From contig JBAMJV010008012.1 in assembly GCA_037951105.1 (NCBI GenBank), positions 1 to 64,000 of the forward strand: a DNA stretch of 64,000 bases, given 5' to 3'. Positions 1 through 64,000 of this stretch are shown piece after piece; the first letter of the stretch is position 1; each line of letters opens with the position of its first letter. Source of the DNA: Echinarachnius parma (Eukaryota; Echinodermata; Echinoidea; Clypeasteroida; Echinarachniidae). The notes beneath the pieces were generated by a model. It saw only the letters and a program-made list of their open reading frames with translations, was not told the origin of the DNA and searched no databases. Position numbers and translations under genes: made by a program.

Positions 1-126
1 CAATGGCCGCTTTACCTAAAATCAATGCTAATGTTCTACCCAATCAAACAAAAAACAATGACATTTGGTCAATGGTGTTGATGAAATTAACGATCTTAGG
101 TGTTGCATCCTTTCTGGGCCACCCTG
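1..126. mobile_element. Mariner-like palindromic MITE, right end
   Basis: This matches the right half of the element at 24282-24874 and ends in the same terminus, CCACCCTG, followed by TATA. The left half lies outside the window. The TA-flanked terminus suggests a Tc1/mariner-type non-autonomous element. No coding sequence is present. Confidence 0.75.
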
Positions 127-1239
127 TATAAGTACCTGGTACTATGTGTGCATTTTTTAAATTTCAAACTAACAAAATCCCCTGTTTGTTTAAATTTATG
201 CTTGTAAATTGTACTTTTATGAAGTATGATTTGCATTCCTGAAATTTGAAGCAATGTAAATGGTCGAATAACTTGGCCGGTATTTACACAAAATGTTCAC
301 ATTTTATATAAATCAATTATATTTCATATGCAATTATTGTTCTAAATGCAGAAACAACTGCTAAAAAAATTGAAATACTGGACGATTGATACAACTTTTG
401 GATGTGTGCATATCATGGAGTGTCTCTGTCAATGTGTATCACACATTGTCCACCCAGCCATCTGGTTGATCCTGATCTATTGAAATACGATTGAGCTGGC
501 CGACCCTTCATTACCCTGCATATAATAGGGCAAGCCTCTGTGAATCCAAGCAAAAGGAGGGTTAAAAGGACGATTGGCATAGTGATACACACTCACATTT
601 TCCATGGGTGTTTCCATTAGGAACTTCAATCATACATTATATCAATCACCTCGTACAATTATTCTGAAATATATGAATACTATTATTTATTATTGGTTGT
701 AAATTGTAGACCGACAATGGTGCGCTTAGAAACAACCGTATTAAGCGCCTAATAAATGTTGTGTATTATTATTATTATTATTATTATTATTTCATTTGAG
801 AAAAACAATAGTTTGTTTGAGTTAAAAAGAAAGTGACAAATTCATGTCACAATTTATCCCATACTTGCCACTGATTTGAACTACAAATGAAAAACATCCT
901 GTAACATTTTGTATTAAATCATAATTACCTGTATCACATGTAATAAGGAAGACATGAAATATACATTATAACATTTATTTTGTATTCTATTATTTTTAAG
1001 CCCAGAGACAAGATATCTGACATAAGGAATTCAATCCAGTTGTGCCCGAGGTGCTTGTTATAATTAGGTTTTGTTGATTTTTGCAAAAAATTGTGCATGA
1101 ATAATTCCGTGCTAAAAAGTTGTATTTGAGAAAAGAACTGTTTATGTTATATGAATTTGAAGGCCTTATCAGTAGGACCTTAATTTGGCATCAATTTCCA
1201 CAGTCGACGTCCACCTCTACAATGTCTGATACGCTATAA
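127..1239. other. Non-coding stretch with a possible SINE/LINE tail
   Basis: AT-rich DNA with no supportable gene. Around 706-791 the sequence reads like the 3' end of a CR1/L2-type LINE or a SINE: 'aagcgcctaataaatg' followed by an (ATT)n tract at about 763-791. This identification rests only on the tail style. Confidence 0.4.
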
Positions 1240-1256
1240 GTACTTACTTACTTACT

Positions 1257-2232
1257 TACTGCCCATTATGCCTCCTGGCACATAGGGCAGCAATAAAAGT
1301 CTTCCACTCCTTCCGATCCTGGGCCAGTCTTTGGATGGTTCCCCATGTGTGGTTCAGATCTTTAATCTCCCCTTCCACAGTTCTTCGCGAAGTGTTTTTA
1401 GGACGTCCCCTCTTTCTTTTGCCTTCTGGTGTCCAGTGGAGGGCTGTTCGCGTGATGTCATCTATGTTCTTTCTCATTACATGTCCGATCCATCTCCACC
1501 TTCTTCTCATAATGCTGTTTTCCATGCTGTGTTGATGGCATTGGGCATACAGTTTGAAATGGTGTTTGGCCAGAAAATGCGACATATTCTTCTCATACTC
1601 TTTGTGTGGAAGACCGACAGCTTATTGAGGTCGTTTTTTCGTTATTCTCCAACATTCAGAGCCGTACAGAAGAGTGTAAAGAACACAGCTCTGGTACAAT
1701 TTTAGCTTGGTCTTGGTGCTGTACTGCTGTGATCTCCATATATTATTGAGCATTCTGAATGTATTTCTGGCTTTATTAAGTCGGTTCTTAATGTCTTTGC
1801 CTGCGCCTCGGCCATCGTGCCTGACAGTGCTGCCCAGGTAAGTAAACTCCTCAGTTATAGGTAGGTCTTCCCCGTTTGCTTGTATTGGTAAAGGGTCCGA
1901 GATGTTCAGGGTCATCACCTCTGTTTTCTTTTGGCTGATCTTCAAGCCAATTTGCTGGGCAAAAGCACAGAGCCTGGATGTTTTTTTCTTGCATATGCTG
2001 GTTGGTGTGTGAAAGTAGAGCGAGATCATCTGCAAAGTCGAGGTCCTCAAGTGTAGAAAAGAGGGTCCATCTGATGCCTCTTTTTTGGTCTTCAGTTGCC
2101 TGTCTCATCACCCAGTCTATGGCGATATTGAAGAGCAGTGCTGGAACTTCACTTGGAACTTATGGTTACTGTTTCCAACTCTGCATGTGATATTGGTGTA
2201 AAAGCTCTTAATTACAAGAACTAGCTGCTCTA
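1257..2232 (-). pseudogene. RTE-like LINE: C-terminal half of reverse transcriptase ORF
   Basis: Read on the minus strand, this begins at the RT segment VIKSFYTN (about 2210) and passes through the catalytic motif DFADDLALL (about 2035). A frameshift near 1990 is followed by KISQKKTEVMTL and FTYLGS. The C-terminal domain contains RRRWRWIGHV and LHWTPEGKRKRGRPK, typical of animal RTE/craniofacial-development-protein-2-like LINE proteins, and ends at the (TAAG)n tail. A stop near 1620 and several frame changes make it non-functional. The motifs are seen directly; the RTE clade is inferred and could be a related group. Confidence 0.75.
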
Positions 2233-2611
2233 GGCCCCGTTGCAGAAAGAGATACAATCGATTGTAATGCCCGGCGCAGACAGAGCCGACTCGACTGGTC
2301 GTCATTCCGATCGGCTCAGTTTTCAGTGCCTTGTGACACACATTTTGCCAGTCGAGAGACAGTCGGATGCCAGTTGGGGCCGATTCAACACGATAAATCT
2401 GCTCCGGCCGACCGGGCCCAACTCTAGCCTGATTTAAACCAGTCGGATCGGGTCGAGTCGGCTCTGTCTGCGCCGGGCTTTAGTTGCAATTAATCGTAGG
2501 TCAGATCACGTGTTCTAGATGCGCAAATCTGATTGGTTGAAACGAGTAAATTTTCTGACTTACGATCAATCGTAACTTACAATCGATTGTATCTCTTTCT
2601 GCAACGGGGCC
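2233..2611. mobile_element. TIR MITE (hAT-like ends), inserted in the RTE-like LINE
   Basis: The left (2233-2267) and right (2577-2611) ends are perfect 35-bp inverted repeats starting GGCCCCGTTGCAGAAAG. The flanking 8-mers, CTGCTCTA and CTGCTACC, agree at only 5 positions, so the target duplication is weak. Truncated sequence of the same family recurs at 27499-27588. The element has no ORF. hAT affinity is a guess from terminus style. Confidence 0.75.
2269..2478. mobile_element. Second MITE nested within the 2233-2611 MITE
   Basis: A 210-bp element with inverted ends: 2269 onward begins GCCCGGCGCAGACAGAGC, and the reverse complement ends at 2478. The arms are about 30-40 bp with small mismatches. 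It lies wholly inside the outer MITE. No clear target duplication was found. Confidence 0.65.
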
Positions 2612-3195
2612 CTGCTACCCATATTTGCGTAGTATTCTCCAAAGGCTGTCTCGGTGGATGCTATCGAATGCTTTTTCAAAGTCAACAAAATTAATATAAA
2701 GTTTCCTCTGCCATTCTGTGCATTGCTCTGTGGTATTACGTAGTGCAAATATCTGGTCAGTGCACCCTTTTCCCTTCCGAAAACCTGCCTGTTCCCTTCT
2801 GAGACTTTGGTCAACATCATCTGTGATACGGGTAATAATTATTTTGCCAATATTTTGCTTGGTATTGACAATAGTGTGATGCTACGCCAGTTATTGCAGT
2901 TTTTTAGGGATTCCTTCTTTGGTAATTTTACAATAAATCCCTCTGAACAATCGTCAGGAACTGCCTTCCTTTCCCATATAGCTGTGAAGGGTGGCAGAAG
3001 GATTGTTGCTGCTAATTCTGGGTCCGCCTTAAAAAGTTATGCGTTGAGATTTTCAGAGCCAGTTCCTTTACCATTTTTTAGGGATTTATTTGCAGCTATT
3101 ACTTCTTCTTTAGTTGGTGGTATGCTGGTGACATCCAAGTCATCCTCTGCCTCTTGTATATCAGCCTCTACTGCTAGAAGTCCTGCTCCAATATT
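2612..3195 (-). pseudogene. RTE-like LINE: N-terminal half of reverse transcriptase ORF
   Basis: Minus-strand remains of the RT fingers and palm. PPTKEEVIAANKSLKNGKG (about 3120) is the region that opens the RT domain of many LINEs. Further down, in shifted frames, come recognisable versions of GFRKGKGCTDQI and YINFVDFEKAFDSIHR, the latter carrying the first catalytic aspartate. The reading frame is broken in several places. The MITE at 2233-2611 separates this part from the FADD half. Confidence 0.7.
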
Positions 3196-4680
3196 ATAGT
3201 GTTTTCGCTCGGCGACGTACGGAGATTTCAACGACAAGGGGAGCGATCTATTGCCCCGTCCGCCGCACTCAAACAACTCTCGTTTACAAGCAGTTTCGCT
3301 AATTCGGCGAACACGGACGTACGTTCGTAGACTGCATGACGTCACCACTCGTTGTCACAAGCAATGTACATAGACAACGCATGGCTGGCTTGTATGTGCG
3401 CACGAGGGGCGCAGCGCACTACACGTGCGAGTGATTGTGATGAATGTTTACCTCACTACAAGCGCACTGATTGGTTGTTGACCATAGAGCTGTATCGTGC
3501 GGTCGCATAATAACCGACGTAATTCTGACCAAAGTCCGTCCCAGATTCCAACCCAAGAACGGTCGGCCCGCTGTTACTGTAGGAAGTTCTCGATTTCGCA
3601 CACGAACCGCAGGATTCCCTGTCCACGTTGAGGTTGCGAAACACTGTATTCATGAAAGCCCTCTAGCTTAGTTCCTTGCTAATGGATGTTGTGGGTCCCT
3701 TCCTGCAGGGTATGAGCATGGCGACCGAAGAGTCTGCGAGAACTTGGGTGTTGGTGGCCTGGTTGTTTGTTCTGGGTGGTGTGGTGTAGTGGGTGTGTAG
3801 AGTCTTGAATGGTCTTGAAGAAATCTATAGAGAGGGTGAGATTTTTGAGAAAAGGAAAGAAATAAGACAAATAGTAATTTTTAAATCATGTGCGCTTATT
3901 GTACAAAATGAACCATGGCTAGGGGCCTGCAAGATATTGGTGCCAAAACAGGATAAAAGCATGACAGTGATACTGGATACGGTATGACAATCCAAACTTT
4001 TCATTCAGGAATGCCTGCGCCTGAGGAATTCTTTACAAATTATATGTATTGATGTGTAGGCATATTAAATTAAAAGAATGTTTACTGTACTAGTCTAGAG
4101 CAGGTACAACATATATGCACTCATTTTTAGCATACATATACAGTCTGTGCTCCTGGCCCCTTCAAGTACAACGCAATGCATCGACTTCGATACATACATC
4201 ACATAATCATAGACCCCTCACAAAAAGTTATGGCTCATGCAATTCATGTTTGAGCATTGATATATTGATCCTATTATTATCGTAAAATAATCTGGTTGTG
4301 GTATAACTGGAAAGCATGCATGTTTAAATTCCTCTTTACACCGGCACTGAGTTTGTAATGGTTATGTGCCAAGCAAGAAGTCAAGATTGAAATGGTGCAA
4401 AATGCATTTCTATAGTGTGACCATTGAAAATGCAAAAAATAAATCTCGATTAAAAACAAATCGAGAATTCACGATGACAATAAATTTTATTTTGAGTTTT
4501 ACCGAGAACTACACATTCCAGACCGTCCATAGATCTAATATTTAATAAGATAATCATTACAAATGAGCATCGATTAAAAACTATATCTATATCGGTCAAT
4601 CTATATCAAATTTGAGAAGGAGAATTTCATATCAAAAGAGATATCAACACTAAAATTGCTGAACTGTTCTTCAGTTCAAT
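3196..4680. other. No gene recognised; CpG-rich part at about 3196-3660
   Basis: About 3196-3660 is distinctly richer in CG dinucleotides than its surroundings and includes a reverse CCAAT (ATTGG at about 3470). It could be the interior of an old DNA transposon or a regulatory stretch; no coding or repeat partner was identified. 3670-4680 is AT-rich with no feature I can support. Confidence 0.3.
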
Positions 4681-5143
4681 CAAGACCCTTGACTTGCAGG
4701 GGTGATAGCTAGCTTTTACGTACCCGAGGGCTTAGGCGCTGAGATAGACGGCACTCGCGCTCGGACTCAGTTCCCCCATGTCGTCTTCGATCACCAGCTT
4801 CTCAGACTCAGCTCTGCATCTCAATTATCAATCAAATTGTTATTTTTTTTTCTCCTGCATGAACTCTAGATCTCCTCCCAGGCCCCTTTCTCAATCGCAA
4901 TTTCGTTGCCAATCTCAAACTGTTTCTTCAGCAAATTTGCGAGTGGTAATAAGGAGTACACAATGCAATATTCACGTACCGGATTCAGGCGACCAGACGT
5001 AGACCGTATACGTACTCAGCTGTACAGCGCTATATGGTACGTACAGCTCTAGCTAGCTCGGCTATGACTTCGCTTAGCGGCGCGCGCGCTTGAAGCTGAA
5101 CGTACACAGGGCAGTGCATGCAACAGTGTAGTCAATATTTCAG

Positions 5144-5336
5144 GTACGACAATTGTACTTTATTTGAAAATCGTTGTTAACGCTTTCAAATAAAAGATTT
5201 AAATTATAGGGGCATTTGAAAAAATCTAACCCTATATTATTCTTGTCTTACCATAAGCTAAACAACACGGTAGAAGAGAAACGAGGAAGCTCCAAGAAAT
5301 GTTCGTAGAGTTAGCAATTTACAGGCATCACTTTAA
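5144..5336 (+). mobile_element. TTAA MITE family A, right-half fragment
   Basis: Matches the right half of the full copies at 15328-15881 and 22969-23512, including the conserved core 'taagctaaacaacacgg' and the terminus GCATCACTTTAA. The left half is absent. No target duplication can be checked because only one end remains. Confidence 0.75.
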
Positions 5337-5657
5337 ATCAACATTTTGAGATGCAAGGGCGTTTGGACGATTGAAACCATTACAGTTACAATATCATAGC
5401 CTATAATAGTGGTACTTTCCAGAAACCGCAATCAATGTTCGTGCATGCCAGAAACTATAACGCCCTGGCAGAAGCCCGAAGGATATGAAATGTATTCTTA
5501 ATTTGTTTTATTTTCATATACATTGCAGGTTGTTTCACTCGGCTCCGTGCTAGTCTTGAGTTCTTTTCTCACGTTCAGGGCGTCTTACACATCCTCGCCA
5601 ATTACCCAATCTAGAGTTAAAGGCCTACCACCTCACCACCAAGGGGTTAAACCATAC

Positions 5658-5912
5658 CATTACTACCCAGTCGGAGAAAGCTGTTGGCTCGGGGCAACGT
5701 GATGGCGTGGGTCATGACGAAACACGTAAAGAAGGACCCGGGAATGCGGCCACGGCTGAACATAACTACAGGATTCCAAACGAGCGGGAAATCATTACTA
5801 CTAAGTCGGGGAACGCTGTTGTTGGCTCGAAGCAACCCTGATGGCCTAGGTTATGACGAAACACGTAAAGAAGGCCCCGCAATGCGGCCACGGCTGAACA
5901 TAACTACAAGAT
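5658..5912 (+). repeat. Tandem duplication, unit about 135 bp, two copies
   Basis: The first unit starts at about 5658 and the second at about 5793. Shared blocks include 'atgacgaaacacgtaaagaa' and 'aatgcggccacggctgaa'. An open frame of about 185 codons crosses both units and runs to 6238, but it has no recognisable domain. Its reading frame is probably incidental to the duplication. Confidence 0.75.
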
Positions 5913-6262
5913 TTCGTTTCGGCGCGGAGGAGACACTGACTTTCCTAACATTTTCGCGAACAATGATCCACGTGATCAAGGGACAGGACAGCTGCTCGAT
6001 GGCAAATGGAGGCAGATGCCGGGTGCTACAAAGGAACTTGTCTTGTCTGCACCTGAGGTACGTCAAAAAGAAATCTGTCCCTGGACTGTTAAAACGCTGT
6101 GTAACAAAATTGTTGTGTAAAAATGGTTGTGGAATCTTTTTATACAACTTTAGGTGTAGCATGATTAGTTGTAGAAAGAAGGGTTGTGTAAAGCAGGCAT
6201 TGTTCAAGCGTTGTTTAAACGTGTTAAATCACGTGTAGTTTCGACCGTGAAATCATCGCGAC

Positions 6263-6651
6263 TTAAAGGGTCTTAGTAACATTGTCCAAATCCTCAAAAT
6301 AAAATATTAAGTCCTAGCAGTTCCCTCATACCTTGTTGTATTCGTATTACCAATAAAATCATGGGACAGGTTTTGTTTTTTCAAATTTCCCTTTCGTTAC
6401 CAAGATATGTACGATTGAAGTATTCAGATAAGAAAAACTCCGGTGGAGTTTTTCTTACCGTGTACAAAGTAAGTGCAGTGAGTTAGTGACTATCACTTTG
6501 CATTTTCGCTCATTACTTGGCCATGCAATGTCCATTTGACTTGAAATTTTCACACAATACCCTGTGGGACATATGAGATAACAACAATATACATTGCATC
6601 AACCATTCATCACGTTTTGCACATGTCAACAAAGTTACTAGATCCCTTTAA
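6263..6651. mobile_element. TTAA-flanked MITE (piggyBac-like ends)
   Basis: A 389-bp element bounded by TTAA at 6263-6266 and 6648-6651. The inverted ends read AAGGGTCTTAGTAAC on the left and AAGGGATCTAGTAAC on the right strand. TTAA duplication is the hallmark of piggyBac-type transposition. It contains a short perfect hairpin at about 6430-6458 and no ORF. Confidence 0.6.
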
Positions 6652-7177
6652 CCCTTTTTGTCCCACTGTAAAGCAAGCGAAACGAGTTAGCGCAGACAGT
6701 AGCGTGTTTAGTCTTATAACCCAAACATCCCCGGCCCCGGTTCGATTCGACTTTGCCGTTTTATAGTACAATCATTTTGGTATTTGCTATTTCAACAACA
6801 GGGTTGTTTGACATTTATTCTAAACAACGGGTGTATACAAAATTAAAACAACTGGGGTTGTTGAATGTTTTATGGTTCATATGTTATGAGCGGTTGTAGA
6901 ACATTTTCAAAAAGTGTTGAATTTGTTTTTGAGCATGCAGCATGAAATGAGCGGTTAATTTATTGCATTTAGTATTCAGCATAGACATTCATGATTTTTC
7001 TTTGTTTTTGTGAAAAAAAAGAAAGGAGGAAGTGAAAAGACTTAAAATAAAATTGGTATAGAACTTGCATGGAAAGACAGGTAGAAAATCCAAATCTTTT
7101 AAATGGCATAGATCGAGTATAAAAGGTTTCACAATTTTTGTATATAAGGCAAGCTACATGATGAAGACTGTTAAGAT
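6652..7177. other. Intergenic AT-rich stretch, no gene
   Basis: No coding or structural feature is supported. 'gggttgtt'-type motifs recur at 6798-6900 and resemble repeats at 6080-6230, which may be remnants of one old element. Confidence 0.3.
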
Positions 7178-7308
7178 TTAAAGTGATACCTTAAAGCGTC
7201 AGATATTGCACAAAATGACATTCTAGAACTTTTCATCCTATATCAATATCATTGTAAAATACAATTGAAAGATTTGTGAAAGTTTGAAAGAAACAAACAC
7301 TATTTACC
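7178..7308 (+). mobile_element. TTAA MITE family A, left part of a copy split by a 2.75-kb insertion
   Basis: Begins TTAAAGTGAT and follows the left half of the intact family-A copies ('cagatattgcacaaaatgac', then 'tatatcaatatcattgta'). It stops at 7308 in CTATTTACC. The remaining half resumes at 10057 with CTGTTTACC, which intact copies have once ('cactgtttacctagtg' at 15446-15463). Confidence 0.85.
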
Positions 7309-7642
7309 GGCTTGGTACGAACAGTCACGTTCAGGTTATGTACCTTTTGTGAAAACAGGTCACCCAAATCTACGAAGTGTAGGGTAACGTGACCCAACAA
7401 TTTGTTGACCTGCTATATGCAATCTACGAAAGCTCACGTAAATTGCCGCTGGCGTTTTAAAAAAATAACGTAAATTGTCATTGAGAAGAGATAATGCAAA
7501 ATAGTGGTCAGGCCGAAGATGAATGAACAAATGTACCATTCATAGCGTACCCATGGGGGCGGTAGGGGGGGGGGTCACCCTCCCCTGTACCCCAAAAATA
7601 CTGTTTTGGCTGTTTTTAATTGACTCCAACTATCTACAGCTA

Positions 7643-7694
7643 ACCCCGCCCCCCCCCCCCTCCCCCCCCCCCCCCCCTCCCCCCCCCCCCCCCC
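7643..7694 (+). repeat. Poly-C tract
   Basis: About 50 bases, almost all C with two T interruptions. The tract could form i-motif/G-quadruplex structures. Proline-rich frames across it are artefacts. Confidence 0.95.
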
Positions 7695-8151
7695 GGCTCA
7701 AAGAAATTTGGCTGACGAAATAACCCCCTCTCCTTCACCCTTTGAAAAAAAAACAATGTGTGTGGCCACTGCTACCATTACTCAGTGTACTAATGATGCA
7801 GCTAATGCTAGTGAAACTAATACCATGAAATGTACAAATATATAATGTACAATAAAATATAAAATTATATAATAAAGTATCGTGTATGGTGTTAGGAAAA
7901 TCGCATACACTTATCAAAGGATGATAATGACACAGCTAGACAAATGCAATGCACACCCAGACACAATGGTATAGGTTATACCCTCCCATACACGCAACAT
8001 TATACGTACACAAAAACAAAACATGTAATAAAAACAACAACAAATGAAAGTCCCCCTTTATCAAAATAGCGAAATAATTTTCACGAATAGGTTTTGAGCA
8101 AAATTACCTTGTTTCTACACGTATTGATTACTTGTGTGTGATAATAAAATT

Positions 8152-8651
8152 CAGTGGTGTAGCGTGGTCGGATGATTGGGGGGCAATTAAATCACTAGCG
8201 AACCCACGATTTTTTCAAGTTTTTTTTAAACCTAGACCAGGACCAAGTAGATGCAAAATCCTGTCAGCGGCCGGGGGGGGGGGGGGGGGGGGGGGGGGGG
8301 TAGGCTTAGTCGTAATATTTGTTTGGAAGCCTAGACCAGGACCGGTTCCAACAGGACCAGGACCTAGTGGTTCATAAAATCCTGTCAGCGGGGGGGGGTA
8401 GTCGTAAATTTTGTCAGTACCTTTTTTTAGGCCTAGACCAGGACCAGTCCCAATTTTTGTAGCCAGGACCAGGACCGTGGAAGATATTCTAGTCCAGGAC
8501 CAAGCAAAAGTCTAGACCAGGTCCAGTCGCCCAAAATTATTGGGGCACACCTAAAGTTGCCCTTATGTTTTCGGGCACACCTAAATGTGCCCTTATGTTT
8601 TCTATTGTTTTTTCAGAATATATGCCCCCCCCCCCCCGTAGCTCGCCACTG
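8152..8651. mobile_element. hAT-like MITE, 500 bp
   Basis: Ends are CAGTGGTGTAGC (left) and the complement of CAGTGGCGAGC (right), a common hAT terminus. It is flanked by an exact 8-bp duplication, ATAAAATT, at 8144-8151 and 8652-8659. Eight-base duplications are characteristic of hAT elements. The interior has a 28-G run (8273-8300), degenerate copies of CCTAGACCAGGACC, and a tandem pair of 'gggcacacctaaa..tgcccttatgttttc' (about 8544-8601). No ORF is present. It lies inside the Mutator-like element. Confidence 0.85.
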
Positions 8652-8931
8652 ATAAAATTGATTTGTCAAGTCATGCATGAGAGTGAAAGGCACTTTTCAC
8701 AACTCACAAGAGTCAAAATGTGGCAATTTAAGTTCACATATTGTTGGAAATGAAAAACAAATAATTGTTACAAGGATTGTGGTTAGTTTCTGAGTTTTGT
8801 CTCGTTGTATGTTGTTTTGATCCGGCGCCTAGCCTGCAATTTACTCGATCGCCGCGTCGTCAAACTGTGCCTCGGCCCCGCCTCGGCCTCGCTCTCGAAT
8901 CTCGTCGATATCGTCGCGACGCATCAGGGCC

Positions 8932-9190
8932 TGTATTCCATAAACACATATAAGCAAGAAATCTTAGAATTTTTGCTTAAATTCCCTCGTAAGCAAATTT
9001 GCTTACATTTTAGACGCACTTTCGGTAAGCAAATTTGCTAATTTGTTTTGCTTATTATAAGCAAATTTGCTTAAGCAAATTTGCTTAAACAAGCATTGGT
9101 ATTCCATAAACATTTCAGCGTAAGATTTTTGTCTTAAATTTAAGACACCTCATAGGTGGCTTAAATATAAGAAACAAATCTTATAGTCTG
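8932..9190. repeat. Palindromic AAGCAAATTTGCTT cluster
   Basis: AAGCAAATTTGCTT occurs at 8991-9004, 9059-9072 and 9073-9086, with a variant at 9027-9040. The motif GTATTCCATAAACA occurs at about 8934 and 9110. Self-complementary 14-mers in such density suggest the remains of a foldback element inside the Mutator-like element. Confidence 0.7.
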
Positions 9191-10056
9191 TAAAATTGAA
9201 GTTTGGGCATGTATTGTAGTGTAAGCTCGAGGATTGGCTGTGTTGCATGTACATAAAGATATTCTGATAATGCAGTAATAATGAAATAATTTGCACACCG
9301 TCTGATTTGAAGATGAGCCTAATTAATAATTGGTGAAGTATGCATACACAGGGCCAAAGGGACGCTCAAAACAAATTGGTAACTTGTCACCCTTGAAGTA
9401 ATTGTGTTGTTAACTAAACCCGGTAATAACAGCTGGCCACCTCACCGTGTACTGCTAGGCAAGCACCACGGGCCGCGGCCGGAGCCCCTGGCGCCTGGCG
9501 GTCGGGGTGGCTAGCTAGGCCTAAGCGGACACAGTCCGTAGTTGGCTGTAGCGGGTAACCAGTTTCCGATCCCCGTTTGGACCACGAATGTTTAGACAAA
9601 CATAATATAAGCACAGTTTCTAATTTGATTATCCATTTCTATTTAACGTTATCTGTTAGAAAGATTTATTTTCTCCCTCTAACAACTGTCTGATACTTTG
9701 TCCGCGGTCCCCATTCACTTACATACAATTTTTTGTGCGCTGCGACAAATCCTTAAACACGCAATCTCCATAGGAATTCCATCGCACAAAAAGGAAAAGT
9801 TGTGTCGTCGATAACATTTTGGATGACGTCATGACTAGTCTTAGTAACAAGCGCTTTCACTTTTACAAATAATGATTAAACATTCACGTCACGTTTTGGT
9901 AGACATGACGATTCGAGTTTTACCGGCATGGAAAACGACAAATTGTTGGGTCACTTTACCCTACACTTCGTAGATTTGGGTGACCTGTTTCACAAAAGGT
10001 ACAGAACCGTTCACGTGACGTGAACGTGACGTGAACGTGACTGTTCGTACCAAGCC

Positions 10057-10489
10057 CTGTTTACCTAGTGAAAAAAAAACGAATATTGAGTTCATATTTT
10101 ATCACCGAATACTGATGGTCTGCCATACATTTGTCGCAGTAATGAATAATCCGTTTGAGATATTCGTACCCGTGTATGTTTACACACGTAGTACAGAATT
10201 CATGGAATTTGCACTCGCTCGGCTCAAAGTTCAATCTCCGGAATGTTCTCACGGTGCTGCATGCGGACGTTCTCAGCTAGGACAATTGTACCTTTTATCA
10301 AAAGCGTTAATCAACGTGATTGAAATAAAAGATATAAATGATAATTATCTTCATACTAAAGGGACATTTGAAAAAATCAAACCCTATTTTATTCTTCTTT
10401 TACCATAAGCTAAACAACACGGTAGAAGAAAAACGAGGAAGCTCCAAGTAATTTTCGTGGATTTGGACACTTTACAGGTATGACTTTAA
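10057..10489 (+). mobile_element. TTAA MITE family A, right part of the split copy
   Basis: Continues the family-A sequence from CTGTTTACC (target duplication of the Mutator-like insertion) to the terminus 'acaggtatgactttaa', with TTAA at 10486-10489. An open frame at 10031-10408 is also partly open in other copies of the MITE but has no protein features. Confidence 0.85.
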
Positions 10490-10647
10490 GATTGACTTGT
10501 TATTATGCAGGAAACAAGATTTATATTTTGGTAATTTGAGCCAGATTTGTAGGTAGTCATCTAGAGGAGTTATGACATGTTCCATAGGTACACTTTAGCG
10601 CTTTCGGGACGAAAACTACTTAAGCGGGGCAATTGTGGGAATGTATA

Positions 10648-11620
10648 CTCCGCACCAAAAGAAACTGGACACTTATTTAAGACAACATATCTCATATTTG
10701 TTAACGATAACATATATGTTATTGTATATCAAATTAAAGATAAAATAACCCTCTTCGTTATTAGCATAGAATCCAGGAGAAATCATTCATGCATGACTTG
10801 TAAAGGTCTGTTTTCAAAAATAGCAAAAATTGAACATCCATTCAACCATTTAAATGTTGACAAGCATGATAATTATACACGCTATATTCATGACATAGCA
10901 TAATTATTTCATTACAAATGTGATCTTTTTTAGTTTCATCTCAATAGAAAAAGTGTAAATGAAGACAAATTGTGAACGTTGTAGGTTTTATTTTCATCCA
11001 AATGTAACACAATGGGGAATTCCATGGCTAAGGTTTATTCATCGAAACTACAGTTTGTGCCCTTATTTCAGCATGAAACTTGGTATAAATTTTTCTCAAG
11101 AATTCTACCGTAGTCCAAAGATCTTCAAAATCTGATGTCACCCTTGGTCAACCATTTGGGCAGTGTCTAACATGTCACTTCTCTAGGTAACTATAGTTGA
11201 AATTGCAAGGGACACATGAAACAGACAAAGCTTTATGTCTCAAAAACAGACCAATGTGTTGAAGTTCTGATAACCTGGCCCTGTTTTATTGGAAAATGTG
11301 TATTTTTGGTGTTTGTTTATGATAATAAGGTTGAATGGTGTCATAAAAGACTTGCCCCGCACATCTTGTTTCAAGCAAGACGCTTACTCATTGCAGTCGA
11401 ATGGTGCGGCCATCGATTGTTTTTGCTATTTTTGAAAACAGACCTTGCTATTGTTAATTGATCATGGCAGTTCATGCATGAACGATTACACCTTTAATTT
11501 ATATTCCGCCTGTAGAGGACTAAATTTCCTTTAATTTGATATATGATAATGTACACTCTACCGCACATAAATATTAAATATTTCAACTTAAACAAGTGTC
11601 CAGTTTCTTTTTGTGCGGAG
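10648..11620. mobile_element. Tc1/mariner-like non-autonomous element, 973 bp
   Basis: Inverted ends start CTCCGCACCAAAAGAAACTG on the left and CTCCGCACAAAAAGAAACTG on the right strand, extending for about 35 bp. TA dinucleotides flank both ends (10646-10647 and 11621-11622). The interior has no transposase. TA duplication and this size fit a Tc1/mariner-type derivative. Confidence 0.75.
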
Positions 11621-11792
11621 TATATATACTAGCTTATATCATTATGTAGATCGCGGAATTGTCCGATTATGCAAGGTAGTTCATTACACTTGTCACACTC
11701 GATTCCGATTATGCAAATTAGTTTATAACACATGTTACACTTGATTTCGCGGACGGATAATTAGTGTGTAGTACGCCGCCCACGCTAATGAT

Positions 11793-12543
11793 TTAACCCT
11801 AATCCCACGGGGGGGGGGGGCATTTTAGCCCCCCCTGTCGTTTTTGTTCGACGTGCATCTAGACCGATTGAAATTTCACGTTCAAACTTCATGAGTTGTT
11901 TCTCTCAAGTCTCCCGCATGTTTTGATATATAATTCACCCCGGTTGGAAATGTAGAACTGATTTTAAAACTGAAATTTGTGTACAGGTTTCTATGTAATA
12001 AACTAAATCATATATCCGATGCCATTAAAACTACAAATCTGTTATAATTGTTACATTGAATTATAGTTTGGATTATTTCTTTGTTATTAGTTTAATTGAT
12101 ACACTTCAGAGATAAATTCTTCTAAAAAAACAAAAAACACAAACAAAAACAATACAAATATATAAGAATGAAAACAATGTGGGTAAATCCGGGAATACTA
12201 ATTTGCATATTTGCTTAATTTATGCAAATTAATGATATATTTTATCACCATTCAAAATATGGATATGATGCATTATATAATTTGAAAGTTTTCTTACAAA
12301 AAACCTGAAGAAATCCTGTAATTTCTTATGATGTTAGATGAAAATCCCAATTTTCCCCCTAATTCGTCAAAAATGTGCATATTCAAAATTGTTATTAATT
12401 ATAAAAAAAAGAAAATAATGGTCCATTTTTCAAATTCTTATTCTACTTGACTAGTTTTACGTATATGTGCCAATGTTCAAGTCAATAGGTCCATTCGTTG
12501 CCGAGATTTGACCCCCCCCCCCCCCCCCCCCCCAGTGGGTTAA
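11793..12543. mobile_element. Candidate TTAA-flanked element with poly-G/poly-C ends
   Basis: TTAA at 11793-11796 and 12540-12543. Inside these lie imperfect inverted ends (CCCTAATCCCACGGGGG and, on the other strand, CCCACTGGGGG) that run into G and C homopolymers at about 11808-11820 and 12511-12533. The inverted ends are short and partly homopolymeric, so this call is tentative. Confidence 0.4.
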
Positions 12544-12549
12544 TGCACA

Positions 12550-12876
12550 TGTTAGTATGTTGAAGCCTGGGAGAGACATGACATGAGTCTTCCGTTTTAC
12601 CTTTGTTGAAGGGTGTTTCTTCAGCTATTTTGCAGTCTTACTGACTGAGGGCAGGAGGACTTCCCCTTGCAGTTTTGAGTCAGCTGCTGTGGTTGCTGAG
12701 CAGATAAATTGCTGCTTGGTGTATTCCTAGACTGTAGTTGACGGGTTCAGTGGGCCTCATTTGCTGTAGACCTTTGTTTTTTGTTATTCTGCGTGAACTC
12801 GACACCGAGATACTGTGGCTTGAACTCGACACCAAGATACTGTGGCTGATAAATAAACAACCAGAATACGCTAACA
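12550..12876 (+). other. Possible solo LTR
   Basis: The segment starts TGTTAG and ends CTAACA (inverted termini typical of LTRs). It contains an AATAAA at about 12851 and is about 327 bp long. A 27-bp tandem repeat 'tgaactcgacacc' occurs at 12793 and 12821. No matching 4-6 bp target duplication flanks it and no second LTR is in the window, so the call is weak. Confidence 0.3.
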
Positions 12877-13160
12877 AACGTCTGTTTTTTTTTGTTTGCC
12901 TCATCTCACTGTACTACGACACATGTATACTATTAAGATATGTTAGAAAATAGTTGATTTCGTATGAGTTCAAGGTAAATTTTCCTGAACTGGGCCAGTG
13001 ATATCTAAAAAAATATATAAACATGTATGTACAAACAATCGATATGACATCGATGGTCAGTAGAAGGTTGGCATCATAAATTCTGGCAAATTACCATCTA
13101 TAACGTTTGAATGGAAAATAAATAAAAATTTGCTCAGTGAAACGTTCACTGTTGGGTTTC

Positions 13161-13743
13161 TTAAAGTGATCCAGGAAAATCACTTGGAGCTTCCTCGTTT
13201 CTCTTCTGCCGTGTTGTTTAGCTTATTGTATATAAGAGAATAATAACATAGGATTAGATATTTTGAAATGTCCCTTTAGTATGAAGATAATTATCATTGA
13301 AAAATCATCATCTCATAAGCGTTGCCCAACGCTTTTGGTAAACAGTACAATTGCAGTAGCTGAACACGCCCGGCAGCCGCCGCCGGCGCGCCATGCGATC
13401 ACGGATTCAGGCCGTTGGAGTGGCCGAAACCTTGGGCAGCGCAACGAGTCGATGTAGCCGACTGTTGAGCCGAGCTATCTCGTGCGCGTAAATTATGTAC
13501 CGTCCACACGGGTGCGGATATCGACAAACGGACGATTATTACTGCGACAGATCTGCGGCTAGCAATCAGTATTCGGTGATAAAATATAAACTCAATATTC
13601 GTTTTTCACTAGGTAAACAGTGTTCGTTTTTCTTTTAAACATTCACAAATCATTCAATTATATTTTACAATGATATTGACATAGGATTGAAGTCTCAAAT
13701 GTCATTTTGGGCAATATCTGACACTCTACTTGGATCACTTTTA
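13161..13743 (-). mobile_element. TTAA MITE family A, reverse orientation copy
   Basis: Reverse complement of the family-A copies: begins TTAAAGTGATCCAGG, passes 'cttcctcgtttctcttct', and ends near 'ggatcacttttag'. The right TTAA is mutated. Its central part (13360-13530) is more GC-rich than in the other copies. Confidence 0.8.
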
Positions 13744-13913
13744 GTTGATGCCATTTAATGAATCCACATCAATTATTAGGTAAATTTCCCTTGCATCGTG
13801 CATCGTCTTCGTTTCGAATGATGCACACAAGTAGAATATAATCAGTGATAATATTAAATTATGCACGAATTGAGTATCATCGTGTAAAGAGAAGCAAACA
13901 GGCTGTCTAAATG

Positions 13914-14276
13914 GGCCGTCACAAATCGAAACCGGAGCCCGCCCGACTTCTCTGCTAGCTCAAAAGGGCATTTTCGCCAGGAATACGACCGATGTATTCT
14001 CGATGGATGCGGGCTTCCCCGCGCTGTTTAGGGGTCGGCCGACGTTCGCAGGGCACCGATACCTGCTCCCAAATTCAGCGATTTTCGCCCGACTTCTTTT
14101 GTTTACTGACGGGCGCCGGATTTCTGATCGCTGATGTCTATAAAAGGGTTCGCCAGAGCCCCGTCCAATATGTGACAGGAAGCGAAAGATACGTTCGACT
14201 CCCTGGCGGATTGAAATTCGGCGACTCTCTGGCGATCTACAAATTCGGCCGGGGTCCGTTTGATTTGTGACGCAGG
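13914..14276. mobile_element. GC-rich TIR MITE
   Basis: Inverted ends share GTCACAAATC and a following purine-rich block (left about 13917-13955; right about 14238-14274). The interior is much richer in GC than the neighbourhood. No clear target duplication was found. It lies about 150 bp upstream of the decayed exon copy. Confidence 0.55.
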
Positions 14277-14429
14277 CTTAATCATTTCGAACGGAGTGAT
14301 TGAAAAACAGCATGTATGCGAATATGATTAAGCAAACTCGTTTAACCAAATTTGAGTGGAAACAATCTTGCTTATAATTATGTATTTACATGTAATGCAT
14401 AGTATTGCTATTTCCAATGTCTATTGCAG

Positions 14430-14479
14430 CTCCTTTACAAGATGGCGCACCACTTTCTCGTGTATTTCAAGAACCGTGC
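14430..14479 (+). pseudogene. Decayed duplicate of the CHST15-like exon at 14709
   Basis: After an acceptor-like CTATTGCAG, 15 codons align without gaps to the start of the exon at 14709. The copy reads LLYKMAHHFLVYFKN and the exon LFEKIPLHFLESFKN: 8 of 15 residues agree, with blocks CACTTTCTCG and TTCAAGAAC identical. One C is then missing (AACCGTGC against AACCCGTGC), shifting the frame, and the similarity stops. It appears to be a broken tandem exon duplication rather than an alternative exon. Confidence 0.7.
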
Positions 14480-14708
14480 AGATAATACATGAGTACGTTA
14501 GTCGTATGATCCACTCTAATGTTGAAATAACTACCTAACTGCACAACGACTGTACATTTATCGTAGTAATTGTGTGAAACTACATTATTCTGTAAAAATG
14601 TACAACTTTAACTAACCTTAATATGTTGACCGACGAGTTTTGTACATGAATCTCCCTAACCAATGAAAGATGTTTGTATCATATATTATTCTGATTTATC
14701 CATCGCAG

Positions 14709-14822
14709 CTTTTCGAGAAGATTCCGCTCCACTTTCTCGAGTCGTTCAAGAACCCGTGCTGGGTGCGTGGCGAGACAGAGCTAAACTGCCTGCCATACTT
14801 CTACATCATCGGCATGCCTAAG
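14709..14822 (+). CDS. CHST15-like: CHST15-like sulfotransferase, exon with N-terminal part of catalytic domain
   Basis: Thirty-eight codons, phase 0 at both ends, between ATCGCAG and a GTGATT donor. The product starts LFEKIPLHFLESFKNPCW and ends PYFYIIGMPK. In CHST15 (N-acetylgalactosamine 4-sulfate 6-O-sulfotransferase, a Golgi type II membrane enzyme making chondroitin sulfate E) this region carries the LF-E-P and NPCW motifs and the strand leading into the 5'-phosphosulfate loop. The intron falls exactly between K and the C of the loop, which resumes at 28557. The next exon is 13.7 kb away. Upstream exons, including the signal anchor, were not recognised. Orthology to CHST15 rather than a sister paralogue is inferred. 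Confidence 0.85.
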
Positions 14823-15036
14823 GTGATTGTAAGCTAGATTTAGTAATTATATTTCAATAAGTGTCGACATAATGTAGAATGAAGAACGATTGTAAAAAAA
14901 AAAAAAAAACATAATACAAATCAAGATATCATTCATAATTTATTTATTTATTTTGTCATACGTTTCAAACTGATCAGCAGCAGTGCTGAAAGGATCAGTG
15001 TACATTGAACATCAAAACATGCATAGTATAAATTAA

Positions 15037-15207
15037 GCAAATAACCATCGACTGGGAGGGTGATGGCAAAACTATACGCGCCGAGGTGATCTGCGAATGT
15101 ACTATCATGCCGAGGCGATAGCCGAGGCAAGATGGTACCTTCGCAGATCACCGAGGCGCGTATAGTTTGCCTCCATCACCCGAGCAAGGAGATTTTGTTA
15201 TTTGTTT
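15037..15207. repeat. Long hairpin (foldback MITE), CCGAGG type
   Basis: Near-perfect inverted arms, for example GGTGATCTGCGAA against TTCGCAGATCACC and ACTATACGCGCC against GGCGCGTATAGT. The short loop contains 'gccgaggcgatagccgaggc'. Outer arms CAAATAAC and GTTATTTG extend it. Similar hairpins occur at 21634, 22519 and 23669. Confidence 0.8.
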
Positions 15208-15327
15208 TATATCTCTCATCATCGACCGGCCATCGATCCCATATATGGATATTCCCGTGCGTAACAAGGTGTGCAATGAAGGCGCATTACGCGTATTTGT
15301 TTCAATTCGCACAATACGATTGGTCAC

Positions 15328-15881
15328 TTAAAGTGATACCTGTAAAGTGTCAGATATTGCACAAAATGACATTTGAGACTTCAATCCTATATCAATATCA
15401 TTGTAAAATACAATTGAAAGATTTGTGAAAGTTTGAAAGAAGACGAACACTGTTTACCTAGTGAAAAAAACGAATATTGAGTTCATATTTTATCACCGAA
15501 TACTGATGGTCTGCCATACATTTGTCACAGTAATAATCAGCCGTTTGAGATATTCGCACCCGTGTATGATTACATACGTAGTACATAATTCATGAAAATT
15601 GTGCTCGCTGGGTTCAAAGTTCAATCTCCGGAATGTTCCCACGCATGCTGCAATGCGGACTCGTTTAGCTACAACAATTGTACTTTTTTCAATTGCGTTG
15701 ATTAACGCTTTTTAAATAATGATTTTCAATGATAATTATCTTCATACTAAAGGGACATTTGAAAAAATCAAACCCTATTTTATTCTTCTCTTACCATAAG
15801 CTAAACAACACGGTAGAAGAGAAACGAGGAAGCTCCAAGTAATTTTTCGTGGATTTGGACACTTTACAGGTATGACTTTAA
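15328..15881 (+). mobile_element. TTAA MITE family A, complete uninterrupted copy
   Basis: A 554-bp copy from TTAAAGTGATACCTG to 'tatgactttaa', with TTAA at both ends. It serves as the reference for the split copy at 7178-10489: it contains a single CTGTTTACC where the Mutator-like element is inserted in the other copy. It has no intact ORF. Confidence 0.85.
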
Positions 15882-17004
15882 CCGCGTAGGCGCGTGTCTG
15901 CGCAAACAGTACTCGATACGCAATACATTTGTAGACTAAAAATAGCATTACAATCAGCTGATCACTACTGCATGCATGCATTATATGCATGCACTGCATA
16001 TGCATATATATCGCGTACACATACATGCAAGTATACTTGTACTGATCGCGCACGCGACGACGCGAGCCGGCCGCGGCGCGGCTAGATCGAGATCGAGATT
16101 TGACTTTGAGAGACCCATCGACATCATCGAACATCGAACGATCGCGTGAATTGTTGACGAACTCGATCCATGCAGCGCAGCTACCGGATCCATTAGCTAC
16201 ATATGCAGACAGGTGTTATGTAAGTTAATCGACTGTATAATAATTACAATGCCAATCATGACTATGACTCTGTCCCATGCATGCTGCTTAATATTAAGCC
16301 TATTATTTTATAAAACGTCATTAGTATTTGATAGGTTGGGCCGGCTGGCTTAAAGTTAAGGCTTATCAAACTGATAAATAGATAGAAGTTAGAAAACTAA
16401 CCATACCAATGGCAAAATTGCAGTAGGCAACACTTCCCCAGCATGACGTGTTGACTACTCACTCAAAATTGATCAAATTCCAACAATCCAATGTAGATTG
16501 TATAGGCCTGGCAAACCGGCAAACAAGTTACTAAAAAATACTTTTAAAAAATTAATTCGCTGATGCCTTACTTACTACTTTTTAACACACGCTCTATGTG
16601 CGTACTGTGTGAAGCAGCAATTTACTATTTAACTGTCGTGCGGCGCCCAAAAGTTCGTTGCCCTCGACAAAAAAAGAACTGTACAAAAGTACTATATTAG
16701 GTTGGGATTTGATGGGAGAAATTATACTTGAACACGTGACGGCGTTTCGACCAATCACATGGCTAGAACAGTATTATGAGGGATATAAAATACAATATAG
16801 CAATTGTTACATTCGAATTCAAATTAATTTGAACATTAAAGTTAAGTACAACATTTACAAAAGTAAATCACAATAAGATTAACAAAGCTACACTACACAA
16901 AGAACAAATATCAAATCATTGTGCATAATTGATAATCAACCACATTTACAATGCATTGTATACAGTAATTCATAACTGCATAAGTGATATAAAGTAATTA
17001 ATAA
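15882..17004. other. Intron sequence, nothing recognised
   Basis: No coding or repeat feature is supported. 15960-16090 is rich in ATGCAT and CG motifs ('catgcatgcattatatgcatgc'-like), possibly an old palindromic repeat. Confidence 0.3.
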
Positions 17005-17019
17005 TTGGAATTATATCAT

Positions 17020-18228
17020 AAGATCGTTCTACCATTGACTTTGACAAACGACGTCATTACTCCCGTGCCCAAAAACAAACGCCCGAAGGAATACAATGAC
17101 TTTCGGCCAATCGCCTTAACGTCCGTTGTGATGAAGTGCTTGGAGAGAATCGTGCTAGAGAAGCTGATTGGTCCAATTCGCGAGCGCATTGATGTGAATC
17201 AATTTGCGTACCAATCACATCTCTCGGTTAATGATGCGGTTCTCGCGCTGACGGACTCGCTGTACCGACACCTAGACAAGGCAAGGTGTTACGTAAGAGC
17301 TACGTTTGTAGACTTCTCCTCCGCGTTCAACACGATACAACCGTATAAATTGATTGAGAAACTTAGGCAACTAGAAGTGAATCCATCTCTCATCCTGTGG
17401 ATAAATGACTTTCTACACGAGAGATCACAGAGGGTTAGAGTTAACGAAACTTTGTCTGACAAACTCACTACAAACACCGGGACCCCACAAGGCTGTGTTC
17501 TATCCTCAAGTCTGTTTATCCTATACACAAACGATTGTACCTCCGACTTTCCATCGGTTCACATCTATAAATATGCAGATGATACCGTAATTGTACGATT
17601 AATTAAAGAAAACGAGAACGAATACCGGAACACAATCTCCTCTTTTGAAACATGGTGTAAGGATAACCATCTCCTGTTAAATTCAAAGAAAACAAAAGAG
17701 ATGATATTTGACTTTAGGTTAAAAAAGGAATTCGATCCTGTGGATGTTCAGATTGATATTAATAATGAATCTATTGAAAATGTACACAATTACAGATACT
17801 TGGGCACCCATATTGACCATCAGTTGAAGTGGGAAGAGCAAGTAAAAGCTACACTCGTAAAATGTAACCAAAGATTGTATTTTCTTCGCAAACTCAAAGC
17901 TTTCCATGTCAATGAGAGGATTATGTACTTGTTCTACACATCTGTGATCCAAAGTCATATCACCCAGGATAGTACTGTTTGGTACAACAATGCAAAACAA
18001 AAATATAAAGACAAACTGCGCAGGGTAATAAAACGAGCCAGTAAAACTATGAATCGTGATGAGATCAACTTAGATACAATTTGTGAGGAAAGGACACTTG
18101 CTAAAGCCCACACAATTGTAGCCGATCCCTCACATCCGCTCCATTGTAATTACAAGGAGTGGACGTAGGTGGCAATCGCAAATGGCCAGAACAAGTCGGT
18201 TCTCCAACTCATTCATTCCATCAAAGAC
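17020..18228 (+). pseudogene. CR1/Rex-like LINE, 5'-truncated reverse transcriptase
   Basis: One open frame of about 385 codons encodes the RT from just before motif 1 (DFRPIALTSVVMKCLERIV), through TFVDFSSAFNTI (first catalytic Asp), GTPQGCVLSS and YADDTVIV (catalytic pair), to YLGTHIDHQLKW and the thumb. The frame breaks near 18155; the usual C-terminal ending (SGRRWQSQMARTSRFSNSF) continues in another frame. The endonuclease and 5' part are missing, as in typical 5'-truncated insertions. The 3' end runs into the palindrome starting at 18220. Assignment within the CR1/L2/Rex1 group is by motif style. Confidence 0.8.
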
Positions 18229-20483
18229 ACTACAAGGGGAAGACTGGACACTGCGCCGGTTTTGTACAGCGATCAATGAAACGCTGAATTTCGTACATGG
18301 GGAAGGGCGACCCTAGCGTTGGGTAGGTTAACTTCATGTTGTTTTCGCGCGTAGCCATTGAAAACACAATAGGGAACTGGTAGTGAAGTATCAAATTCCT
18401 TCTTATTTTTGCTTTTTTTATCTCAAAATGTACGTACACCAAATATTAAAAGGAGTTTGTTTCTAAGTTTGTCTGTTTACAGGTGAAAATTTCCAAGAAA
18501 TATTTAATAGTAGACATGCAGAATCAACATTCACGTACAAGTTTCTTTGCTTGCTGTTAAAAAATAACTCATGTACATCATCAGGATTGTTGCTGTTACC
18601 TGTGTCATGGTTTGAAATCAAAATAGTAACATTTATTTGAATACCTCTTTTCTCTTTATATGAAGAATTGTTGTTAACAAGAGTGTCACATCCGAAACAC
18701 AAGCATTTTGTTAACTGTCATATCGGAAATGCGATGCCTCAAAAAATCCAAGTCAAGTTAAAGTCATGCAGGAAATCTGGTTCCTCTTTTCACTTTCTTC
18801 TCCAAATTCGCAGATTAAAACATAATATTCACTTCTCATTTTCTATGCAAAATAATACAGAATACAAAAAAAAACACAAAGATATGCAGGATTTGAAAAT
18901 TGTCATCTTTGTTGACAAATTTGCTAAAATAGCAGAAATATCAAAAAACAAGTGTGCCTTATGTATGCATATATTTCAAGTTCATACTTCTAGTAATCTA
19001 AATCCTGATATTCACATGGACAGGAGTTAATTTAATTAATGTTTTGTCCCTAGTTTGATTTATAACATTTTCACATAAAATTTCATATTTCATATTTATG
19101 TATCCATGGTGAATGAAATGTTATAAATCAAACTAGTGACAAAAAATTAATGAAATTAACTCCTGTCCATGTGGATATCAGGATTTAGATTACTAGAAGT
19201 ATGAACTTGAAATATATGCAGACATATATGGCACACTTTTTTTTTCTTTTTTTTCTGCTATTTTAGCAAATTTGTCAACAAAGATGATCCTGCATATCTT
19301 TTTTTTTCTTTTTTTTCTGTAGTTTTTTGCATAGAAAATGAGAAGTGAACATTATGTTTTAATCTGCGAATTTGGAGAAGAAAGTGAAAAGAGGAACCAG
19401 ATTTCCTGCATGACTTTAACTTGACTTGGATTTGTTGAGGCATTGCATTTCCGATATGACAGTTAACAAAATGCTTGTGTTTCGGATGTAACACTCTTGT
19501 TAACAACAATTTTTCATATAAAGAGAAATGAGGTATTCAAATAGATGTGACTATTTTGATTTCAAACCATGACACAGGTAACAGCAACAATCCTGATGAT
19601 GTACATGAGTTCTTTTTTAACAGCACGCAAAGAAACTTGTACGTGAATGTTGATTCTGCATGTCTACTATTAAAGGGGTAGTTTAGTTTTGGTAGAGAGG
19701 GCGCTGCAGATCACAATTTGTTTGTGAGGTAATGAAAAACTGAGTGTCGAATTTGAGAGGACATGCAATTTTAATGGCAGAATAAACTTTATTTGGTCAT
19801 AATCGTCCCAGAAACGGCTGAAATATCATTAAATATATCTGATCTTATAATTATTTGGGGCCCAAATAATTAGATGATTTTTAGAAAAAAAAAAAAAATG
19901 CTTGCACCTTTTCAAAAATTTTCAAAAGCGTGTTTTAAATAGTTGTTGATGATCTCGCTATTTAATCATTATATCAATAAAACATCACATGCATAATTTT
20001 GTATGAAAAATGGTTGAAACCAATGCCTTTTTAAAAAGCGCCCTCTTGTGTTTCAATGGCTCTTTTTGAATGATAACAGGCTTTTTACTTAGTCGTTTGT
20101 AATTTTGTATACCTTTCGAGCATGGTGGAGTTATAACTATTATTTTATAATGTTACTGTGCAGGTTTTGGCTACTTAAGTTCAGCCTTACCAAAACTAAA
20201 CTACCCCTTTAAATATTTCTTGGAAATTGTCACCTGTAAACAGACAAACTTAGAAACAAACTCCATTTCATATTTGGTGTACGTACATTTTGAGATAAAA
20301 AAGAAAAAATAAGAAGGAATTTGATACTTCACTACCAGTTCCCTATTGTGTTTTCAATGGCTACGCGCGAAAACAACAAGAAGTTAACCTACCCAACGCT
20401 AGGGGCGCCCTTCCCCATGTACGAAATTCAGCGTTACACAAAATCCCCGAAGTGTCCAGTCTTCCCCTTGTAGTGTCTTTGAT
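18220..20483. repeat. Giant palindrome, about 2.26 kb
   Basis: The sequence from 18220 reads back as its own complement ending at 20483, with a centre near 19100. Matching blocks include 'cactacaaggggaagactgg' (18227) against its complement (20457-20476), 'tgcaggaaatctggttcctc' (18768) and its complement near 19394-19413, and 'ctcctgtccatgtg' near the centre. Arms are about 850 bp once the 535-bp MITE in the right arm (19674-20208) is removed. The ends read CACTACAAGG...CCTTGTAGTG, like CACTA/EnSpm or Chapaev termini, but the palindrome continues a few bases further out. No transposase ORF is seen. Confidence 0.85.
19674..20208. mobile_element. TTAA-flanked MITE inserted in one palindrome arm
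   Basis: A 535-bp element between TTAA at 19670-19673 and 20209-20212. The inverted ends read AGGGGTAGTTTAGTTTTGG on both strands. The opposite palindrome arm has the unfilled site ('aaatatttaatagtag' near 18504) with a single TTAA. This proves the duplication and fits piggyBac-type transposition. No ORF is present. Confidence 0.9.
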
Positions 20484-21633
20484 TCCATACTCAATCCCGC
20501 TATTGAATGAAAAATAGATAGTATAATCTGAGGCCTGTACAGTATTCGGCCTTTAAGTCTTAATCTTAGTTCTAAATGATGCCATTGTCTGTTGTACTAT
20601 TTATTATGTTTATGTCCCGTACTAAATCAAATGTAAATAGTAAATATAATTAATTTTAAGTAAACTGCCTACAATAAGGAAATAAATTATTAAATTGTTT
20701 AATTAATCGATTTGTATGACTTTATATATTATTTCCCTCTATATAAATGGGTAATTTTTTATTTCAATATCGCAAACGTTTTTGTTCTTTAGTTTTCTTG
20801 TTTAAAAAAATTATAATTAATAGAATAGAATTTATAATTATTTTTATATCCTACATGAATGAAATCCTGTTCAGTGATTGGTCTACATAGCGTCATGTGA
20901 CCAAACATAGTAATGCCCATGGAGAAAAATGTGCTATGCGTGACGTCATTCATGGAATAGTAAATGCTATTCCATGAATGACGTCATAGACGCCGGGTGA
21001 TCATATTGAGCCCATAGAGATGCGTGTTATAAAACTTCCCTGCGAGCAGAGGTCTTGTTTTAGCTTGCGAAAGATGCTCGACGAGATTTCTCAAAGAGTT
21101 TAAAAAAAAAGAAATACAGCATATTTTCACGCGTGAATATCAATAAGTTCCAAAGAATATTCTAGAGATGCATTTCATGTATAACGTAGCGGTATCGAAT
21201 TTAAAAATTACGACAATGGTGCACATTGTGCATCGTTGTCCTTCTGTGGTCGTGACACTAATTCGTCATTTAACAATCGGCCGCGGTGTGCACTGCACTA
21301 GCTGTATGTGTAATGTACGAATAACTATTTTCTCCATACAATAATTACACGTGACGTGTATGTAGTATGTAAAGCAGGTTAATTATTCACTTTGATGCGC
21401 GCGTTTTGCATTTGGGTGCGCATTAGTTGTTAAGGCGCGTAACCATGAATGGAAAGATAGCGCAATACGCGCTCTGCGCTAGGACTATTGCGCAAAGGGG
21501 GTCAGTGTCACAAACAGAACATAGTCAGTGCAGTGATGGTTCCATGATCAATGTTTAGTTTTTCTTTATATTTTTCTTTAATTGAATTGAAATCATTTGT
21601 TTTTGCGATGATTATGATTATGCGAAGGATATA
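20484..21633. other. Intron sequence with a perfect 20-bp-arm hairpin
   Basis: No gene. 20941-20986 is a perfect hairpin: arm TGACGTCATTCATGGAATAG, 6-base loop, perfect complement. Each arm carries TGACGTCA, which matches the cAMP-response element. The rest is AT-rich with isolated CG-rich patches. Confidence 0.6.
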
Positions 21634-21804
21634 AAACAAATATATCATGCATTATTTCGAGCCACTAGTGAAATTATGGATTCCTCGGTGACAGAAAAAG
21701 CACTATGTTCTTCGGGTCTACGACCCTCAGAACATAGTGCTTTTCCTGTCACCTCGGAATCCATAATTTCAACTAGAGGCTCTCAGTGCATGGTATATTT
21801 GTTT
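21634..21804. repeat. Long hairpin (foldback MITE), CCGAGG type
   Basis: Arms match almost perfectly: AAATTATGGATTCC against GGAATCCATAATTT and GCACTATGTTC against GAACATAGTGC, with a central loop around 'gggtctacgaccc'. 'CTCGG' steps interrupt the arms at the same spacing as in the other hairpins of this group. Confidence 0.8.
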
Positions 21805-22239
21805 AATATAACATAAGGATATACACAATATCAGCCTTTGTATTTACTGCGTTGTTTTCTATATAAACATATTATGTAAATACAATCATTCAATTTATAA
21901 CACTAATTAATTGTTAATTACACACTTATAGACTGTTTATGGAATGAATGAAATATTTTTAAATAATTGATAATTTGATAATGAATTATGTGCATAATTG
22001 CATGAATCATTGTGTGTGCTTTATGAGTAAGTAATATAATGTTAATTTTGATTTATGGATAGACTTTTTGGACACACACAATTACTAAAACAATCAAAAT
22101 ATGTATTAATATTTGTAGGTGTTTGTAAACAATATGTGTTAAGCATTGTGTGCACCTTCCTTGTCTCATGAACATACTAATGGTTATCTGAACGACTTTA
22201 TCAAAAGACTTATGATTTGAATATGTAAATGTATATATT

Positions 22240-22331
22240 GTTTGAAATATTTTGTTTTCTCCGATTATTGCATGTAACGCAACAAATTTCCTTATGGACA
22301 ATAATATCAACTTGAACTTGAACTTGAACTG
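22240..22331 (+). mobile_element. LINE 3' end remnant with (TTGAAC)n tail
   Basis: 'gcatgtaacgcaacaaattt' then 'ccttatggacaataa' and three TTGAAC units at about 22311-22330 is a typical 3' end of invertebrate CR1-like LINEs. No coding part remains next to it. Confidence 0.5.
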
Positions 22332-22333
22332 TG

Positions 22334-22682
22334 ATTGTATGCGCAAAATAACAATGACTTTAAGCGTATTAGATGCGCCGTGGTTCTGGAGGCTCATACT
22401 GGCTTCATTAATGTCGATTGATTTTTATATCAAAATTTACAAGCGATTTTATGAAATATTAAAGAGATTTTCACTTATTTTGCTATAGCTGAACACAATC
22501 ACTGATATTGATGAGTGATATAAAACAACTAACGAATGTGCTTGATTGTGATAGGCAATCTATTACCTCGGTGGGCTCAAAATGACTATTACCCTCAGCT
22601 ACGCTTCGGGTAATAATCATTTTGAACCCACCTCGGTAATAGATTTGACTATCACAAGAAGCCCATTCGTTAGTTGTATACT
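22334..22682 (+). repeat. Tandem duplication, copy 1 (without MITE)
   Basis: About 349 bp starting 'attgtatgcgcaaaata' and ending 'cgttagttgtatact'. It is duplicated at 22942-23832. Copy 1 retains the unfilled TTAA site ('aatgactttaagcgtatt'). It contains one hairpin at 22519-22680. Confidence 0.9.
22519..22680. repeat. Long hairpin in duplication copy 1
   Basis: Arms include ACTAACGAATG with CATTCGTTAGT and CTATTACC with GGTAATAG. The central block TATTACCC pairs with GGGTAATA around 'tcagctacgcttc'. Part of the CCGAGG/CCTCGG hairpin group. Confidence 0.85.
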
Positions 22683-22968
22683 AACACTAAAAGTGCGTTA
22701 CGCGCTCGTCTCATAGATCATGTGTTTGCAAAATACACACGCAAACAAATTTGTGCAGTACTCTATGGCGCACACGTTCTAGTGATTGCCCTTGTTAGTA
22801 AAAACTAACACTTATCTAGGTCAAATGAAGAAGAACGCCAAGACAGCCAATAATTACATCCGTGGGCGCGCTAATACGCATTCATCGCGTATGTGCGCAA
22901 CTGCCAGCGCGTTGGTGCGCACTCAGTTTTGCGTCTTTGTTATTGTATGCGCAAAATAAACAATGACA

Positions 22969-23512
22969 TTAAAGTGATCCAGGTAAAGTGTCAGATATTG
23001 CACAAAATGACATTTGAGACTTCAATCCTATATCAATATCTTTGTAAAATACAATTGAACGATTTGTGAAAGTTAGAAAGAAAACAAACACTGCTTACCT
23101 AGTGAAAAAAAACGAATATTGAGTTCATATTTTATCACCGAATGGCCTGCCGTGCATTTGTCGCAGTAATAATCATCCGTTTGATCTTGACGATATCCGC
23201 ACCCGTGTATACAGATGGTAAGGAATTCATGGAATTTGCGCGCACTCGGCTCAAAGTTCAGTGGGTCGGGAGTATTTCCCACGCGAGCGGACGTGTTCAG
23301 CTACGACAATTGTACTTTTTATCAAAAGCGTTAGCTAACGCTTTTGAAATAATGATTTTCAATGATAATTATCTTCATACTAAAGGGACATTTGAAAAAA
23401 TCGAACCCTATTTTATTCTTCTCTTACCATAAGCTAAACAACACGGCAGAAGAGAAACGAGTTAGCTCCAAGTATTTTTCTTGGAGTTAGACACTTTACC
23501 TGCATCACTTTA
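22969..23512 (+). mobile_element. TTAA MITE family A, complete copy with empty-site evidence
   Basis: Bounded by TTAA at 22969-22972 and 23509-23512. The terminal repeats are TTAAAGTGATCCAGGTAAAG and, on the other strand, TTAAAGTGATGCAGGTAAAG. The sister copy of the host duplication has just one TTAA at this position, so TTAA is the target duplication. piggyBac-type mobilisation is inferred. No transposase is encoded. Confidence 0.9.
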
Positions 23513-23668
23513 AGCGTATTAGATGAGCCATGGTTCTGGAGGCTCATACTGGCTTCATCAATGTCTATTGGTTTTTATGTCAAAATTTACGAGCGATTTT
23601 ATGAAATATTAAAGAGATTTTACTGATTTTGCTATAAGACGAACGCAATCCGTGATATTGATGAGTGA

Positions 23669-23830
23669 TATAAAACAACTAACTAATGTGCTTCATTGTG
23701 ATAGGCAAACTATTACCTCGGTGGGCTCAAAATTACTATTACCCTCAGCTACGCTTCAGGTAATAGTAATGTCGAGCCCACCTCAGTAATAGATTTGACT
23801 ATCACAAGAAGCCCATTCGTTAGTTGTATA
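23669..23830. repeat. Long hairpin in duplication copy 2
   Basis: Diverged copy of the hairpin at 22519-22680, with arm mismatches on both sides ('actaatgtgcttc' against 'gaagcccattcgttagt'). Confidence 0.8.
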
Positions 23831-24059
23831 CTGTTCTAAGTTATTAATCACCAAGCAATTAATTCATTACAATATATTTATCATAAATTAACTATACATC
23901 AGCTGAATACCTATTGTGAAATCATTATTATATGAGAGCAAGGCTATTCTAGTCATATTGATATTTTAATTGAAAGTAATAAGCATAATTTAAAAATGAA
24001 TACTTATGTACGTATGACAAGTTTAATATCAATATTTTACCAAAATTCAAGGTACCAAA

Positions 24060-24281
24060 CTGCAAGTTTATGAGTATTTGTCATATTACATAAATAAAGA
24101 AACAATCTAAGGCTCCAATGTTATCTTCTAAATGATCTTTTAACTATATTCATGGGATACATAAGACCAGTACTTAATTATTGGGTCCCGGTTTTTAATG
24201 TAAATATTACTCAAGAGCAAATATTGAATTTAGAACGAATTCAAAAGAGAGTCCTCAGAATAATATTGGGAGGTGAATATA
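24060..24281 (+). pseudogene. LINE RT C-terminal fragment, left of a MITE insertion
   Basis: Encodes the thumb/C-terminal region of a CR1/jockey-type RT: YIRPVLNYWVPVFN, then LERIQKRVLRIILG at about 24225-24270. The upstream part (NDLLTIF) is in a shifted frame. The coding similarity is cut at 24281 by the palindromic MITE and resumes at 24875. It is a decayed fragment with no catalytic domain left. Confidence 0.75.
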
Positions 24282-24874
24282 CAGGGTGGCCCAGAAATGA
24301 TGCAGCACCTACGATCGTTAATTTCATCAACACCATCGACCAAATGTCATTGTTTTTGTTTGATTGGGTAGAACATTCTTTTTCCAACAAAATTATACCA
24401 TGAGCATTGATTTGGGGTAAGGCGTTTGGATCATAGGGCCATTATTCTGAGGCAATGTCGTTTCCTAAATTTGCTACTTCTTCGTCTCCAGCGATCCTCG
24501 GAACACTGAGACATTCTCGCCCCACGGCCTGCCGTACAATTAGCTGTACATAAGAATAGCTCACATTGTCTTCCTTACAAAGGGGGAGCAGTCACGCGGT
24601 TCTTCTGTACAGCTAATTCTATGACAGGCCGTGGGGCGAGAATGTCTCAGTGTTCAGAGGATCGCTGGAGACGAAAAAGTAGCAAATTTAGGAAACGACA
24701 TTGCCTCAGAAATATGGCCCTAGGATCCAAACGCCCAACCCAAAATCAATGCTCATGGTGTCATTTTGTTGGAAAAATAATGTTCTACCCGATCAAATAA
24801 GAAACAATGCATTTGGTCGATGGTGTTGATGAAATTAACGATCGTAGGTGTTGCATCCTTTCGGGGCCACCCTG
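24282..24874. mobile_element. Palindromic mariner-like MITE, 593 bp
   Basis: An almost complete palindrome with arms of about 270 bp and a 55-bp loop. Termini CAGGGTGGCCC and GGGCCACCCTG are flanked by TA (24280-24281 and 24875-24876). It sits within a LINE coding fragment whose two halves lie on either side. A second, truncated copy opens the window at 1-126. Confidence 0.9.
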
Positions 24875-25000
24875 TATAACATATGCCACTTTTGCTCATT
24901 CATTGTGCAATTTGACTACATTGGAAACAAGAAGAAAACAACTTTGTGAAAAGTTTATAATATCTTTAGAAAAAACCCTGTTTTTAACGAGAAAATAGTG
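24875..25000 (+). pseudogene. LINE RT C-terminal fragment, right of the MITE
   Basis: Continues the C-terminal LINE similarity after the MITE: LCNLTTLETRRKQLCEKF and a short tail ending at a stop at about 24998. This LTTLE-RR-LC-KF pattern is the usual ending of such LINE proteins. Confidence 0.75.
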
Positions 25001-25334
25001 CTCTTCCTTACCTTGTTCATATTTTAAACAATATATAATTCAATTTTGTATAATCAATTTTGTATAATCATAAAACGTTATAATCAGTCAATAAGCATGA
25101 TATATCGACCAATGGTCACACAATCGAATACTCATGATCCCCAAATATTAACAAAACAATCAGATCACTCCATGTATCTTTCGTCGTACCAAATCATCCT
25201 ATCTAATTTATCATAATCGTAATATCATATTCCTAAACTGGCACTTCTTTGAGCTGCGTGGCACAAATCCCATGGCCCATGGAATAAGCAATTTACGGTC
25301 AATTTTGCTACATTGTTGAAATAATATACATGTA

Positions 25335-25400
25335 TATTATTATAACCAGTTATTATTATAACCAGTTATTATTATAACCAGTTATTATTATAACCAGTTA
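25335..25400 (+). repeat. Four-copy 16-bp minisatellite
   Basis: Tandem units of 'ttattattataaccag', followed by irregular ATT/ATC repeats leading into the TAG microsatellite. Confidence 0.9.
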
Positions 25401-25454
25401 TTATTATTATCATTATAATTATTATCATTATTACTATTGTTAGTATTATCATTA

Positions 25455-25781
<327 letters not shown>

Positions 25782-25795
25782 CTGGGCAATTCCAC

Positions 25796-26785
25796 GGTAA
25801 CGGAAGGACATTCAGACACAATTTTGGAACTTCAATCAAATACTTCCAGGATCCTGCTTTTGATTTTTTTTATTATAAATGACATGTCTTTGATCCTTGT
25901 TGGGACACCTTTGATTTCCACTATTTCTAAAATTTTGACCGCATTATGTAAATTAGATATGGACACTAATGAGGCCGGTAACGGAAGGACGCCAACATGG
26001 ACATGGATTTTCAAGTTTTTTAGTTATGACCCAATCTCTGTGAAGTTACGAGGTTTATCATGTTAAATTGGCTACTAGTCAATTTCCTTATGTTCACAGA
26101 GTATAACACCACCTTTTAAGAAAAATATCTTCATTGGTATATCAATTATGAGAAATTAATTACTCCAGTGTTCGGTAACGGAAGGACGGTAACGGAAGGA
26201 CCTCTGAAAACTCTATTGGAATTGTATAATAAAATTAATTTTGAAATTTAAAGACCATTTATGAGAAGGAAACATCTCTTTTGTGGTCTAAAATGAGTTT
26301 GTATCATAGATAGCATATGGACATCACAAGCATTTACATTTCTATTTTTTTCTTACTATATTTCATGCTCCAATGGCTCTTATTCATGGTCAATCCATGG
26401 TAACGGAAGGACACTCAGACACAAATTGTCAACTTTAAGAAAGACATTTTTAAATACTTGTGTTGTTAGAACAGTCTATTTTGATAACAATACTTCCAAA
26501 ACATACAGTTTTAAGGTCCCATAATTTTTTATTTTTTTTTATCTCCGTACATTATTGAATATGCATACAAATGAGGTCGGTAACGGAAGGACACCAAAAT
26601 GGACAAGGTTTTGTTATCAAATCAGTTTTAACTAAAACTCTGTGATATTAAATAATACAAACTATTTTAAGGGTACACATTTCATTCTCTGAAGGGTTAA
26701 GAAGACTTGTTCTTTGATTAAAATTTGTCCGCAGATATTTGAGTTATTTCACACAAAGCGGACCAATGTTCGGTAACGGAAGGAC
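25796..26785 (+). repeat. Box-containing repeat: 600-bp unit, two copies, three boxes each
   Basis: GGTAACGGAAGGAC starts at 25796, 25977, 26174 (plus an immediate second copy at 26188), then 26399, 26579 and 26772. The first and second triplets are offset by 603, 602 and 598 bp, and the flanking sequences match pairwise ('cagacacaa' after the first, 'atgagg.cggtaacgg' around the second, 'gttcggtaacgg' before the third). This is a two-copy tandem repeat built of roughly 200-bp subunits. Two more boxes lie at 27741 and 27875. Confidence 0.85.
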
Positions 26786-27498
26786 ATAATGGACTCTAAT
26801 GTATGATATGACACAGTAGGGTCATTCCATGTCAAATCACCTTTAAAAAAATAGAAAATTTTCATCGCAGCCCCCTTCAAATTTGCTAATATTTGGTATG
26901 TATGATATTTCAACCTTTAAAAGCGCAAATATTTAAGTTTTAGCCAAATCCGCCCAATGGTTTTGGCGCTATGGTCGATTCTTATGGGGGAGTTTTGTAA
27001 GAAATGGGCGTGGGCACCATTTTTCAAATGGCCATTGTCCATTACCGTTGGGTCAAGTTATTTTGTAACGGTGTCATTGGACTGGGGATGTTATGTGCAA
27101 TCCATTTATGCCATTTGTGTTCATGCATGAGCGGGTTTGGATACGATAACCTTTGACCTTAGATTTTGACATTCCGTTTTACCTCGTGGATCAATTAATT
27201 TTGAGAATTTGTTTTGCTTAAATATTGGCTTGATATAATTTCTACAACATATGAAAGAATTGGAGATATATTATTTCTTGCTTTTTCTACAGCCTTGTTT
27301 TTAGTTTGCAAATTTCATGTAAAATTTAATTATTTTAGACCTACACCCATGTCCAAGAATTCTATAGGGGTGTATTGTATAAAAAAAGACCTATTCAAAG
27401 TCATGATCAGAGCCTATTCACACCCTGGCTCACCACAGTTAAATAGACCTACTAATCCCCATACAATAGAAATCCAGACAAATGGCATCATGGTACAA
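26786..27498. other. Interior of the 25784-28248 element, no gene
   Basis: Contains 'gggtcattccatgtcaaatc' at about 26819 and GC-balanced sequence to 27080 without exact boxes. Imperfect inverse boxes occur ('gtccattaccgttggg' at about 27037). A 102-codon frame at 27214-27522 shows no domain. Confidence 0.4.
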
Positions 27499-27588
27499 GG
27501 GCCCTGTTGCAGAAAGAGATAAAATCAATTGTGAGCCAGATCAAATGTTCTAAGTGCACAAATCTGATTGGTTGAAACACAGAAAATT
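27499..27588 (+). mobile_element. Fragment of the 2233-2611 MITE family
   Basis: GGGCCCTGTTGCAGAAAGAG followed by 'ctgattggttgaaac' matches the MITE at 2233-2611 with an internal deletion. Only one end is present. Confidence 0.7.
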
Positions 27589-28248
27589 ACTAGTCTGACC
27601 ACGCTACGCCACTGATAGCTGGCCATTGCAGGTATTGTCTCATTATTTTGGGTTTTCATATATGAGAGACCAATTTTTTAACATAAATTTTGTCATAATA
27701 TGTAATATGAGGTAACTTGTCCATCTGTTACCATGTGTATGGTAACGGAAGGACATTTTCTTTTGTTATTTATTAATTAACGAAGAAACAATGAGTAATA
27801 CAATTGTTAGCAATGGGAAGGCCTACTTGAACTTGCTTTGCACTGAACCACAAAATTAAAAATATTGATTTTTCGGTAACGGAAGGACATTTTCATAGGC
27901 TGAAAATAAGAAGTCATTGAAGCATAACAAATCAAATAAATCATACAAATTTACTATTTTACGAAATGGTCATATCTCAGGAGTCAGAATAATGGTTTTT
28001 AGGCTTAACTGGGGAAATATTAAACAAACACAGGATCAAAACACTTTTTTTACCAAAATGTCAAATTTGTGGGGTTCAATTATGGTTATAAATTTATTAT
28101 AAAAAAACAACTAAAATTATGTAAAACTAAAATTTTCTCATTGAATTCCAAAAATATAGAATTTAAGCTTTGATTTGATACCAAATTTGTATCATAAAAA
28201 TGCTTGTAACATTTTTGGTCAAATGTCCACTTTGGCGTGGAATTGCCC

Positions 28249-28257
28249 TACTACTAC

Positions 28258-28338
<81 letters not shown>

Positions 28339-28339
28339 G

Positions 28340-28395
<56 letters not shown>

Positions 28396-28417
28396 GAGTA
28401 GTAGCAGTAGCAGTAGC

Positions 28418-28457
<40 letters not shown>

Positions 28458-28461
28458 CTAC

Positions 28462-28523
<62 letters not shown>
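28249..28523 (+). repeat. (TAG)n microsatellite directly upstream of exon 2
   Basis: Begins CTACTACTACTAG and continues as TAG repeats with a few substitutions until 33 bp before the exon at 28557. It occupies the place where the polypyrimidine tract would normally be sought. Only 'atcattttgctcatag' separates it from the exon. Confidence 0.98.
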
Positions 28524-28556
28524 TGATAATCAATACTGATATCATTTTGCTCATAG

Positions 28557-28683
28557 TGTGGCACAACGGACATATATGACAAGATAGCTGCTCACCCTGA
28601 TGTCATCGATGTACCAAAGGAGCCTCATTGGTGGGGACCCAGAAGACAAGGATATAAAGGGACACCACTCAACAAAGAAGAAG
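28557..28683 (+). CDS. CHST15-like: CHST15-like sulfotransferase, exon with 5'-phosphosulfate-binding loop
   Basis: Starts after GCTCATAG in phase 0 and ends with one base of a codon before GTAAAA. It encodes 42 codons: CGTTDIYDKIAAHPDV, then VPKEPHWWGPRRQGYKG. Joined to the K that ends the previous exon, it forms PKCGTTD, the PAPS 5'-phosphosulfate-binding loop of Golgi sulfotransferases. KEPHWW is the substrate-side motif typical of CHST15-type enzymes. The phase-1 end fits the 55965 exon. It lies between a TAG microsatellite (ends 33 bp upstream) and a CTT microsatellite (starts 8 bp after the donor). High confidence. Confidence 0.9.
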
Positions 28684-28691
28684 GTAAAACA

Positions 28692-28990
28692 TTCTTCTTC
28701 TTCTTCTTCTTCTTCTTATTCTACTTCTTCTTTTTCTTCATCTTCTTCTTCTTTTGCTTCTTCTTCTTCTTCTTCTTCTTCTTCTTCTTCTTCTTCTTCT
28801 TCTTCTTCTTCTTCTTCTTCTTCTTCTTCTTCTTCTTCTTCTTCTTCTTCTTCTTCTTCTTCTTCTTCTTCTTCTTCTTCTTCTTCTTCTTCTTCTTCTT
28901 CTTCTTCTTCTTCGTCTACTTCTTTCCTCTATTTTTTTCTTCATCGTCTTCTTCTTCTACTTGTCCTTTTTCTTCTTCTTTTTCTTCTTT
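28692..28990 (+). repeat. (TTC)n microsatellite just downstream of exon 2
   Basis: About 300 bp of near-pure TTC, degrading into TTTTCTTC-like sequence at the right end. Being all pyrimidine on the coding strand, it could form triplex DNA. Serine-, leucine- and arginine-rich frames are artefacts. Confidence 0.98.
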
Positions 28991-29165
28991 TGAGGTAGGC
29001 TGTGTATTTTTTGAGATCCAGATTTGTTTCTTTTTTGTGTGTTTTGCTGACCTTCGTGGTCCTTGATTTGTATAGGTTGTATCTTTTTGATGCACTGATT
29101 ACTTTAGACCAGTCCTCGCTTTGTCAGGTTTATTATTTTTTCTGTATTTTGAGGAGTTTTTTGTG

Positions 29166-30690
29166 GGTTGGTGTTTGTTTTTCGTATTGGTTGTGCAGTA
29201 GCCAGTCAATCGGATCGCCGTGTACAGGGCCAAGCGCAAGACCCCATTGGTAAGCCTACTATTGTCGGCGTTGAACAGTTAAAGCCTGTAACTAGGAACA
29301 ATGGCGTCTCCTTTAGCGCTGTTAATAATGTTTCCATTCAGACGTACATTGATGCGTTTGTTACGAACATACCACCAGAACAGGTTGTTTCTGCTTCTCG
29401 GATCTCGAATGGTCGCATAGCAATCTATCTCAATTCTAAAGAGTCCGTGGTGAGTGCAGTCAATCGTGGTATGAACTACGAGGGGTCTTTCATCGAATTG
29501 ACCCCTCTCGTGCGCCCCACCACTAAGCTTATTTTGTCCATTGTGTATCCTGAGATACCTAACTAGTTCTAGTAGATAATTTAGGGTCTTTTTGTAAAGT
29601 TGTCTCCCAATGTAGGCCCATTCCACTAGGGTTGAAGAATAAGAAGCTCACACATGTTATGAGCTTTCGGAGACAAGTTCGAGTACTCATGAACCCAAAC
29701 GTTACCCCTCCCGACCACATTAATTTCACTCACTTGGGGACCAATTACCGTGTGTTTGTTTCTACTGAGTCTGCGCGCTGCTTTAATTGTGGGGAATTTG
29801 GACACATTTCGAGCTCATGCATTGCCCCACCCCCAACAACCTTGAACAAACCAACTACATCGACAGACGACCGACCCCCTATCGAACCGACCCCTGCTAC
29901 TGGAGTAAAGCGCACTACCCCACCCCACCCCCACCCCCTAGTTAAGACGACTGCTAGTCATTCTCGCGACGCACCTCCTCCTGTAGAGGTGCCCCAATCC
30001 GCCCCTTCGCGTCCCACCTCCCCCCAGCCTTCTTGCTCCTCGCTGAACCAACCACCCTCTGTAGCTTCATCAGCCCTTCCACCCAGTCCATCGGGGGTTA
30101 AGGGTTCCCAGATTGATGTTGTATGTGAGGGTGGGGGACCCTCCCCATTTCATAAACTTGGTTCCCCCAAACCCACTACCCCCTTATCATGCTTATGGAG
30201 GGAACCTCCCTTGCCAATGAGGACCTTTTCGGATGTTGTTTCCAAGCGGAAGCAGTCTACACCCCCCTCCCCCCCCCCCCCCCCCCCTGCTGTAGAAATA
30301 TCCAATACCCTTACACTACTCAAGACCCCATCCCTTTTGAGGAAAATGCCGAAGAGGGCCATTACCTCTTTGGTGAACAAGTCCCCTACACTAACACAGG
30401 CCCTCGACACCCCGACTCCTGAACCCCCCTCCACACCAATCTCCTCGATGGAGGACCCCGCCACAGACATGACAGACACTGACTCTATGACTTGGGAGGA
30501 TACCCAGTCCCAGACTGATGAGGAGTCGATACATTAGGAGACCTTCCCCGTCACACCGGGCCCTTTATCGGCATCTGAAATTGTTATGTTTTTAGCTTCG
30601 GTTAAAGGCAGGAAAAAAAAACAACTCAAATAGCGCGCAAATATACCTCTAATATTCCTGGTTTAGTGAAACAATTGAAACTGGATCACC
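29166..30690 (+). pseudogene. L1/Tx1-like LINE ORF1 (gag-like, CCHC zinc knuckle)
   Basis: The N-terminal RRM-like part (IPPEQVVSASRISNGRIAIY, SFIELTPLVRP) runs to about 29565. A one-base shift there moves the frame, and coding continues as VLVDNLGSFCKVVSQC and then the region opening at 29632. A CCHC zinc knuckle, CFNCGEFGHISSSC, lies at about 29782-29823, followed by a Pro/Ser/Thr-rich tail. An in-frame TAG interrupts at 30535. The end continues (LSASEIVMFLASVKG, then after an indel in an A9 run QIARKYTSNIPGLVKQL) to about 30690. It would bind element RNA. No ORF2 follows, so the element is a dead fragment. Confidence 0.75.
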
Positions 30691-31116
30691 CATGGAATGA
30701 ACTGAACGGACGCCGCTTTTGGATTGCATAACTGTATTTCTTTAATCTGCAATAATAAGAAGATGCAAAGAGAAAATCCACTGTAAATATGGATATATTC
30801 ATCTGATGGCTATATACAGTCTTACACAATAAATATCATCAAGTAGTTTACTGTTAAACAAATCAAGAATGAGTATCTGTGTCCTAATTTCAAATAGTGA
30901 GAAGTGTATCTGTTATCTATAAACTGTGTCCTAGTAACATGGTACAAAGCTTCAATGCATCAAGGCACATTCATATTGAGTAAATGTATTCTCATTAAAG
31001 ATCCTACCAAAAAAGACCGCAATTTCAAAGTGTGTGCGTGGGCATATCGCCTAAACCATCACATGCATGGCAGTCAATGTGACTTTCACAAATAAAATAC
31101 CCATTAAATCTGGGTT
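30691..31116. other. No gene recognised
   Basis: AT-rich intron sequence between the ORF1 remnant and the 3' end of the next LINE. Nothing else is supported. Confidence 0.4.
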
Positions 31117-31757
31117 CAATTGAATTGAATTTATTCGGCAAAAAGTAAAATACAAAATATCACAAAATAAATGTACATATACAATATTTAAAGCCGGCAC
31201 CTCTGTGAAGCAGCAGCTTGTATTTGAGGCCCCAATAAAATAGACATTTACAAATAAAAACGACGAGCAGTATATAGCAGTAGTTTTATATATCACAATC
31301 ATACGCATTCACACAGGATAGGAAAGAGAGAGGGAGAAGGGGGGAGAGATCTAGTCAGTCATGGATGAAAGCTCATGAAACGCCAGGCGTTTGAATAGGG
31401 TTTTAAAACGATTAAGAGTGGTGCTAGATTTGAGTTCTTTACTAATATTATTCTATTCATTAACACCAGTGAAACTAATAGAATGGGTTCTGATTGTTAA
31501 GTGGGAAATGGGTTTGCGTAAATTTTGATAATTCCGAGTGGGATAGGTATGAATCAATTGATTGGTTTTAAACATATTACTAAATATTTCTGGAAGAATA
31601 CCTCTATGTAATTTAAACATAAAAATAAGAATATTGAGTTTCACAAGATAAGGCAATGGAAGAGTTTTCAATTGTACAAAAATAGGAAGAGAATGACTTA
31701 CATAATGACTATTTGAAATAACACGTATGGCACGTGTCTGGAGTAAAAGTCTCTTAA
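31117..31757 (-). pseudogene. CR1-like LINE B, 3' end of ORF2 and 3' UTR
   Basis: Minus strand. IKRLLLQTRAIRVISNSHYV starts at the border with LINE A (about 31757) and continues LVKLNILIFMFKLHRGILP, HTYPTRNYQNLR, and after one stop NNISKELKSSTTLNRFK to a stop near 31360. The 3' UTR ends in a short (TTCAA)n-type tail at about 31118-31135. The piece directly continues the RT that breaks off at 35806, so LINE A lies inserted within LINE B. Confidence 0.8.
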
Positions 31758-34700
31758 TTTCAATTTCAATTTCAATTTATTCTTGCTTCCAACAAAACAT
31801 TACAAATGAATAATGATAATTTGCACAAAATAGTGATATACATATTGGAAACAAGAGGGGTCCACTAAAAAGCAATGCTTGTACAATTGTGAAACCCTCA
31901 AATAATAGTTAGGTATATTGTACATTTAAATTAACACATTCTAGACTACAACAACATACACAAATATAGAGAGGAACAAGGGGGAAAAGGGGATGCCAAC
32001 AGAGACCAACATGGGACAAGAGAGAACTTTACATGACACAAATAGGAGAAGACGCACACAATACAAACAATGAGACACTGCCAAAAGGAAGTGAGAGATC
32101 GGAGGTACAAATGTATGTAAAAGATAAGCTGCAAGTGGGGTTCAAGTGAAAATAAGGAAAAAGACTTGCGCATAATAGAATGGAACAATGCATGAGAAGG
32201 CACAATATATAATATCAGATTACATTTTGAGTCCGCGAGTAAAGAATGACCTTGTTTAAGGATGACGTAAGAACGAAACAAGAGTAAATGGGAGATATAA
32301 TTCAATGATGTTTATAAGATTGTAATAAAAAAATGTTTAATTTTTTCTTAAAGATATTAATCGATGGAGCATTTTTTATTTCATTACTTAAAGAATTCCA
32401 TAATTTAGGACCTTCATATATAAATGTATTTTGAGCAAGTAGGGTCCGCAAGAGAGGTAAATGAAATTCTTCAGAATGTCTAGTTGGATAATTATGAACT
32501 GAACTATTTTTAAAAAACCATTTCTTGAAAAACAGATGGTAGCATGTTATTATTATAATTATACATAAATTGACCAAGTTGAAATAAAAATAGGTCTTTT
32601 ACCTTCAGTATCTTATTTTCAAAAAATAAAGAGTCAGTATGGGAGCGAAAAGGGGAATTACAAATAATACGAATAACCTTCTTTTGTAATAACAGCACTT
32701 TATCTAATAAAGTTTCATGTGTGTTTCCCCAAACTAAAAGACCATAATTTAAGTATGGGAGTATCAAAGAACTATAAAGCATAATTAGTGAAGTAAATGG
32801 AAGACATGTTTTTACTTTATAAATAATACCAATATTACGAGAAATAGTTTTACAAATATTATCAATATGATGTTTCCAAGAAAGGTTACTATCAACCGTT
32901 ACACCCAGAAATGTAATGAATGAAACACGCTCCAATGGGGTGTTTTCAAAAACTATGTTAGCCGGTAACGAAGAATCTATAGATTTACTAAACAACATAT
33001 ATTTCGTTTTCTGGAGATTCAATGATAATTTGTTCGCTCTAATCCATGATAAAATATGACTCAATTCAATATTAATAATTTCAACTAATCTATGAGAATC
33101 CGTATGAGAAAAAAAACAAATTTGTATCATCAGCAAAAAGTACGAATGACAAAATTTCGGACGATCGACAGAAGTCATTAATATATAAAATAAATAAAAG
33201 TGGGCCTAATATACTACCTTGTGGAACACCACAATTTATATTACGGGGAGCTGAAGAGTTATCATTTAAAAATACATACTGCCTTCTGTCTGAAAGATAG
33301 CTCCTGAACCACTCCAAGGCCAACCCACGTATACCATAATGTGAAAGTTTATAAAGTAAAATATCGTGGTTAATCGTGTCGAAGGCCTTGGAGAAGTCCA
33401 GGAAAATGCCTATCGTATGAGACGATTTGTCGATTGCATGAGCTACCTTCTCAATAAAGGACAATAATGCGTGTACAGTATTGTGTTTTTCCCTAAAACC
33501 AAATTGGAGACTAGAAAAAATATTGTTATTTTTTAAAAGGATACTGTACGAGAATATATTATCTTTTCTAACATTTTTGAAAAAGAGGATAATAAGGAAA
33601 TCGGTCGATAATTATTTACATCTAATTTATCGCCCTTTTTGAACAAAGGAATTACTTTGGCAATTTTCATAGAGTTTGGTACCTGGCCATATAATAAAGA
33701 CAAGTTAAAAATATGAACGAGAGGATCCACAACAGAAGGTATAATGCCCTTTAAAATAAAATTATTAATTTCATCATGGCCAGAACTTTTCTTAGAATCA
33801 AATTTCGAAACAATATCTAAAATTTCATATCTATGAATAGGAACAAAAAATATAGATTTTGAATTGGGCTGGCCCAACAAATCAGCAAAATGCTTATTTG
33901 ATGCGGGAATATTAACAGCAAGATTTTCACCAATCGAAGAAAAGTAATTATTTAAAATATTTACTATATCCCTAGGATCCTCAACAATCTCATCATTAAA
34001 CTTAATTTTTGTTATGTCAGATTTATTATTAGTAACATTCATTGCCTGTTTAATCATTTTCCAAGTATTTTTCATATCATGTTTATACAAAGCCAACATA
34101 TTTTCAAAATACACTTTCTTTTCCAAACGAATAATCTTAGTCAAAATATTTGTATAAGATGTATATTTCATTTTTAACCTTTCTGTGCCATCTAATTTAT
34201 ATTTATAAAAAAGATTATTTTTCCTATTTATCGAACGTAATATCGATTTAGTGATACAAGGAAGCCTTGGTGTTTTTTTTTTATAATCATTAATTTTAAC
34301 TCTTTGTGTAGGAATACAAGTATCTAATTGATCATTCAAAATATCACAAAAATTATCGTAAGAAGAATTTACTTCATCTACACCATAAACAGGAGACCAA
34401 TCTACATGTTCAAGACTAGAAGCAAGACTAGCTAATTTTTCATTATTGACTTTTCGTCTAAATAAACGTGGGTCATTATTATTAATTGATTGAGATAAAG
34501 TATAATGTGTTACAATAGGATAATGGTCAGTTATGTCTGAAAGAACAATATAAGAGTCAGGGTGGGGGATGACATTTGAAAATATGTTATCTATTAAGGA
34601 GGAAGAGGAGTTTGTCACACGAGTGGGCTTAGAAATAAGAGGTAAAAAAGATGCAGAGAGGAGGGTCTCGAGAAATTCTTGGGACACATTATTATGTTCA

Positions 34701-35745
34701 TGATTTAATAAATGTATATTAAAGTCCCCCATTGAAAAAACATCCTTATTTATAAACACTGGACTTCGCAATAAGTCGGATAATTGCGTCAAAAATTATC
34801 TAGGGTTACAATTAGGGGGTCGATAAGTGACTCCGACTATAATATTTTTACCTCCAGGATTCATAATTTCAATAAAAAGAGTCTCAAGAACATTATTAAT
34901 TATTAATATATTATCATGCAAAACATAATTCAAAGATTTAAGCACATATAAGGCGACGCCACCGCCGACTCTCCCTTCCCTTTTTTTAAAAACAAAATCA
35001 TATTCATCAATTAGAAAGGGTAAGTTAGAATCATGGGATAACCAAGTTTCAGTTAGTCCAATTAAAGAAAGCTGTTTATTGGAAGGGTTATCTAAAAATG
35101 ATTGCAATTCATCAAAATGTTTATTCAAACTTCGTATATTTAAGTGCAATAAAGATAATGTATCATTATTAAAATCTTTAATAATATTATAAAACTGTGT
35201 ATTTGTTATATACTTTGTAAAAGAATATTGTGCTGGATCATCGTGATCTAAATTCAAGTTCAACTCTTCAGAAGATGAGTTTATATTTTCAATAACAGTT
35301 TCATCAAAGGTTCCTGTATGATTAACAACAAAATGATTGTTAGCTTGAATGGGTATTAATACATCAAAAAGGTCATCGTCGCTCACAGACTCAAAAGGTA
35401 AGTGGTGATCTAAATTAGCCATCATAACTGTACAAAAACAAAATCTGAGTAACCAAAACCAAATAGCATATCATAATCAATATACAGTTCGCAGCGCTTG
35501 AACAATGACTTAAAAGAAAAGAAGAAAACATCGGTGCAGACATAGAGCTCAAGAAAGGATAATGAAGACCACCACTTGCAGTTGGTAAGAAGGGAGACAC
35601 AAAAACACGAATACAAAATAAACATGAACACACATTGAGACACTGTTGGCATAACAAACGAGCGAGAGGAAACAATATAATGACGGTGCAGTATGCTTAA
35701 TAGCGAGGCACCCATTGGAAGATATATAATTGTTGAACGAAAATC
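31752..35745 (-). mobile_element. CR1-like LINE A, nearly full ORF2, nested in LINE B
   Basis: Minus-strand element, about 4 kb. Its 3' end is an (AATTGA)n-like tail at 31752-31782, and the 3' UTR runs from about 32301 to the tail. Its 5' end lies near 35745, where LINE B sequence resumes. No clear target duplication was found. LINE A is the younger of the two because it splits LINE B. Confidence 0.75.
32302..35425 (-). pseudogene. CR1-like LINE A ORF2: AP endonuclease and reverse transcriptase
   Basis: From the Met at 35425 the endonuclease reads LHLNIRSLNKHFDEL, TETWLS, GGVALY, VTYRPP, then after an in-frame stop at about 34796 SMGDFNIHLL, SLIDNIF and SDITDHYPI. The RT reads IPLFKKGDKLDVNNYRPISL, then after a frameshift near 33535 FLDFSKAFDTINHD, GVPQGSILGPLLF and LFADDTNL. 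It is broken again in the A-run near 33110 and near 32515. The end is HNYPTRHSEEF and LWNSLSNEI. Three frameshifts fall at or near A/T runs, so some may be sequence errors. Catalytic residues are otherwise present. Confidence 0.85.
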
Positions 35746-35805
35746 GTTGCTAAAAAGATTATTAGTGCTAAAAAGATTATTAGTGTGTACTTTATATGAG
35801 TTTCC

Positions 35806-38577
35806 TCAAATTTCATTACAATAATTTAAGTGTGGTAAGATGATTGCATTATAAATATAAATCAATATCCTAGAAGGTAAAAATGTTTTCAATTTATACA
35901 ATACTCCAATACTTCTAGATAATTTAGATGAAATGTTCATAATATGATATTTCCAATCTAATGATTCATGAATAATAATACCTAGGAAATTAATTGTCTC
36001 AGTTATTTCTATGATAATATTATTAATTGATATTGGATTTATATCATGTGGAATCTTTTTATTCTTAGAACGAAATATAATATACTTGGTCTTAGTGAAA
36101 TTTAAAAATAACTTATTACATTTAAACCAATCATTAAGTTTTTCTAGTTCTTGATTCATAGTAGATATTAATAATGATACATCTTTATTTGAATACAATA
36201 CAACTGTATCGTCAGCAAAGAGTGAAAATGTTAACAATTTAGAGGAATTAATTACATCATTTATATAAATCAAAAATAAGAGAGGTCCTAGTACAGAACC
36301 TTGTGGTACCCCAATATCTACATTTGCATATTCGGATTCGACACCATCTACCACCACATATTGTTTTCTATTTAATAAATAACTTCGGAACCACTGTAAG
36401 GGTAAACCCCTAAGTCCATAAAATTGTAATCTTTTTAGAAGAATATGGTGGTTGATGGTGTCAAACGCCTTTGATAAATCCACAAAGACTCCACAGCAAA
36501 CATTTCCCTTGTCCATATTTTGTAATATATTATCAGTAAAATTAATTACGCTTAGAGAGGTAGAATGATTTTTACGGAATCCAAATTGTTCAGGAATTAG
36601 TATATGATTTATAGTCAAAAAATCATAAAGTCTGTCATACATTAACCTTTCTAATAACTTAGAAAAAATTGGAAGGAGTGCAATAGGTCTATAATTTACT
36701 ATATTTTCTGGGTTATCTTTTTTAAACAGAGGAATAATTTTTGCTATCTTTAATTTGTCAGGAACAATGCCAGAGCTTAGTGACTTATTAACAATATCAC
36801 ATAATGGGTGTACAAAATAATCAATACATTCTTTTACTACCCGAGGTGAAATATCATCAGATCCACTAGCCTTAGATATTTTAATCAAAGAAGACATTTT
36901 AACAATTTCATAAATAGATGTAGGTTTCACAAAAAAAGACAATGAGTTTGGATTCGACAAGAAATCAACAAATGAATTACTCGAGCTTGAGAGTGAGTTC
37001 AAAAGATGTTTTCCCACATTTACAAAATAAGAATTAAAGTGTTTTACAATATCACATCTTGAATTTAATTTCAAATCGCCAAAATACATATTTTTAGGAA
37101 GAACATTATATTTTTTATTACCAAGAATATCATGTATTTGACTCCAAGTTTTCTTCATATCACCTTGTATTGCAATGAATATATTTGTATAGTATTCTAT
37201 TTTAGAACATCGTATAATATTTGTAAGTACATTTTTATATTGTGTGTACTGTATTACATTTTGAATACTAGGTGTTTTCAATTGCTGTTTATACATTTTA
37301 TTTTTACGCTTTATAGATTGAAATATGGCTTTTGTAATCCATGGGTTCTTAATCTTACCTTTTTTCTTATTCTTAATTTTTTTTAGAGGGAAACATTTAT
37401 TGTATATACTAAAAAATTTAACAAGAAATATATCATAACATTGATTTGCGTCATCACAACTATAAACACTAGACCAATCAGTTGAAATCAATGTTTGTTT
37501 AAATAACAAGATATTATATTCAGTAATAACACGTTTTTGTAAGTTCTGTTTATGTTGGGGTGTATTTACACTCTGATTATAATTACTTGAAATACTATAA
37601 ATTGGAAAATGGTCAGAAAGATCATCATAAAGAATTCCGGAGTGATTTTTCATTTGTATTGTATTCGTAAAAATATTGTCTATCAAGGAAGCTCTATTTA
37701 CTGAAACTCGAGTTGGTTTGACTATTAAAGGGTACATACAATATGAATACATCATATCCAAAAAATCATTTGTTTTTGTGTGAGTACCATAACTTAGTAA
37801 ATTTATATTAAAGTCTCCTAACAAATATATATCTTTCTTTTCACGTTCCAATATTTGAAATAAATCCATCATTTTTTCAGTAAAACAAGTAATATCAGTG
37901 TTTGGCGGACGATACATACATGCTACAATAACTGACTTACTATTCACTTTAAATTCAACAAAAATCATTTCATAGTTACTCATAGTACAAGACAAATCAT
38001 TTCGCACAGTATATTGAATATTACTATTTACATATAAAGCAACACCACCACCTATTTTGTCTGTTCTACATACATGAGCGAGTGAATAGTTGAGAATATT
38101 GTACATATTTATATTTGTATTTGAATTAAACCAAGTCTCCGATATAGCCATTATGTCAAAATCAAATTCAAGGGATGAAATTAATGTTTTAAATTGATCA
38201 AAGTGTTTGTGAAGACTTCTCGCATTTCAATGAAATAAAGAAAGGTGTTGTGATTCATAGTTGTATTTCTCATTGAAGTCTTCACTAAACATGTATTGGC
38301 ATGTATTATTTGAGTCAAAATTATCTTGTACAGCAAACGGGTCTTCATTAGTCTCAAGATAATTTTGTTTAATAAAATTAACAATAAAAGGGTTTATTTT
38401 TAAGGATTGAAATCTATTCAAATCTATTTGTTTTGACAAATGAAAATAAGAGTATACTGTCAAATAAAATTCTTCATCATCTATTATATGGTTAAATGGT
38501 AAAATATTTGAGACACAGTTTGTACAAAGCCATGACTGAATGGAAGAGAAAGAATTGCAATTCACGCACACACACAT
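35806..38577 (-). pseudogene. CR1-like LINE B ORF2, endonuclease and most of the RT
   Basis: Starts with a cysteine-rich segment (CVNCNSF..CTNCVSNILPF), like the PHD-type end seen in CR1-group proteins. After an in-frame TGA at 38227 it continues in the same frame: NARSLHKHFDQF, MAISETWF, CMYRPPNTD, LLGDFNINLL, SLIDNIF, LSDHFPIY. The RT has VNYRPIALLPIFSKLLE, FGFRKNHST, VDLSKAFDTINHH, GVPQGSVLGPLLFL and LFADDTVVL. A second TGA at 35806 stands where the family has Trp (CNEIWGN). Coding continues a short way before LINE A splits it; the rest is at 31117-31757. Confidence 0.88.
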
Positions 38578-38780
38578 TCACGCTGCTATACAAATGGTAA
38601 AAAATCTGGCAATAAAATACTATAGCATATATAATTATACAGATTTAAAATACAAAGTAAAAAGCATTGCGGCGATTATGGATTGCAAGTAGAACCATAT
38701 TATTTTGATAAGTGTTAAATAAATAAATAAACAAATGGGTCGAGTTACTGGTTCAGTCTCTTTCTGTTTATAGTTCAATG

Positions 38781-39557
38781 TCAATGTATTCTTTTCAAGT
38801 CTTCTTCACATGTGATTAGCTTCGTTGTGGTTCTCCCTCCTGTAGCACTGATGAGTGCGATGATGCGGCCATCCGACGACCATGCTGTCTTGATGTCCTT
38901 TGAAGCACGCGCGATAGTGAGAAGTTTCTGGTTCTTCTGCGTCAGGTCTTCCACAATCACTATGCCGGTACCTTTCATTTTTTTACGGTTTCTAATGATC
39001 TCCCTTCGCTTCCGGTAACTGGTCAGCTTGACGATGATGGGCCGTACACTCTCTGAATGGCGCGAGGACGAGTCAGCAGCTGATGATGACGTCGATGCTG
39101 ATGTTGACGGTTCCCGCACGGGACCAGTCCGATGGGACCGATTGATGTCCTTCTCAGGATCCAGCGCCACCCCAAGTTTCGCCCTGATGATGTCAGCTGC
39201 CAGCATGTCGGTGTCCTCCCCCCTCTGCTCGTGTATTCCAAAGATTCGGATACACGTTCTCCTGGAGTATTGCTCCTGGGTGTTGATGGAGCTCTCCAAA
39301 TTGTTGATGCTGTGTTGTTGTTGTTGTAGCCTTTCTTCCAGTGTTTGTATCTCTCTGCCCTTTCTTTCCAGATCATTTGTTAAATCAAATACTGCGCCTT
39401 GAATCTTTTCAATGTTCTGGAGGATTTCCACCATTTTCCTCTCAACTGCTCTCCCCACAATCGAGTCGAGAAGCTGAATGAATTCAGAGTTCTTTAGTAA
39501 GTCAGTCATGACTTGGCTGCAAATAGAAGCTGATTGTCTGGTGCTTAGAGTAGACAT
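38781..39557 (-). CDS. LINE B ORF1 protein (coiled coil plus RRM, L1 ORF1-like)
   Basis: Intact 258-codon frame. A coiled-coil stretch lies at about residues 40-95 (IEKIQGAVFDLTNDLERKG.., LEERLQQQQHSINNLES). It is followed by an RRM-like domain beginning EQYSRRTCIRIFGIHEQRGE and a basic C-terminal domain (RPIIVKLTSYRKRREIIRNR, KGTGIVIVEDLT). This matches the layout of L1-type ORF1 proteins, which trimerise and bind the element's RNA. It lies about 200 bp upstream of ORF2 on the same strand and is probably part of LINE B. It is intact although ORF2 is broken. An alternative is that it came from a neighbouring element. Confidence 0.8.
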   Translation of the reverse strand: MSTLSTRQSASICSQVMTDLLKNSEFIQLLDSIVGRAVERKMVEILQNIEKIQGAVFDLTNDLERKGREIQTLEERLQQQQHSINNLESSINTQEQYSRRTCIRIFGIHEQRGEDTDMLAADIIRAKLGVALDPEKDINRSHRTGPVREPSTSASTSSSAADSSSRHSESVRPIIVKLTSYRKRREIIRNRKKMKGTGIVIVEDLTQKNQKLLTIARASKDIKTAWSSDGRIIALISATGGRTTTKLITCEEDLKRIH

Positions 39558-40978
39558 TGTGTTGATTGTTGCAGTAAGGCAGAAGGCGGATAATGACTAC
39601 TAATCCACAATCAAAAGGTCTTTTAGTAGTGTTGTTGCTGATCCACACACAAAAGAAGATTAAAGTCTTTAAAAGTCTTTAGAACTTGCACTACTGCTAG
39701 TGAGACACAGAGTTGATGTATACAAGCTTCAGCTAGAGAAAGTGCAGAAAAGTTCTATACGTGGGACCAGCAGAGAAAAACTGCGATGAAGTGTGTTACT
39801 GCCCCATATTTGCAATCCAATATATCACCAGAAAAGGACCAAACTAAGGTCACATGTTAAGTCTTTATCATGAGTAGGTAGAATCACACACTATGTGGTG
39901 GATAAACTGGTACTAATCACCTTCAAAGTCCATAAAATCGTAAAAACAATCCAGATCTAAGGTGAACGGTCTTTCTTGCAACACAGCTATCTCTTAATAA
40001 AGCCTATGATTTTGGCACTCAATTTCCAAATTACACAATCAGCACCACTGTGAGCGCACCAAAAGTGTATACATTTTCTATAGAGGAATTCCTTTAAATA
40101 TGAATTATCTTTCCTTCTTTAATAAACAACTGAAGAAATAACCAAAATATTGTTCAGTAATTCACATTTAATTAGCAGGCAATGTTTGCGCCTTCAAAAA
40201 TTATACTTTCTTTCAAACACTTTCCTCACATTAGTGTGCCTTTATGCATATATTGATTTTCTTATCACTCTTTCATAACACACCTACAAATGTTCCTTTG
40301 ACATTCTCAAATCTTTACATAATTACCAAACTACATGGCATCCCCAACTTCACCACGATTAAACCATCTCGATTTAACCCGACACAAATTGCTTTAATAT
40401 TTTTCTTAAAACAAACCAATTTCCTCATCCAAATGATCAACCAAAAATCATGACGCAATTCATGACGCAATTCATGTTCTCTTTTGTATAAAACCAAAAA
40501 CCATACCTTTTATGGTCACTCTATTTTGTATATAGCCTCACTACACAGCGACCTACTTCTTTCAGTTTCAAGATCAAATTCATTTACTGTAAAATTAATT
40601 CCTCATTATCAAAACAGCATAAATTTCCCTGATTCTAAGGAAAATAATTAACATGCCTCACAAAAATTACACTTTTTTCACTTTACATCTGTACAACACT
40701 TTGTGTCTCTGAGCTTGTTTATAGTTGCGATTAAACTTAAATTTCCTTTTCTTCAAATTCACCATAATCTGACCGGAAACTGTCCGGCTGTATCAAGCAC
40801 ACACTTCAGCGTACCGATATGCACTACATTAACGCTGAATGCAAAACCAAATTACCTCGCAACACTCAGACACAAAGTTTTGTACGTATTTTTCACCATT
40901 TACGTTACTACACATTTTCATACTTCATTAATTAATGTTTAGTAATTCATAATTAAACTCACTAATTTCGGGACATTC
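39558..40978. other. Probable LINE B 5' UTR, then unassigned sequence
   Basis: 39558 to about 40060 may be the 5' UTR of LINE B (on the minus strand). The 5' boundary could not be placed. 40060-40978 is AT-rich with no recognised feature. Confidence 0.3.
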
Positions 40979-40980
40979 TA

Positions 40981-41230
40981 ACTTATTACCTACATCTTGC
41001 AGAAAACCCTATTTGATTTGCTTCAGTGGTCATGGAGAATGAGGATCTTTTGTCAATCATGTCATGTGTCCATTTTCGTTCATAACGCATGAACACAATG
41101 GACAACACGTCTCCTTATATTACAAAACCTGGAGAGAAGGGACATCTGACATGATTGACAAAAGATCCTCATTCTCCATGACCACTGAAGCAAATCGAAT
41201 AGGGGTTTCTGCAAGATGTAGGTAATAAGT
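40981..41230. mobile_element. Palindromic MITE with TA flanks
   Basis: The arms, about 85 bp each, match nearly perfectly: ACTTATTACCTACATCTTGC on the left and the complement at 41211-41230 on the right, with CTTCAGTGGTCATGGAGAA paired to TTCTCCATGACCACTGAAG. TA flanks both ends (40979-40980 and 41231-41232). The loop is about 80 bp. No ORF is present. Confidence 0.85.
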
Positions 41231-42052
41231 TATAGTTTCATACCCTGAAATGTCATTCTGACTGATCTACTATCTTTAAAGTTATCGTTATTATTATAAC
41301 AAACGTACGACCAACGGACGACTGTATTCGGTGGTGTCCGTTTCAAGTTTTGTGCATGCACAAAACTTTCAACGGATATAACAGACATCGCCGTACAAGG
41401 AACGTATTCACCGAACAGAACAAGAAACGTATACAAGAAACGTATACGAACGGAGACAAACGGACACGAACGGGTTGACAATGTTGCTGTTTGGTTGGCA
41501 TACGTTTACTCAATCCGGTCAGATGTGACCGGGCCTTAAGACAGTAAAACGGATATCACCATGTTTCATGATTCATTATAATGCGAGTGGCAAGACAAAG
41601 ACAATTATCGGACATGATCATGATAATACTTATTGGTCACGCCCCCGCCCCCCCCCCCCCCCCGCCCACACTTACACAACTAAACCAGTGGTTTGGGTCT
41701 CGGCATGTCATGGCCAGAACGACCCCCACCCCCCCCCCCCCCCCCCCCCCCCCACACCCCTCCCTCCTGGCCTGCTTACATAACTAAATCAGTGGTCTCG
41801 GTCTCGGTCGCGGCCTTGCTCGCTCTAGGGCCATTTTTGTAAATTTCGTATCCCCCATTGAAAAAGCATGGCCATGCACGGGCCTAGAAGTAGCATTGTG
41901 ACAAGGCCTAGCATCTGGGCTGAATGCATGACAGGAAGGACTGGCGAACTACAGAATATCTCAAGATAGAGCTGCAGCGGCAACCTCATATACTGATCGC
42001 GGATCGATCTACAGTAGTCATCTGTCGTTTCTGTATTCTCACACTATAGAGT
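41231..42052. other. Poly-C tracts and a short duplication; no gene
   Basis: C homopolymers at about 41649-41663 and 41731-41752 each follow a similar sequence ('taaaccagtggtttgggtctcgg' and 'taaatcagtggtctcggtctcgg', 41684 and 41785), suggesting a local duplication. At 41521-41539 'gatgtgaccgggccttaa' looks like one end of a MITE; no partner was found. Confidence 0.5.
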
Positions 42053-43137
42053 GGTGAAGTGTGATGTCATCAATGACGTCATAAACCATCTATTTTAGAA
42101 TTTTCAAATTTGATTTTCATTTTCCGAAAGAGCGTCAAAAATAATGTCCAAATGCCGAAAATGTATTAAATATTGTAAATATTGGCTAAGATATGCCATT
42201 CCAAATGAATTTTTACTTCAATGGACAATCAGTGTAATAGTGCTCTGGTTCATAAAGTTATGAACCAGAGCATTTAACACTGATTGCCTATTGACAAAAA
42301 ATTCATTTGGATGGGCATATCTCAGCCAATACTTATAGTCCGTGGGCCAGAGGGGTCTACCGGTGACCCCCCCTATGATCCTCCGACTTGGGTGTCATTT
42401 TGTCCATTGATATGTCTAATGTTAGAAACAAAATGTTCCCAAGAAAAAACTCATTTGCACTATGATTTTTTACTACTTTTTTGGAGGAATGTAAAAGTAG
42501 CACTTTTTCATTTTTTGCTGCATTTCTTAGGGTTGGTGAAAATTGAGATTGCATGAAATGCTCTCATTTCATAATGGCTATGTCTGTATCAACTAAACTT
42601 TGCTGATACATATGTTTACATAGGCATAAGACACAGGAAAAGTTTCATGGTCAAAGTTGATTGGCTTCATATAATTATGACGTCATCAAATTTGCATATG
42701 AAAAATCATGGAAATTTCCTTGAACAAAACGGTCAAAAAAACAATGTTCATTAGTACAGTTTATTTTTTTCACCATGAAAATGATGATAATGAGCTGAAA
42801 CTTATGTTGTCTATTTCTGAAAGTATATTATGATCGGAAATGGTGTAATTCTTTGAATATAATGTACAAAAATTACATTTTAAATTACGTAATCACCATG
42901 CGTCATATGAGTTTTAAGGCATATGATGGCCATGTTGTGTATAGGGCCCAAGTGAATACATATTGCTTCCTCATTTATTTCTTTATTTGAGAACCAATCA
43001 CTCTCATATTTGGCACGTATGTAAAACTAGTAGGGCTCTTTAGTTTGCAATAAGTAGAATTTCAAAAGGTCATCATATGAGGGCGCTATTTACTCAATTT
43101 TGATTAAAACATACAAAATCCTATAAATTAGATTCCC
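42053..43137. repeat. Inverted-repeat arm, left (outer part)
   Basis: The complement of 51990-52980 on the right side, for example 'gtccgtgggccagagg' (42338) against 'cctctggcccacggac' (52839). It includes a separate local hairpin at 42181-42330 (ATTGGCTAAGATATGCC paired with GGCATATCTCAGCCAAT) that is not mirrored at the right arm. It is interrupted after 43137 by a LINE and continues at 46284. Confidence 0.85.
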
Positions 43138-46100
43138 TCCAACTTCAGGATGATTGCGCTAACGTCGTGCATCGGGAAGCTTTTCCACCAAGTTCTGGCT
43201 AACAGAACGGTCGACTACTTAAAGGCGAATCATCTCATCGACACAACGACGCAGAAGGCATTCCTGCCCAACGTGAGTGGATGCATCGAGCACTCCAGAT
43301 GCCTGACCGAGATCATCGCAGATGCGCGCCACAGGAAGAGGACGGTGCACGTGACCTTCTTTGATCTTGCTGACGCGTTTGGGTCTGTGAGCCACGACCT
43401 GATCACCCACACACTAGAGAGGAACGGCCTTCCGCCATCCATCATCAAATACGTCAACTCACTATACGGGAAGCTGAACGGGTATGTACAGGGTCCCGGC
43501 TGGTCCTCATCACATTTCCCGTTCAAACAGGGTACCTTCCAGGGCGACCCCTTCTCCCCTGTTCTTTTTATTATGGTTTTTGACCCCATTATAAGATACC
43601 TAAAAAACGTCGAGGCTTCTCATGGATATGACTTGAATGGAGAAAGAATAATCACACTCCCATATGCAGATGACTTCATTTTGGTGACTAGCCATAAAAC
43701 ACGACACCAAAAACTGATGAACGAGGTGTCGAAAATAACTAAATCAATGAACTTCGAATTAAAGTTATCCAAATGTAAAACATTATCTATTAATGGTGGG
43801 GCAATGAAAGATGTACTGTTTCAAATTGATGGCACTCCACTGGAATTGGTTAGAAATTCCCCAGAAAAGTTTTTGGGTTCCTGGATCACAAGTTCGTCTG
43901 CTGAATGTTTCGATAAAATCAAAGAACGAATCGAATGTATGTTGGATAATATAGACTCATCATCTGTACGTCCAGAGTATAAAATAAAGGTGTACACGAA
44001 ATATTTTTTGCATTCAATCAAGTTCATGTTGACTGTGCATGACCTCACGAAGACCCAAAGAACAACCCTCGACCTGACTTGTTCAAAATTCTTGAAAAAA
44101 TGGCTTGGAATGCCCCAAAGAGGGGCCACATCTGCCATTATACATTGTGAGCAAGGTCTGAATATACCTCTCATTTCACAAGTCTACAGTGAGTGTCATG
44201 CACAGGCGACAGCACATTGCCAATTACGAGCTGATGATAGGGTTCAAACAGCAATGAATGCTTGTATCGAAAGAGAACAAACCTATCAAAGAAAATCATA
44301 CGGCAATGTTAGAGCAGCGGAAATAGTTCAGACTGCTAACGAAGCTACCCCGGATGGAAATTGGAAATTGTTAAAGAAAAATATTAAAGGGCTAGTGTCT
44401 GAGGAATTTCAGGAGAAGTGGACTGACAAAATCCAAACACTTCTCCTTCAGGGGCATTTCTTAGAATTGATGAAACTTGAAAATGAAGATCTTACATGGA
44501 AAAGTGTTATGTATGACCTCCCGTACAAAGTTCTTAGTTTTGCTGTCAGATCATCCATTGACTGTCTGCCAACCTTTAGGAACCTGCAGCGATGGGGTAA
44601 GAGGGCTACGGCAAAATGTAAATTTTGTGGAAACAAACAAACTCTCCAACATGTGTTGAATGGTTGCAGGATTATGCTAGAACAGGGGCGCTTCACTTGG
44701 AGACACAATAACGTTCTACACTTTCTATACCAATTAATGAAAGACACACTCAACGACACATTTGAAATAATTGCCGACCTTCCAGAATGTCCAGGACACT
44801 TCACAATCCCACCCCACATCATACCCACTTCGCAACGCCCAGACATGGTACTTTATTCTGAAAGTAAAAAAGAAATTGTCATTTTTGAACTCACTGTACC
44901 GTTTGAAATGAACATCGAAACACGCCACGTACAGAAAAGCAACAAGTATGCGCCCCTGGTAAATGACATTGTAGAACAAGGATATAGTTGCCAATTAATT
45001 TGCCTTGAAGTTGGCTCCCGAGGCTATGTGTCCAAAGAAAATAAATTTAGACTGAAAGAAATTGAAGTTAGGTAGAAAGTTTAAATATGTGATGTGCCAT
45101 TTGAGTAAATTGTCCGTCATTTCAAGCTATTCGATTTTTTGTACAAAAGACGAACCAACCTGGGTAAACACTGGCACACTCTCTATTCCATACCACATAC
45201 AAACAAAAACTTAAGCCAGGTACCACGGGTTCCTGTTGGTAAACAGTAAATGGATATTCAGTTTTCCTTTCCTTTTTTCGTTTTGAAATGATAATTTAAG
45301 TTAATAAAATGGACAGTATAGTGTATTTAATTGAATGAAATACTTTATAACTGTTTCATTGCCTGAACTATATATTGCACTCTTTCAATGTTTTATATAT
45401 ATATTGTGTGCTGCTGTTGCATGTTTGCTAAGGAAATATTATTTATGAGTTGTTTATTAGAAGTTAATATGTAGTACTGTATTAGTTGTTATAATTGTTC
45501 ATTGAATAATTACATTTGTAAATTTTTATTTTTGAAACACACCAAACCTTGCAATGTGCTATTTTGTTCTCTCTTTCCCTCTCTTTCAATGATTAGTATA
45601 ATAATGATAAAGTATAGGAATTTAAATTAATTGTCTATTGTCATGGGAGCATGCCCCCGTCTCTTACATTCACCTCTCTCAGTATCTTAATTCCTATATT
45701 TTCGCTTTCAAAATAATTTGAACAAATTTAGGTGGAGAATATTATTGTAAAACAAGTACCACGTCTATCAGGCTGCATTACACATTTAATAATTCAATAA
45801 TTCAATAATTTGCTCTTTTTTGTGTGTGTTCTTTCTTATGTTGTATATCTTAAATACCCCTCTGGAAGTCAATCATTATAGATAATTTAAGTGTGTATAG
45901 ATTAATATCATAATATAACTAATTTGATAAGCATAACAAGATTTTGTTCAATTTTTGATTTTTGTTTTAATTGATTTATTTTGATTACGTTGTTATATAA
46001 AACGTTTGAATTGTATTTAAGATACATTATATGCAACATTTAATTGTTTATGCAAGAAAGATACATATATTTTCCATGAGTTATATGCTTATGAAGTCTA

Positions 46101-46283
46101 ACATCTTATATATATATATATATATGATTGCTATGATTATTGCTACTTTGATATACATGTTTTGTTTTGTCTACCCTGCCTCTTGTCACTATGTAACGGT
46201 TTATCCATTTCATTTGTGACAGTGGACCTGGGTTTCTATGTTTTACATCTTTTGTTTTCGTTTGAAGTTAATAAAGATGATAT
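43138..46283 (+). mobile_element. R2-like (RLE-type) LINE inserted in the left arm
   Basis: Homology between the two arms is continuous on the right but is split on the left between about 43137 ('tagattcc') and 46284 ('tatataaaatg'). The inserted block is therefore this 3.15-kb LINE: a 5'-truncated coding region and about 1.2 kb of AT-rich 3' UTR ending 'aagttaataaagatgatat'. The flanks give no clear duplication. Confidence 0.75.
43150..45075 (+). CDS. RLE-type LINE polyprotein, 5'-truncated: RT, CCHC and endonuclease
   Basis: Open for 641 codons. Codons just upstream of the first ATG (SNFR) already continue the RT, so that ATG is not the true start. RT motifs are IALTSCIGKLFH, VTFFDLADAFGSVSH, FQGDPFSPVLF (QGDP-SP is typical of R2-like clades) and LPYADDFILV. 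Then come a thumb/linker and a zinc knuckle CKFCGNKQTLQHVLNGC (CX2CX8HX4C). Next is RPDMVLYSESKKEIVIFEL, which fits the PD-(D/E)xK restriction-like endonuclease of R2/NeSL/Hero-type LINEs. The N-terminal DNA-binding part is missing. An uninterrupted frame implies a recent insertion. The exact clade is uncertain. Confidence 0.8.
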   Translation: MIALTSCIGKLFHQVLANRTVDYLKANHLIDTTTQKAFLPNVSGCIEHSRCLTEIIADARHRKRTVHVTFFDLADAFGSVSHDLITHTLERNGLPPSIIKYVNSLYGKLNGYVQGPGWSSSHFPFKQGTFQGDPFSPVLFIMVFDPIIRYLKNVEASHGYDLNGERIITLPYADDFILVTSHKTRHQKLMNEVSKITKSMNFELKLSKCKTLSINGGAMKDVLFQIDGTPLELVRNSPEKFLGSWITSSSAECFDKIKERIECMLDNIDSSSVRPEYKIKVYTKYFLHSIKFMLTVHDLTKTQRTTLDLTCSKFLKKWLGMPQRGATSAIIHCEQGLNIPLISQVYSECHAQATAHCQLRADDRVQTAMNACIEREQTYQRKSYGNVRAAEIVQTANEATPDGNWKLLKKNIKGLVSEEFQEKWTDKIQTLLLQGHFLELMKLENEDLTWKSVMYDLPYKVLSFAVRSSIDCLPTFRNLQRWGKRATAKCKFCGNKQTLQHVLNGCRIMLEQGRFTWRHNNVLHFLYQLMKDTLNDTFEIIADLPECPGHFTIPPHIIPTSQRPDMVLYSESKKEIVIFELTVPFEMNIETRHVQKSNKYAPLVNDIVEQGYSCQLICLEVGSRGYVSKENKFRLKEIEVR

Positions 46284-46735
46284 ATATATAAAATGTTTTT
46301 TTTTTCTCGATCTGTCTGCTTTGTATAGACAACTTGATATTTTTTTTGCATTATTATGCAAATTTCCTTTTCCTAGAATGAAATGTAAGACTGTTATGTT
46401 GTATATTATATGTTTTAGGCCCTAAATTAGGCATAACTCCGTCTGAATTTCACCTTAAAAGTGGAATAGGGATTGCATTGCGCTACATACAAACAATTTA
46501 AGATTATACATTTAATAGTAACCCTATGTATCTAGTCCTGAGTGAGATTTGTGATAGCATTTTTACTCCAATATCAAGTTAAGATAAAATGTTTGGGAAA
46601 AATTCTAGTCAGAAACTTGTTTTTCAATATTTGTATTATTCTTCAGTTTGGCATGTCATTTCTTTTCAGAGAAGAGAAAAAATTATCACCTCTTGTCTGC
46701 AGTTCATTATTTGATACCTACCCTACAAAAGTGAC
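46284..46735. repeat. Inverted-repeat arm, left (inner part)
   Basis: Resumes the left arm: 'tttgtatagacaacttgat', 'aaaagtggaataggga' and 'tctagtcctgagtgagattt' each have complements in 51790-52040. The similarity fades at about 46735 and 51620. Confidence 0.85.
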
Positions 46736-47689
46736 AGAAACGTCATGTGATAACTAAATGAGTACACGCACATGCATGCCTTTATGATTACCATGGCGAC
46801 AGAAAATGGCGAATTAATTAAATAAAATTAAAGTTAACGTCCACATTAAAAATGTTTTAGATCATGAAAAGTTGTCTAGAATTTAGAGGCACATGCATGG
46901 GAACGTATGTGTGTGTAGAACTGTTAACTCCTTTTTGCAACATTTGCGCTCTTATTTTGTTACCAAAATCAACGTACTATGCCAATATTCATAATAAACG
47001 GGATACTAAGAACATTCCATTAACCACTGACACCTCACATATGATCTGCTAGCATGGCGGCATGTGAAAGCATGGCTGTGGCAATAGCTGATGTCAGTTA
47101 GATTAAATATGTCATGATTGTTTTTCTTTACTACGAATAAAGGTGACAAATAACTTAAGCATTACACCGTCTGTCTCATATACTAGCTGTAGTGATGAGA
47201 TATAATGCCAACATGTACCATTATCTTTACGCCATGAAATTATGATAAAGAATTATACCAAAATTAAGCATCTACCATCTAGCTGCGCCACATCTTTAAG
47301 CTTTTGAAGCGCTTGATCCTAAACCAGCACCACGCAATCACAAAAGAGCACCCCAAATTTGTGCAGGCTGGCTCCTGACCAATGTTATTAATCACGAGCT
47401 AAGTAATTAATTTGCCACAGTCCATAGAAGATATCTTAAAACCAACAGCAATTGCTACCTATGCATATGAAACTGTAAGCCACTGGCTCATCCTTAACAT
47501 GTAAATGAGGTTACAATTGATTCACTTAACCAAACTGCTGAAACAATTCTGATTTATGCTGAAGACCTTTGAATTGTAGTCAAGAGCACAAGAACACAAC
47601 ACAGTAATGATCTGTCAAATTAATATCACACTCAGTACAATCCTATTAACATACACCAACTAAATGTAAATCTTACCACGACAAAATTT
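46736..47689. other. Loop of the inverted repeat, no gene recognised
   Basis: AT-rich, no feature I can support. A short frame at 46864-47052 has no domain. Confidence 0.3.
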
Positions 47690-48192
47690 ACATGTGTGGA
47701 CAACTCTGTTGGGAGGACACTTTCCCTGTCCCAGAACGGCATCCATCAGAACATGCAAGCTCCAGAAAAAGACATATCAGCAACAAAGCGTTAAACAGAC
47801 CACTTCTTTGTCACACCTTCAAGCTGTTCAAGCGACTAGTTTTGACCCGCTTATGTGCAGTTGTAGAACCATCTCTGATGAAGGAGCAGGCAGGATTCCG
47901 TTCTGGGAAGTCTTGCACAAGACAACTGCTTAACCTTACCCAACATATAGAAAATGGTTTCCAGTAAGTGTCTTAACTGGCTTTGTGTTTGTAGACCTCT
48001 CAGCAGCTTATGCTACTGTCAACCACAACAGGCTCTACACAAACTACTGAATGTGAACAACATGCACCTGACCAAAATGGTCAAGACTCTGATTGAAAAA
48101 GTTGGTTGAGCTGTTTGGAAAGAAGAGTCGTTGGCGCAGGCAGAAGAATGGCCTCCCCAAGGAAGCATTCTGGCCCAACTCTGTTCAACATT
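47690..48192 (+). pseudogene. Jockey/CR1-type LINE C, RT part before a hAT-like insertion
   Basis: RT fingers and palm in broken frames: LLCHTFKLFKRLVLTRL, PSLMKEQAGFRSGKSC, then (shifted) VDLSAAYATVNH, GKKSRWRRQKNGLPQG and LAPTLFNI at about 48180. The frame is cut after ...FNI by the element at 48193 and resumes at 49332. Several stops and indels make it dead. Confidence 0.75.
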
Positions 48193-48235
48193 CATGGGCG
48201 TAGATCTGTCATTGATACTTATTCAATCCGTGTGA

Positions 48236-49240
48236 TACGATCCATGTGTCATCTGGTGTTCCCCAAGGAACGGTACTGGGCCCCCTATTGTTCATCACAT
48301 TTATAAATGACATCTCCCATGGTATCACGTCCAAGCTAAGGCTGTTTGCAGATAACTGTCTCATATACAATCCTATTCATGACATCTCGGACCACCATGC
48401 GCTTCAGCGGGACCATGACCGCCTTCATCAATGGTCTCTTACCTGGCAGATGAAATTCAACACAGAGAAATGTCATCTTCTACGGTTCTCACTCCGCCGA
48501 AACAACTTTGAAGGCAATTACCTACTGGGCAATACTCAACTTACAGCAGTTCAAAACTACAAATACCTGGGTCTTACCTTTTCTCACAACCTATCCTGGC
48601 AAAAACACATTGATGGAATTGCATCGAAATCCAACCAAATGCTCGGGCTTATCAATAGGAATCTACGACGCTCTTCCCAGAAGATCCGACAACAAGCCTT
48701 CTTCTCCCTGGTTAGACCTCGCTTGGAATATTGTGCAACAGTCTGGAATCCATCTACAAAGAAGAGCATCTCAAAGATTGAAGCTGTACAGAGGCGAGCA
48801 GCAAGATTCGTTCTTCAACAATACCGCCATTCTGAGAGTGTGTCTGCTATGATTCAACAACTTCAATGGAGTACACTGGAAAGACGCAGACACATCTCCT
48901 GCCTTAGCCTCCTCTACAAAATTCAGAATGGCATGGTAGCAATTACACCTGACCAACTCCTCACACCAATGGCCCCAAGCATCACCAGACAATACCACCC
49001 AAATAAGCTCAAGCATATACATACTCGAACTCAGCTTTACCAGAACTCCTACTTCCCACAAACTGTAACAGCATGGAATGCGCTCCCCAATAATATCTTG
49101 GCTTCTACATCACTAGGAGCCTTTGCGGGAGCAGTTGCCTCAATCGGCAATTAATGGGATACCTCACCGGTTCCCCTCGACTCTACGTCCTGACTGATGG
49201 ACCCTGTCGAGTACCCAAGTAGAAGTAGAAGTAGAAGTAT
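48236..49240 (+). mobile_element. LINE D, 5'-truncated, with (TAGAAG)n tail
   Basis: Begins within the RT palm (SSGVPQGTVLG) and ends with an 'aagtagaagtagaagtagaag' tail at about 49217-49240. The coding region at 48246-49154 is intact, so the insertion is probably recent. It lies inside the hAT-like element at 48193. Confidence 0.8.
48246..49154 (+). CDS. LINE D reverse transcriptase, C-terminal 302 residues
   Basis: Open frame starting at GVPQGTVLGPLLFITFIND, then LRLFADNCLIY (catalytic site; the usual FADDCL reads FADNCL, so the second catalytic Asp is replaced by Asn). It continues MKFNTEKCHLLRFS, YKYLGLTFSHNLSW, RPRLEYCATVWNP, IEAVQRRAARFVLQQY and a normal C-terminus WNALPNNIL. The N-terminal endonuclease and fingers are missing by 5' truncation. 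The Asp-to-Asn change would disable polymerisation. Group: jockey/CR1-like. Confidence 0.85.
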   Translation: MSSGVPQGTVLGPLLFITFINDISHGITSKLRLFADNCLIYNPIHDISDHHALQRDHDRLHQWSLTWQMKFNTEKCHLLRFSLRRNNFEGNYLLGNTQLTAVQNYKYLGLTFSHNLSWQKHIDGIASKSNQMLGLINRNLRRSSQKIRQQAFFSLVRPRLEYCATVWNPSTKKSISKIEAVQRRAARFVLQQYRHSESVSAMIQQLQWSTLERRRHISCLSLLYKIQNGMVAITPDQLLTPMAPSITRQYHPNKLKHIHTRTQLYQNSYFPQTVTAWNALPNNILASTSLGAFAGAVASIGN

Positions 49241-49244
49241 TCAT

Positions 49245-49266
49245 CGAGGGGGGGGGGGGGGGGGGT
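49245..49266 (+). repeat. Poly-G tract
   Basis: 22 consecutive or nearly consecutive G inside the right end of the hAT-like element. It resembles the G-runs in the hAT-like element at 8152-8651. Confidence 0.95.
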
Positions 49267-49331
49267 GATCTATTGATTCCCTGATGAATATGTATTACGT
49301 ACATGTAAGTATCTACGCCCATGTCAACATT

Positions 49332-50090
49332 TATGTAAACGATCAACCTATATCTACCCTGAGACAAGGTTTCATCTGTGCAGATGACCTGTGTATCACC
49401 ACCAAAAGTGATGACTTCCCTAAGGCAGAAGCCACCTTGTATGAGGGACTTACCAACCTATCCTTGTACTACAAAGAGAATCATCTGAAGTCTAATTCAA
49501 CTAAATCTGAAATAAGCGCCTTTCATCTGAAGAACATGCATGCAAACCAGAAACTGAAGATCACTTGGAATGGAACTAGACTGGGACACTGTGATAGTCC
49601 TCTCTACATATCTAGGGGTGACCTCAGATATATCTTTCAAACGTACTAGGCCTATATCACCAAGCTCGAGGGAAAGGTCAACAATCAGATCTACCGCTCT
49701 GGCTCTCACTTATACTATGTTGCAGAGTATGCCTGCACGGATGTGGGAAAGCTCAGCACATGCAACGAAGAACACAAGCTTCCGTTATATCACATGATGT
49801 ATGTGATGAACGAGGACTGATAACATATATCTGATATCTGGCATCACACCCCCTGAAATAAATAGGGCTGCTGATAGCCAGAAGGAATGACTGAGACAAA
49901 CAGAGGACGAAGGACACCCACTGCATCCTTAGATTGAGCTTTAGGACATGCCAGTAGTGTATGCCTATGGTGCCATCATAGAAACTGTCAGCAGGATTCA
50001 ACCAACCCTTCATGACTTTGCGTAGCCTGAATAGGCTTTGACAGGAATGGGAAGATGCAAACCAACATGATGAACTTGGGATATATCGAA
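49332..50090 (+). pseudogene. LINE C, RT part after the hAT-like insertion
   Basis: Resumes with YVNDQPI, then FICADDLCITT (catalytic ADD; Cys for the usual Tyr), SLYYKENHLKSNSTKSEISAF and ITWNGTRLGHCDSPLYI. After a frame change it reads TSALALTYTML, WESSAHATK and LISGITPPEINRAADSQ, and similarity fades near 50090. In the intact element this continues directly from ...LFNI at 48192. Multiple stops make it dead. Confidence 0.78.
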
Positions 50091-51619
50091 GGTGCAGCAA
50101 AATGCGAGTGCGATCAACCCCCTCAGATCATGGATGACCTGCTTAATTGTGATCTGGTACATTGAATGTGCACAATCAAAGATCTGACAGAGGCAAACGA
50201 CGTAGCTCTCAGATTTTCCCGACTTTGGCATGCATTTGTGTGATGATACGAAATAATGCATGAAACAAGCTCTAAACTGCTATTGAAGGTGAGGGTCAGT
50301 AAAAAACAACAACCGATAATCTCCTTGAAAACAAACAGTTTATCAATCTGCAGCAGAGAATGCCTTCACTGTACGCGTGCGGGAGAGATTCTATCACGTA
50401 GAAAGGGTAGACTTATCTCTAACAGTTGTCCATCGCCAAAAATTATCGAGGCAGAGCTCTGTAAAGCGGCCTTGTTTTGTTTTGATGAAAAGAGACTTAT
50501 ACATAGGAGCGGCGATTGGCCTTTTCAAAATGAAAATGGGAACCTTAGGATCGTCGATCTGCCTTTTTTTGATGAAAGATGGACCCTTAGGAGCGGCCGG
50601 ATCGGCTGTAAAACAGGGGTCTTTAAAGCGACACATACCCGTTTTGCAAATACTGTATACACGAGTACCCCCCCCCCCCCCCTTGGGGTCATTGATGACG
50701 ATGGTTGACCACGGTTTATTGCTGTTTGTTATCGACATGTCCACATTGATCTTCGTAGCTTATTTATGCCATGGATATCTCCTGAGGAATATACATTTAA
50801 AAGGGAAAAGGTTCAACAGATATGTGTCGTCCATCCTTCGTTGTTATTTAAGCTTAAAAGCATGTATGCTCTGCCACCGTTTCCCACAGAGTGGATAAAA
50901 CAGCGAATCGATATCAACAATGTTGCCATAGTGGCTTTTCAGGCCGTGATCATTCTAGATTATTTAGGGTTCTCAGGAAGGCCAGATTATATTGAACGGT
51001 TACAACTTTATCTCTACCATTTCTAAGTGTCAATGACTAATGGAATGTCTCCACTTAATTGCTCTAAATAAACTTTGATGTAAAATTATGTTTGGTGAAT
51101 ATGAATATGAATAGTATGCTTCATCTTTATTAAAGAACAAGAGTTGCAGAAAATAATGCTGTACACACAGACTTCCCCTGTGCATAATAGGTTTTGTAAA
51201 CTCTCTGTTACCCTGGTAAGCTCAAACGTATAATGTTCATCCTTGTTAATGAGACGTACTATGCTGTTCCCTTTTCTAAAAAGGGTGGTCCAAGCATAAA
51301 AGTAATATAATTAATGTTTTTCTGTTTAAATCTGACTAGATGTACAATAGCTATTTTGTGTTTGTTATGTATATTTGATATTCGTAAATGTATTCAGATA
51401 GAAACAACTTACTCAATGCTAGATTAACAGGGATGGACAAATGGTACATAAAAGCATATGTATCGCGATGTATTTCTTATTTCATTTTCAAGGTCACATT
51501 CAGACAATTATAAACTATTATACATACATATCCTTGGACGTATGAACTTGCATACTGTACTAATGAAACAAAATCGAGTTGTCAACACAAAACCATCAGT
51601 TTAAGACAAAAAAAAAATC
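50091..51619. other. Loop sequence with an unassigned open-frame cluster
   Basis: At 50256-51026 three frames in turn stay open (150, 173 and 86 codons) with internal duplication (the phrase 'ttttgatgaaa..gga..cttaggagcgg' occurs near 50481 and 50568) and a poly-C run at 50667-50682. I recognise no domain. The rest is AT-rich. It may be an old element or a small exon cluster; no assignment is made. Confidence 0.3.
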
Positions 51620-52980
51620 ATAATTGAGGAGGGATCAACTAATGAACTGTCAACGAGACGTTTTCATTTGTTCTCTTTTCTGAAAAAAAAGTGATGCCGA
51701 AAAGAATAATACAAAATAATACAAAAACAAATTTATGGCAAGATGTCCCAAAACATTTTGCCTTAGTTTGATATCGTAATAGATATGGTATCGAAAATCT
51801 CACTCAGGACTAGATTAATAGAGTTAGGATTAAATAAACAATCGAAATAGTTTGTATGTAACGCACTGTATTCCCTATTCCACTTTTAAAGTAACATTTA
51901 CACATACTTATGCCTGATTTATGCCCTAAAACAAAGAAGATACAACAAAACAGTCTTTAATTTCACTCTAGGAAAAGTAAATTTGCATAATTAATGCGAC
52001 CTAAAAATCAAGTTGTCTATACAAATCAGACAAATAGAGAAAAAAGCCTCATTATATAGGAATCTATGGGATTTTGTAGGTTTTTATCAAATTTTAGTAA
52101 ATAGCGCCCTCATATGATGACCTTTTGAAATTCTAACTATTGCAAACTAAAGATCCCTAGTAGTTTTACATATGTGCCAAATATGAGAATGATTGGTCCT
52201 CAAATAAAGAAATACAAGAGGAAGCAATATGTACCGCCTTGGGCACTACTCTAAATGGCCATCATATGCCTTAAAACTACATATGACGCATGGTGATTAC
52301 GTAATAAAAAACGTAATTTGTGTACATTATATTCAAAGGATAACACCATTTCTGATCTTAGTATACTTTTAGAAATATACAACATAAGTTTCAGCTCATT
52401 ATCATAATTTTCATGGTGAAAAAAATAAACTGTTCTCATGAACATTGTTTTTTTGACCATTTTGTTCAATGAAATTCCCATGATTTTTCATATGCAAATT
52501 TGATGACGTCATAATTATATGAAGCCAATCAACTATGACCATGAAACTTTTTCTGTGTCTTATGCTTAAGTAAACATATGTATCAGCAAAGTTTAGTTGA
52601 TACAGACCTAGCCATTATGAAATGAGAGCATTTAATGCAATCTCAATTTTCACCAACCCTAAGAAATACAGCAAAAAATGAAAAAGTGCTATTTTTACAT
52701 ACCTCCAAAAAAGTAGTAAAAAAACATAGTGCAAATGAGTTTTTTTCTTGGGAACATTTTGTTTCTAACATTAGACATATCAATGGACAAAATGACACCC
52801 AAGTCGGAGGATCATAGGGGGGGGGTCACCGGTAGACCCCTCTGGCCCACGGACTATTAACACATTCAATTGATTTTCGGTATTTGGGCATTATTTTGAA
52901 TACTTTCCAGGAAAAAGAAGTTCAAATTTGAAAATTCTAAAATAAGATGTTTATGATGTCATAGGTTCTGTACTTGATAT
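51620..52980. repeat. Inverted-repeat arm, right (uninterrupted)
   Basis: Reverse complement of the left arm (42053-43137 plus 46284-46735), so the unit as a whole is about 11 kb. Matching blocks include 'gcaaatgagttttttcttgg' and 'cctctggcccacggac'. It shows the empty site of the R2-like LINE. A partial direct copy of the outer left arm follows at 53030-53210 ('cattttccgaaagagc', 'aataatgtccaaatgccg'). Confidence 0.85.
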
Positions 52981-53210
52981 GCCTTGTCGTCAAAAGGCTA
53001 TAACAGAAGGGGATTTCTTGATCCGGGCAAATAGTGGGGAAGTGTGATATCATAAAAAATCCATTTTGGACATTTTCAAAATTGAACTTCATTTTCCGAA
53101 AGAGCATAAAAAATAATGTCCAAATGCCGAAAATCGATTGAATCTGTTTGGTATTAGCTGAGATATGCCCATGCGTCAATGTGTCAATAGGTAATCAGTG
53201 CATCTTTATA

Positions 53211-55501
53211 AACCGGTGCCCATATTCGTTAAACCCCGATAAGCTAGTTGGTTGATCAAATTACAATGTCGTTGTCCGCTAACTAGGCTTACCTGGCATT
53301 CAAGGCCAAAAGGCTAGATTCGCTATCGTAGTCAAGGCCTGACCTAGCATGACAACCCATCTTTCTAAATTCCACAAGCATTTGGTATTCCACGACATTG
53401 TTAGTCGAAAATCGAACAATTACAACAATCTGCGGTGTGGACTAATTGCATTGCAATCTATTTATGTGGGACCTTCTGTATAGAGCTTTCTTGGACTTAC
53501 AACAAAGTTGAATGACCCAGCTAAATTGTTCTTATTCACAAAAGCCGAATAGAACAAATTTGTAGCAACAACTGGACAAAACTTTAGAGGTACTCTGCTG
53601 TACCGGTAAATCGTTAGCAAGTAACAATCTGCCCGGTTATAGTGTCTATGCGTGTGGCGCGATCGTGAACATGGCAAGGAGAATATTCGAATTAGGTGAA
53701 TTAAGGCGTGCCTTTCGAATAAGGGAACATTTTTTTTTCGAATTTGTTATGATAGCGTGATGTTTAGTTCCCCAAGTAACATACTATTTCTTGTCTGTCC
53801 CAGCATCCTTGCACTTGCATCGATACCATCCTAAAACTGTACGGTATTTGTCAGATTAAATTACATGTTTTTTATCTTGAGAGTAATTTGCCTTTATTTG
53901 TCCTTTTTGCTGACATATTAGCTTACTTTTGCAGTTCCGGTTTTGATTTTATGTGATTTCAATTATGTTTTGATGAATCTATCTATATAATACTATTATG
54001 TACAATTTCGTTCCTGTTTTCACTGCTATTGAACAGTTTCCCTTGTCCTGCTATCATATTATGAGCGTGGCGGAGCTTGATCATAATGAGGAGGATTTAT
54101 TTATTTTGTTTTGTTTCATTGGGGGTGGCTATGAAAACATGTGCTTACGCGTGATCCCCCCCCCCCCTCCCCCCCTCCGTCCCGCCCCGAAAAAAAAACA
54201 TCATTGCCACTCACGCTCATATCTACAGTAACACCCTTACATTTAGGAATTCCTTCCTGTCACAACTGTATAAGAACCATTATAGCACGCTTTTTTTTTG
54301 GACACAGGTTATCGCCCCCCACGTTAACCCAAATAAGACAATTATGTTCTACTACCCCCTCTCGCCCCCCCCCCCCCCCCCCACCCCTTACTGCTTGCTC
54401 ATCTGGATTGGCCCGGTTTCGCTCATTTCAACCATTTTGTATCATGTTGCAGTAAAACACACAAACTCAATAAGACGTTCTTATGACTGGAACAAGAAGG
54501 ACAATTTTTTTCATTCACACGTTCAAGTGAACTGCGCTTTTATGCGATGTCAAACAAAATGGTGACAGATGGACTGTTACCATGACAGCCACGATGAATA
54601 ATTAAGTAATCCGAGCTGTTGACTTTTTATCGATATGGTTAGAAGTGCTTCTTGGATTACGATTTAGCAACCAGCTATGAAGATTTCAAATGGGCATTGT
54701 ATTACAAGGCTCAAACGCTCGTTAATTGATTGATATGGTAAGGGCATAGAAAGCATGCTAAATCTACACACATTACTGAAGACATACCCATGCACGTGTG
54801 TGTTGTGCACTGCTCTGTGAAGAACAAAGGTGATCACTCAAGCGAGTTTTGTTTGTTCGCCGCTACTTATCGTCCAACCTGGCATTTTGGCAAGGAGATA
54901 AGGCCTAGCAGACAGCTTAGGCTATTGGACTTTTATGAATATGACCGCAGAGCACTATAAATCTGATTGCCTATGGAGAGAAATATTCAGTATTTGGACA
55001 TTATTGCTCTTTCGAAAAATGAAGTTTAAATTAGAAAATTCTAAAACAAGTTGTTATGATGTCATAGCTTCTGTACTATATTAAATAAGGTGTGTTAATT
55101 CAAACATTTGGTGGATATTCCACAGGTTTGTTATTCCGATGGTCTGTAAACCTAATTAATCAGATGATAAGAAATGGAACCATTATTTTGAGGGTTAGTT
55201 AATCCAATCAAAGAAAGGTTTCATTAACACAAATGTTCGTTATTTCGAATGTTCACAGTTCCTTAACAAGGAGGTTCATTAATCTAAACATTTATGAGTG
55301 CATAATTTTTAATTTCCGGATCATCGAACAATTGGAATAACCAGGCTCCTTGTAATGAATCTTCGGAATAACGAGCACTTTTGAATAACAAACCTTCACA
55401 TTATTGTACAAATCCTTTTCAATTTTCTAGGGATAACAAACGTTTTAGAATAACAAACTAATTCAAACATATTAGGAAACTAACCAGAAATTATTATAAT
55501 G
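53211..55501. other. No gene; C-tracts and repeat fragments
   Basis: C homopolymers at about 54156-54180 and 54367-54382. 54977-55085 is a diverged third copy of the arm end at 52880-52980 ('gaaaattctaaaa', 'gatgtcata'). 55130-55500 is a degenerate minisatellite of 'GAATAACRAAC' motifs. The proline-rich frames in this stretch are artefacts. Confidence 0.5.
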
Positions 55502-55910
55502 TGATTAAAAGAGAGCAAAGAAAAAAGGGATTATAACGAGATTCGAATCCGAGACCTCCAGATTGCTAGACCGGTGCTCTTACCGACTGAGCCATAGCAA
55601 ATCCTATGACGGCAATCGGCCCTGAAACCCCTTAATTCTTCATTGTATGTTCGAATTAATTATTTTAAAAAAGCTGCATCACTTCGGTGATCCCTCGCAT
55701 ATATCGCCAACTTGATATCCATCCTTCGGGTTTATGTCAGGTTTATAATAGCTTCTGACCACTTGAGCAATGACGAATTAAGGGGTTTCATGGACGATCG
55801 CCGCCATAGGGTTTTCTAAAGCTCAGTTGGTAAGAGCACCGATTTAGCAATCCGGAAGTCTCGGCTTTGAATCCCGTTAGAATTCCATTTTCTTTGCTCT
55901 CTTTTCATCA
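55502..55910. mobile_element. Foldback element with two facing tRNA-like halves
   Basis: Left (55502-55645) and right (55760-55910) arms are inverted repeats, from AAAAGAGAGCAAAGAAAA to its complement at the other end. Each arm holds a tRNA-like block: the minus strand at 55540-55598 and the plus strand at 55816-55876, with a B-box-like GATTCGAATC/GCTTTGAATCCC, a D-arm GCTCAGT.GGTAAGAGCAC and an anticodon loop reading AGC (Ala). Stems are mismatched and acceptor ends absent, so these are SINE- or tRNA-derived relics. The element is embedded in the GAATAAC minisatellite. Confidence 0.75.
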
Positions 55911-55964
55911 GAATAACGAACTGTTAACCTTCCGAATGACTGGGTTTGTTCTATTTGCATGCAG

Positions 55965-56111
55965 TCTTACAGGCAAGGAACCTTACCGGGCAGAGCAACG
56001 ATCAGTCCTTGGAGTTTTACCTCAACCTGTACAAGTCTACAGCAATGCAAGAACTTATTGACAGCAGCATCACAGATAACAACGGGAAGATGTATCACCA
56101 AAAAGTGTTCG
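55965..56111 (+). CDS. CHST15-like: CHST15-like sulfotransferase, middle exon
   Basis: After TATTTGCATGCAG, begins with two bases completing a Val codon from the 28557 exon and runs 48 codons to TTCG before GTAATT. It reads LQARNLTGQSNDQSLEFYL and NLYKSTAMQELIDSS, ending QKVFG, where the Gly is completed in the next exon. This helical linker between the 5' and 3' PAPS-binding motifs is poorly conserved in the family, but phase compatibility on both sides and the QKVF-GDAS junction support it. The 27.3-kb upstream intron contains most of the LINEs of this window. NLT could be N-glycosylated. Confidence 0.8.
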
Positions 56112-56320
56112 GTAATTATTGTATTTGATAGTATACAACTACTGTAGCTAATATGCTTATATCAATAATTGGTTAGTTAGTTTATATCACTCATCAGTAT
56201 AGTGTATGGCGAGGGTGTCCTAATTTGTCAATGGTCTTGAAAAGCTATTCAATTTAAAGGACAGTGAACCGTGGACAAGTCGTTTGAGCACGATCGGTCA
56301 AGAAATAAGAAGGATATTCG

Positions 56321-56644
56321 TCGCTGGGCTGTTAAAATCTCGTATCTCAAATTTTGGTGAAAATTACTTTTTTTCATCTTGTAATAACCACATGAGTTTT
56401 TGTTTTCTTTCTAATAACCACAATTCATCTTTTTGAAAACCTCGTATCTCCTTTTAGGATTTAGTTCGAAAACCTCGTAACTCATTTTCCCGCCTTCCAA
56501 ATTATTTTTCGTGCATTTCAACCATTTCATATCTTAAGTTCAAATAACATAGCCTACGCACATAATTTTTAAAAATAAGAATGTTTTTTCGCTCTCCTGA
56601 CAATTTTATTTTTGTTTAGATACGAGGTTTTAACAGCCCAGCGA
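56321..56644. mobile_element. Short TIR MITE, 324 bp
   Basis: 27-bp inverted ends starting TCGCTGGGCTGTTAAAA. The tail of the repeat, CTCGTATCT, recurs inside the element near 56440 and 56476. It has no clear flanking duplication or ORF. It lies in the intron between exons 3 and 4 of the sulfotransferase gene. Confidence 0.8.
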
Positions 56645-56819
56645 TTATGGCTCATCGGAAACAACCATTTATGTCTACGAGTGACTGAAATTGGCAACAC
56701 ACTCTGATAAGTTTTGTACAAAAGAATTCTCGTTTTCTTCCATTTTATCACAATATAAGATTATGTTTACCCTTTCTTTGAGTTCAACATACGATTTAAG
56801 ATGAAATTGATTAATGTTA

Positions 56820-57290
56820 CTGATGAGTGCATAATTCCTTCTAGTTGTTTACGTTCTCTCTGGTATCACTACTAATATAAACAAATAATCAATGTTTGTG
56901 AAACCACCATCAACTATTTTGACTGACCACTGGAGGCTGCCATGTTTTACAACGGCATTGCATTAAACGTCATCTGAGTGCACCTGGGCGTGCACTAACA
57001 AAAGCGGGTTATGTTACCTCTGTTGAATTTGATGATATGTCTGTGGTGACGTTAAAACATAATTTCATTGTTTTTTAAATTTAGATTAAGCTCATATTTC
57101 CATATTTCCTACATAATCCATAACACGAATATTACAAATGTGTTTGAAAACATTGTAATTGAGGAGTTATCATCAATGAATTAGTGGTAATTCGTAAGCC
57201 AGTATTGTGGCATCAAAATTCCCGCCGAAACCAGCTGAAATACTATGACGTCATCCATTGAGTAAGTCATCATTAGCAGACGATGTCCGA
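56820..57290. repeat. Left arm of a foldback element
   Basis: Complementary to right-side segments: CACTGGAGGCTGCCATGTTT at 56929 pairs with sequence at about 60355-60374, and 'gcactaacaaaagc' pairs near 60310. Its inner end (ATTAGCAGACGATGTC at about 57273) pairs with 58365-58380. Confidence 0.75.
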
Positions 57291-57294
57291 TATA

Positions 57295-57890
57295 CACTAC
57301 TCACAAAAAGTAAGTACCCCCTAGCATTTTTTCATATATCTCAACAAAAAAATCACCGATTTTGATCATTTCATCTTTAAAAAAATGAATTTTCTAAAGT
57401 GTCTAAGTGCAACAAACAAAGTTTCACTTTCAGTTTTATTTGGCATAGTGGGTACATTTTGTATACGAGTAAACATCTTTATTGAAGATTGCCCGACACA
57501 CAAATATATTATGTAATGCTGCATTGATCTTAGTGACACCATTTTTCAAAAGCATGCATTTTTCTAAAACAATAGGCCTTTCAATATGAAATTGTTGGGG
57601 ATTAGAATGGCCGAAGTCATGTCCTGTTTTCATCTTGATTGGAGTTGGCATAATTCACTAATCTGTTATGTAATTCAGTAATACTGCTGAATTGTTCACA
57701 GTGGAACCAGTTTTTAAAAGCTTACTCGTGTACAAAATGTACCCACTATGCCACATCAAACTAAAAGTGCAACTTTTTTGTTGGCACTTTGTTTTAGAAA
57801 ATTCATTTGTTGATGATGAAAACGTTGATGAAATACTTTTTGAGATATATGAAAAAATGCTAGGGTTGTACTTACTTGTTGTGAGTAGTG
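57295..57890. mobile_element. Tc1/mariner-like MITE, 596 bp
   Basis: Ends CACTACTCACAAAAAGTAAG and, on the other strand, CACTACTCACAACAAGTAAG. TA flanks both ends (57293-57294 and 57891-57892). The arms extend inward (TACACATTTTGTA-like blocks near 57460 and 57735). No transposase ORF is present. It sits at the centre of the larger foldback at 56820-60490. Confidence 0.85.
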
Positions 57891-58359
57891 TATAACAACA
57901 ACATTTTATAGCGCCTTTTTAACATGACTCTGTTTATTGAGGAGAATATTTGTCATTATTTGCTCCTCTGCCTCGCTGTTAAGAACACTTTGCTGCTCTT
58001 TGACACACAATTTTCCCGTAAAGCATGCTAAATAACGTTAATTTAATATATCACATCGCCCATAAGTATCACACACATAATTGCACATTCAGCGACACCC
58101 GCATCAAAATGCGGCTGTTGAACAATAGGCCAATAGGTCGTGCCCCGACTTCGGCGGGTCTTTCAAGCAGATAAAGTAGGACGGTGTGTGACTTACTTCA
58201 TTGAATTTGCCTTTATTTCCGTAACTGTCTCCGAGTGAATGATTATTGAGTCGAGGTGAACCTTATTTACAAAATGCAATTACATAAATGCGCTTTCGTG
58301 GCAAGAATACACGTTTAGCAGACAATATGAGTGCACTTATGGTTGTGTAGATTCGCAAT

Positions 58360-60490
58360 GAGACATCGTCTGCTAATAATAAATTACTCAATGAGTGACG
58401 TCATCAAAACATTGGCGTTTTTTAGCGCAAAGAGTGCTTGTTTTCGATTCTTGTGATGGGGTTTTGTTAAAGGAGAAATTCAAAGGGAATAGAATCAAGT
58501 TATTATGGTTTATTTTATGATAGAATGAGTTATTAAAGCAATTTGTGCAGTTAACAAGTCATGAAAGTGTTCAGTTTCATGTTTTATGAAAATAAAATTT
58601 TAGTGAATTGACCCTCCCCTTTACCATGAAATCGGCACAGCAAAGTGGCTCTGTGCGTGACGTAAGAGCCGGGCTTTGCGCTCCCGACAGCTCTAGCTCG
58701 AACGGCGATCTACACGCAAATGTTCATAGAGTGGACGCAGTTCTACTCTCTCAAAACGATTGAATATTGCCTGAATAATCAATATCTGACACACAGTTGT
58801 CCTCCCATGTCCTGAAACATATCCTAATGTCAATATTCATGTCATTATTGGCATTGAAAAAGTGTAAATCTCCGTAAAATAACTGTTTACAACTCACAAT
58901 TTTGCCGAATTGTTGTTCATATGTACACGGAGATAGTATGAAAAACAAATCTATTATAGCTGTGTTTCAAAACAAAATTACCTAGTAGAATCATGTTCCG
59001 AGCTAGAATTGCCTTTGTTATAACAATATATAATATTTCTTATCCATTTCAATATGTCAATAACTGGTATAATTACATAGAATAGTGTATTTCTCACCGT
59101 TTTGGTTTTGGTTTTGTTTCGTTTCGTAAAAGTTTCGTCCATCGAGAAATACATGCAAGCGCACGATCGTATACCCGGCCGTATAACTATGCATATTGTG
59201 TATGTTATTGAACTAAAAGTAGTTCCAGCGTATGCGCTATATTCGAAGCTTTATACAGTCCACACGATCACGATCTCGCTCTAGAATTACATCTGACAGT
59301 ACAACATGGATGAAGAATTTCAACAAAACAGCCTGTTAATGGACTTCGAAGTATCCGTGGAGGAGCAAGCTAGTTAAGCTAACACGTGCACTCGTTTGTT
59401 TTGATGCGCGCGCAGGAAATGTAAATCCGCCAGCGCTATCAGCCGTATAGGTGATGCGGCTGCCAATGTTCAGAGAAATCGCGGATGAATCGTAACAACA
59501 CAGGAGATCGCGAATCTAATTCACTCGACTTTTCAAGCTAAACCATGAAACTAGCCATGATAGATCGACTAAAGTAATAACTATTCTTCGTTTTTTTTTT
59601 TTATTTCATTTGATTCATAATGATTATTAACTGTTTGTTTCCATAATGGAAGTGGTAAATTCTCCGTCTGATATGTCAAAGTGAAACTACATGAAAAAAT
59701 CGCCTGCTCCCAAATCTGTGCAGGCCTACTGCACGACACAGTCGTATAGTTTCCCCTTCTTTTTTCACCTTTTTCAACTTTTTTTGTCACAAACAATACA
59801 TTTGTTGGAATATCATGATGAAAATATAAATGAGAAGCAAATTACAAACAATGTAGTATTATAATATATTCTTGGTAAGGGAAAAATAGCACATAAGTTG
59901 AAGCTTGTCTTTCCAGCCTGGTATATTATACGCTTATCTACATACAACCGCGGCAGCCGCCTGGGCTTCAAGCCCGGTTCTTACGTCACAGCTAAAGGCC
60001 GTTTCGTGTAGCGACTGAGCGAATTTGTCCCTGGGAATAGGGTGATGTTTTCACCCTAATTTCGCTTTTATGGAAGCGTTATATTGTTTGAATGTCAGTC
60101 AAGCTCATTCTATGGCTTATAAGCTTTCTGTAGATATGAATATCGTCATATTTAGGGGTTTTCTTTGATTTTCTCCTTTAAGTTGTTGTAATAAGATATC
60201 GTGTTGGCATGGGGAAAAAAAGTAGTGATCTTAATCTGTTAGCCCCTAGCTCTTTAGTGATGGATTATGCTCATATTTTGTGATTTTCAATGACATTCTA
60301 CTTTAACTGCTTTTGTTAGTGCCAATCGAATGACGTTTCATATGGTACAGTTGGAAAACATGGCAGCCTCCAGTGTTCATTCAATCAAAACAGTTGATAT
60401 TGGTTCAATTAACATTGCTTATTTGTATTATTAGAAATACCCATGATGAAACGTGCGACTAGAAGTGACGGAAATTATACACATAAACAT
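58360..60490. repeat. Right arm of the foldback, expanded by further insertions
   Basis: The inner end (58365-58440) and outer end (60290-60490) are inverse copies of 57210-57290 and 56820-57070. The intervening 58440-60290 has no counterpart on the left and contains its own inverse pair 'gtgacgtaag..ccgggctt' at about 58658 and 59967 (complementary). This is probably another nested element. No gene. Confidence 0.6.
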
Positions 60491-60629
60491 CTATTTAATC
60501 AAAATAATCAATGGTCAATATTCTCATCAAACACTGCCCGATGAGACAATTATTAACGAATAAAAAATACGAATAATCGATGTTTATCTGATTCAAATCA
60601 TTATCATTTGTTATAATGAATGATTCCAG

Positions 60630-60783
60630 GCGATGCTTCGATTTCCACGTTTTACACGGTGGGCCTGGAGTGGACACAGCTGTACCCAAACGCGTCGGAA
60701 CCCCTTTACACAAATGCAAACCTCATACGAGCACTGCAGCCCAATGCGAAGATAGTGATGATGATTCGAAACCCCACAGACAG
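60630..60783 (+). CDS. CHST15-like: CHST15-like sulfotransferase, exon leading into the 3'-PAPS site
   Basis: Starts after GATTCCAG, completing the Gly codon of the preceding exon (F-GDASIST), and ends with two bases before GTAACG. The product GDASISTFY is the family's GDAS/T segment. PNAKIVMMIRNPTDR is the strand and loop of the 3'-phosphate-binding site, with the invariant Arg. Fifty-one codons result when the flanking bases are counted. It sits 679 bp before the final exon here. Its GAT codons are few, so the adjacent GAT microsatellite (60822) is unrelated. Confidence is high because the motif order matches the family. Confidence 0.88.
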
Positions 60784-60821
60784 GTAACGATGATGATTAT
60801 AATTAGGTGGCGACTATGGTA

Positions 60822-60985
60822 TCGAGTATAATGATGACGATGATGATGATGACAACGATGAAAATGATGATGGTACCGATGAAAATGATATGATGATGAT
60901 GATGATGATGACGATGATGACGATGATGAAGATGATGATGATGATGATGATAATATTGGCGCTGATGATGATGATGGAAGTGGGT
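60822..60985 (+). repeat. (GAT)n microsatellite in the intron
   Basis: GATGAT repeats with interspersed GAC and GAA variants, ending in a short A-run. A His/Asp-rich frame over it is an artefact. Confidence 0.95.
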
Positions 60986-61059
60986 AAAAAAAAAAAGTAG
61001 AAAATATAAATATTTGAGAAAAGCCATAATACAGTTAGAAGTTAATAACTACCCCCCGC

Positions 61060-61148
61060 CCCCTCTCTCACTCACTCATTCACTCAATCACTCACTTAAT
61101 CAATCAATCAATAAATCAACCAACCAACCAACCAACTAACAAACCAAC
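61060..61148 (+). repeat. (ACTC)n / (CAAT)n / (CCAA)n compound microsatellite
   Basis: CACTCACT, AATCAATC and CCAACCAACC repeats in a row. CCAA repeats continue after the element at 61149-61386 (to about 61422), so that element interrupts them. Confidence 0.9.
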
Positions 61149-61386
61149 CCCGGTGGTGTCACCTCGTATTCAGACTGAGGTAGGACATGTGATCGTCATC
61201 ATCGACATCATCTTGAAAAAAAAAAACCTATTTCTGGAAGTCGCGTACATCGTCATGGAAAAAACCCTATTTGTCGATTTCCGTGTGCAAGTAAATATCG
61301 CGTTCACATGCGAAAATTACCCCTTTTCACTTGAAATTGTGAACGATCCTGCGTGTCCACGGCCAATGTGTGGTGACACCACCGGG
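61149..61386. mobile_element. Small TIR element inside a CCAA microsatellite
   Basis: The ends CCCGGTGGTGTCACC and GGTGACACCACCGGG are perfect 15-bp inverted repeats, 238 bp apart. Microsatellite of the CCAA type lies on both sides. The interior shows a direct repeat 'gaaaaaa.cctattt' at about 61215 and 61258. No ORF is assigned. Confidence 0.7.
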
Positions 61387-61462
61387 TAACCAACCAATCA
61401 ACCAACCAACCAACCAACCAATTAATTATCATAATTACGTTCTCTTTCCTCACTCCCTTCAG

Positions 61463-61601
61463 AGCGAACTCCTGGTATTGGTATTCATTCACCAATCGGT
61501 CGGTCGAGAACTGGGACAGTGTGGCGAAGAAACGTATAAACTGCTTCAAGAAATGCCTCGAGTCACATAACCTCAGATATTGTGCGTATGAGTCAGGATG
61601 C
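61463..61601 (+). CDS. CHST15-like: CHST15-like sulfotransferase, exon with 3'-phosphate-binding serine
   Basis: After CCCTTCAG, one base completes Arg, then 46 codons follow before a consensus GTAAGT donor. The product reads ANSWYWYSFTNRS and VAKKRINCFKKCLESHNLRYCAY. RNPTDR-ANSWY across the junction is the 3'-PAPS-binding motif R-(X6-8)-S of sulfotransferases. The Cys pair with SHNLRYCAY matches the CHST15 family, where the Cys form disulfides. NRS may be glycosylated. The following exon must lie beyond the 850-bp TAC microsatellite (61641-62490) or outside the window; no candidate was found before 64000. Confidence 0.87.
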
Positions 61602-61640
61602 GTAAGTTTATCACTGTATAGGAGCACATAACTAACCCTG

Positions 61641-61658
61641 TACTACAACTACTACTAT

Positions 61659-61724
<66 letters not shown>

Positions 61725-61736
61725 CACTACTACTAC

Positions 61737-61784
<48 letters not shown>

Positions 61785-61786
61785 AT

Positions 61787-61874
<88 letters not shown>

Positions 61875-61901
61875 AACTACTACTACTACTACTACTCTTG
61901 A

Positions 61902-61970
<69 letters not shown>

Positions 61971-61972
61971 AT

Positions 61973-62032
<60 letters not shown>

Positions 62033-62054
62033 GTAGTAGTAGTACTACTACTAC

Positions 62055-62096
<42 letters not shown>

Positions 62097-62097
62097 A

Positions 62098-62156
<59 letters not shown>

Positions 62157-62158
62157 AT

Positions 62159-62212
<54 letters not shown>

Positions 62213-62252
62213 ATACTACATCTACTACTACTAGTACTACTACTACTACTAG

Positions 62253-62287
<35 letters not shown>

Positions 62288-62327
62288 CTACTACTACTAC
62301 TACTACTACTAGTAGTAGTAGTACTAC

Positions 62328-62423
<96 letters not shown>

Positions 62424-62490
62424 TACTACTACTACTACTACTAATACTACTGCTGCTGCTGCTACTACTAATACTACTACTACTACTACT
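61641..62490 (+). repeat. (TAC)n microsatellite, 850 bp, with strand flips
   Basis: TAC/ACT repeats starting about 40 bp after the donor of the last exon, with scattered substitutions. At about 62030-62046 and 62307-62322 the unit switches to TAGTAGTAG before returning, leaving short complementary inserts. Poly-Val and poly-Leu frames over it are artefacts. Confidence 0.97.
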
Positions 62491-63084
62491 GTGTCAGCAT
62501 TCTTTCTTCTTGTCAGTCTCTTATTCTTCTCTGTATTCATATCCCTCTTATATGTTTACTTTTGTACGCGCATATAGACCCTAACCGTGATGTGATATGC
62601 GCTATAGAAGGACTGTTTATTACTAGACTAGTATTATTGTTATAATTTTCGCATCATTCCAAGGACATGCCAGATCACATAATTACACACTTTGTCAACC
62701 TTTTGTCACGTTTGCAGATTGGTCAACATAATTATAGTTAATAAATCCCTTTAAAGGCTGTGTGAAACATTTGCAAAGTAATGCAGACACTGCAGTTCTT
62801 TCTCAACATGTGCATGTAGCTATGGAATAATGTTAATAATAATGTGTGAGAAATATCAAATCAATTGAACCCTTACTTTTTACTCTGTTTTACTTTGGAA
62901 AAAATATGACTTGAGGTAACTCAGCCTCTGGATAATTCGGCACTTGATAAGTCGATACTAATACGACATACGTTGGTTAGTGTGCCGTCAGACTAGAGCC
63001 ACGCTCTAGCCACGATCTAGACAATAGCTGATCACAATCACTGGAATGTACCTGCAAAATGTCTTTTGTCCAATGAGGATCTGA
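62491..63084. other. No gene; possible CR1-like tail
   Basis: At 62570-62640 'ccctaaccgtgatgtgatat' and 'gcgctatagaaggactgt' resemble CR1/L2-type 3' ends. Nothing else is recognised. Confidence 0.35.
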
Positions 63085-63330
63085 ATGGGAAGATTATCTC
63101 ACATGTGTCAATAGATATCCTTCCATGAATGCACAGACAATAGCTCGCTGAACAAAAGACTAGGTCGGCAAAAGACCCACGACCGACCCACGACCGCTTG
63201 TTAAGCTTTGGACATGTCGAAAGCGGTCGTGAGTCTTTGGCGTTCTGCTCTTTTGTTTAGGGAGCCATTGTTTGTCCATGCATGAGAGGATATCATTTCA
63301 CCTATGTGCGATAATCCTCCCATTCATTCG
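63085..63330. repeat. Foldback (palindromic MITE), about 245 bp
   Basis: Left arm blocks GAACAAAAGA, CAATAGCTC and GATATCCTTCCATG have inverse partners at 63245-63330 (TCTTTTGTTTAG, GAGCCATTG, CATGAGAGGATATC). The centre is near 63207, with CACGACCG (two copies, tandem) on the left and CGGTCGTG on the right. No flanking duplication was determined. Confidence 0.75.
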
Positions 63331-64000
63331 TCATTTAATCATCGTTCGGACAATGCTTCGCCTCCCACTGCCACATTTATGAATGGGGATTATGGGGATT
63401 AGGAGCGGCGCGAGAGCGTAGCTATATGTGACGGGGGTATTACAGAGTGACACATAACAATACACTGCAAATATTTTCTCAGGTCTTCTATAATATGCCT
63501 GGTATGTTAGGTTCAGGGGACACTACAGTGCACATTGAAAGTATGTTGAATAGGGAGTTACATGGAGTGGGTTAAGTTATCAAGTCAGTTGTTTAGTAAA
63601 TCGGAATGCACGCTATACATTGTATGATTGAATGTATATACATTGTAGTGTAGAATGTGTGTAGGCTAATGATATAACAATAGGAGGTGTGTGTAGAATA
63701 GTACTAGTATAAGGTATGATAGGCAAGCTATACAAAGTGACCAGGTACAAAAGTTGTTTTGTAGCTTAGCAACGAGGGTAGTGAGAGCCTTCGTTCCATG
63801 GATCATTGCATCGTGTGCGTTCGAAGTCAATGCATTGCCATTGCAGTCGGTCACATTTTGTATTTAACGATGTGTATGTTCATCGACGTGTGTAGCTACC
63901 CCTTAACGTCTAGCTAGACGTTTATTAATTTTGAAAACATGAATAAATCAACGATTCGATTTCTCTCTAACCCGATCAAAAAGGGACACATAACGTAAAT
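63331..64000. other. No gene recognised
   Basis: No exon of the sulfotransferase gene nor any repeat could be supported in the last 670 bp. Confidence 0.35.

Follow-up and report, generated by a model that had tools for sequence, protein, structure and literature searches.

Nine identical 14-bp boxes in a probable non-autonomous DNA transposon between TAG microsatellites of Echinarachnius parma

The element and its surroundings

The window (the whole stretch of DNA that was analysed, 64 kb in length) holds at 25784-28248 a segment that lies between TAG microsatellites and is bounded by perfect 13-bp inverted repeats, and on both points our analysis agrees with a previous sequence-only reading. 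The (TAG)n arrays were found on the + strand at 25456-25778 on the left and at 28258-28523 on the right. The repeat GGGCAATTCCACG is exact at both edges (25784-25796 on the + strand and 28236-28248 on the - strand, 13/13 bp), occurs at no other place in the 64-kb window, and on either side lies directly against the inner edge of the microsatellite flank. The termini of the element are GGG..CCC, and the last G of the left repeat is also the first G of box 1.

Inside these ends, the nine exact copies of GGTAACGGAAGGAC that had been claimed for the segment were all recovered, every one on the + strand: box 1 at 25796-25809, box 2 at 25977-25990, box 3 at 26174-26187, box 4 at 26188-26201, box 5 at 26399-26412, box 6 at 26579-26592, box 7 at 26772-26785, box 8 at 27741-27754 and box 9 at 27875-27888. 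Boxes 3 and 4 form a head-to-tail pair, so that there are eight box sites. On the left, successive box starts are 181, 197, 14, 211, 180 and 193 bp apart, and no box adjoins the right inverted repeat. The box is the most repeated 14-mer in the window when repeats of period 1 to 6 are left out; allowing up to 3 mismatches, it has 13 matches in the 64 kb against a shuffle mean of 2.29, and 13 was reached in 0 of 100 shuffles. As the box was picked for its identity, probabilities computed from it are biased and serve as guides only. Within the element (up to 4 mismatches, both strands), nine copies have 0 mismatches and one, on the - strand, has 2, with none at 1, 3 or 4. All 14 box columns have an information content of 2.0 bits, and none of the 18 flanking columns examined exceeds 1.24.

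The diverged inverse boxes that had also been proposed stood in one of two places. At 27719-27732 (- strand), GGTAACAGATGGAC is an inverse variant box with 2 mismatches that runs on into TGGACA, the whole being GGTAACAGATGGACA, the first part of the box joined to TGGACA; at 27037, nothing lies within 4 mismatches of the box, and in its place 27036 holds TGGACA on the - strand. The inverse variant box and box 8 together make an inverted repeat at 27727-27746, GTTACCAT-GTGT-ATGGTAAC.

When the boxes are masked, TGGACA tops the enriched 6-mers of the element (8 observed, 1.57 expected) and ATGGACA the enriched 7-mers (6 against 0.51), in a comparison that carries no correction for multiple words and in which other words are enriched as well, such as CTAAAA (10 against 2.98). 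Four TGGACA copies lie on the + strand in the left half (25960-26605; starts at 25960, 25998, 26318 and 26600) and four on the - strand in the right half (27036-28229; low ends at 27036, 27350, 27718 and 28224). With random strands and independent copies, such a split would have a chance of 2/256; it is weaker than this figure because the motif was chosen as the top of many 6-mers, because the + copies at 25998 and 26600 are duplicates of each other, and because the - copies at 27036 and 27350 lie in the middle stretch, which may be filler. The box (GGTAACGG-AGGAC) and TGGACA have a GGAC core in common. A further link between the two halves is the right-end inner module ACGCCAAAGTGGACAT (28223-28238, - strand): in a search of the 64 kb with these 16 bases, allowing up to 3 mismatches on both strands, it was met only at its own place, at 25989 and at 26591, with 2 and 3 mismatches respectively. 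The last two stretches sit just to the right of boxes 2 and 6, and this recurrence connects the right end with the left part without recourse to the terminal repeats.

The middle of the element contains foreign filler. A fragment at 27492-27588 (+ strand) belongs to another repeat family that is also present at 2233-2265 and 2488-2619 (E 8.6e-11 against the repeat at 2233-2619), and an nhmmer comparison between the element and the remaining window reported only a filler piece, 27481-27690. By eye, an element with inverted ends GGCCCCGTTGCAGAAAGAGATACAATCGATTGT can be outlined at about 2233-2612, and an inner stretch of it, with inverted repeats of its own, looks like a second nested element. 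Next to the filler, 27594-27615 (+ strand) weakly matches, over 22 bp (E 0.034), one end of a hAT-like element that occupies 8152-8651; the latter, again by eye, has CAGTGG..CCACTG ends and an 8-bp duplication ATAAAATT at 8144-8151 and 8652-8659, as is expected of hAT. Other weak matches are AT-rich: the right piece 28023-28066 with 17706-17748 on the other strand (E 2.7e-4), which lies inside a reverse-transcriptase frame and is perhaps due to composition, the right piece with 32301-32352 (E 0.002), and the left piece with 12376-12421 (E 0.010). Two candidate relatives were rejected. The sequence GGGTCATTCCATG at 26819 was considered as a second left end; with 3 mismatches allowed, the terminal repeat has 10 matches in the window where 8.83 are expected, and as many arise in 40 of 100 shuffles. 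The stretch GGTGACAGATGGAC near 54561 was considered as a distant relative; when four element pieces were compared with the window, the matches there had no better than E 0.038 and 0.89.

The window as a whole has eukaryotic content: reverse-transcriptase frames, one with endonuclease domains, as well as a zinc-knuckle frame and long trinucleotide arrays. A 781-aa frame at 35806-38151 (- strand), with endonuclease and reverse transcriptase domains, represents a LINE-type protein. There are 51 window frames of at least 100 aa, and 20 lying outside the element were run against Pfam; for ten of these 20, the only matches were to reverse transcriptase/DUF6451, in one of the ten. Rfam gave nothing on the window beyond two tRNA-like matches just above the cut-off, placed back to back about 220 bp apart at 55534-55596 (- strand) and 55814-55882 (+ strand); ARAGORN called no tRNA, at these two places included, and they are perhaps tRNA-derived repeats.

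Beyond the window, the bare 14-mer was found in 89 stretches of viral contigs, with one match each among the matches listed, and in two contigs of bacterial and archaeal genomes, also with one match each; these occurrences are probably due to chance. The same viral contigs gave 0 matches for the box joined to the left inverted-repeat end, for the 26819 sequence, and for two boxes with 160-190 bases between them. A distant search of phage records, at E up to 1e-5, returned no match. In a string search of the literature, the 14-mer was found in neither direction and the 13-bp repeat was absent among the matches listed; one of these matches, PMC6544594, a paper on enzyme engineering by its title, has the string GGTAACGGAAGG.

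An old internal duplication with unchanged boxes

The left part of the element consists of two units of about 600 bp, in which boxes 1, 2 and 3 and boxes 5, 6 and 7 occupy corresponding places while the spacers have largely diverged. Unit 1 (25784-26201, + strand) contains boxes 1-4, and unit 2 (26387-26785, + strand), with boxes 5-7, is an old diverged copy of it, offset by about 600 bp. In global alignment, both full spacers did better than 300 of 300 shuffles (z 4.2 and 5.6), and for three control pairings 62, 149 and 164 of 300 shuffles were as good. For the cores of the spacers, 270 of 300 shuffles were as good in spacer 1 and 4 of 300 in spacer 2. Since the full spacers beat the shuffles and the cores barely do so or do not, we conclude that there is a genuine duplication close to the boxes and that it is old. 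The units fade past the boxes, as 50 of 300 shuffles align as well as the stretches that follow boxes 4 and 7.

Against this background, the three box pairs agree at 42 of 42 bases. Ungapped identity of the pairs in the nearest 20 bases is 37/60 on the left and 31/40 on the right, and in the next 20 bases 21/60 and 18/40; the right-side counts omit pair 3/7, as box 4 occupies that side, and on the left pair 1/5 extends beyond the element and into the TAG array. When this last pair is set aside, the left values are 27/40 for the nearest 20 bases and 14/40 for the next 20. An identity of 42/42 would have a chance near 8.5e-5 at 0.80 per base and near 2.6e-8 at 0.66, the latter rate being that of the columns outside boxes in the alignment of the units (251 of 383 aligned columns, with 148 gap columns). 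In the same alignment the box columns agree at 49 of 55, because box 4 is paired there with non-box sequence. The proposal that the boxes are under constraint is therefore supported by three matching pairs in an old internal duplication that are identical when their flanks are not.

Relation to known transposons

Our main reading, to which we give a probability of about 0.7, takes 25784-28248 as a single non-autonomous DNA transposon of the cut-and-paste type. Support for a mobile element whose ends match comes from the inverted repeats, the common inner module, the opposed TGGACA copies and the match between the flanks. No second copy was found within the 64-kb window itself and, as only one copy of the element has been seen, its mobility is something that we infer. 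In the element, 10 of the 25 stop-to-stop frames (at least 40 aa) were run against Pfam, the other 15 including several microsatellite translations; no family was above its cut-off in the ten, which had best E values of 0.1 and 0.14 and scores of less than half of the cut-offs, and no transposase is encoded within them.

The insertion point lies within a run of TAC units, and the element sits between T and T. The candidate target-site duplication is TACTACT, at 25777-25783 and 28249-28255 (+ strand), for which the 7-bp form, a 4-bp TACT and a 1-bp T fit equally, the flanks being microsatellite. A duplication of 2, 3, 5, 6, 8, 9 or 10 bp does not match the flanks unless mutated. Lengths of 1, 4 and 7 bp also put the left and right TAG units in phase and 0 does not, and the flank match and the restored phase are in part one fact counted twice because the repeat has a period of 3.

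The superfamily is left undecided. The usual hAT duplication is 8 bp, which does not match the flanks, and 7 bp does. In the En/Spm system, non-coding derivatives carry many TNPA sites, with a motif of about 12 bp that serves an accessory protein, and the hallmarks are CACTA ends and a 3-bp duplication; our element is alike in its multi-copy motif, but neither hallmark is seen. Families of hAT annotated with a 7-bp target-site duplication are mentioned in PMC4455052, and hAT fits only with this untypical length. The Repbase rule for a superfamily asks for equal duplication length and for terminal positions 1 to 11 alike (PMC4455052). The element resembles Ac/Ds of maize, a hAT system whose Ds2-type elements have 11-bp terminal inverted repeats and in which copies of AAACGG bind transposase cooperatively, in its short terminal inverted repeats, in the many copies of a short motif, and in being non-coding with foreign filler (excerpts of PMC3260210). 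As described in the same excerpts, however, the Ac/Ds motif is of 6 bp, lies in the terminal 200 bp and can be served by related sequences, whereas the box here has 14 bp, is invariant, has one orientation and occurs as far as about 1 kb from the end.

Nesting in microsatellites has precedents: in plants, MuTAnT, a group of Mutator-like elements that sit within TA microsatellites in Medicago (PMC4486113, excerpt), and the MITEs of pineapple, which are associated with microsatellites (PMC8449440, excerpt), with further links in moths, insects and nematodes cited in the excerpt of PMC4486113. As in these plant cases, the microsatellite flanks mask the exact target-site duplication; in contrast, according to both excerpts, those elements lie mainly in (TA)n and have longer inverted repeats and 9-bp or 9/10-bp duplications, and here we have a TAG array and 13-bp repeats. 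Duplications of 9 and 10 bp, as for Mutator-like elements, do not match our flanks, and Mutator is unlikely, though the range of 4-10 bp given for MuDR with IS256 in an excerpt of PMC10045372 leaves it some chance.

A row of sites repeated from one end is known from piggyBat, of the piggyBac superfamily, in which three transposase sites run inward from one end and the other end is less clear (PMC11707139, excerpt). Its site, a GCGGGA motif with an imperfect palindrome in that excerpt, differs from our box, and the piggyBac termini CC..GG with 4-bp duplications (PMC10045372, excerpt) differ from GGG..CCC. The 3-bp duplications given for PIF/Harbinger (PMC2213677, excerpt) and for Zator (PMC10045372, excerpt) do not match the flanks either; the wider PHIS group, which has no duplication or one of 1-4 bp (PMC10045372, excerpt), may still fit. 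Other groups with 1-, 4- or 7-bp duplications may be compatible. Going by these excerpts, repeated transposase sites (Ac/Ds), a row of sites at one end (piggyBat) and nesting in microsatellites (MuTAnT, pineapple) are all already known. In this sense the kind of element is known, and it is the exactness of the 14-bp signal that is unusual.

Possible roles of the boxes and other origins of the locus

We infer that the box is bound by a transposase or a host factor, against which it counts that a binding site with no tolerated variant at any of 14 positions is unusual. We put at about even odds that the boxes are sites of the element's own transposase or of its accessory protein. In such a model, a DNA-binding protein encoded elsewhere in the genome, be it an accessory protein or an autonomous partner's transposase, would bind the box (GGTAACGG-AGGAC) and also TGGACA, a shorter motif related to it; the variant at 27719, where part of a box is joined to TGGACA, suggests that one kind of protein would read both. 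The bound copies would draw the two ends together, the element would be excised and would then land in a TAG array at one of its TAC islands, and repair of the gaps would yield a short duplication. The boxes might be kept identical because only copies that bind well would be mobilised. Both the binding and the partner acting in trans are presumed here. Should further copies prove to hold the box exact when everything else has drifted, it would qualify as a highly specific recognition site, whose reader (a transposase, an accessory protein or a host protein) binding assays could identify; the element would also extend the microsatellite-nesting elements by a trinucleotide case.

Where a transposase docks at both ends, its sites are often in opposed orientation, whereas the nine exact boxes all face the same way; the missing box beside the right inverted repeat is a further point against docking. 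The single direction of the boxes, together with the absence of box variants, is what movement in trans explains least well. The shared direction speaks for another role in the same transposon, which we regard as possible though rather unlikely: the boxes would be sites of a recruited host protein (a transcription, architectural or silencing factor) acting on expression or chromatin and not on cutting. The spacing of the left boxes, leaving aside the tandem pair, is also close to a nucleosome repeat, with the last two distances repeating the first two through the duplication, and the box contains TAACGG and GGTAAC, which we take to be like Myb and RFX half-sites. Against a host factor stands the GGAC core that the box has in common with TGGACA, a motif whose opposed strands fit docking at the ends.

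It is doubtful that the boxes are alike through copying (gene conversion, slippage or templated repair) rather than through selection. Boxes 3 and 4 are indeed an exact 14-bp head-to-tail duplication, and the lack of any 1-mismatch box in the element is as expected of recent copying. Yet conversion should carry flanking sequence with it, and identity ends sharply at the box edges; moreover, the boxes lie at corresponding places in both old units. Similarly doubtful, in our judgement, is a transposon family, so far undescribed, that would need a directional 14-bp array without tolerated variation for its movement or silencing, and that would land on TAC islands in TAG microsatellites. To our knowledge, site arrays of known elements tolerate variants, unlike a 14-bp signal of this kind.

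A rolling-circle element of the Helentron type, or a non-coding relative, is less likely than a cut-and-paste transposon and is improbable in itself. Helentrons and their non-coding relatives have a palindrome near the 3' end and resemble the element in short inverted repeats, a T-T site, a possible small 3' hairpin and a link to microsatellites (PMC4067079, excerpt), and a helitron-like family that disrupts (GAAA)n microsatellites has been reported in moths, going by the title of that report. Here, the element lies between T and T, and a 5-bp hairpin, TCCAC-TTTGGC-GTGGA, is predicted at 28226-28241 (+ strand), 7 nt from the right end, with 9 of 200 shuffles folding as well as the last 80 nt of the element (z -1.93). 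However, in the mite families the 3' inverted repeat lies 38-60 bp inside the end (PMC4067079, excerpt), and here the inverted repeats are terminal on both sides and not subterminal, if the ends are 25784 and 28248. A 3' end placed further out would fall in the TAG array. The flanks, unlike those of Helentrons, permit a duplication that restores the TAG phase; if there were none, the TAG units on the two sides would be out of phase.

Finally, it is hardly credible that an assembly join or recombination across TAG arrays put unrelated sequence between them. In favour of it, the two arrays have an order of variant units in common; against it, a chance join would give neither perfect inverted repeats at both sides nor a common inner module. 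The common order scores 14.6, a value reached in none of 300 unit shuffles and in 3 of 300 block shuffles; with this moderate support, it suggests that the array itself was duplicated before or during insertion. At 61641-62490, an 850-bp TAC array with inner TAG runs switches strand in the same manner as TAG arrays do at their TAC islands.
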